Shown one piece after another: positions 1-64,000 of a stretch of DNA of 64,000 nt; position 1 is the stretch's first letter; each line of letters starts with the position of its first letter. The notes beneath the pieces were generated by a model that was given only the letters and a program-made list of their open reading frames with translations, searched no databases and was not told where the DNA came from. Location of the stretch: contig OX439045.1 of NCBI GenBank assembly GCA_949317995.1, positions 44,225,693 through 44,289,692 on the forward strand. The letters run 5' to 3'. Source of the DNA: Acholoe squamosa (taxonomy: Eukaryota; Annelida; Polychaeta; Phyllodocida; Polynoidae). A program made the translations under genes and the position numbers.

Positions 1-113
1 TTTTTTTTTATTTAGGAATTACTTCATATAGAAAACACCTCTCTACTCCTGTACATATCAATAATAATCATTTAAGATTGTAGCTTTTAATAACATTTCC
101 CTTCAATCGACAG

Positions 114-431
114 GTATTTTGGTTGGGACCTCTGGTTGGAGGATCTGTTGGAGGCTTTCTCTACGACCTTGTCTTTGCCGCAAATGCATCACGACGTCGC
201 GCCTTATCTTTTATCTCTGACGGCGACTATAACGCTGACAATGATTATGGTGTCAAATCCAATGTTGTGACGTCATCAACGTCGGGTCATTCTTATCACC
301 CTCGACGTCATCAACACACGCACAGAACTGACCGGAACCGGAAGGGGCATCGTGACCAAAAGTCAAGGTCCTCTTTACATCTCGGAGTTGACGAGACTTC
401 ATTGACTTATGAAAAAATGAATGCTGTGTGA
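114..431 (+). CDS. aquaporin, last coding exon
   Basis: Membrane water/solute channel of the MIP family; only the terminal exon is in the window. The exon follows a CAG acceptor at 111-113 and opens with VFWLGPLVGGSVGGFLYD, which matches the start of the sixth transmembrane helix of aquaporins (HW-V-YW-GP--GG---LYD). A cytoplasmic tail of about 80 residues follows, rich in Ser, Arg and His, ending MNAV with stop at 429-431. The NPA boxes must lie in upstream exons outside the window, so the subtype (AQP1/4-like versus glycerol-transporting) cannot be decided. The tail includes the segment coded at 244-304 that is duplicated downstream at 647-707. The gene converges with the large minus-strand gene. 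Confidence 0.85.
   Translation, partial: VFWLGPLVGGSVGGFLYDLVFAANASRRRALSFISDGDYNADNDYGVKSNVVTSSTSGHSYHPRRHQHTHRTDRNRKGHRDQKSRSSLHLGVDETSLTYEKMNAV
244..304 (+). repeat. 61-bp direct repeat, copy 1 (inside aquaporin exon)
   Basis: Matches 647-707 over 61 bases with one visible mismatch (C260 versus T663). This copy codes part of the aquaporin tail. Confidence 0.85.
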
Positions 432-646
432 ATTTCGATAAGAATGCATGACTTTTATGTATCAAATAATAATACCAATAACGATGATAAGCTCAGTGTA
501 CTTGAGGCAAAGGGGTATTGTTAGAATACGGATGATAAGGACGGATCTATATTATCATGTACCTGTTTTGTTCATAGCCAAGGGTGTGTTAATATGCGAA
601 GGTTTAGGAAATGTTATTTTTTCCTATTGATGGAAATAGAAAACTA

Positions 647-707
647 ATTATGGTGTCAAATCTAATGTTGTGACGTCATCAACGTCGGGTCATTCTTATC
701 ACCCTCG
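647..707 (+). repeat. 61-bp direct repeat, copy 2 (3' of aquaporin stop)
   Basis: Near-identical copy of 244-304, placed about 215 bases after the aquaporin stop codon and upstream of the AATAAA at 855. It probably lies in the 3' UTR or is a duplicated exon fragment. Confidence 0.85.
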
Positions 708-854
708 TCCATTTGATTTCCTTGTTATCTTACTCTTTAGATGTAGGAGTATGCCTCACAGGTTTATGTATGTTTGCCATCATGATGTATTGCATGATAG
801 GCACTTATACAGCACCTTTAGAGTGCATCCTCATCCCTGGATGGTCGAAACTTG

Positions 855-860
855 AATAAA
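855..860 (+). promoter_or_regulatory. candidate poly(A) signal of aquaporin
   Basis: AATAAA about 425 bases after the aquaporin stop on the coding strand. Position fits; no transcript evidence. Confidence 0.35.
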
Positions 861-1670
861 TTGGCCAGTTACTCGTTATCGGGCACGCCCACATTATGTT
901 TACAAACTGTCTTTATAATATATTGCACCCTAGTCTACCCAGAGTTATGGCAGGAAGGCCTTATATTCCATTACATGTATTGTCTAAGTGATGTCTTTAG
1001 ATATCATCTATTCTCTGAAACACGTCAATCTAATGTTTCTCTCATCTGCCAGCCAGTCAGGTTAACTATCAGCTAGAACGAACAGCCAGATAACATATCA
1101 ACAATTTTATTTAATATACAACACAGTCTGAATCAAAGAACATCTGCTGTAATATAAAATACATGTTATCCATTCGATTTATACAGGGTTACCTTTTACA
1201 CGACATAATCATAAAGTTGGGCACACGTGGAATGTGGTTTTTATAAAAAGAAAAAGAAAAGAGACGAGACATATAATACATATATATTCATTGTTGCACA
1301 CATATTTTGGTAATACAATACATGTATAAAATATAACATATAGCAGAGTATATCGCTGACAGATGAGACATAAATAAATGGAACCTGAGGGTAAAAGCAA
1401 GGGGATGACCACAAATTTCAGATTATGATCATGATTATTAATTAAAATTTGTTAAAATTATAGATTACTTCTTATGTAACAAAAACACAACAACAATATA
1501 AAACTGTTCAATTTATATGCGTAGTCAATAAAAAAAGACCTAAATAAAATATAGCTCTATAAAGGGAGGGGGTTTACGTTTCAAAGGGTGTCTATTTCGT
1601 GCAGTCGGCATCCAATCCATCTTGTCTGGCAACAGACGTTATATACACAACATTTCCAACGGCATCCTTA
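861..1670. other. tail-to-tail intergenic region
   Basis: AT-rich spacer between the two convergent genes. It should hold the 3' UTR of the minus-strand gene: the complement of 1106-1111 reads AATAAA, about 560 bases past its stop. No coding or RNA gene seen. Confidence 0.4.
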
Positions 1671-1909
1671 TTATCTAGAGACTCTTTTAACTTTGAATGT
1701 TTTTCTTTGCTTCTTCATGGCTATTTTCATCCATATGTCAATCAGGTCAAGGCATATGATACAAAAGATTACAAAACACATGAAGCTAACAGCCACATAA
1801 CCTGTAACAATGTTGGAACGAGTTGTGTCAGCGACCTTCATCTCAACAGCGACTTTGACTACCACTTCCTCATCGTCACCAGTTTGGCCTAAACTCTCCG
1901 CATTTTTCT
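1671..1909 (-). CDS. exon 35: transmembrane helix and cytoplasmic tail, stop codon
   Basis: Follows a strong polypyrimidine tract and CTCTAG acceptor. It starts with an acidic stalk (GDDEEVVVK), then a hydrophobic stretch of about 22 residues ([18 protein letters not shown] and on), then the basic stop-transfer tail [15 protein letters not shown] and TAA at 1671. The junction with exon 34 (G plus AG) keeps the frame. This makes the protein type I membrane-anchored. Confidence 0.8.
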
Positions 1910-2256
1910 CTAGAGAAGGAGAAAAACAGGTCAGCAATGATATTAGCATTCATTTCAGGGGAGGTTGTGTTTGTACATTAAACACGTTGCCAGTTGCTAC
2001 TTATTTTACCTTTATGACTAACTTGACAATCATGTAACCTTAGAATGTGATTTATTTTCTTCACCAAGTCGGTATTTCTTTTATTTGGAATATGTGAACT
2101 GTTCGATCCGGCGTATGGCCACATATTAAAAAGGCAACTCCTCTTCCAAAGATTTTTTTTTACTTCATATAAATCAATTATATGCGCTTCTTTAACTAAT
2201 ATGGAAGGGATTGTTAAATCGGACCAAATGTGCTTACATGAAGGAGAATTTTTCCT

Positions 2257-2299
<43 letters not shown>

Positions 2300-5200
2300 C
2301 TTTCTTGGAATAAGAAGAAGATTATTCTATATATTAACCTACCGTGGCAGTTTGGATCTAATCCATCATCACAGTCTGCTATTTCTACCCTAGGTTCCTC
2401 ATCATATGGTGGGCAGGGCTTGCCATTGTGATCTGGCCTTTGACAGTTTCTGATCCGTATCCACGTGCCCTTTGCACAATCCGTGACGGATGCTGTACAC
2501 TTTCCCCAGTTGTTCCACTCTTTCAAGTAGCCATCTATTGGACACGGAACTGTGTTGCACTCAGCAGACTGTGTCGAGTTTCCTGAAAATACAACAACAA
2601 CACAAAGAACATTAATAATAAAATGATAGATATATAAGACCAATGAAATAGTTAATGAATTATCAAATGAACGAAAAGAATGAACACATGGTGGTTGATC
2701 AATGATTTTATATATGGTACACAAAGGGACTTGCTATATATATGCCACTGAAAATGATCTTAGATTTCATCTCTGCAATTTGAGAATTCAAATATACAAT
2801 GCAATATAGAACTATAATGTAATGTCATAATAACATTTAAACGATCTAAAGTCAAATAAATACCCACCCACACATTCCAGACCGCCATGATAAGGTCCGG
2901 CACAGTGCCGCACCTTACGGTAGACTGCTCCACCGCAGGTGCTGGGGCAGTTGGACCAGGCAGACCAAGGCGTCCAATGCCCATCAATTGGAGAGGCTGA
3001 AAGGAAAGCATCTGTGAGGGTTATTCATAACATAAGTGATAGTGAAAATTACCAGAGTGAAGCTGTGCCCTTGGGATGACTCTGGTAGCAAACTACGAGT
3101 TATACCATATCGGTCTGCCTCCAGAGTTCAAGAACATAACCCAAAAATTACTCAAGTAGGAATTATCAGAGCTAGGACATTTCCTTCAAATTACCCTTGT
3201 CAGGTTTTTGTCCAAGAAGACTCTGGTATAAGAAGTGTCATAGTCAATGTAATTTACAAAGGTAAAAAAAAAAGAAATGTGTCCTCATCATATCTCTAGT
3301 AATTCTTACCTTACAAAATTTTAAGACTTCTTTACATGGTTATGACAAGCACGACATTTTTAAATTCAGGGACATCTAAAGATATTTTTTTTGTGAAGGG
3401 ATAATTTTTGGGGATATTGAAATTTTGAAAAGGATAAGGACCTCGCAGCTCATGACTCTGTGTCAGTGCTTTGTGAATTGATGTCAATCATTATTAGAAT
3501 CAATTTAGTGCAGCCAAAATGATACGTGATGGATTGTTATATCATAGGTTTCCAGTTAGGCATCTGGATACTTACCTATGCACTTGCATGGGACATGGCT
3601 CCATTGTCCTTCTGCGCTGCATATAGCCTCATGACTGCATGAAGGGTCCTCATGCTCATATTGATCATCACACGTAAAATTCACCCTAGTAAGACTCCTA
3701 ACAAAATGATGGGACAACTTTCCATTTTCGATGTCGGGGATTCTTTCACAGTCCTCTGTTGTTAGAGAATAGAAAATAAAAGAAATAGTCATTCACTGTC
3801 TGATCAATGAGGCAGAATTCAGACCATCATAGTTCATTCAACGCATAAATATGAATAAATCATGAACGTTGAGATCCTAATGAGTGTTAGAGTTTGAGTT
3901 TAACAGAGAAAGTTGAAGAAGAAATGATAGACTGAAATAATAAGATTCATATGAACGGACCTCTACATCAGCAGAACCAATACCAACCTATTGTGAATTC
4001 GATAAAAGAAAATAAATCTTTTGTGTTATTACATTAATCGCATGTGTTATCCATAATACTTATCCATGGCATACTTAGACAGTAAGGCAGAGGGGTCCAA
4101 GTGCCATTAGCGAGGCATTCTATCATCTCATTCTCTTGTAGCTGAGAGTACCCTTGTTTGCACTGAAAACGTATTCTCCTTCCATAGGGCGATTCTTTTA
4201 TCTCATCAAAACTGTCAAGGGATGGGTGCACATTGGGCCTTGGACACGTTATGGCTGTGCATGCAGTTGAAAGAAAAAAGATGTGTAAAGTGATAAATCG
4301 ATGTACAATTGATTATACTATTCCCGATAGAAAATAGCAGACTTGCAGATAAACATTTACATGAAGAGATAAGATGCCGGGTAGGGACTACATGTATACT
4401 AAAACATATACTCATAAAAACGTGGCTATTTCAAATATTAACTAATGAACATGCTTATCTGAGGATATCAATATCATCAACATAAGCCTTTTGATAGATT
4501 TATCAACTTACGTTTACACTCGACTGGTGGTGATAGTTTAGCTTCTGATGTACAATGCACTGCTGGTGACGTAACATTAAGGACATATCCTTCATCACAG
4601 ATGACGGATTTGCTGTCCCCGTACTTGAGATTTACACCTTCTGCCACGTTGGAATAACGCTTTATGAGCTGCGGGCAGGACTTAGCTAAATGAAAAAAAA
4701 AAAAAACATGGCTTAATTCATCAAAATCTTCAAATCGGAAAATGGTATAAGAATTACCAGTAAGACCATCGAAACTTACGTTCACATACGAGGTTGACCT
4801 TGTGTAAGATACCGTGTTCATCGCATCTGACGTCAATGTAATTTTTTATACCTCCCGCGGAGTACCCGACCTTACAATAAGCCTTACGAAGTGTATTTGC
4901 CTCCAGGACCAAGCCGTGTAGATCTGTGTGGGGGAGGTCAAGGTCGGGGCATCTGATCTCTGAATTAGACAATATAAATATGCAATATACATTAGGTAAA
5001 AAAAAAGATTAACCATTCAACATGGATTTACCTGAATTCACACTCCACTAGTCAAAGTGAACAAAGCTTCATATACGAAACAGGTCTTCCCAAAAAAGAT
5101 GTCAATGTGTAGATACAAATAAATATGTATCTTCCAATGAAATTTCGTTTTGATTTTAGTCCCTATACCCGTTTTAAGACCTGATACGTCCAGGGGTAAT

Positions 5201-5726
5201 GGTATTTTGCTAATATGATGCAGTGCCAGTGAATAAATGTTGCCTTCATATTGGTTGAGTTGGCATAACTAGTGCCTTCTGGGCTAATAATATCATTCTG
5301 AACTCAGGATGTAGCTTATAAATAGATGGTATTTGATTTGACCTTCAGACCTATAGATGTGATACAGTAGCAACATAAAGTCCACAGTGAAACTGACTCA
5401 CTTTCACAGTGTGCTTCCCGAGACCAGGTTCCATTGGCCTGACAACTGGTGTTGAAGGCTGGTTTTCCCGATGGTAAACGGAATGTGACGTGACACGCTA
5501 CTGTAAGCACCAGGCCAAAGGATCCAGTGGTAAGGTGGCCGTTCGTGTTACTGGCATTCAAAGCACCACAACGGACCGCTGGAAATATGGCATGTGCTCA
5601 TTAGAACGATTTTCCTTTCTTTCGAATTCAATTGTTTTGCTTGGAAAATGGTAGATGTTATTTTCCAAACGTCTATATTTAGAGACCAGATTCAATCACA
5701 AAATGTATTGAAAATATGAAGTTATA

Positions 5727-5769
<43 letters not shown>

Positions 5770-8700
5770 AGAGACACAGCGGGAGAGAGAGAGAGAGAGA
5801 GAGATAGAGGCAGACAGAGACAGACAGGCAGAGACAGACAGAAAAGGATAGAAAGAAAGAAAGAGACAGAGACAGACATAGACAGAGAGTCAGAGAGACA
5901 GAGACAGACAGAGAGTCAGAGACAGAGCCAGACAGTTAGAGAGGGACAGTGAGACATTGGGTGACCTATTCAATAATTATGTGATCTATTCAATAATTCT
6001 GTTAACTAAAGAGGGTACTTACGATTACAAGTACGCAGCCTGCCGCTCAGCCCCTGCCACTTCCCTTCTGAGGTACACGTGAGGTTCTGATAACTCTTAT
6101 CTGCCCCAATAGTGTGTCCAGTTTTGCAATGAGCTGTATGGTTTTGACCAAACAGTCCAGGTGGGATGTCTGCAGTTAGTGCACGTTGGTCGGCGGATAC
6201 ACCGTCACAAGGCTTGGCTGCAAGATGTAATAGCTCTTATATGAATTTTGCTCCCATACATTCATGGTTATTCATTGTTATATTATAATATGACAAAAGG
6301 AAAGCTGCGGTTCAGGTTACATACACTATGTCCAGGCGGACACAGGTAGGGTCCCTGTGATAGCCAGTTTCTGGATAAGGCCTTACTCCCCTTCAGTCAA
6401 CTCTGCAAAAGGTCACGAAAAGTTAAATTAAGAAGTCAACTTTGAGTGACTTTGCTGGACTTTCTGGGAATTAAAAAGTGAAATCCAGACCTTTACAGTC
6501 AGCTGTCTCCCACTTTTATAGACTTTTTTTTCATGATTCCATTTTGACTTTATCCATCAAAGTTGATTGTAAAAGTTGACTTTCCTTAACTTTTTAGCAG
6601 ACTGACAGTCAGTGGGAGCAGTTTCCTAGTCAAAGGCAAACGTTTCCAGTAAGTTTTTGACTCCAAATGTGACTTTTTTGGCTATTTTAAAAAGTCAACG
6701 TTTTTAGTCAAATTTTGTCAGTTCAGGCCTGACTTTTAACTTTTTCAGTCAAGTCAGACTTCTTCAGTCAACTTTCCTAAACCTAACCATTGACAGGCGA
6801 CCAGTGAAATCAGGTGTACTGAGTTCAAGTCAAAGGTGGACTGACAATGTTTGAGAACTGACTGAAAAGTCTGAGAACTGACTGAACAAGTTTAAAAATT
6901 GACTGAAAAAGTCTATAAGATTTACTGAGAAAGTCAACTCCACATAGAATCAGGTACCACTTATTCAGTCAGACATTTTTCCATTGACTGATCGAGACTT
7001 TGACTTTTACTGACTAAAATGGAATAAAGCCTTTTTACTGAGCCTTTTTACTAAGGTTCAGGTGGGTTGATTTTTCTCTTTCTGATTTTGGATTGCCTTG
7101 CCCCATTGAAGAAAAATAGTCATTTATGTTGTAATTCAAGCTTATTTCAGTTTAGGTGTGTTAACATGAAAAGGCCAGTGCACTATGTATGATGCTGAAA
7201 TAATTTATGTCAAACAGCCTCACGTCCACATGATACAGGTGGGGGTTCAAATACTCCGTCTGCGTTACATGTTATGACATATGTCCCCTGTTTGTTGTCT
7301 GTCTCATAGCCTTCCTCGCAGAACACCAGTAACGAGTTGGGGAATTCATGCTTCAACAGGCTCGGATCATTTCCCGATGCTACCGCGTGTGCCGGGGCAG
7401 TTTCTTTGCATTCCACAGCTTAGAACAAGAAGGTAGTGATATATGTTTAGCAAAAATTCATTGTGCATATATAACACCAAGTTGACGACCGATTATTTTG
7501 GACATTAATTTAAGAAAATATATGAGATGTTCTTTTGCACTATTATCAAGTGTGAAAATTCCATTGTAAGACAGTCACACAAGAGAAATACTGTAAATGG
7601 TGTAGATTATTTTCACATTATAATACTCCATGGAAATGAATTGTCAGACACCTACGTATGCAAAAATCTGTGGCATTCCATTTCTTGTTGCTCATGCACT
7701 CAACATATAGTACATCAGCTGTTTTACTGAACTTGTACCCCCTCTCGCAGGTCAGAGCTGCCGTATCTCCTAATTGCCGTATTAGGTTTTGGGCTTGTGT
7801 TCTCTCAATGGTCAGTGCGTCACAAGTTATACCTGCCAGGATTAAAGGGAAGTTGGGGTTACCCATTTGGTATAACATGGGGACTCATGCACTTTGAGAA
7901 TAGAAAATCTGTGCACCATTGACTTACGCCAATCAGTGCCTGTGGACCTTTGCATAGATTTGGTCAATTTTATAAGTACAGGTAAAGCGGTGTGTCCACA
8001 TGGTGATAGAATTCGGTGCCTACAAAATGACCGACGACAAAAACGCTTCCAGCGATTATTTCCGACGACAAACCACTTTTGTCGTCTATTTGTGACGATT
8101 TTTTTTGGGTGGAAATGAATGCTGGAGGTGTTTTTGTTTTCGGAAATGGATGTTAAAAGTGGTTTTGTCGTCGAGAATGGACGACAGTTGGAAATTTGTC
8201 GCCACCCATTTTTATCGCCATGCGGACATAAGGCTCCAGGAGAAAAAAAGGCAAGTTGTTAAACTCTTAGATTTAGACAGTTTTTTTTAAACTTTGATAA
8301 ACGTTCTGGATTCGTTCAAGAAGTTATGGCTTACGGTAGCACTCCTTCTTATCGCTCCACGTTAGTCCAGCACACCTGACCTGGAACGTCTTCAGAAGCT
8401 CGGGTGTTTCATAACCATCATTACAAGTCACTTCTATTGATGTTGACTCAAGTGCTGTTCCGTTTATTGTATTACTGTTAAGGACGGTGAGGCCGTCGCA
8501 GATGTAATCTGTTAGAATAATCATGCAAAGGAAAAGCGCCTGTGTTAATTCCCTGATGTTGCATTAGGCATACCCCTTCATGTTTGTTTATAGACTAGCT
8601 AATCACATAGCTGTGTCGATGAACTAGTTGGGAGGAGGCTGATATGCACATGATAATATTTCTAACGAGCTGGAATGATTTTAACTTCTGCTGTATTGTG

Positions 8701-11700
8701 CTCTTTTGAGGGTGACTGGTTGCTTTAATGCCTTATGTCCCATTATATAACACACAAATAGATCCCCAGTCTATGACTCACCATTTTGCAAATCATTCTA
8801 ATTCTAAAGCACCCTCTCACGGTAAGAACACCAATTGTCACATTGTTATTAGGGCTGGTGAGTTACTCCCTCTCTAATCTATAGTAGCGTGGAGTTTTTT
8901 TTTAAGCCCCTCAACCCCCCCCCCCCGTTTATAAATAATGACCACTCCCTTAGATGGTCAAAACGGCAATGACGAAATAATGTATAAATGCCAATGTACT
9001 CACATATGCATGCTTTTGCAGGGCTGTAAGTGGCTGATGAAAGGCATTGCATGGTGAAGCCCTCTTCTTCGTCACCCTCTGTGCGGTATGCGTCATCGCA
9101 TCGCACATCAAGGACTTCCGAGTACCGAACTTGCATCTCTTGGACGTTTGAGTTTGGTATCGTAACTTTTGGACAGACCAGAACTGATGACAACAATAAG
9201 AGAAAAATGATATTGATACCGGTCACAATCGTAAGTGACGGTAATTCCAAATCAGTTGGGGTCCTGGCCTATAAGCTGTGGCGGAAACCGGTATAAATCT
9301 AGGCACTAGGCACTCTGTAGGCTTTCAGGTATTTGAATTTGTGTGATTCCTTGCTCAAAGCGAAATATTCTATCTAAAATTATCCAGAACTACATATACA
9401 CACCATAGAACATTAGGGTCTAAACCACGGGAGTGGCGACCAAAAAAAAAAAATAAATAAAATAAAATAAACGCTGCCCGCTACTGACGTAGTTGTAGGG
9501 CTGTTTGTGGTTGTGTGAATTCGTGGTACAATTATTAAATCTTGCTCCAAGATAAACAGAAACAAAAGAAATAAATTGTGTGGGGCTATTAGCACTGATT
9601 AATTGAATAAATTCACGTGCTCATCCATTCTAAACTTGCGTGATAAGTCAGTCATGTATTGGAGAGAGTGACTATTAGTTCTGTCCTGTGAGGTTATTCT
9701 AAAATAGGAGTTTTACCTCGGGAATACTTCGGGTATTTCCGTAACAGATGAGATCCGAACAAGACTGGTCATGTGACGACAGTTTTGATCGAGCGTTGCA
9801 AACTTCTAGGTGAGTTTTTTCTCAATTTCTCCTCTTTTCTTCCCCATATTTCTCGGGATTATGTTCTTGTTCTACTTCTGGCCAAGGCTACGCCGCTGGG
9901 GTACCTTTTTAGTGCCAGAATATTAAAATTGTTTCTCTCAAGACAGTCGTCATGTCAGCAGGCTGTGAGAGATTCTACATATTTACAATCTCTGGAGGAA
10001 TTCCGCTGGAATTCTCTCATTACAGGGATCCTACAGGGGTTTTTGAGGATTCCCTGATGTTTTTGCATCTTTGGCTTCAATTTGATCCTTTTTCGGGCAG
10101 TTTTTGTCGATATTGATCGAAAAATTGTCTGTTGGGACTCCCCGGGCACCAGCGTCGTTGTACCTGCATACCTAAAGTAGGACACGTGGGTGTTTATCCT
10201 TTGATTTATGGCAAATTGGAGTTATATTGTAGTTTGTCGACTGAATCTTGTTAAAAGGTCTCCTTATTTTGCATGTTTGCTAAGATTGGGGCTGTAATTT
10301 GGTTAAATTTGGCGAGTTTTCGCCGTAACGGTCGATGTTGGCATGTCTGCGGACCTAGAGTTAACCGCAAGTGGCAGTGCTTAGAGTATACAGAGGTTAA
10401 ACATCCTGTTGCTATGGTAGGATATCTCTAAGCCAGTCTACTCCAGGTACATCATCATGTGTCCTACTTTAGGTACATACCGCGACCATATCGCTAGTGC
10501 CTAATTCTTTATTTCTGGTCTGTTTCCAGGATGGCAAGTTCATCACAGTCCAGTCCCACTTCTGTGGAGAAGGGAAATAAATCACACAAGAACTCTAGTT
10601 CAGGGAGTTCCAGCTCTGCTAGATCTTCATCTAGGCATTCTAAAGAGAATAAGGGTTCTGAGAAAGAGACTGTAAGTCCTGTTAACCTTAAGAAGGAACC
10701 TGAAGTTCAATCTACTGAGACTTCCATTGCACCAGTGGTGTTGATCCAGCAGCCACCCCAAAGGTGGGTTCCTCCTATGCCCTACTACCAACAGGGTTAT
10801 GAATATTATCAGGAACCTTATCAACCAATGGATTATGCCTATGGTATGGATCACATGGCCTACCAGTGTGAACCAGTAGAAGAGGAAGGTCAGGGATATG
10901 TGGTGCTAGGCCCACATGGACAGGCACATGCTATGTCGGTGGTCATTGATGAGGAGGAAGTGGCTTCTGTGCAGGGTGACTTTGAGGCACAGTCGTCAAA
11001 GGCTAAGCCACCTCCAATTGACCATCTCAAGGAGCTAACTGGAAGCCTAACTGAGAGTATTCAGTCCTACAGACGGAAAAAAGCAGAACTAACCAACGAA
11101 GGCCCCACTATACATGAAGCCCTCTCGGATGCCATCAATTCCTATTTTGAAGAGACTTACGTTGCCCAGGACTTAGAGAAAGCGACTAAAGAATTTCCTA
11201 GGCCCTCTAATGTGCAGAGACTGGTAGCGCCTAAACTAGAGGAAGCAATATTCAACTCTGAGGGCCTTTCCAAGAATGTGGCAGTGCATATACTAAACGT
11301 ATCTCTTCAGACCCTGCAGAAGGGGGTGGTCTCGGCCATTGCAGCCATGGTACCGTTCGGCTCGATGATGTTGGAGAAAGGGCCCGAGGACCAACAACTG
11401 GATGCCTTTGGAAAGGGTTTCAATAAAGTAACCAGATTACTGGTCAATGTGTTCAATGGGCTCTCAGTAAAGAGGAGGGACTTGCTAAAACCTTTCCTTG
11501 CCGAGCCTTATGCTAAGGCGCTCACCAAAGACTAACATTGACGGAGACCCGCAATGGCTTTTTGGGGGCAACCTGGAGGCTCGTATTAAGCAAGCTGAGG
11601 AGGACAAGGAGATCTTGGACAAGGTCTTAGCGTCTAAATGCCCAGGGTCTCAGGATTCTCATTCCCAGTCTAAGAGGCAGAAGGTCATGGCCACAGCACC

Positions 11701-14700
11701 TGCTCACTACATAACACTGTCCAATCCTTTCAAGGAGGTAATATTCTGAAGTGTACTGATGCTTGGTTTAAACTCACCAAGGACCCTTGCATCTTAGCCA
11801 TGGCTCAGGGTGTCACCATTGACTTTAATGCCTTACCATCTCAAGTCTGGGTGCCTCCTCCCTATAAACTTGATCGGGTAGAGGTGGCCTTCATGGATAA
11901 GGAAGTAGAGAAAATGGTAGCTAAGGGTATTATCCCTTTCGTGCCCAGAATTATTTTAAGAAAGTTGATTTATTCAACAAACTTGACATTGTAAAAGTTT
12001 TTACCTATATCATGTTCAGAATAACGTATTGATTTGAATGGTAACAAAGAGTACATTAAAATAGCTTTCAGAATTTGCAATGTGAAGCCTATGTTAGAGT
12101 ATTACATGAATTAGTAGGAAATGGTAATGGCACAGTAAGTGGAAATGGGCTGGAAGTGCCCATAATATCATCCTTTTTTACTTTCATTATATTTTGATGG
12201 GGAATAGGCTATTATAAATCAATAAAGTGTCTTTTGACAGTTCAAAGTATATCATTCTGACGGGAAAAAAAGAAAATATGTATTGTAATTGAACTCCTTG
12301 GAGAAAATCACATGGAAAATATTTTATCAATATTTTTGGTATTTTTATCAATATTTTTGTGAATTCACTGATTTTCCTGTATTTTCCCATTATTTCTAAT
12401 GCCCAGAGCGCGCACTTTTCATGTATTTTAAGCTTATTTTAATTCATTATTTTTTGTAATATTATCTACTAATGATTTACATACTTATTGCACCATAACA
12501 AATTTGGTACTATTAGAAAGCCCTTGACATTATGAGTCTTCTGGTGTTGAAATCATCTTAATCCAATAACTATTAAACCCATGGATGTCTGTTGAACATA
12601 CCTACATGGTTGAGAGCGCACTTTTGCTATTCTGGGCACGTAAGGGTTATTGAGTAATCTGTACATGAACAGGGTGAATTCATCTCCAATATTTTCCTGC
12701 GCCCCAAGCCCAATGGGGATTACAGGCTTATATTGGATTTGACAGATATGAATAAGCAGGTTATGTATGAGCACTTTAAGATGGCCTCCCTACAAACTGC
12801 TGTGGACCTTGTCACCCCTAATTGTTTTATGGGGAGTGTTGATTTAAAGGATGCCTATTACTCCATCCCTGTACAAGTGAGTGAGTGAGTAATAGATGTT
12901 TAACGCCATTTCGACAGCTAAGGTCATATTCATGGCGAGAACCTCATTACACAATTTCACAGAGGAATGTGTCAGTGCCAGTGCACCACACACATCCTGA
13001 GGGGATAGGAAAGAGGAGATATAGACCCTTTTAAGTGGGCTAGGGAAGCTCGCCCTGTACGAGAAGATTATCGTAAATTTCTGAAGTTCAGGTGGAATAG
13101 GGTCCTCTACCAGTTTGTTGGTATGCCAAACGGTCTTTCATGTGCACCAAGAGTATTCACTAAGTTACTCACTCCCCTTTCGCTAAGCTAAGGGAGGAGG
13201 GACACATCTGCTTCCCCTACATTGATGATTCTTTTATTATGCATGAGTCCAAAGAAGGTTGTGAGTAATCGATCAGAAGAGTGTGTGAAACCCTGGACGG
13301 GTTAGGCTTTGTTATTCATCTGGAGAAGTCAGCCTTTGTAGCCTCACAGAGGGTTATTTTCTTGGGTTTTTGGATTGACTCTGTAGATATGTCTATATAT
13401 CCAACTCAGGAGAAGATAGACAAATTCATGTGAGATTCCTACTTGTTGCTGGGGAAAGTCAAGCCAAAAATCAGGGAGGTTGTACCTCCCATAGGTCTTA
13501 TGATAGCTTACTCTGCAGGAGTTCAATATGGGCCTGCACATATAAAAGGACTTGAGAAATGCTAGAATGAATGGTTAGCCCACCGAAAAGGGAATTTTGA
13601 TGCTAAAATGGTACTTTCCAAGGATGCTATACAGGACATACTATGGTGGCAAGCCAACATACCAACTGCTAAGAAGGCACTGGATGTAGGCCCACCAGAG
13701 TTTGAATTGTATACGGATTCCTCGGATGACGGCTAGGGTGCACACAGAGAGAACGTCAGAACTAATGGCAGATGGCTTCCCTCTGAGGTGGATTTCCACA
13801 CCAACATCCACGAGACCATGGCAATAGAATATGGGCTAAAATCGTTGTGTAAAATGAGAGGGGCTCATATTAGGGTCATAACAGACAACACCACAGCCCT
13901 TGCATATGTGAGACATATGGGAGGGCTGCAGTCCCCAATGTGTAATCTGGTATCAAGAAACATCTGGAACTAGTGTGAGTCTAGAGGGATCTGGTTGACC
14001 GCGGCTCATGTGCCTGGAGTAGATAATGTCATCGCTGATCATGAGTTACGCCATTTCCGAGATGAGACTGGGAGTGGGAGATATATGACTCAATTTTTGA
14101 AATCATTTGTGAAAAGTTCGGGAGGCCCCAGGTGGACATGTTCGCCTCAAGACCAAATTGTAAAGTTCAGTGTTTTGTGTCATGTAGGCCAGAACCAGAA
14201 GCATGGAAAGTTGACTCTTTCTCATTCACATGGCCTAATAAGCTCTTATATTGTTTCCCTCCATTCAGCATTGCAGGCCGAGTGCTTCAACGCATACTGA
14301 GGGCAGGGGCAAGAGCGATCCTCGTGATGCCGGACTGGGAGAGTCAACCCTGGAAGGCAAAAGCCCACAAGTATGCGGTAGACTACATAAGGTTCCGTAA
14401 GAGAAAAAACAACCTACTACCTCATGGGGCCCCTACAAGCCTACAGTTCATAGGAAGTCTAACAAGTATAGCTTTCCTTTTCTGAGGTGACGCCTCCAAA
14501 AGGAAGGGTATGACAATGCTTCCATTGACCTTATGATAAAAGCTTGGAGACCATCCACAAGAAAACTTTATATGACTTACATAAACAAATGGATCGTTTT
14601 CTGTGTTGAACGGGGTTATAACTGGATGAAGGGCACTATTCCAAGTGTGTAAATTTATGAGGACCTTGTATGACTCGGGAGTAGGTCACAGAGTTATGAA

Positions 14701-17700
14701 TGTGGCACAATGTGCTTTGGGAACCCTGTTACCACAGGTAGATGGGGCGCCTATTGGGCAACATCCAAACAAATGCCATATGGTGAAGGGCACATACGAA
14801 GATAGACCTTACTGGACCAAGGTATGACATGTTTTGGGACGTTACAAAGGTATTCACATTGTTCAAAAGTTGGGGGGATAACAGTTCCTTGTCGCTTAAG
14901 AAGTTATCGTTGAAACTAGCGGTCTCAATTCTACTTGTCACGTCTCAAAGAGGGCAAACAATCTTAGCGTTAAGGACAGATGAACTGTCTTGGAAGGACA
15001 GAAATGCTGTCTTCAGACTCAGTACTCTGTTAAAGTCTAACAGAGTGGTTGACCCTTTAAACACTGTGGTCTTGCAACCCTACATCCTGAATGAAATGCT
15101 CTGTGTGGTTAGCACCCTCAAGGCATATCTCACTAGGAGGCAAAAGGTCCGTGAAAAGTCTGAAAGACTTAGGAGGAAGCTGAACCTTCCACCTCTAGAA
15201 AATCCACTGCAGCTCCTTATGAGTTACATTTTGCCTCATGACGGAATCAGTAGGGATACCCTGGCCAGGTGGACCATTGCCACTCTAGACATGGCTAAGA
15301 TTGACACTTCACATTGGAAGGCCCACTCTACTTGTGGGGCTTCAGCTTCAGCTTCCACCAAGGTAGGATCCTGCTTAAATGCTATAATGCGCCTGGCAGG
15401 GTGGAAGTCAGCTGACTCATATCGGAAATTCTACAACAAGCCCATTGAGGTTGATACAGAGCTTGTAGCTACAAACTTGCTGAGACTAGCAGACTAAATT
15501 TGTTGAACAAAAATCAACACAATCTTTTTGCATTTTCCACTTCTATACATATTCAACTATCATAATCCAAAAGTATTTGAAAATAGCAACAGAACATGAA
15601 TGATATTTTAGCAGGAAATGAGGCCATAGATTTTCCCATTGACTCTTATAGACCTTCCTTCATTACACCCCTTTCCCATGTCACTATTTTTACATTTCCT
15701 TCATCCCTATATGTGAACAGGCAAGCAAAAACACCACTCTGCAGGGAAATTCATTATCAAAGTTCATCTCAAGATCTTTAAAATGAGACATCATAGGGTT
15801 AAATATTCCTAGTAGTTATGTCAGAACCCCTCCCTGAAAATAGGTCGTTATTCATATCTAAAATCGATGATTAAGCTCTAAATACATCATAAACCATAAT
15901 GATGTCTAAAAACACAATGAATCAGCCTTTTTCATAAAAAATACATAATAATATGGTGATTTTTATCATAGATTTTATCTAGAAGGAATTTCCATTTCTG
16001 TTTTCAGTTTTGGGTTTTTGGGGAGTGTCCCCAAAGACTGGCCTAAAAATCTGCAAATTTTGATTATTGGAATGGTTGCCATGGCAACCAGGAACAGGCA
16101 TATAGGTGGATTTCTCATGATAATTGTTCATTTTACCAACCAAATATGGTCCATTTCTACCAAAAATGGTGCATTTTAAATGAAACCATCGAATTCTGCA
16201 TCAAAAATTAGCTTTATGTACTTTTAAAATAATTTGAGAGTGATTTTGCCCTCCAATGCCCCCTAGTGGCCAAATGGGGAGTTAAAAATCCCCCACGGAG
16301 GGGTGTTCTCCCTTGATGGGTTGTACTGTGTTTACTCCATTAATTTGAAGTTGTTTTAGTCCTACTTTCTGGTCGTCGTGTATAGATGTAACAGTGTAAT
16401 TTGAGGTTTGAGCTAGCTTCCTATAAAGGGTAGAGTATGCCACTACCTCAGCCCAGTACACCTATTAAGCTGAGCAGCAGTCCTACTCAAATAAAACCAG
16501 TGAGAGATACCTCTTGACTGAAGGCTTTATTGATTCCTCTCCTTGGATACTAACATCTCAAGCATAAAAAGAGTACAAAGATTTGCCACACTCGAACAAC
16601 ACTCGATCATGTCCTATCAATGACATAGTCTTATCATGACAATCTCTCTTTCCTTCTCATATTAAAGTTCCCTATCCTGATGATAACTCCACATTCCTAA
16701 GTTCACAGGATGTTATACAGTAGGCAAGGCAGGAGGCAAGCTTAGTCCAATTTAACTTCCAATTAGGCAGTGTAGTGCATTCACATGGAAGGTTTGAATA
16801 GTTAATATAGGATGCCCACCTTACGGTGGATCCTAAGTCCACACAGAGCTATTCCCTGCATGGAGAGGGAAAGGCCTTCCCTAGGCCTGGAGTCCGATTG
16901 TACTAATCACTGCTCTTAATTCCTACCTTCATCTTGTATGAAGTCCCTTGGCTGGAAACTAGTCATTCCAAGGTAGTGCTTTTCAGAGCTACAAATAGTT
17001 GTGTTTGATCTACTCTCTAAATCTCCTCAGCAGTGAAGGCTGAGTATGTTGTTGTTGAATGTGCATGCAATTCCCCAGATGTCAGATCTCCTCTTATATA
17101 AGGCTGCTGTTTCCTAATGTGTATAGGCTGTTCACTACTTTGATCTAATGGTATCTGGCTACTAACTGCTAGCTCAGATATGTGTGCCTAACTTTCAATG
17201 TTGTCTCCATGCTCCCTCTGAAAGAACTCCCTGCTTCCGACTCAGAATTCCATAAATATATTATTTGAGGAGCGTTGTTATCTCAACGCGCCTGCTACGA
17301 GAAATGTAGTTATCTCTTGAAGTCACTAGCTCGTATTCATTTCCCATTTATTGTTCAACTTTTTAAAGTAGTTATTTCTTAATCTAATATTCTTCTTCCT
17401 ATTATTCATCATTAGTCCCTCTGATTCTGCTGGTCTTAAACCAATTATATCTTTCATTTTCGATGAAATCTCTTCTATTTATCCCTCAGGCTATTGGTGT
17501 TTTTATCCCTTTCATCTCTCGACTGGAGCAATCAAGCCTTCTGTCCCAAATCTCATTATGGACTCAGACACTACAGCTTACACCACCAATTCCCGTGGAA
17601 CACACTACCAATGTATTTCATCTCGGACTGTTTTTGTCAATAAACATCCATCACTCTGTCTTGCATTACTGCCTTTTTCTTTGCATCTCTATTAAATCAC

Positions 17701-20700
17701 TTACATATGTTATTACTGTCGACACTACTGACTACATATTATCATCGATTAGGGATTTCTCTTACACCATCATACAGGGTCACATAGATAAACCTAATGA
17801 TATCCAAAGGTATAGGCAAAAATCAACACAACTTCTGTTATCCAGAGGTATAGGTAAAAATCAACACAACTTATTTACCACTCATCCACCAGCATTTGTC
17901 TTTAATATTAGTTGTATGGTCTAGTGTCATGTACAAGCATGTTTTTTAGCAGTTAAGTACTACTCTAATGTACAAAATCCTCATGTATAAGACACACCCC
18001 TCACTTTGCTGGCTTGCAAAAAAAAACACAACAGTGCTCTAGCGTAAAATATATGGCTTATTGCCCGAGAGACTTGTCTCCTCGGCCATATTTACATCAT
18101 GTAGGAGGGGGACAGCAGGTCATGTCAAAAACAGCCAAAAGTCCTCTACTATAGATCAGCTACTGAAATCAGTCAACCATGACGAAGACTGTGGTGTACC
18201 AGTGTACTAGTACCAGTGTACCAGTGAATTGCTATTATTCCAGGTCGTTCTGGGACGGGCTGATAACTTCCACACCCACTCTAGGCACCTCTAAGTACCT
18301 GTAGTCAATTGCTATTGTCCCAGGTCATCTAACAGCGCCGCAGCTCTGTCCCCTAGAGTCTCTGAGTGTTTGTTCAATCACTTCATAATTACACATCTCT
18401 ACTACGATCTCTCGGCCATTACATCTGTGATGTACAATTCACTCTTAATAATGTCCTCAACCAAGCATGATCTCGTATGTGAACCCGCCCAAGGGGCAGG
18501 TTCACTAATATTAAAATAACTTAATACTTTGGACCCCCCACCCCGGCAGGTGAAAATCAAACAAACAGACAGCCTACCGAGGAGAATCTCTGTGACTATG
18601 GGATAAGACCCTTTAAGTCTTTTATCTTTTCCGTCTTGGACCAACCACACTTAATAATCTAAGGGATCTATGCCTACAGCAAACGGTAGGTGAAAATCAA
18701 AAACAGACAGATACCCTACCAAGCGAGGGTCTCTATGAAAATGGAATTAAATCTCTTTTAAGTCTTTGATCTATTTAAAACCATAGTTAAGAGACTTATC
18801 TTGAACGGGTACATTTATAAGAGAAAGTAAAATTTTGTTCCCTCACACTTTCTTTACCACCTTCATGATGGAAATACCAACTGCTCTACAGACTATCAAC
18901 TCTGAGAACCCAAAAACTACTACAGCAAATTATATAAATTTTTTTTATTTATATTAAATATCTCATTTGCATAATTAGCCCCGCCCAATTGTTTACAAAT
19001 AAGGGACCATGTGGCTGGGCCACATGGCTGGGCCACGTGGCTAGGCCATGTGTTCTTTACAAATGAGGGGTCACATGATTGCACTAATCTCCTAATTAGG
19101 TCATGTTATCATCGTAACCAGAATGCTGTCCTCTGATTTGCTGAAAGGTGGTCACTAATCCCTAATTAGGTCAAGGGGGCGTGGTCTCATTAGCATAAAG
19201 GGGCATGGCCTATTATGTAAATGAGGGTCACATGACCAAATGGAGGGCTCTGATTGGCAAAGGGGGCATGGCCTATTATGCAAATGAGGTGCACCACAGG
19301 GGGTCCAGTGACGTCAAAGGTCACATGACCAAATGGAGGCCTCTGATTGGCTGCATGCCCAGTGAGTAATATCCTTAGATTAGCTATAGTCCCATTGCGA
19401 TACATACTATACTACTACCCTGGGTGGGTGCCAGCTAGGGCCTGGTCAGGGGTAGACACCTATACCCACCTCTCAGACTACTCCAAGACATACTCCAGGT
19501 AACAAGTAAAGCCAGTGCTCCTGTTCTTTGGTGGGTGTTTTTGTAGTCAGGGCATTTTCTTTGTATATCATTTGCTGACTTGTGACTATCATATTGTGTT
19601 TGCTTTGTACCGTTTGTGGTCAATAGATTTTATAAGTAGAATTTACCTTGTTTTGTCTTGTTTTCACATTGAATTACTTTAGGTATTTTGGATCCATCCC
19701 TTAGCCCAGCCCACATGGGGTTAAGCCAGACCCCATAGATTCTTCCAAATTATATTAAATTTGCTTATATCTTCATAATATCCACAAAATCGTTATAACA
19801 CACTCTAGGTCGTGTTTACATGTCTACAGGTTGTCAGCTAGAGGACTTGCCCAGTATGGAAATTTTAGAAGCCACACTTGAAAAACACAATTCAGGTTAG
19901 ATATTTCTGAGGTGGGCCCCCTATTATAAATGAAGGATGGTTTCTCATTGCAAAATAGTGCCAAAACGGGCTCCAGTGGAGGACAGGTTTATGTATACTA
20001 AAAAAACTGATTTTATCGTACGAAATGTGTGTATCTAATTGAAAAAGGTGATTTTTCGATACATCAACTTTTAGCCCCAATATTGGGCCTCTAAATTTGT
20101 AAACAATAATATCTAGTATCCTAGATATTGCTTCGAGGTAGCCGCGATTAGGAGGGATTGTTCCTTTTTGGCCAAATTTGACCAAAAACAACTCGTAGAT
20201 ATTAAAGATGCCGAGCTAAAACTATTATATTCTCCCTTGGCACTTCATATGTTTTGCTACCACATGTGTGCAGTTGGCAAGTGTATTTGAACGAAATCTC
20301 CCTAACAAAGCGTCCTATCCCTCTAAGGGTCTTCATTTGAGAAAATCCCCCTAACAAGGGTCTACTTTTGAGCAAAAAGCCCACATTTCAGCCAAAATGT
20401 CTGAATTTTTGTACACATTTTGCTGGTTTACGAGAAGATTTTCCAAATAGGCCTAAAGGTAATTGGTCATTTTGAGTCAATTTTCAAATTCTGATTTTAT
20501 TTATCAGATTTTTCTGTAAAAACATGGAGGTTTTGGCTGAAAATACCTTAAAAAGGGTGGACTTTTGAGGGTAAAACCTATGAACACGGGTAAGGGTTGT
20601 CAGAGGCCCAGCTGTGCACCCCCTACCTGGGACTTAATCTATAGAAATAATATCTACTCACGTTCACACGCCACCATACGAGACCAATCGCCGTTGGAGT

Positions 20701-23700
20701 CACAGCTAGTGAGATACCCAAATTTGTGGTCTTTAACATCCCAATGGCCTTCTTGACAGTCGACCCAAACCTGGTCTCCATATCGACCCACAAGTTTTCC
20801 ATTCGAATTGGGTGGGGCATCAGCGGCAACTGGCGCTACTGGTATCGTCAATGATGGGGTGTCAGCGAAGCACGGTATGCCTGGTTGTATCATGAAGGTA
20901 ACACGATTCATGCGGTTAATAAAAAATAGTTTAAGTTCCCTCTCAACCAAAGTCACAGATAGAACACATCCAATAATAATAGTAATCTTTTCATTATAGT
21001 GACACCTTATTAAAGTGTGCTACAAGCCTTGTGTCCACAGGGCGACAGAATTTGTACCGACAAAATAAAACCACTTTTATCATCCATATCCAACAATGAT
21101 ATTTAATATGTTTGATTTTTGTAGTCGGAAAATAGCGCTTTGGATTGTATTTGTCATAAGAATTCTATCAACGAAGTGTATTTGTCATCAGAAATCAACG
21201 ATAGATGTGTTTTTGTCATCAGAAATTTTGTCGCTTACAAACTCTGTCACCCTGTGGACGCACAGCTTAAGACCCATAGTCCACTGGGCCTCTTCGGCCA
21301 ACTTTGGCCATACATTTCACACACAAAAGTCGGCTTTGGCCAGACATTAACTACATAAAAGTCGATCAAAGAGGCCCAGTCGACTATTGTAATAATGGGA
21401 TGATCCTTTACATCTTCACAAACTCAAATATAATCAATCCATAATATCTGATACATTGTTTTGAGTTTATTTTTAGATAAAGACATGTTTCTTTTCCTAT
21501 GTTAACACTAATAATGTTGGTGAAATAAAAAGCATGGACATTCGGACATGGCCGTACAAGAAATAGGCGAAGCTTACCTACACAGCCCCAAATTGGATGA
21601 GCATCTCCAGTAGAGAGGCAGATTGTAAAATAGAAAGGGCTCGATTCTGACCGGTAGTCGGTGTAGCCTATGGCAGTTGGACCATTCTTGATGTTAGTAA
21701 CGAACCCCTGCTTACAGGTTACTGTCATGTTATCTCCGTATCGCAGGTCTATATCTCCAGACACTGTCTCGGCTGGCTGTTTGTGGTAGCATGGTGTTCC
21801 TATATGGAAATCAAATAAGGAGGACTGGGGTGTAGCTGATTGGTTAAACTAATACCATTTGAAATGTGTCTGCGCTTCATTACTTCATTGCTTAGCTGCT
21901 TCTGACAAATGTTCTACCACAATAAATGTTTTGAGATTAACCATAATTGGAGTCACAAACTATGTATAAATGACTTACGGACGCAGTGGACTGTGTGGTT
22001 AAATTCTCCATCAGCTTGACAGAACATGAACTGCTCCTTCTTGACCAGGTCTGTGCGATAATTATCACGATCGATGCTGTCTGGTGTACCCAACCATGTT
22101 GTTAGATGGCCAAGCTCACATTCAGCAACAACGGTATCACCAAAGTAAGCCTCGAAATATCCTGTTGAAGAGTTGGTATTGTTCGGGGCTTTGATGCGGC
22201 ATGGGGTCACTGTAATGAAAGAAAATCGTATTTAAAATTGATACAAAATGCAAAATCGTCAACCAGTCACTGAGCTAGTAGTAAAGGCGATGGATGATGG
22301 TACATATGCATTTTCCAGTACATGTAATGCTTATTAACACTATTAAGAAATGCTATCCAGTATTGAACTGTTTAGACACTATAATTATGAGAACCAGAAG
22401 TGAAGGCTTTCTAGGTAAAATGAAATACTGCCATTGCGACATACCACTACCATTAGGGATATTATTTGCACCGGGAATCTTATTTGAAAATAAACTCAAA
22501 TGCAGGGCAAAAGGAGGGGTCACGCCCCCGTGCCCCTCGTATAAATCCGCCACTAGAAATGGAAAGGAATTGTTTCAGCTAGACCCTATTCCACTTGTTG
22601 CATGGGTGTAAACTTACATGTGCACCCAAAAGTGTTATTCCACTCTCCTGTTGCTAGACATTCCGCATTGTAGCCATACTCTCTAGTATCTTTGTAGGTT
22701 AGAGGGCTTACACCGGTGGGCCCAGTATCAGTGGTGATGTAACCGTCCATACATCGAACTTCTATCACGTCGCCTAGGTACCCACGGAGCTCGCCCTGTA
22801 CCGTATTGTTGGGCGCTGCTGTATAGCACGGGGTAGCTGAAAGAGCATGGGCCTCGATATCGTAATATGTTGTTTTTTTTCATTTGGGATGTAAATTTTC
22901 AGTGAATCGAAACATCATTATTTTCTAGAAGAGAAATATGATAAGTGATTGTACTTGTTGAACTTATTTTTTTTAGTTCTTTCTCCACCTTCCAACCTGT
23001 CAAGCTTACGAATAATTCATAAAAGCACTTTCGCCGCTCTTTGTTTTAAGCACTGGTTCCACAGAGATCAGTCGTACTTTAAAATAAAATCTGACCGACC
23101 AATATAAGCAAATCATCTCAAAAAGTTGGCTCCACTGGTTGTAATCCAATTGCATTACGACCGATAAATGGACCAGTTGGTTCCACAAAGACAAATCGGT
23201 CAGTCGGTTAGGGTCATTTATGTGTATCAGGTGACAAGACACATGACCTGAGAAAGGGCGGGCTTCCCTAGCCCACTTAAAAGGGTCTGTATCTTCTCTT
23301 TGCTATCCCCTCAGGATGTGTGTGGTGCACATGCGCGGGCACTGACACATTCCTCTATGAATTGTGTAATGTAGTTCTCGCCATGAATATGACCTTAGTT
23401 GTCGAAATGGCGTTAAACATCTATTACTCACTCACTCACTGAGAAAGGGCGGGTCCTTCAGAGGTGTTCAAAATAGCGAAAGGAAAGTGTGAAAAGTGGC
23501 CCCGCTTCACTGTAACAGCTGCAGCTGTCTCATATGCTGTGAGGGATCATTTCGAAGATGTCGTGATCGTAAATGCTATTAAGAGGTGCAGTCCCATCTG
23601 GTGGCGGGATCACTACTCTCAAGCCAGGGAGGACACACAATGTAATATGATGGCCAAGCTTGAGGTGGACCTCCTGAGGGTGAGTAGCTCACAATCATAA

Positions 23701-24204
23701 ACATATCTACATAGCCAGCACAGGCTATCCACACGACCGAAGGATCAAGGTCCTGTTGCCTTACCTCTTTATAAATCTATATAACTGAGAACACCCCTCC
23801 CCCGTTTATCTTTTTTTTTGTACAGGTACACTTTATTTATAGGCTCTACTCAATACCTTTTTTTATAAATTTATGTATTTTACTTGAACCAAAATAAAAG
23901 TTCTCGTGTGAACTGGGAATGTATATGATCAGTCAGTCTTGTTTTACACCACAGAAGCATTTATAATTTTTTTTTCAGCTGGGATGTGTGAACGAGTTCC
24001 TGCGTATACAACATACATGATGCCTTGCCTATATAAAGAACTCCTGGACCTGGCCAGACCCTTGATACAAAGGCAGGACACAAAGTGGCGTTGAGCCATT
24101 CCAGTAGAGGACAGACTGTCCCTCACAATTCGTTCCTTGCACACGGTGAGAAAAATATTAAAATTGAACATAAATATTTAAAGTATACATAGGGCAAAAC
24201 CACA

Positions 24205-24287
<83 letters not shown>

Positions 24288-25248
24288 ATATATTGTATGA
24301 GCTGGTTCCACTGAAATCGTACCAGGGGACTTAAATTATTCAGAATTACAATATTTCTGAACTTTTACCTTGTGAATTTAGACTTTCTGTATTTTTTCCA
24401 TCATGTGTGTATCATAGCTAAAAAAACAATTTGTCATAGCTGAAAAATATCAATTAATTTAACACTTTATTTTTAATTTCATTCTGTGTTTGCAGACTCC
24501 AAAAACGAAGGAAGAGTGGCGCGCCGTTTCCAAAGGTTTTCACAATAAGTGAATATTCCCCCATGTGCTAGGTGCTGTGGGCGGTAAACATGTTAGAATC
24601 AAGCGGCCTCGCAACTCCGGATCAGAATTATATAACTACAAATCATTCTACAGTACACACATTTTGTAGTGCTTTTAGCTGTTGTCGACTCAGATTACCG
24701 TTTCCTCTATGTGGATGCGGGGGCGGAAGGCAAGACGTCGGATTCGTCCCTTTGGTCAGACAGTCAATTCAATCTAGTCCTACAGGATCCAGCCAACCCA
24801 TTGGGTTTGAGGCGAGAAATAGACATGGAGCCAGACGGGGCCAGAGATGTTGTAATGGCTATTATCTGCCTACATAACTTTCTCAAAGCCAAAGTACCAA
24901 ACACGTACACATCCAAGCCTACCACAGACTGGGGTGATAAGGACTACAATCTGCATAGGGGGGAGTGGGGGAAAGAGATCGCTCTAGTGTCCACCGACCG
25001 ACGCCTCACCAAGAAGAACCACTCACAGAATGTGAGGCAGATAAGAGAGCGCCTCATGTACTGGTGCCTTACTAAGGAGGGGGAATGCCACTGGCAGTAC
25101 GAGACAGTGCTGAAGCCCCTGTTCTATGGAGACTGAACACCATAGTTAAATCCCAATAGAACACTGTTTCTTTGTGCTGTGATGTATAAATATCTCTGTC
25201 TCTCTGTCTCTCTCTGTCTCTGTCTCTGTCTCTGTCTCTGTCTCTGTC

Positions 25249-25342
<94 letters not shown>

Positions 25343-28300
25343 AGAATGTTATGTATCAAAAACACCAAAGTGTAACGTTATCACTAGATAACAAGTATGA
25401 CATGGACATGTTGAAGTTTAATGCTGCCTATTTGATATAGGACCAACCATGGAGTTCACTTTTATCTGTCAAAGAGACTGTGTCTCATACCTTTTAACCA
25501 ACAAGAAGTTTTTTTATATGACTAGGAAACTGGCGAGAATGCGCCTTGGGGTTTTTTTTAGTACTGGTTTTGGTCACCAGGGGGCAGTATATGGGTAAAA
25601 CACTGAAAAATATGCTAAAAAAAGCTTTAGCCCAGTTTTTGATAAGGAATCCAGTGGTATGCTTAAAATCATTCCATCTCCACTGAAAATGTTCCATTTT
25701 CAGAACGTTATTTGCCGTGGAAACATAGAAAATTGGTAGATAAGGCAATTTCTGGCTGCCATAGAAACCACTTCCCTATTCCAATTGGGAATTTTTACCA
25801 CAAACCTTTTTTGAAATTCCTTCAGGAACCCAGAACCAAAACCAGAGCTCAAAAATTCCCTCTAGAACCAATTTTATGACAAAAACATAACATTTCTTTG
25901 GTTATTTTTCCACAAAACTGTATTTTTTTGCATTATTAGTGTTTGTGATAGGATATATTGCATTTAGAGCTTATTTCCTATTTTCAGTTTTACACACCAA
26001 CCTATGTTTGAAAAGCAATTTCAGCATAACTACGGGGGGGAATTTTAGCTCACGATATCTCATTTTAAAGCCAAAGACTTATACATTAAAAAGTCATTTC
26101 ACCCCAGGAGGCATGTTTTCCCTCACCTGGCCACATATTGCAGTGTTTCCTATGCACCCAAACTGTGTACAGATTTGTCTGTATTTGTCATTAACCTAAC
26201 TGAGAAGAAAGTTTCTTTTCTTGACTTCACCTTTGAACATCAAAATATTTCTTGAGTCCTTGTTCATTGACTAGAGAAAAATAAAAGCACTCAAAATAGC
26301 CTATCACGGCATCACCTCCTCTGGAACAAATCACAGTTCCTGGGGTAAAATAGTTAAAATAAAATTCTCCTTTGCAACAATCGGAAATTCTTGGATGAAA
26401 TAGTTCAAATAAAATATTCCCACTCAAAGGGGAGTAACCTATTCAACAAAAAATGAAACAAAACAAATACACTGTTTCGAGCGATTTAGCACCCGACTCT
26501 GCTGGGAATTAGATTCCACACTATGAGTATCAAGTCCTTACACAAAGTATCTTTTTTTGTAAGTTGCTTGCTGCATTGTGGCCGGGAGCACAGCGACGGT
26601 AGCAACTAAACTATGTTTTTGGGGAGGAGCGGTGTGTTGTGCACCCTTCTGTTCGCTACCACAAAGTGTCAAGTTTGACTTTAAGCATCCACTATAGGTA
26701 CCATGACAACCAATGAGCTGGCCAATCAGAGGGCAGCTCATTGTTCACGTGACCTATACAAATATCCAGATGGAGGCTCTACTCCTATATTATGATTGGA
26801 GAGTGACTATCTCATTGGTAAAGTAATTTTTCAACTTAAAATATTTTCCTAGGTTGCTCAGTTTTCTGGGGGTATAGTTGACTCCTGGGGGTAGTACTCC
26901 GGGGGTTCAAGCCCACCTTAAGGGCAGGGCTTATACTTTCTACAGCAGTGGTCTTAGTGTGGTAGGACAATGTCCAAATAACAATAGTGTTAATTAATTC
27001 CACGATCAGAAGGCGGATCTGGGCTGCTAATAGCTTTGTTTATCAGAGCGGTTGTTTTTGGACCAGATTGGCTCTCTGATTTTTTAGTCAAGTAGGTTTA
27101 AACCCAGAGGAGTGATGGTGCAAAGAAGATGCATCCATCTTCTTTCCTCTTGATTCCTTTCAAGCTTCCCCTCCCTTGAGTCATGAGGGTTTTTGATGAA
27201 GCTAAGAATGGATATTATGGGGCCATCCTCCCAGCATTCTTCTGGTGTTCTAGTGTTGTCTGGGCAGGATCTAAACATAATATCAATATCAAACATGTGG
27301 CCTTTAAATCTCACAAGCAGCTTATTCTCTGTCTGGCCTACGTGTTGGATGCCACAGTGTTGACATGTCATAAATTAGGTTGGCAGTTTGGCAGCTGACA
27401 TTGAATAATGTTCTATATCTCTTGCCGTCACGTAGAGAATAAATATAACCACTCTTATCGAGTTTTGGGCAATAATTGCACATGTTAGGGCTTTTGCAAG
27501 GATTGCGAATCATATGTGGTAATTTGGGACGTTCAGGTGTGGTGCTGGTGGAGGCTCAGACCAGTTCATCACCTAGTGATTTATTTGGACGTTTCCCAAA
27601 TATGAGTTTTGCACCATGGTGTCCCCTTGTTGATTTTGCTTTTAGCATGAGATCCCAGTTTGGCTGTCTGTGGGTTTACAGTAAAGGACCTTGACGTCCA
27701 GGAAATTAATTTCTGTTCTGGAATGTTCCACAGTGAATTTTATGGTTTGATGGCAGTTGTTTAAGTAATTTACAAATGCCAGTAGGGATTCTTCTCCCTG
27801 GGTCCAAATCAGGAAGATGTCATCTATGAATCTTTTCCAGATCAGAGGTTGAATTTGGTAAGGATATACAAATTTGTCTTCGAAACTTCCTATAAAAATG
27901 TTTGCATAGGAGGACCCGTGCTACTTTAGTTCCCATTTAGAAATGGATGTCTATTCTGTCTTAGAATTTCCATAGCTGCCTTTATACCCTCATCTGTAGG
28001 GATGTTCGTATAAAGGCTGGTCACATCAAGAGTTGCTAGAATAGAATTAGAAGGAATGGTTAAATCTTTTATTTGATTTAAGAAGTCACTACTATCCCTG
28101 AGATAAGAAGGAAGGGTAGTGACTAGAGGTTGTAGGAAGTGATCTACTAATTGTGCGATTCTTTCTGTCGGGCAGTCATTTGCTGACACAATGGGTCTGC
28201 CTGGAGGGGGGAGCTTGTTTTTATGTATTTTAGGGAGTAGATACAATTTAGCTGTTCTAGGCCTGGGGATTATTAGGTAATCTTCTGCTTCTTTACTTAA

Positions 28301-31300
28301 TTCGCCAGATTTACCATATCCGAGACTTTGGTTTTTACCAACTTTTGGTGGAAACTGGTAAGATATGCTTCCTGCAACCTGTAGAAATCTCTGTCATTTA
28401 GTTGGCGGAGACCCTCTTCGATATAGACTGATCGGTTTTGTATAACGACTGCTGAACCTTTATCTGCCTTTTTAATGATTATGTTAGTGTTGGTAGATAA
28501 ACTGAGTTTAGCCTCTTTCTCGGATCTGGTTAAATTGGACCGATGATAAGGGGTTTTTGGAATATTTTCTAATTGTGTCTGATTTAAAAGACACATGTGT
28601 TCCAAGATTGGTGGGCCTGGGGGTTTCCAGAGAGAGGGATTTTTGAATTTGTTATCTTGGAATGGTGCCTTAATTTCCCGGGGTGGGTGTGGTGGTGGTG
28701 GTGGCTCCACTGGCGGAGGGTCAGTGGCACTCTTGTCTTTAGTTTTAAATTTTGATATTGCCACTTCTCTTTTAATACTGAGATGGAGTTTGGCTAGGTC
28801 TTCAAATAAGATACCTGGATCTGGGGGTCGAGGGGTGCCTACAAAAGTGAGGCCCTTCTGAAGGAGGCTATACTCGGCATCTGTTAATTGATGATCAGAG
28901 AGATTGACAACACCTGAATGGTTATCATTAGGGATGTTATTATTGTCATCACTGAGAGCATTACAATTTTGGTTTCTATGTTGTTGTAATATTGGTAGAT
29001 AATTTATATTATACACTGAGAGACAAGCTAGGAAATCAATGTCATTGAACAAATCTAGACTGTACTGTTCAAAGTATGATGTAAAGTCATTATTTTCCGG
29101 GGCTTGTGCTTTACAGTCAGTTACTGAAGGCGGCTGAGAAGTTGTCTCAGTTGGTCTACCTCGTCCCGACTCAGGTTGGTCAGGTTGTTGCCACGGTTGT
29201 TGCCCTGTGGGGCTGTTTGCTGTTGGTTGCGGTTGTTGGATTGTTGCAGTGGCTGCGTCGGGCACTGCTGATTGGCGCGGCGACGATTGTGTGGGGAGTT
29301 TGGTGAATTGTCCTGTCTCCACTATGTTTTCGGTTTCCGTCATTTTGTGAGTGATGTCACGATCACCGTGTGACGCAATATGTTACGTCACACATCCCGG
29401 GGTTGCTGGGGAGTAGACTGAGTATCGTCTCTCCACCGTGACAGAGCTGCTTTAATAGTGGCTAGCCAGGGAGCAGCTGCCAGGGACAAACTTGGGCTCT
29501 GTGCTCGGCGCTCCCTTTCACATAGCATCACAACACTGGGGCCCGGCACATATTTTGAGTTGATGTTAGGCCGTTTTTTTTTTTTTTTGCCTATGCCCGA
29601 CTAGATTTTTGGAGTATTTTACCAAAAACATTGGCTCTTCAAGAAAAATAAAAGTAGTCACTCATAAACACATCAGATTTTGCCCTTCATATTCGGAAAT
29701 TTCTCAATATTTCTCCCGAAAATGCCTAAAAATATGGTATTACCAGGCCTTTTTTTTTTTTTTCCTCTACCCAACCAAAGTTGGAGGTGAAAAAATCCTG
29801 TGATCCAAGTAATCAAAATCAGGCCATTCTACTGTTCTAATCTCTTATTTATTGATACTCTATGGCCATCCCTCTTATTACATCATTCCCTCTAAATTAC
29901 AAAGTCATGAGTGCTACAGATTTGGAGAATTTCAATATTGAATGGTGAGCATAAAATTGTTCCTGGCATAGTCTCACATTATGGCTACCCTCCCAAGGCT
30001 ATGGTGATGGTCTCATAGAAGTAATAGGTTCTGCACTATAATTTAATATAGCGTAAAATGCGACAGCACCCATTGGAACATGTTTATTTTCTAAAAATCA
30101 CCCCAGAATTAATAGATACATCCTTCCTTCATAATATAGGCTGACTTAAAATATGAATTGACCACGAATATTTTGAGCACTGGACTATCGTGTAAAAACA
30201 CCCTGATTCTGCCTAAATCTGCACTGAATAAAATGCAGATTCACTATTTCCAATCTAACCTTTGAAAAAATGGGTAAGCACTTTGATAAATGCCCTCCTG
30301 GTATTTTATCTAAAGCAGCAAATGTTCAACAACATGTGTAGTGGCTTTATATTTATTGGCATTATTTTCAACATGGTTATTGACCATTCACTGTGCCTGC
30401 AGTATTCACTTCTGACCACAATCATATATGACTTCCGGTTTTCTGCGGGATTTCCTTCACTGAGACCTGATATCACTAAACGACCGTCAGCAGTGGAGCT
30501 GTGAGGGCAGACAGACCCTGGTTTGTTTCCCGCGTCAAACAATGTGGGTGCCTTAGTGACAGGCTCCCGGGAAGGGGGAGGGGTCGTCCCTTAGAAATAG
30601 GCTAGGCTACATGGGATGGGCATGAACCTTACTCAGGTCCCTCATCCTGCCCCCCCTCTCTAGCTCAAGAAAAATGGGGCTTGGACTCTCCTATCTGTGG
30701 TCCTTGCCACATTTTTCTTCTTAATTTTGCTCTTCCTCAAGGGCATAAAAAATGTACTGAGTGATGTGCATCATCACTTTCTTTTTATTCTGTGGCAAAA
30801 GTTCTTGCAGGTGAGGAACAAGGGTTCTCACCCATTTTGTGTCGTCACACTCGGATGTATCCTCTCTAGCAGAGTGACACTGCACCCTCAGTGACTTGGG
30901 CTATAGCTGATTGTGTTTTTTCCACCAGAGACTGTTGAACGTCTTTTTTACCGATTAAATTTCTTTAGCTCATTAGTCCGCTTGTAGACTGCATCCTGCT
31001 GTATGATCCATTCAGTATTGTCAATATTCAATTTCCCTTTTTTTTTTGGCTTCAATCTCCTTTTTTCTGTTTGGCCTCCATCTCCAGCCTTTTCTTCCTG
31101 GCATCAGAGGCTGGATAAGAAATAGTGGGCTTCTATGCTGCTACGTCTTCTTTACTCTTCCTACTTTGGCCTTTAAGTGGAGCCTTTCCCCCAGCCTTTC
31201 TCACTCCAGAACAAGATGGTACCTCTTTGCTCTGTTTAGATTTCATTTGTTGCCTAGGCGACCGACGTGGAGATGAAACCTCTTTAAAATCATTGTCATT

Positions 31301-34300
31301 ATTGACATAATCTCCAATGTCCACTATTTTCCTAGATAGAGCTTCCTTCTTAGATAAGATCTTCCCCTCTGGAGGTGCACTCATTGTCCTCTCAGGTACA
31401 TTAGAATCCCCCTCGTCCTCGTCCATCTCTGTTAGATCTACAGCTTATATCAGGTCCATCGGCTGTACTCCAAGCGACTTTGCAGTAGCAGCAGTCTGAG
31501 TCAAAGAATTACAGAACATGAATATTGCGTTATCTGTGAAGCTTGCAAATGAAACAAAAATATTCACTTTATTACATAGAATGTGGAAAGTGCACAACGA
31601 TATTAAAAACCTTTTAGGAACAAGACAAAATCGGTCTAACAACAAATCTTGCAAAATTTCTAGCCTATCATGTACACTCACCAAAATGAACCTACCCTTT
31701 TTAGACTTTGGGGTAGCGAATCTCTTCACCTTCTTTGGGCTCTCCTTGGGAGTTTCATCTGTGTTTATTAGCTTCCTCTTGTAATTACTAACAGTTTTAC
31801 GCGCTGCTGGTTGACCCCTCATGAAACTACACATCCAGAGAATCTCGTCCTGCCTCTCTGTAGTATCTTCTCGAGAAGACCCACTTTGGTGCTCTTTGAT
31901 GAGCTTTATATACTGAGTGCGCAGGGTATTCATCCGCATATTGATGTCTTTAGCTGCAAACAAAAACACAAAATTAAAGTTATTTATTTTATTTCAAAAG
32001 GCAGGACATAAATTACACTCACACATACAATTTATTCTATCAAAGCCCAAATTTACATCTGATGAAAGGATGAGGTCACAAGGAGGAAATAAAAATTAAT
32101 AAATTATCATGGCATGGAATACCCATACTCACGTTTCACATTAAGAATAGCAGCAAATTGGCGTATGGTGTCATCCCGTAGATTTGGATCCCTGTGCTGC
32201 GGATGACTCATAACGTACAAGTGCCTCTCCTCTCACATTTGGCACAACTCCTCCTCTTTGCCATCCTTCCACATTTCCTTAGACGGAGTGTCTACCAAGT
32301 TATCAAACTCATCGTCAAGAACTAAATTATCTTCCTTGCTATAGTCAATTTCATCTAGATCATTTGCTATTATACTCAGATCTGACTCCTATCGTCATGC
32401 TTCATGTTCTCAAGCTCGCTGTTAGTGAGGGATCGTTGTGCTTGTTTTTTTTTTCAGTTTCTTTTCTGTTGTTAGCAGCTGACCTTTCAGCCATATCTGC
32501 CATCTCTTTTTTGACAGCTTCATCCTCAGATCTGTCATCCTCATCGTCACCATACTCATCCTCATCCTCATCCTCCTCATCTTGTTCTTAACCTGAATGC
32601 TTAGGGGTGGAAGTAAGTTGATGGCCTACACCATAAGGGTTATATTGTCCAAAACTCACTTTTTTTTGCCAGCAGACTCGTGTCCATCATAAGAATTAAT
32701 GTTTAGAACGGTAGGGGGTATGGGGTCTCTTTACAGCCGATTTGTTAGATGTTGGAGTCACAAGATTCCCGTCCTCATCAAAATTGTTACCAGACTTGAA
32801 TTGTTCTGCTTCTGTGAACTTTGTGAAGCACTATGTGTATAACCTTGCTGTTTATTGAACTCATTCTCCAGTTTCTTCAAAGGAGAAGACTCTGACCCTC
32901 CCTGACGTCTACCAGAACCAGGAATGTTGGTCAATTTGTTTTCCGATGAGCAGGATGACACCTGGAGAAGAAAAGAAAACTTTCTGAGTTTGTAATACAT
33001 ATCATAGCGCTGTAGGGGCCTCTCATAAATGACGTCAGTCTGCAGGGTTAGGAGGGGCCAGACCCTCGTTGATAGAATTAATATTCCATATACCTTCTGC
33101 ATATAAACTTGACTGAAACATGATCGGGGGAGGGGGGGGGAGGTCAGATTGGACATGTTTTATAGATGGACCCATAGATAAAACCCTTGGCACACCAGAA
33201 TACACAACATAATGTAAACACACTGCAAATAAACAAGGAGCACACTCTCTACCATAGGATGACATAATTTGCTTGTTAACATAGCCTAGCATTCATATTT
33301 TACTTCAAGAAGCAAGCTGAGTCATCCCCCTACCTGAGATTCGACTTGGGGTTCATTTTTCTTTGCCAAAATGCGGTAGGCGAGGTCCACACTGGCCCCA
33401 TCTCGTAGTCTCACAATTACGTCACTGGTAAACAGGCATGCTGGGAGGTACTATTTACCTTAGCTTGTTGCGGGTGAGTCAAGCTGGCAGATGGATACCA
33501 GCAAATGCTGGTTCCCACAAGCACCCAGTATTGGGGTCAAAGTAGGTCCAACACCAGCAGTGTATGAATACAGCGATTTATGGTCAAAATGATAACCTAG
33601 GGGAGAAGGCTTAGTTTGCCCACCAAACTAGGTCGCCGGAGAAGTTGGGCGAGGTCAGCCAAAGACTTTGGCTGACCCCGCCTACTGCGAGGAATGGGTA
33701 CATCCTTGGCGGGTATGGAGTCTGTACTGTCATTTTGGGAGGACCCATTAACCTCTGTAGTCCCTTCTTTTACGGTTGGTTTTGTCCTACACCCTCTTCT
33801 TGTAGTGATGCCAAGCGCCTTATTCCCCGCTTCTTCGTCGTGTTGGGTTCACTCTTGCCACCGGCCATTTTAATCATAGTACGGACAAACACAGGTCACA
33901 TGACTGCCTTGTGATGCAAAAGACCGACGCACCACTTTTCGGATAGGAGGAGAAAAGGTATTTTGGTGGGAAAAGACAAGAAATTTATGATTTTTTGTAA
34001 AAGGTCGGATTAAGGGTTACCGGTACTTAGATCTCGGATGAGTGGATCCACAAAAAAAGATTGGTCGTTCTACTTGCTCTCAGATATTCTCCCCATATTT
34101 TTTTTGGTCAGTTGGGTGGAAATCGGTCGGAATAACGGTATAACCTCTGTGGAGCCAAGATTTTGTTGAAACGCTTGGTCGAGTTTGAATGGAAGGGGGT
34201 CAGATTAGGGTTATTCCGACCGATTTCTGTCTGTGGAACCAGCGCTTTAGGCCTTTGCATTCTACAGTCCATGCTTAGGCCTATAATGCAAGTTTTTAGA

Positions 34301-37300
34301 ATATCGTATTCCTGACAGTGGATTGAACCCTTATCTCAAGTTGAATACGAGAGCCCCATAGGCTTAACCAAGAAACTCTGTATCACACCCCACAGTGTGA
34401 TAACCCTTCCCCGTATCACACTCCCTGTGAAAACATCCAAAACGGTCAAATAACTAATGATAAAATCATTTCTAATGCCAAATAAATCGAATTTTGAACA
34501 TATCTGACTAAATTAACTTGAGATAAATACAAAGGAGCACTCAAATTGGTCAGCACTGAGGGTTATCACACGAGGCGAAGCTGACCTATTCTCGTGCACC
34601 TTTGTCTATTTATCACAATCTCTGCATTCAATACCCATGTAAGGCATCTAGAATGCAAACATCTACAAAAGCAATATTTTCGGGGCATAGAAGTCCACAT
34701 GAGATTGATTCCACATGAAAACTAAACAATTTACACGTATTTCACTGATATAGAAACGTACGTGTGCATGCGGACGTGAAGTCATAGAAGCCATTTGACA
34801 TGCACTTTATGGTAAAGTCATTGATGCGATGATCTCTGTAATCGTCATCGATGCCGGCTACTCCAGCAGGGTAGGTGGTAACGTGGCCGTGTATACATTG
34901 CTGATGCACTGTATCCCCATATCGGTTTGATAGAGTCACCCCTGTAGTAGTCAGATTTGCTTCAGTGGGTGCCTTGCAGAAGATTTCTGAATGGGAAGAA
35001 ACAATGACAATAATAGACATTTGTAAGGTATTACTCAAAACTTTAGGACTCTAATATAAAAGCGTGGAGGTTCATTAATCAAATTATCTAGTTTTTTTTT
35101 GAAAAGACAAACAGAATTAAAAGCAATATTTTAAACTCTAAGAGAAAATAGTTTTGGCTGTGGATCCATTTGCAGTAATAATCAAAATGGTTTAGCGAGT
35201 TTGTATCCATCATTGGCAGGAACTCTCACATTATATTAGAGGAAAATGATGATCAAACATTTCCACATTGTAGTGCATGTATATCGTCTACTCACTGACA
35301 CATTCGTTGGCTACGTCAAATTTGCCGTCTGCTTGGCAAGTGGCTATATAAGATAGGATCATCAAGGACAAGTAGTTGTCTTCATCAAGAATGCTGGGAT
35401 CTGTAGGGTGGGTGATATAACCCGTAGAGCACACCACAGTCACTGTCTCAAGATAATACCTCTGCAGGTTCCCGGGTGCAGAAGTTCCAGCTAGCTGATT
35501 GTGGAAACATTGTGTCTCTAGATAAAAGTACCAATAGAAGGGTTAATTGGGATATAGAAATTCTTATGGGACTTGATATGGAGGGAAGTAAAGGTTTACA
35601 AACGGCAGTGATGAATCTAGGGGCCTCCCTCAGCCTATAGAACCTATAGATCGCAAGGATCAATGTAAACTGACTGGTGGATTCAGGATGGTTTGAACAA
35701 TCCTTGCATTCTAGGGGCCTCTGGAACAAAAAGGACAAAATCGCAGAGATATTGGAGCCCTAAATCGCCATGTGGGATTCGACCAAATAGGCATGAATTC
35801 ATGGCATTGTGTAAATACTTACTTGTGCATGAGTAATCGATACTCCAGTCCCCGGATGACAGGCACTCAGCTGTGTAAGAACCTTTCCCCTCAAAAGAAG
35901 AGTTTTGGAAAGTGATAGTCAGTGACCCATTCAGTGAGGTTATGTGCCCAGTGATACAGGTGACGTTGACCTTGTCTCTGTAGAAGCCCTCCATGTCACT
36001 ACTTCCTTCGGTATTTAAGGGTTGTGGGCTATAACATGGGGTTCCTGTAAAGAAGCCGGAGAAAGAGGTGTATACATCAAAGCACAGTGGGTCTATAATG
36101 GTATTTGGTATGGGTGGATTTGATTCGAATTGATCGATAACCTAGTCAATATTATGTACTGCAGATCCGTTGAAAAAGCTTCAGGGGTACTTCAAGAAAG
36201 CTGCACTATTTTCTCCTTTGGTTCTTTCTGTGTTCAGCTAACTGAATCCTTATTATCTTAAGACCTATGAAAACATTTTCTTAATGAGGTTGTCTCTGGT
36301 GCACATATGTGCGGGCGCTGACACATTCCTCTGTGAAATTGTGTAATGTAGTTCTCGCCATGAATATGACCTTAGCTGTCGAAATGGCTTTAACATCTAT
36401 TACTCACTCACTCTTAATGAGGCTTAATTCATTAGGAAGGCAGGTTATTCAGCATTGATACCATTCTAATATTATCCGCAAAAGGTATATGGAAGGGTGG
36501 TTAACTATGAAAAGTCCTGGATTTTCAGCAACACTGATAGAATTTTACACCACATTATATGACATAATGATTCATGGAATAGATACAAGAAACAACTCAA
36601 CTGCTCACTTGTGCACTCCTGGATGTTAGAGAAGGTACCATTAGCTTGGCACTGGCACTCATAGGTGGTTGCCCCTAAGGATTTGTAGTTACTGAAGTTC
36701 AGGTTTGAGATAGGGGAGGCATCTATGGTGGTTATATAGCCTTCTGAGCAGTTCACTTTGACGACTTCTGGGTAGTGAGCCTGGAGACTTTCTTGATGAC
36801 CAGGTGGGACTGCCAAGAAGCATGGGGTAGCTGAAGAGGAGATAGTCAAGATACAATAAATGGTTGACTTTTAAGTCGTCGGTCTACTGCATGATGTTAC
36901 GAGATCTATAGTCTTTCCCCTGAAGTGGGATGTTGTTATAATTGTGAATCCAATCAAAAGAAATCTCATACGCATGAAGTGAATTACTTCACCATTCGGC
37001 ATAAGTATTTTCCATAAGAATATCAGCTAGATATGGATAGTTTCGTTCTGTGGAACCGGCCTTGAGAGCACATGATCCAAGCTCTTTCAAATTAACCATT
37101 CTCTATCTGATTTTCATTCATTTTAGACTAAACTGCTAAAATGTTAGAACTCAACCAAACTGTTACCATAGAACAAAGGTCAGCACAGGACTCACGTTCA
37201 CAACTGAAGGTCTCGGAAAAAGTTCCCGATTCTTGGCATACTGTACAGTACTCAGTGAGCCTGATGTCCTTGTAGTTGGCATAGGTAATGTTAGTATCAT

Positions 37301-40300
37301 TGGCATATATGTAGCCCTTGTTACAAGATATACACTTCATGTCTCCGAATTCTGCCTCCAAGATGGTCTCGTTGGTGTTCTCAATAATCGCACTGCATTT
37401 CTTTTCTTTCGGGACAGAAACAATAAAAAGATAAGAGATACCCATACCGTGTAACTATTTGTTAGACACATGATAAAGCTATTTCCGCTTGTATGCTCAG
37501 CCTCAATTTGAATATTGATATACCTGTGTATAGAATTATTGCCTTTGGTTTCACTTAACATTAACATTCGCGTGTAAATAAGTTGATTAATTTAAGGCAA
37601 TTTTACAAGTTGATTAACAACTAGACAAATAATGCTTACTTTCACAATGCTCAAACATCTGCCATGCTCCATTGTCACAAATTGCAATGTAGGTTGTGGT
37701 ATTTTGGTCAGAAAGGACATAACCAGCCTGACAGACAACGCTGACTTCATCCCCGTGGCTATATCCTTTCAGTGTACCGTTACTGTTGTTAGCCACCACA
37801 TCAGTACATGGTCGAGCTATAAAATGAAGTGATAATAAATAAATACATAGATCACCTACAAACATTTCCCTTTGCATGGGTGATCTCCTTGGACCGAAGA
37901 TTCAGCATTGATACCATTCTAATACTATCCGCAAAAGGTATATGGAAAGGTGGTTAACTGTGAAAAGTCCTGGATTGTCAGCAACACTGATAGAATTTTA
38001 CACCACATTATATTGTACTGTGTGTTTACTCTATTTATTTGAGGTTATTTTAGCCTTATTTTCTGGTTGTTGTCTATAGATGTAACAAAGTGTATTTTGG
38101 GGTTTGAGCTAGCTTCCTATAAAGGGTAGAGTATGCCACTACCTCAGCCCAGTACACCTATTAAGATGTGCAGTGGTCCTACTCAAATAAAACCAGTGAG
38201 AGATACCTCCTGACTGAAGACTTTTATTGATTCCTTTCCTCGGCTACTAACACTTCAAGCATAATAAGAGGACAAAGGTTTGTCAAATGATGGTCAAAAC
38301 TCAATTATGTTCTCTGGATGATATGATCTTATCATAATCTCTATTTCATTTCCACATTAAGGTTTCCTAATGATAGCTCCTACCTCCTAGAATCACATGA
38401 TGTTAAACAGTAGGCAAGGCAGAAGGCAAGCTCAGTCCAACTTTGACTCCTAAATAGGCAATGCAGTGTACTCACATGGAGAGTCTGAATAGTTGTTATA
38501 ATAGACCCACCTTAGGGTGGGACCTAAGTCCACACAGGGAAGTTCCCTGCATGGAGAGGGAGAGGCCTTCTTCAGGCCTGGAGTTCACTGATGGTAATCA
38601 CTGCTCTTAATTCCTATCTCCATTTTGTATGAAGGTCCTAGGCTGCAAGTCAATCATTCCCAGGCAGTGCTTTTCTGAGTCTTGAATGAATATGTCTGAG
38701 AACTTCTAAATCTCCTCAGCGGTGAAGGGTGAGGGTGCTATCTCTGAATGTGCATGTCGAGTCTCCTCTAATATAATGCTTTGTTCCCTAATATGTATAG
38801 ACTTCTCCCTACTATGATCCAATAGGATCTGGCTGTTAACTGTTAGCTCAGATAAGAGTGCCTAACTTTCAATGTTGTCTCCATGCTCCCTCTGAACGAA
38901 CTCTCTGTCCCCGACTCAGAATTCCACAAATATATTGTTTGAGGAGCATTGTTATCTCAATGCACCTGCCCAGAGACATGTAGTTGTCTCATGACGTCAC
39001 TAGCTCATATTTATTTCCCCTTTATTGCTCAACTTTGTAAAGTAGTTATTTCTTAATCTAATATTCTCCTTCCCATTATTCATCATTAATCCCTCTGGTT
39101 ATGCTGGTCCTAAACTAATTATCTCTTTCGTTTTCAGATGGAATCTCCGGTTTATCTCCTTCATCTCTCGGCTGGAGCAATCAAGCCTTCTGTCTCAAAT
39201 CCCATTATGGACTCGAATATTACAATTTACATCCTAATTCCCGTGGAACATGCTACCAATTTATTTCCTTTCGGACTGCTTTGCCAATAAATATTCATTA
39301 CTCTGTTTTGCCTTACTGCCTTTTTCTTCTCTTCTCCAATAAATCACTTTACATATCTCATCACTGTCGGCACTGCTGACTACATATTATTATCCATTAG
39401 AGTTTTCTCTTACACCATCGTACAATATGACATAATGATTCATGGAATAGATACAAGAAACAACTCAATTGCTCACTTGTGCACTCCTGGATGTTAGAGA
39501 AGGTACCATTAGCTTGGCACTGGCACTCATAGGTGGTTGCCCCTAAGGATTTGTAGTTACTGAAGTTCAGGTTTGAGATAGGGGAGGCATCTATGGTGGT
39601 TATATAGCCTTCTGAGCAGTTCACTTTGATGACTTCTGGGTAGTGAGCCTGGAGACTTTCTTGATGACCAGGTGGGACCGCCAAGAAGCATGGGGTAGCT
39701 GAAGAGGAGATAGTCAAGATACAATAAATGGTTGACTTTTAAGTTGTGGGTCTACTGCATGATGTTACGAGATCTATAGTCTTTCCCCTGAAGTTAGATG
39801 TTGTTATAATTGTGAATCCAATCAAAAGAAATCTCATACGCATGAAGTGAATTACTTCAACATTCGGCATAAGTATTATCCATAAGAATATCAGCTAGAT
39901 ATGGATGGTTTCGTTCGGTGGAACCGGCCTTGAGAGCACATGATCCAAGCTCTTTCAAATAAACCATTCTCTATCTGATTTTCATTCATTTTAGACTAAA
40001 CTGCTAAAATGTTAGAACTCAACCAAACTGTTACCATAGAACAAAGGTCAGCACAGGACTCACGTTCACAACTGAAGGTCTCGGAAAAAGTTCCCGATTC
40101 TTGGCATACTGTACAGTACTCAGTGAGCCTGATGTCCTTGTAGTTGGCATAGGTAATGTTAGTATCATTGGCATATATGTAGCCCTTGTTACAAGATATG
40201 CACTTCACGTCTCCGAATTCTGCCTCCAAGATGGTCTCGTTGGTGTTCTCAATAATCGCACTGCATTTCTTTTCTTTCGGGACAGAAACAATAAAAAGAT

Positions 40301-43300
40301 AAGAGATACCCATACCGTGTAACTATTTGTTAGACACATGATAAAGTTATTTCCACTTGTATGCTCAGCTTCAATTTGAATTCAATATTGATATACCTGT
40401 GTATAGAATCATTGCCTTTGGTTTCACTTAACATTAACATTCGAGTGAACATACCTTGATCAATTTAAGGCAATTTTACAAGTTGATTAACAACTAGACA
40501 AATAATGCTTACTTTCACAATGCTCAAACATCTGCCATGCTCCATTGTCACAAATTGCAATGTAGGTTGTGGTAGTTTGGTCAGAAAGGACATAACCAGC
40601 CTGACAGACAACGCTGACTTCATCCCCGTGGCTATATCCTTTCAGTGTACCGTTACTGTTGTTAGCCACCACATCAGTACATGGTCGAGCTATAAAACAA
40701 AGTGATAAGAAATAGATACATGGATCACCTACAAACATTGGTCTCCTTGGACAGGAAATTGATGCAGTCTGAACATGAGTTTGAGTTCGAGTGTTGATTG
40801 CATTGGTTTCAAGAATAATCTAAATTTTCATTCAAAATGTATAAAGCAACCATTGAAACAATGCCAGGCTGCTTTTATGCATAACCATACAACAATACAT
40901 AACAATTATAGCACAAATAAGGCAAACATTTATAACCACCATCTTAAAGATTATCTCCAATCTTATGACTATAATATAGTAATCTATTATCTTCAAACAA
41001 TACATAACACAAGACATGTTTGGTGAGTATAATGGAATATAAAAGAAGAGAACAGATGAGTAGATGAGTCAGGCTTACGTATACACAATGTTTCAATGTT
41101 ATGAGTGGTTCCATTTAGACTGCAGATTATAGTGAATTGTGATATATCGGTATCTGTAGAAATCCCATATCCATTATCACAATTGATGTTGTGCAACTCT
41201 CCGTAATACAATGTGCTTTTTCCGCCATAGACAGCTACAGCATTTGAGTTGTCGATGTCTGTGAGGTTGCAGTGTGTCCCTAGAAAGGATACAATACCGG
41301 TTTACCGTAGTACTTGGCGTGTAAAGCGCACCCAGAGTATAAGACGCACCCTCAGTTGATAATAAATGCTAAGTTCATAAAAATGTACATGTGTCGCAGG
41401 TCATCACAATAGAAAATGTCCACCTTAATTCTGCATGGGTAACACTTAAAAATTCAAATGTACAAAGCAAAATCGTCAACTTGGTCACAAATCAAGCTGG
41501 GTTACATGTATGGTTTACTCACCGATACGGAAAAGGCTGGAGAATGGTGATTCCCGGCTGGTGCCTACAAGGTGGTCTCGATCACATTGTAGTGTCGTCT
41601 CCGTGATGTTGCATTGTTTGTCAATAACGTCATACGAAAGTCCGTCATAGCCCAAATCATAAGCGTGGTCAGTACATGTCGACAATTCACCTGTGATCTG
41701 AGTTGGATCTGGTTTCATACACTTGCCAAAACCGATTGGATAGTAGCCACGTTGGTTATCTGGAAAAGAAAGACAGGGATGGTGGATCGTGCGAGCATAG
41801 TGTGTACGGCTTGGTTGGTGGATATGTCCATATGTATAACAAAGAAACATTTTCACATATAATGTCAATAATGACATAATGCCTTCCCTTTCATACACTT
41901 AATCTTGTCAGGGGCAACTTTCATTTTCTTAAATAAGTTACTATAAAGTTTTTGCATGGCACCTTAGCTTGGTAGGGCGGAGTTGGGGCGGGGTTATATA
42001 TGATAAATTTCACAAGATATCTTACATTGTTCAGTATGAACCTCCACTTCACAGATGGATATAGTTGTTCTGGTATGGTAAATTGTCAAGTACGTCCCAG
42101 AAAGAGGCAGATCACAAATGATCCTGTTGTCTTGGCCAGAGTACAAAATTTCTGACTTAAATGTGTGACATCTCTGTGTTAAATTCGGGTCAAATGGGAC
42201 TGATGAAGCTTGGTCTATACTATCAGATACATAGATAGCTGCGTCCGTCCATATTTCTGGAAGAATAGAACAAAATGCAGTAAACTTCGCATGTACTACT
42301 TTGAGCATCAAACAAGGAGGACATCATTTTGAAAACATCCCTGATCTATTTCAATTCTTCTCTCTAAAATGAGAAAAAAATGTGAAAACCTTGTTGATTT
42401 TACTTCATATCAACCATTAATCACAGAAATATGAAACCTTACACATAGACTTTTTATGCAAGATAATCACAAAAAAAAATATTTAGCCAGATGACAGGGC
42501 ATTCAGGTTTAAAGTGTTCTGTCTTAGGAAAGAGTGGGAACAATTTGGCATAATCTCATAACATCTTTGCTCGGAAACTTTATTGAAAGTCACAGAAACC
42601 TTTGTTTCACTTTCTCAGAAAATACCATACATGAAAATAATTTTGAAATTTTATGAACAAATTGTTCCCGCAGATGATTTTAGGATTTTGGACCCTTGAA
42701 ATAAATAAAAAAACTGCTCCAAAATTGATGAAATTTCATATTTGGGGTTTTGGGCAGATGGATAAAATGGCAATGATTATAGTACAAAATTATTTCTTAA
42801 TATATACTCTTAGTACAGTGACCAAATGAGGGGAAAGGGCCCTCCCTGCGGGATCTTTAGCACTGGGTTTGGCCACTAGGGGAGCTACAAACGTGTCAGC
42901 AAACCACTACGGCATCAAATCACATGTCACACCAGGATGTGATTAGGGAGTGGTGTGCGAATTGGATTCATATCCAAAGCAACCATTTCAAAGATGATTT
43001 TGACCAATCTCATTTATATTCTAGTGGGCATAAATCATGCTTATACTTAAAACCAATAAGGCGCCACCAATAATCTTTCTTGTACTTCTTCAAGTTTTAC
43101 CCTTGGGATTGTTGTTATGGATGAGAAAAGTCAATTCTTCCCCTGAATTGTGTCATAAATTCATCACAACACATTTTGCATCTAATTTGCTATCTTTTAT
43201 GCTATTTGCTAAACAATGTAACGTGTATCGGTAGTTAAAGTAACATCCCAAAAAAGAATTGCTATCATGTACTTTCCTTTACACAGATAATTCCTGGCAA

Positions 43301-46300
43301 TTCCTGTCTATTACGAATCTAAATGGAATGTTTTGAATCCAAAAACAAGGCTTAAACAAGAGAATCAGGGTTCTCAGAAAAATATGTTGCCATGGCAACT
43401 AAAATCATATTCCAAACAAAAAAAAATGTCAATAAATAGAATGATTCATGGAGATTCATACACTGAAAAAAAGTATGTAGATACCATTTCTAGATCCAAA
43501 GCTATGCCCAAAAGTATGGAAAGTTTTGGCCATTTTTTAAATGATTACTGAAATCATTATGCTAATTAAATGCCTGATTTAAGCAAAACAATGAAAGACA
43601 GAGCTTATTCGCCATATCGATACAGTTATGCCATTCCATTTTTGTAAAGCAATATCTCCAAGACCAGACAGGCTATCTGCAAGTGTTATGCCTCATTTTA
43701 AAGCTGAGTACTGAGTTCAAATGTCACATTTTACCTCAGAGGACCCTTTCCCCTCATCTCTCCACAACTGTTGTTCAGAGCAATATAATCACTGTTGTCT
43801 AGAACATTTGAAGGCTATTAAGATCCCACATAGCGATCTAGGGCTCCGAAATCTCTGCGACCTTTCACCTGTTACAACCCCCCCCCCCCACCCTATCACC
43901 AAAGAGGTTGAACATTATTGAACTTTGAAGGTCATGGCGTCGATCGAGTAGCGCACGGCAATGCAGCTCCCCCATATTTAGGATTTATAGCTGTTTAAAC
44001 TGACTGAATGATACTCCCTTGGGACTACCATACCATGAACACCCTTGGAACCTATGGGTATGTAAAATTAAACTGATTTTGCTTTTGTTCAGCCACATTT
44101 TGTGATTGAAAGCAAGTCACCACTTCATGGTCCAGTGAGCAAGCTCAGGTGTGTTTATACTGCACCTACCCATACCTGTACATAGCAACTGGGTAAACAC
44201 TGTAGTGTGTCAGTGCTGTAGTGTGTCAGTGCTGTGTTGGCCTAATATATACTGTGACTGAATGATACTCTCTTCTACACACTGAAGGAGCTAAACACTC
44301 AGTGATCATTGATACTGCATAAACTGGGTATGTAAAGTGTGTTTTAGTACCTATTGGAGGAGATTCATTGTCTTAGTTCTACTGAAGTTAGACCCACACA
44401 GGTAGAGTCCCTAGTGACTGCTGCTAGGCCAAGGTAAAAATTCTACCATGCACTATAAGGTGGATAGTAGACGTGGGGGCAGGCAATTCAACCCTCACCA
44501 CTCTCACAACATGTCTCACCGTAATGGATATCAGGACTTGGAGGAAGACCAGTGGCCTGCACCATTTATTAAGCCTGACATGAGACATAAGGTCAGTGAT
44601 TCAAGGAAAAGGGAGAGGCAGTCAAGTGATGAGTCCTCACCAACATCAGGTAGCTATGTTAGCTCATATAACGCACAGAAGCCGCTTCCTAAGAAAAGCT
44701 ATTGCCCAAGTAATTCATTGTCAAATCACCCCAATCCAGATAGGTGATCTCTACCTACATCAGCGCAATCACATGACAAATCTAGCACAGTAGGTGAATC
44801 GGCAATGGAGAATCACTTGAAAGAGATAAAAGAAATGATCTCAAGGAGTGACGTGAATATTTCTGGTGAAATTCAAAATCTACGTCAACGTATGGACATT
44901 GAGAAGATGGGGTATGAACAGCGTTTTGATGACCTAGAAAGAAATCAAGACGAGGGAATTAGGGCTACAATGCGTGAAGTGGACAAACTGAGAAATCAAT
45001 TTGCACAGAGTCAACAACAGGTAAATATACTTGAATCAGAGCTGAGAGAAACAATTAGGAAACTGTCATATGCTGGTGTTGCTGACCCAGATACTGATTC
45101 CCGTTTTCACTCACCTCGTCAATTTAATATAATTATCGATGGACTCGATGAGGACATAGAAGGTGATGCATATGATCATGCACTCTACTTACTTATGGAC
45201 ATTGGTATTGAACTTGACCCTAGTGAATTAAAGTTCGTAACACGCATGAACACATCATCTCCCAATCAGAAATGCAGACCTATACTAGTATGTTTCACCA
45301 CTGCATGGAGGCGTGATGTTTGCCTAAAATACAAGTCTGAGCTTGACAGTATTGACAAGTATAAAAAGAAGGTGTTTATCAATGCTGATGAAGATCCCAC
45401 CACCAGAAGGGTCAAAGGAATTGTGAGGAAGATAGGATGGTATTGTAGAGAGGTGGTGAAGTGTGAGGTAACCATGAAAGGCACTCGCATATTGATTGAA
45501 GGAGTGCTTTATGATGGGCACAATCCACACAGGATCCCTGACAGGTATAAACCCGATGATCTGCATTATGAGAATTTGGATAGGCAAGACTACAGAAGTG
45601 ATGAGGTGAATCATCGTGGGAGAGACATCATTTGAGTGGGGGCTCGTAATAGATGGGATAACACAAGTGATGATAGAATGGTGAAGGATCTGACTAAAAG
45701 ATACCGGCCACATGATTCACATGACAGACGACTTGATAAACATGTATCCCATAATGGCAATGGCAGTAACGAAATAAGACGACCTCAAAAGCAACCGACT
45801 AGAGAGAAAAAAGGCGATCGCAATTCAAATAGTTATGTTCACCGAGACCGCTCCCGTGACAACATTGGGCATAAGCCTTATACCCATTCAAAGGAACGCC
45901 ATCAGCAAGACGGGAGCATTTCACAGAGCCGCCACCTAGTGGATAAGAAGAATACTAGCAGTCAGGAGAGAGGAAATCGTGACAAGTCGCCATCTGGAGG
46001 ATCATCCGAGAATTGGTGGAGACTAAGCCCTAAGCCCGATAGTTATAGACACGCCCATGATGATGAAAATTCATCTCTAAAGCAGAAGGAAAATGAGAAG
46101 AGCCAACCTTCAGTGAAGTCAACCTTCAAAGAGAGATTAAATATAGCCATAGAACGAGCTGAAGGAGGTGAGTTATGTCAACGTCTGACGAATTCAGGAA
46201 TGACATTCTGTGGCGCCAAATGCTTCCTAAGTAATCTCTACCCCTGCCATATTCATCACGATGGGGTAGATTTTCATAGTTCGGAGCAACTATACCAGTG

Positions 46301-49300
46301 GATAAAGTGCTGTGAGCATAATGACCCAACTCGAGCCGATCAAGTATTAGACACAATCACCGGCCTAGAGGCTAAAAGAGCCACACATGGCATGAGAGAA
46401 TCCGAAGAGTGAAAGAGCTCTACACGTCTAACTGCAATGAGAATTGCTGTATCTAAAAAATTCGTCCAAGATAAAGAGTTAAAAAGGCAGCTGATAACTC
46501 TGGGGGATGTCAATATAATTGAAGCCACGATGGAGGATTATTGGGGAGGCTTTGGATGTTATGGTGATCCAGTCTATGACACCGGATTATACACAGGCAA
46601 AAACAATCTGGGCAGACTGTTAACTGATCTTCGCACAGCCTCACCAACAAAGAAGGAATGAAAGGCAGCGCTGGAAAGCATGCTAAAGATGCGATGGAGA
46701 GCGAGGCTGCCGCTGACGCGCTACTTGAAAGTGAGGACTCTGATATTCCAGCGGATGATACAGACAACGCTGAATCCTCCGTCGAGCATATCTATGAAGT
46801 TGACAAAGATCAACGACAGTAAGTCTTATGACCTACTGCCACCACTTGTGAATTCATATACGGTATGACAGTTGAGATCTACCATCATGATCTCTATCTT
46901 ATGCATCATGTGTTGTGAATACATGACATACTATGGTGTCTCTTCATGGAAGTACGAGATGCTGTTTTTTAACCTATGTGACTATTACCTGTATCAATGT
47001 CCTGGAGCTGTGAAAACAACTTTAAAATGGTTTCAGCCAACCAAACAGAGTCCAGACAGCTAAGACATTTCCATTGTTCCGCACACTTCTTTAATTACAA
47101 TACATCAGTTCTTCAAGTGATGTCATTAGATATCTAAGAAACTATTTTATATCGTTATTGAATTTAAATTCCTAGCAACAGAATTCTTCGGAATTTCTTC
47201 GAGAGTTAAATCATCACCCTGCTTATAGATACAGGACCCTATAAACTTTAATTTTGCACTGTCTTATTAAAACATCATTTAATATGAATTGTTTCTTCCA
47301 GGATTATAGTTTGTTATCTCACATAGTACGATTATCTTATGGTTAAGGCAGTGTTTATCATTATTATATGAATTTTACTAGCATGACGGGGGGAGCCTAC
47401 CCAACAGAGTTACCGACAGAGTATTTCTATCTGGATTGCCCAATTGTTTTGTTAAGTACCCTTAAGGCCAAGTTAAATTGTGCAGAGTATATCCTTGGGT
47501 TTTATATCTACTGGTTTCTGCACTGAAATTAATTTTCGGTAATTTGAGTAGCTGATGCAACTTTGAATTAACTGATTGATATACACTTTGATAGGTGATT
47601 ATTTTGTTTTCAATTCATTCCCGATACATGTATTGATATAGTTATCTTTAAGTGATTGTGTTGTCCTGTTTGACCTTTTCCTGACTGCAATGTAAATTGT
47701 TAGTCTGTTAGTTTAAGTATACCTCCAGCTTTTGTTACTGTGGGGACTGTATCTTGCACATAGAGCCACTACTTTACTTATTCGTAACGGGTTGCTCTTG
47801 GCTTCTTGGCCCTCATCATTGTATTGAGTGCCATTAGTCGCTCCTATTGCACATTTCTCTGTAAATCATGTTCTGTTTGTTGTGCGCTCGATTAGGTATG
47901 TTTACTTTTGTTCTGAAAGGTAGGAGTAACAGGGTCAGGTTGAAAGCGACCTATATCACTAATGCTTCTTAACCCTTTGCCTACCGGTGTATAGGACAGT
48001 GCATATGACATAACAGCCATACTCTTCACATGTAATGCACCCCCACAGCCGGCCATTTTTGAGAATAATGCATCATGTTCACTTTAGCAGTACAGTACAT
48101 AGTTAAAGCAAAGTTGGCTTGTAAAGAAACACCTAGAATATGATTATTAATGATATTTCTTATGTCTTGCCAAAAATTGTACTTCATAGCATCATTATTT
48201 TACCATCAAATCTAAGAAAAACTTTTCAGAAAGAAAATAATGAATAGTGCATCAATGCACTATTGGCGTTTCCCATGGTAGTGCATTAATGCACTACCTG
48301 CACCAGTAACGGTAGTGCATTAATGCACTATCTGTAGGCAAAGGGTTAAGTATGACTAGCCACTACTCTTGTGACAAAATCAATAGCTTGAAGGGACTGA
48401 AACTAATTACTATGAATGTACAAAGTCTCAATGATAAGGTTTTGGACTTACGACACTCCGATCTTGGTTTTGATTACATCTGCGTGACGGAGACCTGGTT
48501 AGACAGACGTGATCAAACTCATAATGTCGATTTGAATAATATGAGACTGTATAGGAAGGATCGCCTAAATTGCCTTAGGAAGAGTGGTGGAGTAGGTTGT
48601 TATGTTAATAATAAGTATGTAGATTACACTTTCGGCCATGCAGCTTTAACAGAAAGCAATAAAGACATAGAATGTATTGGATTAATAACTAAATTTCCAA
48701 ATCAGAAGCACCGTGTGATATTGTCTGTATACCGCCCCCCTAATGGTAATGTAAGGTTATGTTATAAAAAATTGAGTGAAATGTTTAAGCATCCAGACAT
48801 ACGCAGGATGGAGGTCTGGATCCTTGGGGATTTTAATGTTAATTCTGCAGTTAGAACAAGTAGTAAATATAAAAGTCTAACATCTTTTCTAAGGAAAAAC
48901 AAGTTGAAATATTTACGTACTAGATCAACGTATTATCCTACAAGGGGCAGATCTACTTTGGACCATATTTATTGTAACTCTCCGCATATTTCCACAAATG
49001 GTCTGCTTGACTACAAATTTGGTGATCATTTCCCTGTATTTGCTATAAAGAAACAAAGAAGAATAGAGGGGTGTCAAACTCGTTCAATTACTGGTAGATC
49101 ATATAAGAATTTTGATCAAAATGCTTTGAATAATTATGTGAATAATGCTGCCCTCACTGAAAACCTTATGCTTTCTCCAGGTGAACTTTATAGTGAATTT
49201 GTAAATTGCATCCGTGTGTACCTGGATAGACATCACCCAGTTAAGGAAATGGCCATTAATATGGATGCACCTACTGGTTTTAATCAGAATCTGTCTTTTT

Positions 49301-52300
49301 TGACTGCTAAGAAAAAAAGATTTCTTAAGAAACTCCGGGGTTACAGAGGTCAGGATGCTAATCCATTCAGAGCCAAAATTAGAGACCTGGACAAACAAAA
49401 AATAAGCTGGTCTTGAACAGACAAAAAGAGATAACCAGGAATCTTAATAAATACAAAACGGACCCAAGGCGTTTTTGGAATGTAATAAGTAGTTTATGGA
49501 AGGGACCTCGCACTGAGATAAAAATGTCATTAATAAATGAGCATGGTACTGGCATCCCTGACCTTGAGATTCCTGACTTTGTAAATAAATATTATACTTG
49601 TATTGGTCCTAACCTTGCGAATCTGATACCAGTTGTCAGTAACACCGACCATCAATGGATTACTGACCTTATACTTTCCCATGTCCCTGAACGTGACCAG
49701 TTGTTTGAATTGTTGCCTATTGATTTATTAACCTGCACTAATATTATTAACGGTATCAACTCTGCAAAATCATTGAGTATTCAACACATCAGAGCAAATG
49801 TGGTGAAAAACGTGTTGTTACATATCCCACATATACTACTTCAAATAATTAATGGTTCAATCACTAATAGTGTCATACCGGAGATGTTCAAAATAGCTAA
49901 TGTAATACCGTTGCCAAAGTCAGGCGATTTGCTGAATATCTCAAACTGGCGCCCAGTGAGTCAACTCAATATTGTCTCGAAACTAATTGAGAAATCAATC
50001 CACCGCCAGTTAATTAGTTATTTACTGGATAATGATTTTATATCTAAAAGACAGTTTGGCTTTGTTCCAGGTAGATCTACTAATGGTGCTATTTATATTT
50101 TGACTCAAGATCTATTTGAAGGATTTAACAGGGGGAAGTGCTCGGCTGTAGTCTTCCTAGATCTGAGAAAGGCTTTTGATACGGTCGACCACTCCCTCCT
50201 CCTAGGAAGACTTAGGAATTTGCATTTATCTGTACAGTGTGTATCCTGGTTTAATTCTTATCTTAAGGACAGAAAGCAATATGCTACTGCCAATGGGCGT
50301 GTATCTGCTGAAGAGGCTGTAACGTGTGGCGTCCCGCAAGGGTCTGTGTTAGGTCCGTTATTATTTATAATATATATTGATAGTATAGTATTGGTTATCA
50401 AATCCTGCAAATTCTGTTTGTACGCTGATGATCTCGCTATCTATGTCAATGATACCGACCCCAATCATGTACTAAGGAAATTACAGTCTGATCTGGATAG
50501 TATCAGTAAATGGTGTAAATTGTTCAAGCTTACTATCAATAATGAAAAAACAAAGTTGTTATGGTGTGCAAGTGATTTACTTAATGCCAGACACAATTTG
50601 AGTATAATGAGTGCTGAACTGGATGGTAAGCGCCTTGAAGTGGTTGATGAATTCAATTACCTTGGTGTTATCATTGATCGTGGTCTTAATTTTCGGAGAA
50701 ACAACGAAAAAATAATATCTAGTTTCCGCCACAAGATGTACCAATTAAGACAGTTAAGGAAATTTGTCGATAATAAGCTGTGTCTGACTTTATACAAACA
50801 AATGGTTCTACCTGTGCTGGAACATGCAAGTTTTCTACATGAAAGTGGTCCAAAATCCAGTGTTGGCCGCTTACAACTTATGCAGAATCATTGCCTACGG
50901 TTATGTCTTCGAATCTTTAATACTCGGGATATATCTATATACGATCACCATGTTAGAACTTACATGAAAATGCTAAAGGTTAGACGTGATAAGAACTTAT
51001 TATCTATGATATATGATGTTTCTTATGATCCAAACTGTGTCAAACTCCCTGCCAGGAACTTGCGCGGCAATGTTGAAAAACAGTTAAAGGTATCCAGATC
51101 TAGGTGTTTGACGTATGATAAGTCACCACTGTACAGGGGATGTGTCCTTTGGGACAAATTGGATGCAAATACTCAGCAGATAGTCAGTAAAAGAGAATTC
51201 ATGAACAAAATCTGAATGTATTTGGTGTATAACCGTCACTTGAGAGACTACGCAATTATTTTTGAAAGATGTAATATACATGCTGCCTGCGGATAATCGA
51301 CTTGTGCAAATCATGGTGATACATACAGCCCCTAAGAGGCTTTAGTTATGTCTTTAGTAATATCGTAATGATCTACACCCAAAATGATGCCTGCCTGATG
51401 TAACTTTGTACAACCTGATTGAGCGCTACACTATTTCTTTCCTGTTGCCGTGTTTTGGCCGATCTGAAAAACGTACATGTATGATTTCTGCCAATAAACT
51501 TGTTAAAACTCAAACTCATTCACCCCCCCCCTAACTTCCCTCTTGTTGATGAGTGATCACCCCCGAGCTAGTATAAAATCTAAGGTCGAGACTTACATTG
51601 CGATCTTGGATTCCCCAATATCTAGGATTACCAACCTATCGCGATTTTGAGCTAGTTCCCAAAATACAACTTAGAAAAATTGTATAGAACACAAGTACAC
51701 TTGTGCATTCTCTTATGATATTATATCATTTGGTTTATGCCTTGATTGACGTTTAGTATTCTGTGCATCACTTATTTTCTGTCCTGAAATAGGAAACTTT
51801 ACTTTTGTTCTATGCTCCTCCGGCAGCTTTCTCTGTTCTGGTGGTCGACATGACATAGTCTCCAGAATCACGGAAGTAAGCAAGTCACAGACATTTTGAA
51901 GGCCTAGATCACAATGTGGAATTCAACCTTTACAAAACGAGCAAATTCAGCATAATATGTCTTAAATAGAATGACACCAAAATTGACTCAATATTGGTCT
52001 AACCCCACATATGGATAATGAGCAAGAAGCGGTAGTGCATCCAAAGAAAATCAGTGTACATCTTGAACTTATTTAGAATATCCTAAGCGAGAAAATATGT
52101 TGTCATAGACTTACGGTCATCTCCATCGGGAATGGTTATGACAACCATGATTACTCCGACAATATTTTCTAATCTGGTTGACCACCAGGAGGGCGCTCCG
52201 GGTGCTTCCTGTCCCGTCTGTAGACAATTGGTACCTGGGTCCCATGTTTCCTTTACTGCATCTACCGCCTTATGAGCATCCTCAGGAGTACCAAGCCATT

Positions 52301-52879
52301 GTACCGTGTCCGAAGAACCCCAAATTTGGTTTAACTCGACACCTGAGACTGGTGTAGATTAAAAAGAAAGAAAAGGCCTTAAACAAAAGAAAAATCAAGC
52401 GAATTAACAAAGAAAATGCCATACCTCTAATTTGTTCTACATGAAGAGCCAGAGTAGATCCTTACAAATGTGCTCATATCAAGGTATATCTTGCAATTGG
52501 GGATGAGAAATCCTAATAATATTTTCCGCTGATTTAAAGCAAAACCTCTAACATTACTCGTCTTACCTCTCAATCTGAAAACTTCAACTTCAGCGATATC
52601 AATTTCGCCAAAGCGAGCAATGCGTAGGCCACCAGCATAGGGAATGGTGGGACAGGTGTAGAAAATAATCTTCCTGTCCGAGAGAAGAGGCGAGCCCGTG
52701 CTATGACATTCTCGTGTGTTTGTTAGATGTAGGGGGTCCACGTGCGTGGAAACTCTCAATGCGGAAGATCCTGTAAGAACAGATGTGAAAAATAGAATAT
52801 TCCCCAGTACATAACTGTATCTGAACATCGCAAGGTCTTATTCTTCCAATGCATTGAAAGGTTAGAGTTTAACGGTCCT

Positions 52880-52938
<59 letters not shown>

Positions 52939-55900
52939 AACAGACAGACAGACAGACAGACATGCAGGCAGACAGACAGGCAGACAGGCAGACAGGCAGA
53001 GACATCGAGACAACCAGAAACAGAAAGACAGATATATTTAGAGAGACAGACAGATCTAGAAAGAGAAAGACAGAGACAGAGGGACAGACAAAGCGAGAGA
53101 CAGGAGACGGGCCGAGACAGACTGAGAGTGAGAGAGAGTCGGCACTTCATGGGAGCATCATGCCGACCACCCGGGACTGTATCACCTCTGTAGGGTCAGC
53201 ACGATGCCTGAATTTAACCCTTGTATGGCCCATCATGGCTCCCTTACTAGCAAAACCTCCCCAATATGACACTAGACATAGCATCCTTTACCTATCAAAT
53301 TAGGGAATAACTTAGATTAAATTCATGATCAGATGTCTTTTTAGACAGTGTACATATAAATTATACTCATACATAATATGTATTACATATTATGTACTTT
53401 CCCGACAGTCAACACTCATTTTAAATGCTTTGTGACGTAGGGACCTCACATGCTATTAAATCAAACGGTTTAGAAAGATAGGGATGTTAGGAAATAATAA
53501 TGTAGACTCCCCAAATAGTGCACTGATAATAAAACCTATAGTCAGTAGTGACTATACTCACATATTCTCAGCCCCATAGTCACATGACTATATACCTTAG
53601 TCACATATTAGTCAGAAAGATAGTCAATTTGACTATATGTAGAGCTCACAGATTGATGATGTGACAGGTTTCTGTGCACAAAAACCGTCATCCAGAAAGA
53701 GGACATATTTATGGTTGCCTGGACTAAGAGGAGACAATTATAATCCGGCCAAATCATCATCTTAACCTGTCCATCCATGGAAACTCAATATGTCTGGCCA
53801 TTAATGGATAGGTATAAGTTAACTATTTGTTGTCATATTTGTGGCCATTGCAGTATAACAATAGTTATTTTGGGTTCAAACTGTTCATCAATGGGGAGGC
53901 ATATGGCATCCATCTTTGATTGGATGAATGTTTGCTTGCAGGTATAGTCAGTACTGACTGTATATATTAGTCATATTTACTAACTAAATGTTGCTTAGCA
54001 ACAAAATGATAGTCATCTGACTAAGGACTATTTCAATAGATTAAAGGCATGACTATGTGTTGACTATATGACTAACTTAAGTTAGTCACAGGTGACTATA
54101 GAGGGATAGCCAAAAATCGCACTATCATTTGACTATCTTAATTTAGTCACTACTGACTAAGATATTAGGCTCTATTTTTATCAGTGTGAAATAAAACAAT
54201 AGATAACGATCTTAAGAGCCATTTGAAGGATAGGCTCCATGGCAACCACCCACATACGTGTGTATATATGGTAAACCACCCAACACCAAATCACTAAGCA
54301 TTTAAGGGAGGAAGGGAAGCATGCAAGCATTTTCAAGGTGAACACCACACACTGTTACATACCAGTAACGGTGTCTCCGAAATAAACGACGACCCGTTCT
54401 ATTTCATACCAGTAATCAAACCTTATGGACAGAGCATACTCGTAGCGGTTATCTGGGTTCATGGGGAGAGTTGCATAAATGGTAGGGTCCCGATTCCCAT
54501 CGACCATCGTTAAAGCCGATAGGTCAGAGAGATCTTTGGAATATGCCAAATTGAAAAGTCCTGAAATGCAATGTGAAATAATGTTCAATTGTGTTAGAAT
54601 TAGTCATATATAAATGCTAAGACTCACACACTGTAAAAAATAACTGTTGAATCTACCAGGCATCCTCATTAAACTGAACAGTGAACCACTGTAATTGGAA
54701 AATATTGCACCAGTGTAGTTTTTTACAAGAAGCGTAGGTGGCAGAACTGAGGCACACAAATGTACAAGGAATCTCGAATCACAAGGAAATAATGATAGAT
54801 CTCTGGCAACTTTGGGACGAGGAGTATGCCGTCATTTCTGTAATTGGAACTCAGTCCGTTATTCTATTAATAGTTATCTTTCTCATGACCACGTTTAACA
54901 CATTTGAATGTCTATAATGTATTTCAGAGCTTAGCTTTCTGCAACAAAATATAAAGAGCAGTAGCTTTAATATTAGGTCTTAAAATAAATGCCCTTACCT
55001 TTGGCATACACGTCCCAATTGTCAGCTCCTACTTGTGACACTATATGCCTCACAAAAGGTGCATAGCAGTCTAAGGCATCACAAAGACCTTTTTTCATGT
55101 CAAAATGAACAATAGTCATTCCAAGTCCATCAGCTTTCTCCAGACAACTTTTAAGGTTAGTGTAATACAACGATGTAACATTGCAATCCATTTTTTTTTG
55201 CTGGGAGTTATCGAGAATCTTTACAAACGGTCCAGTTTCTACATCTATAAGGAGATTTAATTACGTCATGTAAATTATTTGGTTATAGAGTTAACCTGTC
55301 ATAGACTCATCTAGATATCAGACACTGATCGGAGCAACAAATTTAATCAACTTCCTTTAACGGGTTTACAAATGGAGATGATGAATACATACATTCAGTA
55401 TACATTCCATACTTTTGGTATGAGATGGGGATGGATGTCCCTTTCGGAAAGTTATATTCTAGATTCCATGGATCCTTCCTGTCGTCAACTATTACAACCC
55501 CCTCTGCACATGTGTTCGACCCATAGCCCGGTCTGGTTTCCTGAAGTATGGATTATGAATTACCGTGTCCACTTTTTCTGCTAACCTATCTATAAATGTG
55601 TCATACTTTGGCATGAATGCATGGTCTGTATGTTCTTTGTCAATTTTGTCAATTTGCTGAAAACTCAACACTATTGATTATACTGTCCATGCTACCTACC
55701 TACACACTGTGTTGGTGGCCCCCATGTTCCATCAGCCAAACAGCTAACAGTGATCTTTATTCCACCTGTTTGGTCATTGACATATCCATTCCTACAGTGC
55801 CCACTTAGCGTTTTTGGGTATACTCCAGACTGGAAGTCTAAATCGCTGTTGATGATTGAAAGGATGCCACAATCCCTTGCTAATGATGGGAAAAGTATAG

Positions 55901-56994
55901 CATTGTTCTATTAGATATGTCTATGGTAAATAGCTATTGGCTGATACCATACAGGGTATTCCATGTCTAATTTCATACAGTGAAGGAATTTCGAATGATT
56001 TAAATTAAGTGTTATGTTATGTGAACTGGCTTAACGTTAGGGAAAACCTGTATGTTTCTTTTAGATTACTGTATCCTATGTTATAAATAAACTAAAGCAT
56101 CGATTATTGAATGATCAAGAATTCTAGAGAACATTTCACCAGTAAACGAAATGCCAGTTTCACCATTTAAACACTCCCCAATAGATATACATTTTGTATG
56201 ATATATGTCTAATGAAAAAGAATGATGAATGCCATTCTACATACTATATATCATAGATAGAAAGGAAATCATTTTTTCAAAATGTGTGTGACAAAGACAA
56301 GGCATACAATACACATGTATAAGGCAGCTAGCACCAGAGCCCCTGTAAATTATTGTGAATTTAAATTATATAATTGCGAGTATTCTGAATGCAACGTCGG
56401 AGTAGTAAAGATTATTCAATTGAATTATACCATAGACAAAGTATAGCATAATAGCATCATTGGTATAAAAGAATTACATCCTAATAGAATGGTAATCTCA
56501 AAGACTGAAGTACTTCGATTTGAGTATAAGGTGTATACTGATAATTGCATCTTTTCTATTAATCAAAAAATCTGAAATTCACTTTTCATGTTTATCTGTG
56601 GCAATTGACACAGATAATACGACAGTGTTATCAGACAAACTATAGGTTCCCCACATACAGCATCAACAAAATAGCATGAATACAGCTATTCTTTTTAAAT
56701 GGTTTATCAACAAGAAATTCATTAAATTGAATTTCAAAACGTCGGTAAATACGGAGAAAAGTTATCAACCACCTGGGAAAATGAATTATTACTTACGTAT
56801 ACACGTTCTGTTTATGCCTGAGGGATACCAGACATAATCGTTGCAGGTAACAACCATGCTCCTAGTAATCGGCGGCTGGTTGTAGGGGTGATAACCAGGG
56901 TCACATGTAACAGTTAAACTCCCATTAATGTATCCCTTCAAGATACTCTTCTTATAGTTACTAAACTGAGGTCCGGGTGCTTCGCAGTCATAAG
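1671..56994 (-). CDS. large CCP/PAN/FTP/TSP1 transmembrane protein (35 exons in window)
   Basis: Gene-level entry; exons are listed separately. In transcription order the modules are CCP, CCP, PAN, FTP, FTP, PAN, 24 CCP, two TSP1, a transmembrane helix and a basic tail. The chosen exon lengths sum to 7,127 bases, about 2,375 codons. Every internal exon has a length divisible by three and both borders in phase 1, and each is flanked by AG and GT, which supports one continuous gene. CCP (sushi) modules mediate protein contacts in complement regulators and adhesion proteins; FTP domains are fucolectin-like; TSP1 repeats bind matrix. The 5' end with signal peptide was not found below 64,000 and may be upstream. 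The introns hold nearly all transposons of the window. No orthologue recognised; a recognition or adhesion role is inference. It could be two genes if an unseen end lies in a long intron, but matching phases argue against that. Confidence 0.75.
2254..2303. repeat. (CTTT)n microsatellite
   Basis: Eleven or so TTTC units in the intron between exons 34 and 35. On the minus strand this reads as a GAAA run. Confidence 0.95.
2343..2582 (-). CDS. exon 34: end of TSP1-1 and whole TSP1-2
   Basis: Thrombospondin type 1 repeats. The first part supplies the last two cysteines of the repeat begun in exon 33 ([10 protein letters not shown]). The second repeat reads [28 protein letters not shown], giving the six cysteines and two of the usual tryptophans. 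AG at 2583-2584, GT at 2341-2342. Confidence 0.85.
2868..2996 (-). CDS. exon 33: TSP1-1, first part
   Basis: Reads [18 protein letters not shown], the classic W-x-x-W-x-x-W and CSxTCGG core of a TSP1 repeat, then RHC and LEC. Four of six cysteines are here; the last two are in exon 34. The Trp ladder is the usual site of C-mannosylation and glycosaminoglycan contact in this family. Confidence 0.9.
3576..3755 (-). CDS. exon 32: CCP module
   Basis: Membrane-proximal CCP. Cysteine frame DC, FTC, SC, AIC, PC, KC with the Trp of GQWSH. Two more cysteines than the usual four (PSC and KC), so an additional disulphide is likely. AG/GT borders, 60 codons. Confidence 0.8.
4075..4254 (-). CDS. exon 31: CCP module
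   Basis: Cysteine frame ITC, FQC, IEC, PYC, with KQGYS after the second Cys and NGTW before the fourth. Standard 60-codon CCP. Confidence 0.85.
4512..4685 (-). CDS. exon 30: CCP module
   Basis: Cysteine frame KSC, VIC, VHC, VEC with DEGYVL after the second Cys. The usual Trp before the fourth Cys is absent (KLSPPVEC). 58 codons. Confidence 0.8.
4780..4959 (-). CDS. exon 29: CCP module
   Basis: Cysteine frame IRC, AYC, VRC, LVC with KVGYS. The Trp position is replaced ([11 protein letters not shown]). 60 codons, phase 1-1. Confidence 0.8.
5402..5578 (-). CDS. exon 28: CCP module
   Basis: Cysteine frame VRC, VAC, TSC, AHC with [12 protein letters not shown] closing the module. The Gly-Tyr after the second Cys is changed to HVTF. 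59 codons. Confidence 0.8.
5731..5955. repeat. (GA)n grading into (GACA)n microsatellite
   Basis: Long purine repeat on + strand in the intron between exons 27 and 28. Reading frames of RERERE type in it are artefacts. Confidence 0.95.
6023..6217 (-). CDS. exon 27: CCP module
   Basis: Cysteine frame [19 protein letters not shown] after the second Cys and GKWQG before the fourth. 65 codons. No open Met reading frame covers it; found from the splice sites and cysteine spacing. Confidence 0.8.
6380..7030. repeat. AGTC/GACT-rich degenerate repeat block
   Basis: Intronic stretch packed with AGTCAAC, GACTTTT and GACTGAAAAAGTC-like words. Motifs in the first half recur in reverse complement in the second half, so it may be a decayed fold-back element. 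No coding signal. Confidence 0.5.
7224..7418 (-). CDS. exon 26: CCP module
   Basis: Cysteine frame VEC, VFC, ITC, VSC with EEGYETD. No Trp before the last Cys ([10 protein letters not shown]). 65 codons. Confidence 0.8.
7656..7832 (-). CDS. exon 25: CCP module
   Basis: Cysteine frame ITC, LTC, VEC, DFC with ERGYKFS and KKWNATDFC. 59 codons. Confidence 0.85.
7992..8230. mobile_element. MITE, GTCCACA family, copy 1
   Basis: Imperfect terminal inverted repeats: TGTCCACATGGTGATAGAA at the left and, reversed, TGTCCGCATGGCGATAAAA at the right. The interior is rich in TTGTCGTC-like words. A second member is at 21,030-21,262. Confidence 0.65.
8335..8508 (-). CDS. exon 24: CCP module
   Basis: Cysteine frame YIC, VTC, VRC, KEC with NDGYET and LTWSDKKEC. 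58 codons, AG/GT borders. Confidence 0.85.
9004..9183 (-). CDS. exon 23: CCP module
   Basis: Cysteine frame LVC, VRC, MQC, KAC. The Gly-Tyr after the second Cys is DAYR, and Trp is replaced by Tyr in ATYSPAKAC. 60 codons. First CCP downstream of the 11.5-kb intron that carries the DIRS element. Confidence 0.75.
9184..10160. other. intron, left flank and probable 5' region of DIRS element
   Basis: Non-coding. From about 9,650 onward it is probably the untranslated leader of the DIRS element, but I could not fix the element's left terminus. Confidence 0.35.
10169..10475. repeat. inverted repeat flanking a 270-bp loop upstream of DIRS ORF1
   Basis: CCTAAAGTAGGACAC near 10,169 and its exact complement GTGTCCTACTTTAGG near 10,458. 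It may be a small insertion or a DIRS terminal structure. Confidence 0.6.
10531..11749 (+). pseudogene. DIRS ORF1 (gag-like), frameshifted
   Basis: Starts ATG at 10,531 with a Ser-rich, then Gln/Tyr-rich N-terminus ([18 protein letters not shown]). An alpha-helical region follows ([33 protein letters not shown]) that resembles DIRS capsid-like ORF1 proteins. The first frame ends at 11,535; the protein appears to continue in another frame (11,498-11,749, [14 protein letters not shown]) after a single shift near 11,520. It probably coats the element RNA. Nucleocapsid zinc knuckles are not seen, which is usual for DIRS. Confidence 0.7.
11934..12646. mobile_element. 713-bp MITE with TTAT target duplication, inside DIRS
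   Basis: Terminal inverted repeats CCCTTTCGTGCCCAGAAT (11,934-11,951) and the complement of 12,629-12,646, matching 17 of 18. TTAT flanks both sides (11,930-11,933 and 12,647-12,650). Ignoring the insert joins KGII to E, restoring the expected RT frame. The CCCTT end resembles piggyBac-type termini, but TTAT is not the canonical TTAA. AT-rich interior, no ORF. Confidence 0.85.
12875..13052 (+). mobile_element. SINE copy 1, inserted in DIRS RT motif A
   Basis: Begins with AGTGAGTGAGTGAGTAA, then GATGTTTAACGCCATTTCGA and ends near AAGTGGGCTAGGGAAG. Flanked by CCCTGTAC at 12,867-12,874 and 13,053-13,060. Ignoring it joins SIPV to REDYRK in frame. Confidence 0.9.
14500..15497 (+). pseudogene. 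DIRS tyrosine recombinase, catalytic Arg lost
   Basis: N-terminal part ([19 protein letters not shown]) near 14,535 is out of frame with the C-terminal part, open from 14,829 to 15,497. The C-terminal part has the first catalytic Arg in SQRGQT, the HST box at 15,324-15,332 and the nucleophile Tyr in YRKFYNKP. The usual HSTR reads HSTC: the TGT codon at 15,333-15,335 fits a C-to-T change of CGT. In intact relatives it integrates the circular DNA intermediate without target duplication. Confidence 0.85.
15498..16317. other. intron, 3' side of DIRS and unassigned AT-rich sequence
   Basis: No coding signal. The stretch GCCCCCTAGTGGCC near 16,258 has weak echoes at 25,570 and 42,875, suggesting an older dispersed repeat. 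Confidence 0.3.
16322..17776 (+). mobile_element. solo-LTR-like element, copy 1 (1,455 bp)
   Basis: Begins TGTACTGTGTTTACTCC and ends CCATCATACA (TG...CA). It is flanked by GGGT at 16,318-16,321 and 17,777-17,780. It is similar throughout to 38,014-39,424. An AATAAA lies in CTCAAATAAAACCAGTG near 16,488. No internal retroviral-type genes are next to it, so it looks like a solo LTR left by recombination. The reading frame at 17,463-17,924 lies within it and is not taken as a gene. Strand is assigned from the AATAAA only. Confidence 0.75.
17781..18960. other. intron, minor tandem repeats
   Basis: Holds a short tandem duplication near 17,806-17,872 (GGTATAGGNAAAAATCAAC twice) and a locally repetitive GTGTACCAGTG tract near 18,190. 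Nothing coding seen. Confidence 0.4.
18961..19360. repeat. tandem promoter-like module with octamer, CRE, CCAAT and E-box words
   Basis: Two units, 19,200-19,258 and 19,263-19,351, share GGGGCATGGCCTATTATG, AAATGAGG, GGTCACATGACCAAATGGAG and CTCTGATTGGC. Embedded words include ATTTGCAT at 18,965, ATGCAAAT at 19,278, TGACGTCA at 19,309, three ATTGG boxes and CACGTG at 19,034. No adjacent ORF. Whether it acts as an enhancer or promoter is unknown. Confidence 0.55.
19361..20661. other. intron, no recognised feature
   Basis: AT-rich; short frames on both strands lack domain signatures. Confidence 0.4.
20662..20880 (-). CDS. exon 22: CCP module, long type
   Basis: Cysteine frame IPC, VDC, TSC, VAC. 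Unusual Pro/Ala-rich insertion ([12 protein letters not shown]) after the first Cys; [16 protein letters not shown] and [10 protein letters not shown] fit the long CCP subtype of this gene. 73 codons. Confidence 0.8.
21030..21262. mobile_element. MITE, GTCCACA family, copy 2
   Basis: Left end TGTGTCCACAGGGCGACAGA and, reversed, right end TGCGTCCACAGGGTGACAGA. Interior carries repeated TTGTCATCAGAAAT. Same family as 7,992-8,230. Confidence 0.7.
21276..21387. mobile_element. 112-bp palindromic mini-element
   Basis: Inverted ends ATAGTCCACTGGGCCTCTT (21,276-21,294) and its complement at 21,369-21,387 with one mismatch. GGCCAA/TTGGCC words inside. Immediately follows the MITE at 21,030. Confidence 0.65.
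21578..21799 (-). CDS. exon 21: CCP module, long type
   Basis: Cysteine frame [30 protein letters not shown] then a DYRSES insertion typical of the long subtype. 74 codons. Confidence 0.85.
21979..22209 (-). CDS. exon 20: CCP module, long type
   Basis: Cysteine frame [35 protein letters not shown] insertion. 77 codons, the longest CCP seen here. Confidence 0.85.
22618..22836 (-). CDS. exon 19: CCP module, long type
   Basis: Cysteine frame [30 protein letters not shown] and [11 protein letters not shown]. 73 codons. Separated from exon 18 by an 11.9-kb intron filled mainly by the Harbinger composite. Confidence 0.85.
23263..23438 (-). mobile_element. SINE copy 2, inside Harbinger
   Basis: Reverse-orientation copy of the 12,875 SINE, ending on + strand with the complement of its GTGA head. 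Flanked by the 15-bp duplication CTGAGAAAGGGCGGG at 23,248-23,262 and 23,439-23,453. Confidence 0.92.
23464..25136 (+). pseudogene. Harbinger DDE transposase, degenerate
   Basis: Readable as exons near 23,464-23,679 (GTGAGT donor), 23,979-24,145 and 24,496-25,136. Recognisable HARBI1-type pieces are [58 protein letters not shown] and [12 protein letters not shown]. The first catalytic Asp is lost: the usual GA-x-DGKH reads GAVGGKH, with GGC at 24,580-24,582. In-frame TGA codons precede AIP and IFP, and a shift occurs near 24,665. Intact relatives cut and paste the element; this one cannot. The first exon assignment ([11 protein letters not shown]) is weaker. Confidence 0.75.
24209..24283. repeat. 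(CT)n microsatellite
   Basis: About 37 CT units within a transposase intron. Confidence 0.95.
25190..25340. repeat. compound (TCTG)n/(CT)n/(TA)n microsatellite
   Basis: Three successive simple repeats just after the transposase stop; the TA part spans about 25,293-25,340. Confidence 0.95.
25341..27083. other. Harbinger interior, no recognised gene
   Basis: No domain signature. Short frames on both strands look spurious. The right part leads into the Penelope-like element 3' side. Confidence 0.35.
27084..27513 (-). pseudogene. PLE linker and GIY-YIG endonuclease
   Basis: The linker has [10 protein letters not shown], the CCH-type zinc motif that precedes the nuclease in this class. The nuclease core reads [18 protein letters not shown] with HVGQT in place of YVGQT, followed by RFKGHMFDI. 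The end, [17 protein letters not shown], is the usual PLE C-terminus. The two parts are in different frames, so this copy is inactive. In intact relatives it nicks target DNA for priming. Confidence 0.8.
27650..28246 (-). pseudogene. PLE reverse transcriptase core
   Basis: [50 protein letters not shown] (motif A) are in one frame. After a shift the catalytic [10 protein letters not shown] is readable near 27,805-27,835, then [10 protein letters not shown]. Telomerase-related RT class. Broken by at least one frameshift near 27,926. Confidence 0.8.
28297..29343 (-). pseudogene. PLE N-terminal region
   Basis: 348-codon frame with Gln/Pro-rich start, [20 protein letters not shown] tract, then [10 protein letters not shown] and LNDRDFYR, a signature (KADKG-A-VV) found just upstream of the RT in Penelope-like and related elements. 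Ends by a stop before the RT, probably due to a frameshift. Confidence 0.75.
29344..31132. other. Harbinger interior between PLE and MADF gene
   Basis: Probably PLE leader (29,344-29,560) and unassigned sequence with T-runs at 29,574 and 29,749. No gene seen. Confidence 0.35.
31133..33868 (-). pseudogene. Harbinger MADF/Myb-like accessory protein, degenerate
   Basis: Second Harbinger gene; in known elements it binds DNA and carries the transposase into the nucleus. Exons readable: start near 33,868 ([15 protein letters not shown]), 33,34x-33,45x ([18 protein letters not shown]), about 32,760-32,960 ([19 protein letters not shown]), an acidic part near 32,500 ([14 protein letters not shown]), then a MADF domain split at 32,133/31,953: [32 protein letters not shown], then [20 protein letters not shown] and [12 protein letters not shown] basic C-terminus follows. 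Stops interrupt it at 32,233-32,235 and 31,445-31,447. Confidence 0.7.
34250..34761. other. intron right of Harbinger
   Basis: No feature recognised. Confidence 0.4.
34762..34986 (-). CDS. exon 18: CCP module, long type
   Basis: Cysteine frame [30 protein letters not shown], then a DDDYRDHR insertion. 75 codons. Confidence 0.85.
35296..35517 (-). CDS. exon 17: CCP module, long type
   Basis: Cysteine frame [29 protein letters not shown], then [11 protein letters not shown] insertion and [12 protein letters not shown]. 74 codons. Not visible as a single Met-started frame; derived from splice sites. Confidence 0.8.
35731..35784 (-). repeat. dispersed repeat, copy 1
   Basis: Complement reads TCCCACATGGCGATTTAGGG, CTCCAATATCTCTGCGA. 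Related to 43,820-43,868 and 51,880-51,928. Confidence 0.6.
35823..36044 (-). CDS. exon 16: CCP module, long type
   Basis: Cysteine frame [29 protein letters not shown] and [11 protein letters not shown]. Several N-glycosylation sequons (NGS, NSS). 74 codons. Confidence 0.85.
36290..36411 (-). mobile_element. SINE copy 3, 5'/3' truncated
   Basis: Shorter reverse-orientation copy of the SINE (body from GTCTCTGGTGCACATATG to the head complement). Flanked by TCTTAATGAGG at 36,279-36,289 and 36,412-36,422. Confidence 0.9.
36609..36830 (-). CDS. exon 15: CCP module, long type (duplicate of exon 12)
   Basis: Cysteine frame [31 protein letters not shown]. Differs from exon 12 by Val for Ile in EVVKV. 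One additional Cys (ECQC). 74 codons. Confidence 0.88.
37196..37405 (-). CDS. exon 14: CCP module (duplicate of exon 11)
   Basis: Cysteine frame KKC, MKC-ISC, EYC-TVC, FSC; two additional cysteines that could pair. EFGDMKC versus EFGDVKC in exon 11. [11 protein letters not shown], sequons at NETI and NDTN/NITY. 70 codons. Confidence 0.88.
37640..37816 (-). CDS. exon 13: CCP module (duplicate of exon 10)
   Basis: Cysteine frame [40 protein letters not shown]. One residue differs from exon 10 (Asn for Thr after SDQ). 59 codons, standard CCP length. Confidence 0.88.
38014..39424 (+). mobile_element. solo-LTR-like element, copy 2 (1,411 bp)
   Basis: TGTACTGTGTGTTTAC ... CCATCGTACA, flanked by ATAT at 38,010-38,013 and 39,425-39,428. 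The uninterrupted site in copy A of the tandem duplication has a single ATAT, proving insertion with 4-bp duplication. Homologous to 16,322-17,776. AATAAA near 38,187. Confidence 0.88.
39477..39698 (-). CDS. exon 12: CCP module, long type
   Basis: Same module as exon 15; [29 protein letters not shown]. Its 3' intron took the LTR insertion. 74 codons. Confidence 0.88.
40064..40273 (-). CDS. exon 11: CCP module
   Basis: Same module as exon 14, with [14 protein letters not shown] and [12 protein letters not shown]. Six cysteines. 70 codons. Confidence 0.88.
40513..40689 (-). CDS. exon 10: CCP module
   Basis: Same module as exon 13; [17 protein letters not shown] then [12 protein letters not shown] and [12 protein letters not shown]. 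59 codons. Confidence 0.88.
41079..41279 (-). CDS. exon 9: CCP module
   Basis: Cysteine frame [31 protein letters not shown]. The Trp position is lost ([11 protein letters not shown]). First of the 24 consecutive CCP modules in reading order. 67 codons. Confidence 0.82.
41523..41759 (-). CDS. exon 8: PAN/Apple-like domain
   Basis: Reads KCMKPD, then [17 protein letters not shown] and KQCNIT, DRDHLV; the Cys-Tyr-Asp-Tyr-Cys spacing fits a PAN/Apple fold ([14 protein letters not shown]), used for protein or sugar contacts. 79 codons. Mirrors the PAN-like exon 3 on the other side of the FTP pair. Confidence 0.6.
42026..42256 (-). CDS. exon 7: second FTP domain, C-terminal half
   Basis: [34 protein letters not shown] and ISICEVEV match the second half of fucolectin/tachylectin-4/pentraxin (FTP) domains, whose last strand is L-L-EVEV. 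Pairs with exon 6, 9.9 kb upstream across the NADAR-LINE intron. 77 codons. Confidence 0.7.
42257..43930. other. intron left of the LINE
   Basis: AT-rich, no gene. Includes CACTAGGGGAGCTAC near 42,875, weakly like 16,258 and 25,570. Confidence 0.35.
43820..43868 (+). repeat. dispersed repeat, copy 2
   Basis: ATCCCACATAGCGATCTAGG then GCTCCGAAATCTCTGCGA; related to 35,731-35,784 (opposite strand). Confidence 0.6.
44448..46661 (+). pseudogene. LINE ORF1: coiled coil, RRM-like, basic linker, NADAR domain; three in-frame TGA
   Basis: One continuous frame of 738 codons from ATG 44,448, interrupted only by TGA at 44,745, 45,633 and 46,410. A basic N-terminus is followed by a coiled coil (about 44,805-45,070, heptads with [15 protein letters not shown] and [12 protein letters not shown]). 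Next is an L1-ORF1p-like RRM and C-terminal domain ([54 protein letters not shown]). Then comes an RS/RD/His-rich linker, and from about 46,200 a NADAR/YbiA-like domain: [36 protein letters not shown], then [31 protein letters not shown] and [18 protein letters not shown] enzymes remove ADP-ribose from modified substrates. A shorter start at 44,805 is possible. Confidence 0.75.
46658..46822 (+). CDS. small acidic ORF overlapping ORF1 end (ATGA)
   Basis: 54 codons starting at the ATG that overlaps the ORF1 stop (ATGA at 46,658-46,661) and ending TAA at 46,820-46,822. Sequence is Ala/Glu/Asp-rich ([20 protein letters not shown]). Could be an independent short frame, a frameshifted C-terminal extension of ORF1 with an acidic tail, or chance. 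No family recognised. Confidence 0.35.
   Translation: MKGSAGKHAKDAMESEAAADALLESEDSDIPADDTDNAESSVEHIYEVDKDQRQ
46823..47968. other. spacer between ORF1 and the MITE
   Basis: About 1.1 kb without coding signal. Longer than a usual LINE inter-ORF spacer, so a further old insertion may be hidden here. Confidence 0.4.
47973..48345. mobile_element. piggyBac-type MITE with TTAA duplication
   Basis: Inverted ends CCCTTTGCCTAC and GTAGGCAAAGGG. TTAA at 47,969-47,972 and 48,346-48,349. Near its right end are three copies of the palindrome TAGTGCATTAATGCACTA (from about 48,247, 48,281 and 48,312; the first with one change). It ends only two bases before the ATG used for LINE ORF2. Confidence 0.93.
48352..51215 (+). 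pseudogene. LINE ORF2: AP endonuclease and reverse transcriptase, one frameshift
   Basis: First frame 48,352-49,416 codes an APE-type endonuclease with [40 protein letters not shown] and FGDHFPV, all catalytic positions kept. A single shift near 49,400-49,416 leads to the frame 49,413-51,215: [82 protein letters not shown] and FNYLGVIID. Active-site YADD is intact. Ends MNKI at 51,215. Jockey/CR1/L2-like LINE organisation. The true N-terminus may have been cut by the MITE just upstream. Confidence 0.88.
51493..51498 (+). promoter_or_regulatory. poly(A) signal of LINE
   Basis: AATAAA about 280 bases after the ORF2 stop, no long poly(A) behind it. Confidence 0.5.
51880..51928 (-). repeat. dispersed repeat, copy 3
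   Basis: Complement reads GAATTCCACATTGTGATCTA then GGCCTTCAAAATGTCTGTGA, a diverged relative of 35,731 and 43,820. Confidence 0.5.
52115..52348 (-). CDS. exon 6: second FTP domain, N-terminal half
   Basis: [54 protein letters not shown]: the (A)VDG/K...C...PWW-V-L pattern of the FTP fold. An alternative acceptor six bases inward (top 52,342) is in the same phase. No clear His/Arg fucose-binding triad seen, so sugar binding is uncertain. Confidence 0.7.
52567..52770 (-). CDS. exon 5: first FTP domain, C-terminal half
   Basis: [47 protein letters not shown]; closing strand I-EVEVF is characteristic of the FTP/F5-8C-like family. 68 codons. Confidence 0.75.
52881..53140. repeat. (GA)n/(GACA)n microsatellite
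   Basis: Purine repeat in the intron between exons 4 and 5; frames through it are artefacts. Confidence 0.95.
53510..54190. repeat. TAGTCA/TGACTA-rich block
   Basis: Dense recurrence of TAGTCA, GACTAT and TGACTAA on both strands within a host intron; reminiscent of the AGTC block at 6,380-7,030 but different in detail. Confidence 0.5.
54363..54560 (-). CDS. exon 4: first FTP domain, N-terminal half
   Basis: [38 protein letters not shown]: the N-L-A...AVDGN...I--V--Y start of an FTP (fucolectin-like) domain. Joins exon 5 in phase 1. 66 codons. Confidence 0.75.
54999..55244 (-). CDS. exon 3: PAN/Apple-like domain
   Basis: [35 protein letters not shown] and the end NWDVYAK fit a PAN/Apple-type module (Cys-x-x-x-A-x-GLG---HF--kkg-C, W--Y-k). 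82 codons, AG at 55,245-55,246. Confidence 0.6.
55245..55699. other. intron 2
   Basis: Short intron, no other feature. Confidence 0.5.
55700..55879 (-). CDS. exon 2: CCP module
   Basis: Cysteine frame [23 protein letters not shown] and [11 protein letters not shown]. 60 codons. Not visible as a Met-started frame; taken from splice sites. Confidence 0.82.
55880..56796. other. intron 1 of the visible gene
   Basis: AT-rich, nothing recognised. Confidence 0.5.
56797..56994 (-). CDS. exon 1 (first visible): CCP module
   Basis: Cysteine frame [31 protein letters not shown]. 66 codons. Begins in phase 1, so at least one more coding exon (signal peptide) lies upstream; none recognised up to 64,000. 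Confidence 0.82.
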
Positions 56995-59013
56995 CTAGAT
57001 AAGTTCAAAAGTGTGCAAATGAAGAAGGAAAAAAGGTTAGATGTTAAAATGCTTGGGATTTGAGGAATCAACAGCGGAAACCTGAAAGAAAAGATTCCCT
57101 GATGGATGATGAGATTCATTCATACATGGCTACTCTCACACCAGCTCTCCGATGATTGACACCACAACTCATTTATACACCATTTTATTCACTTAAATAC
57201 TTCCAAATACGCCACAGTGTGTATTTAACCCCTTAAGGGCAGCATGATGCCTCAGTGGTTCATTTTGTGATCATGCTGTGATCAAGCCAACGTGCATCAC
57301 AACTCCATGCTGCCCTTAAATGGTGGGATGATAAGACTGCACAGGACAAAACAGGACATCACGACGTTGAAAAGGAAACCGGCAAACAAGGCTTTGAGCA
57401 GTAGTACTTTATTCAAGAAATTCATACAACGTTCTCCAGAGGTGTCAGTTCTTCTCCCGGTCGTCGTGGGGTTGAACTGTGAATAGAACATCTTTATAAC
57501 AATACGATGAAAGAAATCCAGGGGTAAAGTAAAACACTAACCAAAGAGCCAATAGTTCATAATTTTGAGCATATGTTCAGTTTTACTTTCAAGTACCAGA
57601 GTGGCTTAATGAAGAAAAGTCCAGGATAATGACTTTTCTTACTATATAAAGTTCTGTTATTATTATTTTTTTAAATATCATCTGTAAAATTTATGCCAAT
57701 TTAATCTACTAAAAACTTCTATAGCTGCGGACCCCGGATGTCCAAGATCGAAAAGTCAGTGTACCCCTGGCAAATTAAGATAGAAAAAGTGCCTACTTTA
57801 GTTAAAAGCTGACTCTGAACAGGAAGGGAAATAAAGAATACTTAGCTGTATTCGACGGCTCATGGTTCACTCTACCACATACGACCATATCAAAACCCGC
57901 AATGTATGTCCAGAGTATACCTCACTGAATCCTATTCTGGGAAAAGAAACAAAGTGACAGAAATAATGAATGAGAGGGAGGGGGCGGGGGCAGGTGACTA
58001 CTCATGAGATCTACAGTCAACTAGCCATGATTATTTCATAAATACAGGTAGTAGTTGTGTTTAATTCAAAGTGTTACTTGTACGGGAAACTGCACACTGG
58101 CATTAAGTATGTATTAGCTTTATGAAATATAGATGGTAGGTCTTGGAGAGGATCTACAACTACTAGTTTTATCTGCCAGAGTGACTTGATCATAATATGC
58201 TGAGAAGGCAATTCAATGCCACAGCTAATGTATTCATAGAGAGTGTCAGTACGGTAATTAGCCCGTACATTATAGACTATAGCGGACCTTGCCGTTACCC
58301 CAGCTCCCCCAAATTTCGACTAGGTGGTTAGGAGAGGAACCTTCAGTTCAGTCAAAACCCAGAAGAGGGAGAAGTGTGTGGGGGCCTTACAATAGCATTT
58401 CTATGGACGTGTCCACCTGGTGTTATGTGATCAAAGTATGGGGGCCTGGGGACGAACAGACACACAGCCTAACCCCAATGTCTGCTATAGTAACGAATGC
58501 CAACCGTTTAGGGCTCACGTGTGGCTTATGCCTTTCTCCCAAATTAAGGGTTCTGCTTTTATGTGGGAACAGCTCATACATGTATATATTATTCATCATT
58601 CGAGAGCACAGTTTGAAAGTCTAAAGGCCCGGTTACACTTGTCTTGAAAACAGGAACAAACTGTTGTAACATTGTTTTGAGATCTCAAAACAAAATCTTT
58701 TGCTGCAAAACATTTTAGTCTGAGAACACATTTTTGTTTTGGCCCCAGTCAGACCTGTCTTGGGTTTTTATCCTCTTAGATAAACTGGAATTTGGCTTTG
58801 TCCTTTCCGTAACACTGCCAAATTAACGTGAAAAGAAGTAAGCCATTGATACTGGTACAGTAATGAGCCTCATGTGGCATGTGGATGGATTTTTGTTGAC
58901 GTGACGTGGCGTTTGTCGTGTGCAGTCTGCAATGGCCTTTACTCGCACAAAGAACTTAAGTTGAGTGGCAAACATCTTAATTTACGCTGATATACGGAGG
59001 CTTTGGTGATGCC
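56995..59013. other. upstream intron or 5' flank of the large gene
   Basis: No further module exon seen. Contains the 79-bp mini-MITE at 57,237. GGCCCGGTTACACTTGTCTT near 58,626 looks like a transposon end, but no partner was found. Confidence 0.35.
57237..57315. mobile_element. 79-bp mini-MITE with TTAA flanks
   Basis: Ends GGGCAGCATG and complementary CATGCTGCCC, flanked by TTAA at 57,233-57,236 and 57,316-57,319. piggyBac-like target, far too short for coding. Confidence 0.7.
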
Positions 59014-59021
59014 GTATTGCT

Positions 59022-59712
59022 CAGAGACCCGTCAAATAAAAAGAGATAATCAGAGGTACACTGTCAAAGTGTTAAATAAAAAAACCTCTCGTAACTGGGG
59101 TACCATAAGTGTTCATAACTTTTGCTTATTGTAAATTAGTTATAGTATGTTAAGACACCCTTTTCTATCATCATTAAATAAAGAAATACGGTACCCACTT
59201 CTTGTAAATTTATTGAACTTATGAGAGGCAAAAAAGTGTTAGATAAAGAACATTTATTTCCCCCAAAAATAAGAAACATACATGAGAAAAAATATATAGG
59301 AAACAGAAAGAACACTGGAGGTGTGTGGGATATTGAATGGATATTGTATTTACAAAATGAGGTAAGCCTATGTCGAATATTCTTATTTATATTAAGGTTT
59401 ATAGGTCATTTTGAACATTTTCATGCTTCTCGTACATACTTTTTTGTCATTTTTAATATACGAGACGCTTCTTCTCGTAAAACAGCTATGGTACCCCTTC
59501 TAAATGGCCAATTTTCCCTCTACAATACCCTTAAACTGATCGTTAAATAAAGACCTCTGGTAAATCTGTCCTTACAAAGGGTCACAAGTCAGATATATGG
59601 TACCATTTTTATTTAACAATGCCCTACAAATGGCTGTAGCATATCGTAAGTTGCTTCTCGTAAGTGCATTTTGCTTCTCGTAAAAATCTATTCTTTATTT
59701 AACGGGTCTCTG
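59022..59712. mobile_element. hAT-like MITE, 691 bp
   Basis: Inverted ends CAGAGACCCGTCAAATAAA and, reversed right end, CAGAGACCCGTTAAATAAA. Possible 8-bp flanks GTATTGCT and GTATGGCA (6 of 8). Interior repeats CTTCTCGTAA and GGTACC words. The reading frame at 59,221-59,550 is inside it and has no recognised domain. Confidence 0.75.
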
Positions 59713-60253
59713 GTATGGCAGGAAGAGGTATATGGATGTGGGGATTGAGTGGTTCAGTTGACTGAAACCAAGGGGGCATCCACATAAAAACGTTCCCACA
59801 TCAGTTGGCCATACATTTTTTTTTTTTATGAACAAATTTAAACTTTATTGACCAAAAAAATAGTAGGTACAGGATTCCACACAGTCTCTTCAGAAGACTA
59901 CTTAATAAAATGTCATCATGAAGAATGCTAAAGTTGCAGTCCATCATGACAAGAACGATACTGGTCAAATCAGTTAATGATGTTGCCTTCATTACTATGT
60001 TGTTGCGGCAACACCATATAAAAATAAATGATCATTTATGATAACAGATCATAGAATTAACACATTTTCTATGTATGTCATGGCTAGTCAACCTCTTAAT
60101 GATATAACGGTACAATTTGAGCCATGTGATGGCTCTCTCTATCCCCCCCATCCCATCCCCCCTTCCCCCCAGACCACGATATTAGTATACAATAATTCTG
60201 TTGTCAATATTATCACCTCAAAATTTTTCTTTGTCACTGACTCAGATTAACTT

Positions 60254-63085
60254 CTAAGGTTTAGGAACCCGCATTGACATAATGGCTTTTGACTTAGTTT
60301 TAAAGATATCCTTGTCATCGATATTACGTAACTCAATGGATATAGCATTCCAACACTGACCTGATAAAACCACAGGACTAAACTCAAAGGCTTTACATTT
60401 AGGTATAGGATAATGCAGTACTGGGGCTCTATTGAAGTGAGTTTGTCTAACCACTTGTTTAACAAATTCTTGTTGAGTGCTCCTTTTATATGCAAATGTC
60501 CTTAAATGATGTTCTCTTCTATGAACTAACAGGGGCAGATCAGCTTCTGCATGAACCTTATTAGTGGAAGTTAATAAATGATAGGAAAAGCACACTTTCA
60601 AACATTTGTTTTGTAATCTTTGAAGTTCCATCCGGTCATCATCTCTTGATCCTATATATAAAATATCACAGTAATCTAAGACAGGCAAAATGTGTGATTT
60701 ATAAATACGTAGCTTGGCACTCTTAGACATGTATTTTCTAGTGGCATACAATAAATACGATTTATATCTAACACTCTTTATGACATTACGCAAATACATA
60801 TTGAAATTTAATTCTTGGTCCATAATTACACCCAGGTATTTATATGAGATAACTGTTTTTAATAATACATTGTTCAAATAAATTTTAGGCTTTGGCAGTT
60901 TCTTAAGTTTCTTTGATGATGCAAATACCATTACCTTAGTTTTACTTTCATTAACAGTTAATTTGTTTATCGAGGACCACCTGTAAAAACCATTTATGGC
61001 ATTCTTTAAAACAGTTGATATAGACAACACATCTTTGCCATGGGCATACAACACTGAATCATCGGCATACAACATAGTAGAATGGACATCATTTTTTGAT
61101 ATACAGTCATTAATATAAAGTAAGAAAAATAACGGGCCTAATATTGACCCTTGAGGGACTCCACAGGTTAATGGAAGGTTGCCAGAGCGTTTGTGGTTTG
61201 CAATAGAACATTGTTGTCTCCGGGAAAGGTAGTTCTCTATTATAGTCAAATTTCTGTTACGAATGCCATATTGTTCTAGTTTTTTTATTAATATTGAGTG
61301 ATTTACAGAGTCAAATGCCTTTTTTATATCAATAAATATCGCTATTGAAATATTTCCACTGTTTCTGTTTTCCAAAATATTATCAACTAATTTAGATATT
61401 GAATCTAAGGTAGACTTATTCTTTTGGTATCCGCCCTGGTTTTTAGACAGAATATTGTTTAAGTCAATATGTTTTGAGATAGAAGTATGTATCAATCTTT
61501 CTAATACCTTTCCTGGTACAGGCAGGACACTTATTGGCCTATAGTTAGACACATTAGTAGCATCACCCCCCTTTGGAAGTGGGGTTACGATAGCAATCTT
61601 CCACTCATCTGGTATGGCATTTGTAATAAGACACAAGTTGATAATTTTTATGAATTTGTTAGGCATGTGTAGCACTGCAGCTTTAAAAATGTTAGTAGGT
61701 AAATAATCAATGGCAGATGATTTAGAGACATCAAGTTCTTTGATAACATTAATAATTTCTTCATCAGAAAATGCTAAGTCAGGCATATCTACATGACATC
61801 TGTCTCCCAGGAACTCAAAATTTAAGTTATGAACTCGAGCCAAACGAGGGCCTACCTCTGCAAAAAACTTATTAATGAAACCAGATGTTTCTTCTATATC
61901 AATGGAGGCACCCTCATCATTAACCAAATTAATTGTTTTAGTATTATTCTTACTGGAGGGAAGAACCTCCTTCATTATTGACCAGAACTGCTTGGAATCA
62001 TTAATTAAGGCATCAGATAAATCAGAATAATATGATTCCTTTGCCGAATTAATTTCATTATTGACTTCATTCCGTATTATTCTGGCATTGTGCCAATCAA
62101 TAATAGAGGCTGAGGTGCGTGCCACCTTAAGACATGAATTTTTATCATTTATCCTTTCTAATAGATGATTATTCATCCAGGGAGCAGGTTTGTCTTGCAC
62201 TCTAAAAGATTTAACCGGACATTGTATGTCAAGCATCCGTTTCAACATATTTTCATAAATGTTCCAACATTCCGTAGCATCTTCACAATTTTCAAAATAA
62301 GTCCAATCACATTCATTCAGATCCGTTAGATATTTTTCCATATCAAAATTCCTATATGATCTGCCAAGAAATTGTCTATACTTCTTTTTTACATGCACAT
62401 GGTATTTGTTAATATGGACTGGAAGATGGTCACTTAAATGAAAATTCAAAGGACCAAATGAGACAATGTTAGTACAATTAGTAAATATTAAATTGATACA
62501 AGTATTCGTACCAGAAGTGGTGGTAATGGAATTTATAAGTTGTCTTAATTGAAATTGGTCCATCGCTTCGTACAGTTTGTTTTTTTCATTGGAATTTATC
62601 AATACATTTACATTGAAATCACCTAAAACAAAAACATCATAAGTATCTAAATTGTCTATTTGCAAAAATAGGGCCTTAAGGGTGTCACAAAAGTTACTTA
62701 GGTTGCCATCAGGGGGTCTGTAAATATTACAAACTACAGATTGTTTTGAATTTCCCTTGACCGATAACAGCCATTGCACTTCTATGTCCCTGTTGCATCT
62801 ATTCAACTGCTTAAATTTATTAACAGAGCATGTAACAGATTCGTCGACATGGGCACATAGTCCCCCCCCTCTATAAATGCTAATTCTGTCTTGTCTAAAA
62901 AAATTGTATCTCGGAAATGTATATAGTGAATCATGATCAGTTTCATTTAACCAAGTTTCAGAAAATAATAGAATATCAATACCTTGTTTATCAAGGTCCC
63001 TTCTGATGCTGGGCATTTTTTTTCGTACACTTCTAGCATTAAGGTGTACTATAGAAAAACCCTTTTTAAATAGTGGTTTATTCAT
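60254..63085 (-). CDS. LINE 2 ORF2: AP endonuclease and reverse transcriptase, intact
   Basis: 943 codons without stop. N-terminal APE domain: IVHLNARSVRKK, FSETWLNE, RGGGLCAH, NIYRPPDGNL, VLGDFNVNV and LSDHLPVHI. The usual S-x-IDLIF motif reads TCINLIFTN, with Asn at a normally Asp position. RT: NYRPISVLPVPGKVLERLI, GGYQKNKSTLDSI, IFIDIKKAFDSVNHSILI, CGVPQGSILGPLFFLLYIND, MLYADDSVLYA and YKYLGVIMD. C-terminal region ends MSMRVPKP. Performs target-primed reverse transcription. Related to but distinct from the LINE at 48 kb. Confidence 0.93.
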   Translation of the reverse strand: MNKPLFKKGFSIVHLNARSVRKKMPSIRRDLDKQGIDILLFSETWLNETDHDSLYTFPRYNFFRQDRISIYRGGGLCAHVDESVTCSVNKFKQLNRCNRDIEVQWLLSVKGNSKQSVVCNIYRPPDGNLSNFCDTLKALFLQIDNLDTYDVFVLGDFNVNVLINSNEKNKLYEAMDQFQLRQLINSITTTSGTNTCINLIFTNCTNIVSFGPLNFHLSDHLPVHINKYHVHVKKKYRQFLGRSYRNFDMEKYLTDLNECDWTYFENCEDATECWNIYENMLKRMLDIQCPVKSFRVQDKPAPWMNNHLLERINDKNSCLKVARTSASIIDWHNARIIRNEVNNEINSAKESYYSDLSDALINDSKQFWSIMKEVLPSSKNNTKTINLVNDEGASIDIEETSGFINKFFAEVGPRLARVHNLNFEFLGDRCHVDMPDLAFSDEEIINVIKELDVSKSSAIDYLPTNIFKAAVLHMPNKFIKIINLCLITNAIPDEWKIAIVTPLPKGGDATNVSNYRPISVLPVPGKVLERLIHTSISKHIDLNNILSKNQGGYQKNKSTLDSISKLVDNILENRNSGNISIAIFIDIKKAFDSVNHSILIKKLEQYGIRNRNLTIIENYLSRRQQCSIANHKRSGNLPLTCGVPQGSILGPLFFLLYINDCISKNDVHSTMLYADDSVLYAHGKDVLSISTVLKNAINGFYRWSSINKLTVNESKTKVMVFASSKKLKKLPKPKIYLNNVLLKTVISYKYLGVIMDQELNFNMYLRNVIKSVRYKSYLLYATRKYMSKSAKLRIYKSHILPVLDYCDILYIGSRDDDRMELQRLQNKCLKVCFSYHLLTSTNKVHAEADLPLLVHRREHHLRTFAYKRSTQQEFVKQVVRQTHFNRAPVLHYPIPKCKAFEFSPVVLSGQCWNAISIELRNIDDKDIFKTKSKAIMSMRVPKP

Positions 63086-63718
63086 CTATGCACAGCACAT
63101 ACAAGTTTTCCCTGTTTCTCATACTTATAATAAATGAATAATAATCCAGTCTTAAGACATGTATTGGCATACGGTACAGATATAACAATGCGACCTTATA
63201 GGTTGACAACAATAGTAGAATGAGTGTTAGGCAGACTATATGACAACATAACCACATAAATCTCATAGTCCCTATTCCCCAAACCCCCCATACATACTCT
63301 ACCCCCCTGTTTCCCCACATAGGTGTACGGCTCTTATGGCCTCCCATGTATAAGTATCGTGCAAAGGAGCAGTATGTGCAATATAACAATGCATAATTTG
63401 TCAGTGAATAATACATAACAGTCATAATTTGTCAGTGAATAATACATAACAGTCAAGATAAGAGTGTACCGGTAATGGTCAACCCAGCTGATCTCTTATG
63501 AACACATAGAATGTATACAATACAGTAGGCAGTAGGTCAATCTATTATTAGCAACCTCGCGTCCAAATATAACCTGACCTCATAATAATCCTACCGCGTC
63601 TGCTGGTCTTCGGGCGCTGTAGGAGTCAATGCTAAATATAACCTGTCTCTAACTCTACATAAGGCTATAGTATGTTCAAGTCAAGCTGGCAAGTGAAGCA
63701 TATTGATATATATAATTA
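63086..63718 (-). other. LINE 2 inter-ORF spacer
   Basis: 633 bp between ORF1 stop and ORF2 start, with a 31-bp tandem repeat at 63,392-63,422 and 63,423-63,453. The frame 63,078-63,425 shows no domain. Confidence 0.55.
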
Positions 63719-64000
63719 TCAGGCTTCAGTTTCAGGAGATCCAGGCGGTCTTGCCTGGTTCGGTAGTCTGTCTGGTGTAGCTTGTTGTTGAGTAGGGTTG
63801 TCAAGTAAGCCATCGTCAGTAGCAGGAGGCTCGTCATCATCTACCATATCATCCCGATCTCCATCCTCATCACCCTCTAAGGGGGGTGGTTCGTCCTCTT
63901 CTGTCGATGCATCGAGGTTGGGATCAGTTTCCCTCTGAAGCTCTCTACGTAGCTTAGTCAGAATGGTGCCCAGCAGATTCTTAGCCTTTAGCTTATCATA
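63719..64000 (-). CDS. LINE 2 ORF1, C-terminal part (runs off window)
   Basis: Open frame from the window edge to TGA at 63,719-63,721, 93 codons visible. Begins YDKLKAKNLLGTILTKLRRE (helical), then very acidic (EGDEDGDRDDMVDDDEPP) and ends SPETEA. Position upstream of ORF2 on the same strand suggests LINE ORF1; family domain lies outside the window. Confidence 0.6.
   Translation of the reverse strand, partial: YDKLKAKNLLGTILTKLRRELQRETDPNLDASTEEDEPPPLEGDEDGDRDDMVDDDEPPATDDGLLDNPTQQQATPDRLPNQARPPGSPETEA

What the first reader, a model, noticed from the sequence alone, without database searches (positions are those of the whole stretch)
44448..46661. Retrotransposon ORF1 fused to a NADAR (ADP-ribose-processing) domain
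The frame joins a coiled coil and L1-ORF1p-like RRM region, typical of LINE RNA-binding proteins, to a C-terminal NADAR/YbiA-like domain. Its hallmark blocks are all readable: [60 protein letters not shown] family members are known to hydrolyse ADP-ribose adducts, including on guanine bases. A mobile element carrying such an eraser on its RNA-binding protein could undo host ADP-ribosylation of its RNA or cDNA, a counter-defence in a genome-parasite conflict. The fusion is seen directly; the function is inference. I do not know of a described LINE clade with this fusion.
Basis: partly seen in the sequence, partly recalled or inferred. Interest (0 to 1): 0.87.

Follow-up and report, generated by a model that had tools for sequence, protein, structure and literature searches.

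The report
Jumping gene carrying ADP-ribose eraser domain
A family of still-young jumping genes carries, fused to its RNA-packaging protein, an enzyme domain known elsewhere to strip ADP-ribose off DNA and RNA bases; the copy first noticed is broken, but intact copies and related families share the domain, which makes a role in the element's life cycle testable.

Summary
The fusion is real and a family trait, not a one-off. Window frame 44448-46661 carries a NADAR domain (PF08719, 67.9 bits with the stop as X; fold matches NADAR 8bau and YbiA) behind a coiled-coil/RRM-like part, upstream of LINE endonuclease and RT. This copy is dead: three in-frame TGA stops, a shifted C-terminus, a MITE-like insert, a split ORF2. 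Other copies are not: 9 of 9 fetched (the best-scoring) carry NADAR in frame, and 16 ORF1/ORF2 pairs are open in both. A second LINE in the window also has a NADAR ORF1 (67.8 bits). Genome-wide, 150 of 150 scored NADAR matches pass the cut-off; 23 of 23 fetched NADAR-centred LINE loci have ORF2 frames downstream. NADAR occurs in at least two RT lineages. Catalytic E, K/R and E are kept in 30 of 30 rows, under purifying selection. Novelty is reduced: PMC12477816 reported apparent NADAR in ORF1 of oyster Tx1 LINEs. New here: non-L1-like LINEs, abundance, intactness, constraint. Best mechanism: an RNP-tethered ADP-ribosyl hydrolase; substrate and counter-defence are inferred.

The parts
43929..51215 (+). 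Element 1: LINE copy from its 5' end to the ORF2 stop (3' end not fixed)
   Evidence: 5' end at 43929 shared by 6 of 9 fetched copies; identity 98.0-98.8%
44448..46661 (+). ORF1 frame of element 1, broken by three in-frame TGA stops
   Evidence: frames of 721-801 aa in 9 other copies
44805..45090 (+). Probable coiled-coil part of ORF1 (approximate limits)
   Evidence: weak coil-type matches only; by eye
45105..45563 (+). RRM/CTD-like part of ORF1
   Evidence: alignment A3 of 14 LINE sequences; L1 ORF1p best but not significant
46194..46640 (+). NADAR domain
   Evidence: PF08719 67.9 bits; model pLDDT 82.8; Foldseek 8bau E=4e-7 and 2b3w E=2.5e-6
46284..46286 (+). Glu codon equivalent to E43 of the oomycete NADAR
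   Evidence: role of E43 from PMC11543638 section 12
46305..46307 (+). Lys codon equivalent to K50
46521..46523 (+). Glu codon equivalent to E125, the YbiA-subfamily mark
46658..46822 (+). Acidic C-terminal tail, out of frame in the window copy, in frame with NADAR in intact copies
47969..48349 (+). MITE-like insert with terminal inverted repeats, TTAA on both sides
   Evidence: ORF1-ORF2 distance 4635 in the window against 4269-4271 in 8 of 10 other + strand pairs
48352..49416 (+). ORF2, endonuclease part
   Evidence: PF14529 and PF03372
49383..51215 (+). ORF2, reverse transcriptase part, in another frame
   Evidence: PF00078 134.9 bits
60254..63085 (-). Element 2: open ORF2 (943 aa, EN and RT) of a second NADAR LINE
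63719..64000 (-). Element 2: C-terminal end of its ORF1 (NADAR end plus acidic tail); the 512-aa frame continues beyond the window
   Evidence: these 93 aa alone match no Pfam family, the whole frame in L009 gives NADAR 67.8 bits

Best explanation
These are non-LTR retrotransposons whose ORF1 protein is a coiled-coil / RRM-like / NADAR fusion. ORF1 proteins of LINEs coat the element's RNA (general knowledge). The C-terminal NADAR most likely works there as an ADP-ribosyl N-glycosidase, removing ADP-ribose from the element's own RNA, cDNA or target DNA (guanine is the known NADAR substrate) so that reverse transcription is not blocked. Shown: the fusion, its intact and recent copies, three kept catalytic residues, purifying selection, co-inheritance with the RT in the families that the trees resolve. 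Inferred: activity, nucleic-acid substrate, action in cis on the RNP, and a host writer as opponent.
For: NADAR by profile and fold. E43 and E125 equivalents in 30 of 30, and K (23) or R (7) at K50 in 30 of 30 LINE-type rows, not all independent, with 20 representatives of mean identity 30%. Selection: L023-L033 dN 0.17 with synonymous sites saturated, L045-L046 dN 0.24 against pS 0.89, L018 pairs omega 0.19-0.38. NADAR in frame in 9 of 9 other element-1 copies fetched. Upstream of ORF2 frames in 23 of 23 NADAR-centred LINE loci, and in 27 pairs found by crossing two 150-row lists, with 0 in the reverse order. NADARs of bacteria, a phage and an oomycete reverse guanine ADP-ribosylation (PMC11543638, PMC11125620 passages).
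Against: No activity or substrate data. The pyrophosphate-contact W133 is replaced in 11 of 30 rows (M, F, Y, H), so binding may differ between families. R at K50 kept activity in vitro in E. coli C7 NADAR but failed to rescue from DarT1 (PMC11543638 section 12). PMC11125620 (passages) notes that NADARs outside DarT1 operons did not act efficiently in vivo, so in vitro activity need not mean that role. Phage NADARs have been proposed to target soluble ADP-ribose derivatives instead (PMC9503650 passages). In close pairs NADAR is not more constrained than the ORF1 part before it (lower dN in 2 of 5). No host ADP-ribosyltransferase was looked for here.
Confidence: 0.5

Rival explanations
1. NADAR in ORF1 is an active hydrolase, but on soluble ADP-ribose derivatives or RNA-repair by-products, not on the element's nucleic acid.
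For: Argued for phage NADARs in PMC9503650 (passages). Same kept residues.
Against: Fusion to the ORF1 protein in at least two RT lineages favours a substrate within the RNP; a diffusible target would not need the tether.
Confidence: 0.2
2. NADAR is kept as a binding or structural module of the RNP (reader of ADP-ribose, or RNA-protein contact) without needed catalysis.
For: A paper on a nematode trans-splicing protein holds 'NADAR domain' 25 times (PMC9303266, search listing and start of abstract only). W133 is not conserved in these rows.
Against: Both catalytic Glu are invariant and Lys/Arg is kept in 30 of 30 rows, which a scaffold does not need.
Confidence: 0.18
3. NADAR counters ADP-ribosylation of proteins by DNA-damage PARPs at the target-primed reverse transcription nick.
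For: PARP activity at nicks is established knowledge (recalled); a search listing shows PARP-related factors in LINE-1 restriction literature (listing only).
Against: In the passages read NADARs act on guanine-ADP-ribose; I saw no protein substrate.
Confidence: 0.09
4. One-off chimera of a dead LINE with a host NADAR gene fragment.
For: The window copy is broken, and two bacterial-like NADAR genes exist in the genome.
Against: 9 of 9 other copies fetched carry it in frame; 4 of 4 loci chosen without regard to NADAR carry it (L045, L046, L158 over Pfam's cut-off; L047 in part, 31.8 bits, under it); the NADAR tree puts the bacterial-like genes apart from the element-1 NADAR.
Confidence: 0.01

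Closest known systems
Tx1 LINEs of Crassostrea gigas with apparent YbiA-family NADAR in ORF1 (PMC12477816, passages only)
   Same: NADAR in the ORF1 protein of a LINE of an invertebrate.
   Different: There a short remark about Tx1 LINEs. The window element's RT is no closer to L1 ORF2p (49-51 bits) than to R2 (50-51 bits for its best R2 rows), while a separate group here (L018) scores 230-233 bits to L1 ORF2p. Oyster sequences could not be compared here.
[quoted passage not shown]
   Same: NADAR captured by a retrotransposon.
   Different: LTR element, NADAR in Pol, another host lineage.
Esterase (SGNH) ORF1 proteins of LINEs (PMC3905857 passages; PMC4120745 section 7)
   Same: An enzyme domain in a LINE ORF1 protein.
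   Different: Different enzyme; PMC3905857 states that the esterase ORF1ps in RepBase had no RRM and were unique among ORF1ps in having an enzymatic function.
NADAR domains in invertebrate positive-strand RNA virus polyproteins (PMC9503650 passages; fold matches to such replicases)
   Same: NADAR taken up by a selfish RNA-based replicator and joined to its own proteins.
   Different: Viruses, joined to replicase rather than to the RNA-packaging protein.
DarT1-NADAR toxin-antitoxin systems (PMC11543638, passages and section 12)
   Same: Fold and catalytic E and K; an eraser paired with an ADP-ribosylation threat.
   Different: No transferase was seen among the element's frames; the LINE domains have the YbiA-type Glu, not the DarT1-type Asp.

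Membership tests
NADAR superfamily (PF08719) | Profile match over the curated cut-off | tested here: met
   67.9 bits against 35.1 with X at the stop; open copy L036 68.6 bits
NADAR superfamily (PF08719) | YbiA-like fold | tested here: met
   pLDDT 82.8; only 8bau and 2b3w under E 0.001 in the PDB library
NADAR superfamily (PF08719) | Catalytic E43, K50, and E125 (YbiA subfamily) equivalents | tested here: met
NADAR superfamily (PF08719) | ADP-ribosyl hydrolase activity | not testable with these tools
   no assay
LINE (non-LTR retrotransposon) | ORF1 plus ORF2 with AP-type endonuclease and RT | tested here: met
LINE (non-LTR retrotransposon) | Dispersed copies with a common 5' end | tested here: met
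   (6 of 9 begin at 43929)
LINE (non-LTR retrotransposon) | Target-site duplication and 3' tail | not tested
   3' flanks of other copies not fetched
L1-type (type II) ORF1: coiled coil, RRM, CTD | RRM and CTD folds | tested here: inconclusive
   L1 ORF1p E 0.1-0.2; no Pfam; model failed
L1/Tx1 LINEs (lineage of the oyster report) | RT closest to L1 ORF2p | tested here: not met
   Window element: 49-51 bits L1, up to 51 bits R2, 58 bits GsI-IIC. L018 group: 233 bits L1, 71 bits R2. No Tx1 reference was at hand.
Jockey superfamily (CR1/L2/Jockey) | RT in that clade | tested here: inconclusive
   [17 protein letters not shown] motif (recalled as jockey-type) and a starred branch against L018 and L1; no reference RTs at hand, and the window element's own place among the 16 rows is unresolved with a long-branch warning

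The most novel reading that the evidence does not exclude
In this genome the NADAR-bearing ORF1 is the prevailing LINE ORF1 type, carried since before the split of many LINE families and taken up or exchanged across two or three RT lineages; it is a retrotransposon-encoded eraser kept by a long conflict with a host guanine ADP-ribosyltransferase (of the kind clams have in CARP-1), making base ADP-ribosylation an anti-transposon defence not yet described.
Probability: 0.2. Interest if true: 0.9.

Novelty: new variant of a known kind. Interest (0 to 1): 0.64.

Why it matters
What NADARs do in animals is an open question (PMC11125620 passages). A retrotransposon that keeps a NADAR active site intact across deep divergence, joined to the protein that coats its RNA, says that ADP-ribose on or near that RNP costs the element something. 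That gives a concrete place to look for base ADP-ribosylation in an animal, and adds a second enzyme class to LINE ORF1 proteins beside the SGNH esterases.

Tried and rejected
Protein database: ORF1 with stops as X and NADAR alone found nothing; an alignment of 11 ORF1 proteins found four ORF1-NADAR relatives and one NADAR-less ORF1-like protein in other deposited assemblies, among the 7991 candidates scored. One-off chimera: rejected (see rivals). A single NADAR capture by all these LINEs: not decided; the tree sets the L018-group NADAR on the bacterial side, but one clade is not rejected (p-AU 0.31). RRM by structure prediction: failed. Viral-contig relatives of the element-1 NADAR by DNA pattern: none confirmed. 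The C-terminal 93 aa of element 2's ORF1 alone: no Pfam match; the whole frame matches. The WIN1-L036 dN/dS figure is invalid (the aligner dropped the stop sign) and is not used. The 'Nadar' hit in PMC12832006 is a university name.

Rows dropped before counts: leave out L003/L012 (NADAR split by a stop), L035 (the window copy itself, entered once as WIN1) and L010, L011, L013-L016 (the same places as L001, L002, L004, L006-L008, fetched twice). Searches also leave out near-copies L021, L026, L030, L031, L037-L040, L042-L044 and a partial second NADAR in L018. L047 (N-terminal half missing) is in none of the three. The 30 rows include WIN1, two further element-1 copies, near-copies of the L017 and L018 groups, L005 (ORF2 not fetched) and P0001-P0004 (no genome context). 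The RT tree leaves out L026 and an unrelated upstream RT in L031; broken ORF2s (L012, L015, L022) and L033 gave no row.

Full report
Observation. Pfam NADAR matches the two halves on either side of a stop (16.7 and 41.5 bits) and scores 67.9 bits against a cut-off of 35.1 when the stop is read as X. An AlphaFold model of the domain (25-row alignment with NADARs from prokaryote genomes and viral contigs; TGA read as alanine) has pLDDT 82.8. Under E 0.001 Foldseek finds in the PDB only the oomycete NADAR with ADP-ribose (8bau) and E. coli YbiA (2b3w), and in the viral library 43 models, many named NADAR. The frame, however, is not open: TGA at 44745, 45633 and 46410 interrupt it.

What the element is. 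The 5' end at 43929 is shared by 6 of 9 fetched copies (the other three begin later); identity is 98.0-98.8%. After ORF1 come a spacer, a MITE-like insert with TTAA flanks, then endonuclease and RT frames, which in this copy lie in two frames near 49400. The ORF1-ORF2 distance is 4635 here and 4269-4271 in 8 of the 10 other + strand pairs (4167 and 3778 in the other two), which fits an insert private to this copy. So the window copy is a recent but dead member of a LINE family.

The family is young and in good part intact. The genome holding the window is available (1,481 Mb, unnamed). The ORF1 upstream part has 41 matches of at least 93% identity, the window copy and partial matches included (list); 19 of 41 have a frame of at least 768 aa without a stop in the match. 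ORF2 RT has 72 matches of 94-100%, 38 of 72 with a 958-960 aa frame and no stop in the match. Of the 41, 28 have an ORF2 match 3-8 kb downstream on the same strand, 16 with both frames open. These are lower bounds: only the best candidates are scored. The nine other copies whose DNA I hold are the best-scoring ones. In 9 of 9 NADAR is in frame with the RRM motif; L038 lacks six residues inside NADAR and L044 the last motif.

It is not one family. PF08719 over the genome gave 3224 first-look candidates; 150 were scored and 150 of 150 passed the cut-off, 143 without a stop inside the match. I fetched 26 regions. One was the window's own neighbour (L009). Two were bacterial-like NADAR genes (L010, L011) with no EN or RT match in 8 kb. 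The other 23, chosen by me for spread and not at random, have LINE ORF2 frames downstream on the same strand in 23 of 23 (in L033 only the endonuclease lies within the cut region). Crossing the 150 NADAR hits with the 150 best of 39,499 RT candidates gives 27 pairs with RT 1-8 kb downstream and 0 upstream. Four places chosen without regard to NADAR also carry it, 4 of 4: L045, L046 and L047 picked by RT score, and L158 picked by RRM likeness, frame length and a paired RT. Pfam scores are 57.9, 60.5, 31.8 (partial, under the cut-off) and 80.6 bits. The second LINE of the window has it too (L009, 67.8 bits).

RT lineages. Against PDB sequences the L018-group RT scores 233 bits to human L1 ORF2p and 71 to R2, the L017 group 92 and 71, the window element 50 and 51. 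The RT tree separates the L018 group and L1 from the other 16 rows by a starred branch. The L017 group hangs among those 16 on a very long branch, unresolved, and so does the window element, with a long-branch warning. NADAR is thus in at least two RT lineages, perhaps three. Without Repbase references the names Tx1 (L018) and jockey-like (the rest) remain inferences. Where the RT tree is resolved, the NADAR tree shows the same groups: element 2/L009 with L024; L020 with L023; L019 with L004/L013; L006/L014 with L008/L016 (this NADAR pair is not starred); and the last six families together. So the domain has descended with these elements. Across lineages the L018-group NADAR falls with bacterial and viral-contig NADARs, which would mean a second capture, but one clade of all LINE NADARs is not rejected (p-AU 0.31); YbiA, a long branch, falls among the others.

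Constraint. In 30 LINE-type rows (not all independent) the equivalents of E43 and E125 are Glu in 30 of 30 and that of K50 is Lys (23) or Arg (7); W133 is kept in 19 of 30. With near-copies and the two bacterial-like genes the counts are 37 of 37, 29 K + 8 R, 37 of 37 and 27 of 37. The roles of these residues are from PMC11543638 section 12, where K-to-R kept activity in vitro but not rescue from DarT1. Twenty representatives average 30% identity (20-77%). By Nei-Gojobori counting, L023-L033 has dN 0.17 with pS 0.98, L045-L046 dN 0.24 with pS 0.89, L036-L158 dN 0.40 with pS 0.84. Low-divergence pairs of the L018 group give omega 0.19-0.38, of the L017 group 0.12 and 0.50, the latter on three changes. 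NADAR had lower dN than the ORF1 part before it in 8 of 9 diverged pairs (exception L006-L008), but only in 2 of 5 close pairs.

Mechanism. Shown: an intact, selected NADAR joined to the ORF1 protein. From named literature: NADARs hydrolyse ADP-ribose on guanine (PMC11543638, PMC11125620); ADP-ribosylation of the N2 of guanine in DNA was found in six edible clams (CARP-1; PMC11209040 passages). Inferred: that the LINE domain does the same within its RNP and thereby escapes a host modification. I give 0.8 that the domain is an active hydrolase of some ADP-ribose conjugate, 0.5 that the substrate is nucleic acid of the RNP, 0.2 for a host base-ADP-ribosylation defence. The host organism was not identified, so the clam link is only a lead.

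Known before. I searched an open-licence library for NADAR with retrotransposon (104 papers, 20 listed, many of them apparently author or place names), 'NADAR domain' (15 papers), DUF1768 (6), YbiA with LINE terms (15 listed of 11,860) and NADAR with transposable (14). Most of these I saw as listings only. Of the papers I opened, one links NADAR with retrotransposons: PMC12477816 (passages), which describes NADAR in Gypsy Pol of Ectocarpus and apparent NADAR in ORF1 of several C. gigas Tx1 LINEs and suggests RNA processing. Three opened NADAR papers hold no 'transpos' term (PMC11125620, PMC11543638, PMC9503650). The survey of Jockey-superfamily ORF1s (PMC4120745: abstract, section 7, term search) and three mollusc LINE papers (PMC11203168, PMC10294476, PMC9115989: term searches and passages) hold no 'NADAR'. 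Most subscription papers are not in that library. So the fusion as such is known; its presence in non-L1-like LINEs, in more than one RT lineage of one genome, in intact young families, and its constrained active site are, as far as these searches go, new.

Noticed in passing
L034:2910-3722, L016:4025-4786, L158:1235-1912, L019:2936-4105 (between ORF1 and ORF2): Extra frames with weak GDSL/SGNH hydrolase matches (E 5e-6 to 0.0025, all under Pfam's cut-off); none in L014, L013, L033. Some of these LINEs may carry two accessory enzymes.
   Followed up: partly
L017:5739-7925 (minus): ORF1 whose NADAR is followed in the same frame by an SGNH-looking segment (by eye; SASA E 0.067).
   Followed up: no
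G000:C17:9901769-9902218 and C14:682108-682554 (L001/L010, L002/L011): Two NADAR genes without EN or RT match nearby; the first is up to 61% identical to Paenibacillus NADARs, the second 65% identical to the first; perhaps laterally acquired.
   Followed up: partly
window 47969-48349: MITE-like insert with TTAA flanks and three copies (75-100% alike) of a palindromic 24-mer.
   Followed up: partly
P0001-P0004 (other deposited assemblies): ORF1-NADAR relatives outside this genome, 33-49% identical to the L027 ORF1 over the aligned part; hosts not named.
   Followed up: partly
window 27926-29382 (minus): Two overlapping long frames that look Penelope-like by eye; not searched.
   Followed up: no
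L047:573-1481 (minus): Frame joining a piece of a LINE endonuclease to the C-terminal part of NADAR; a rearranged copy.
   Followed up: no
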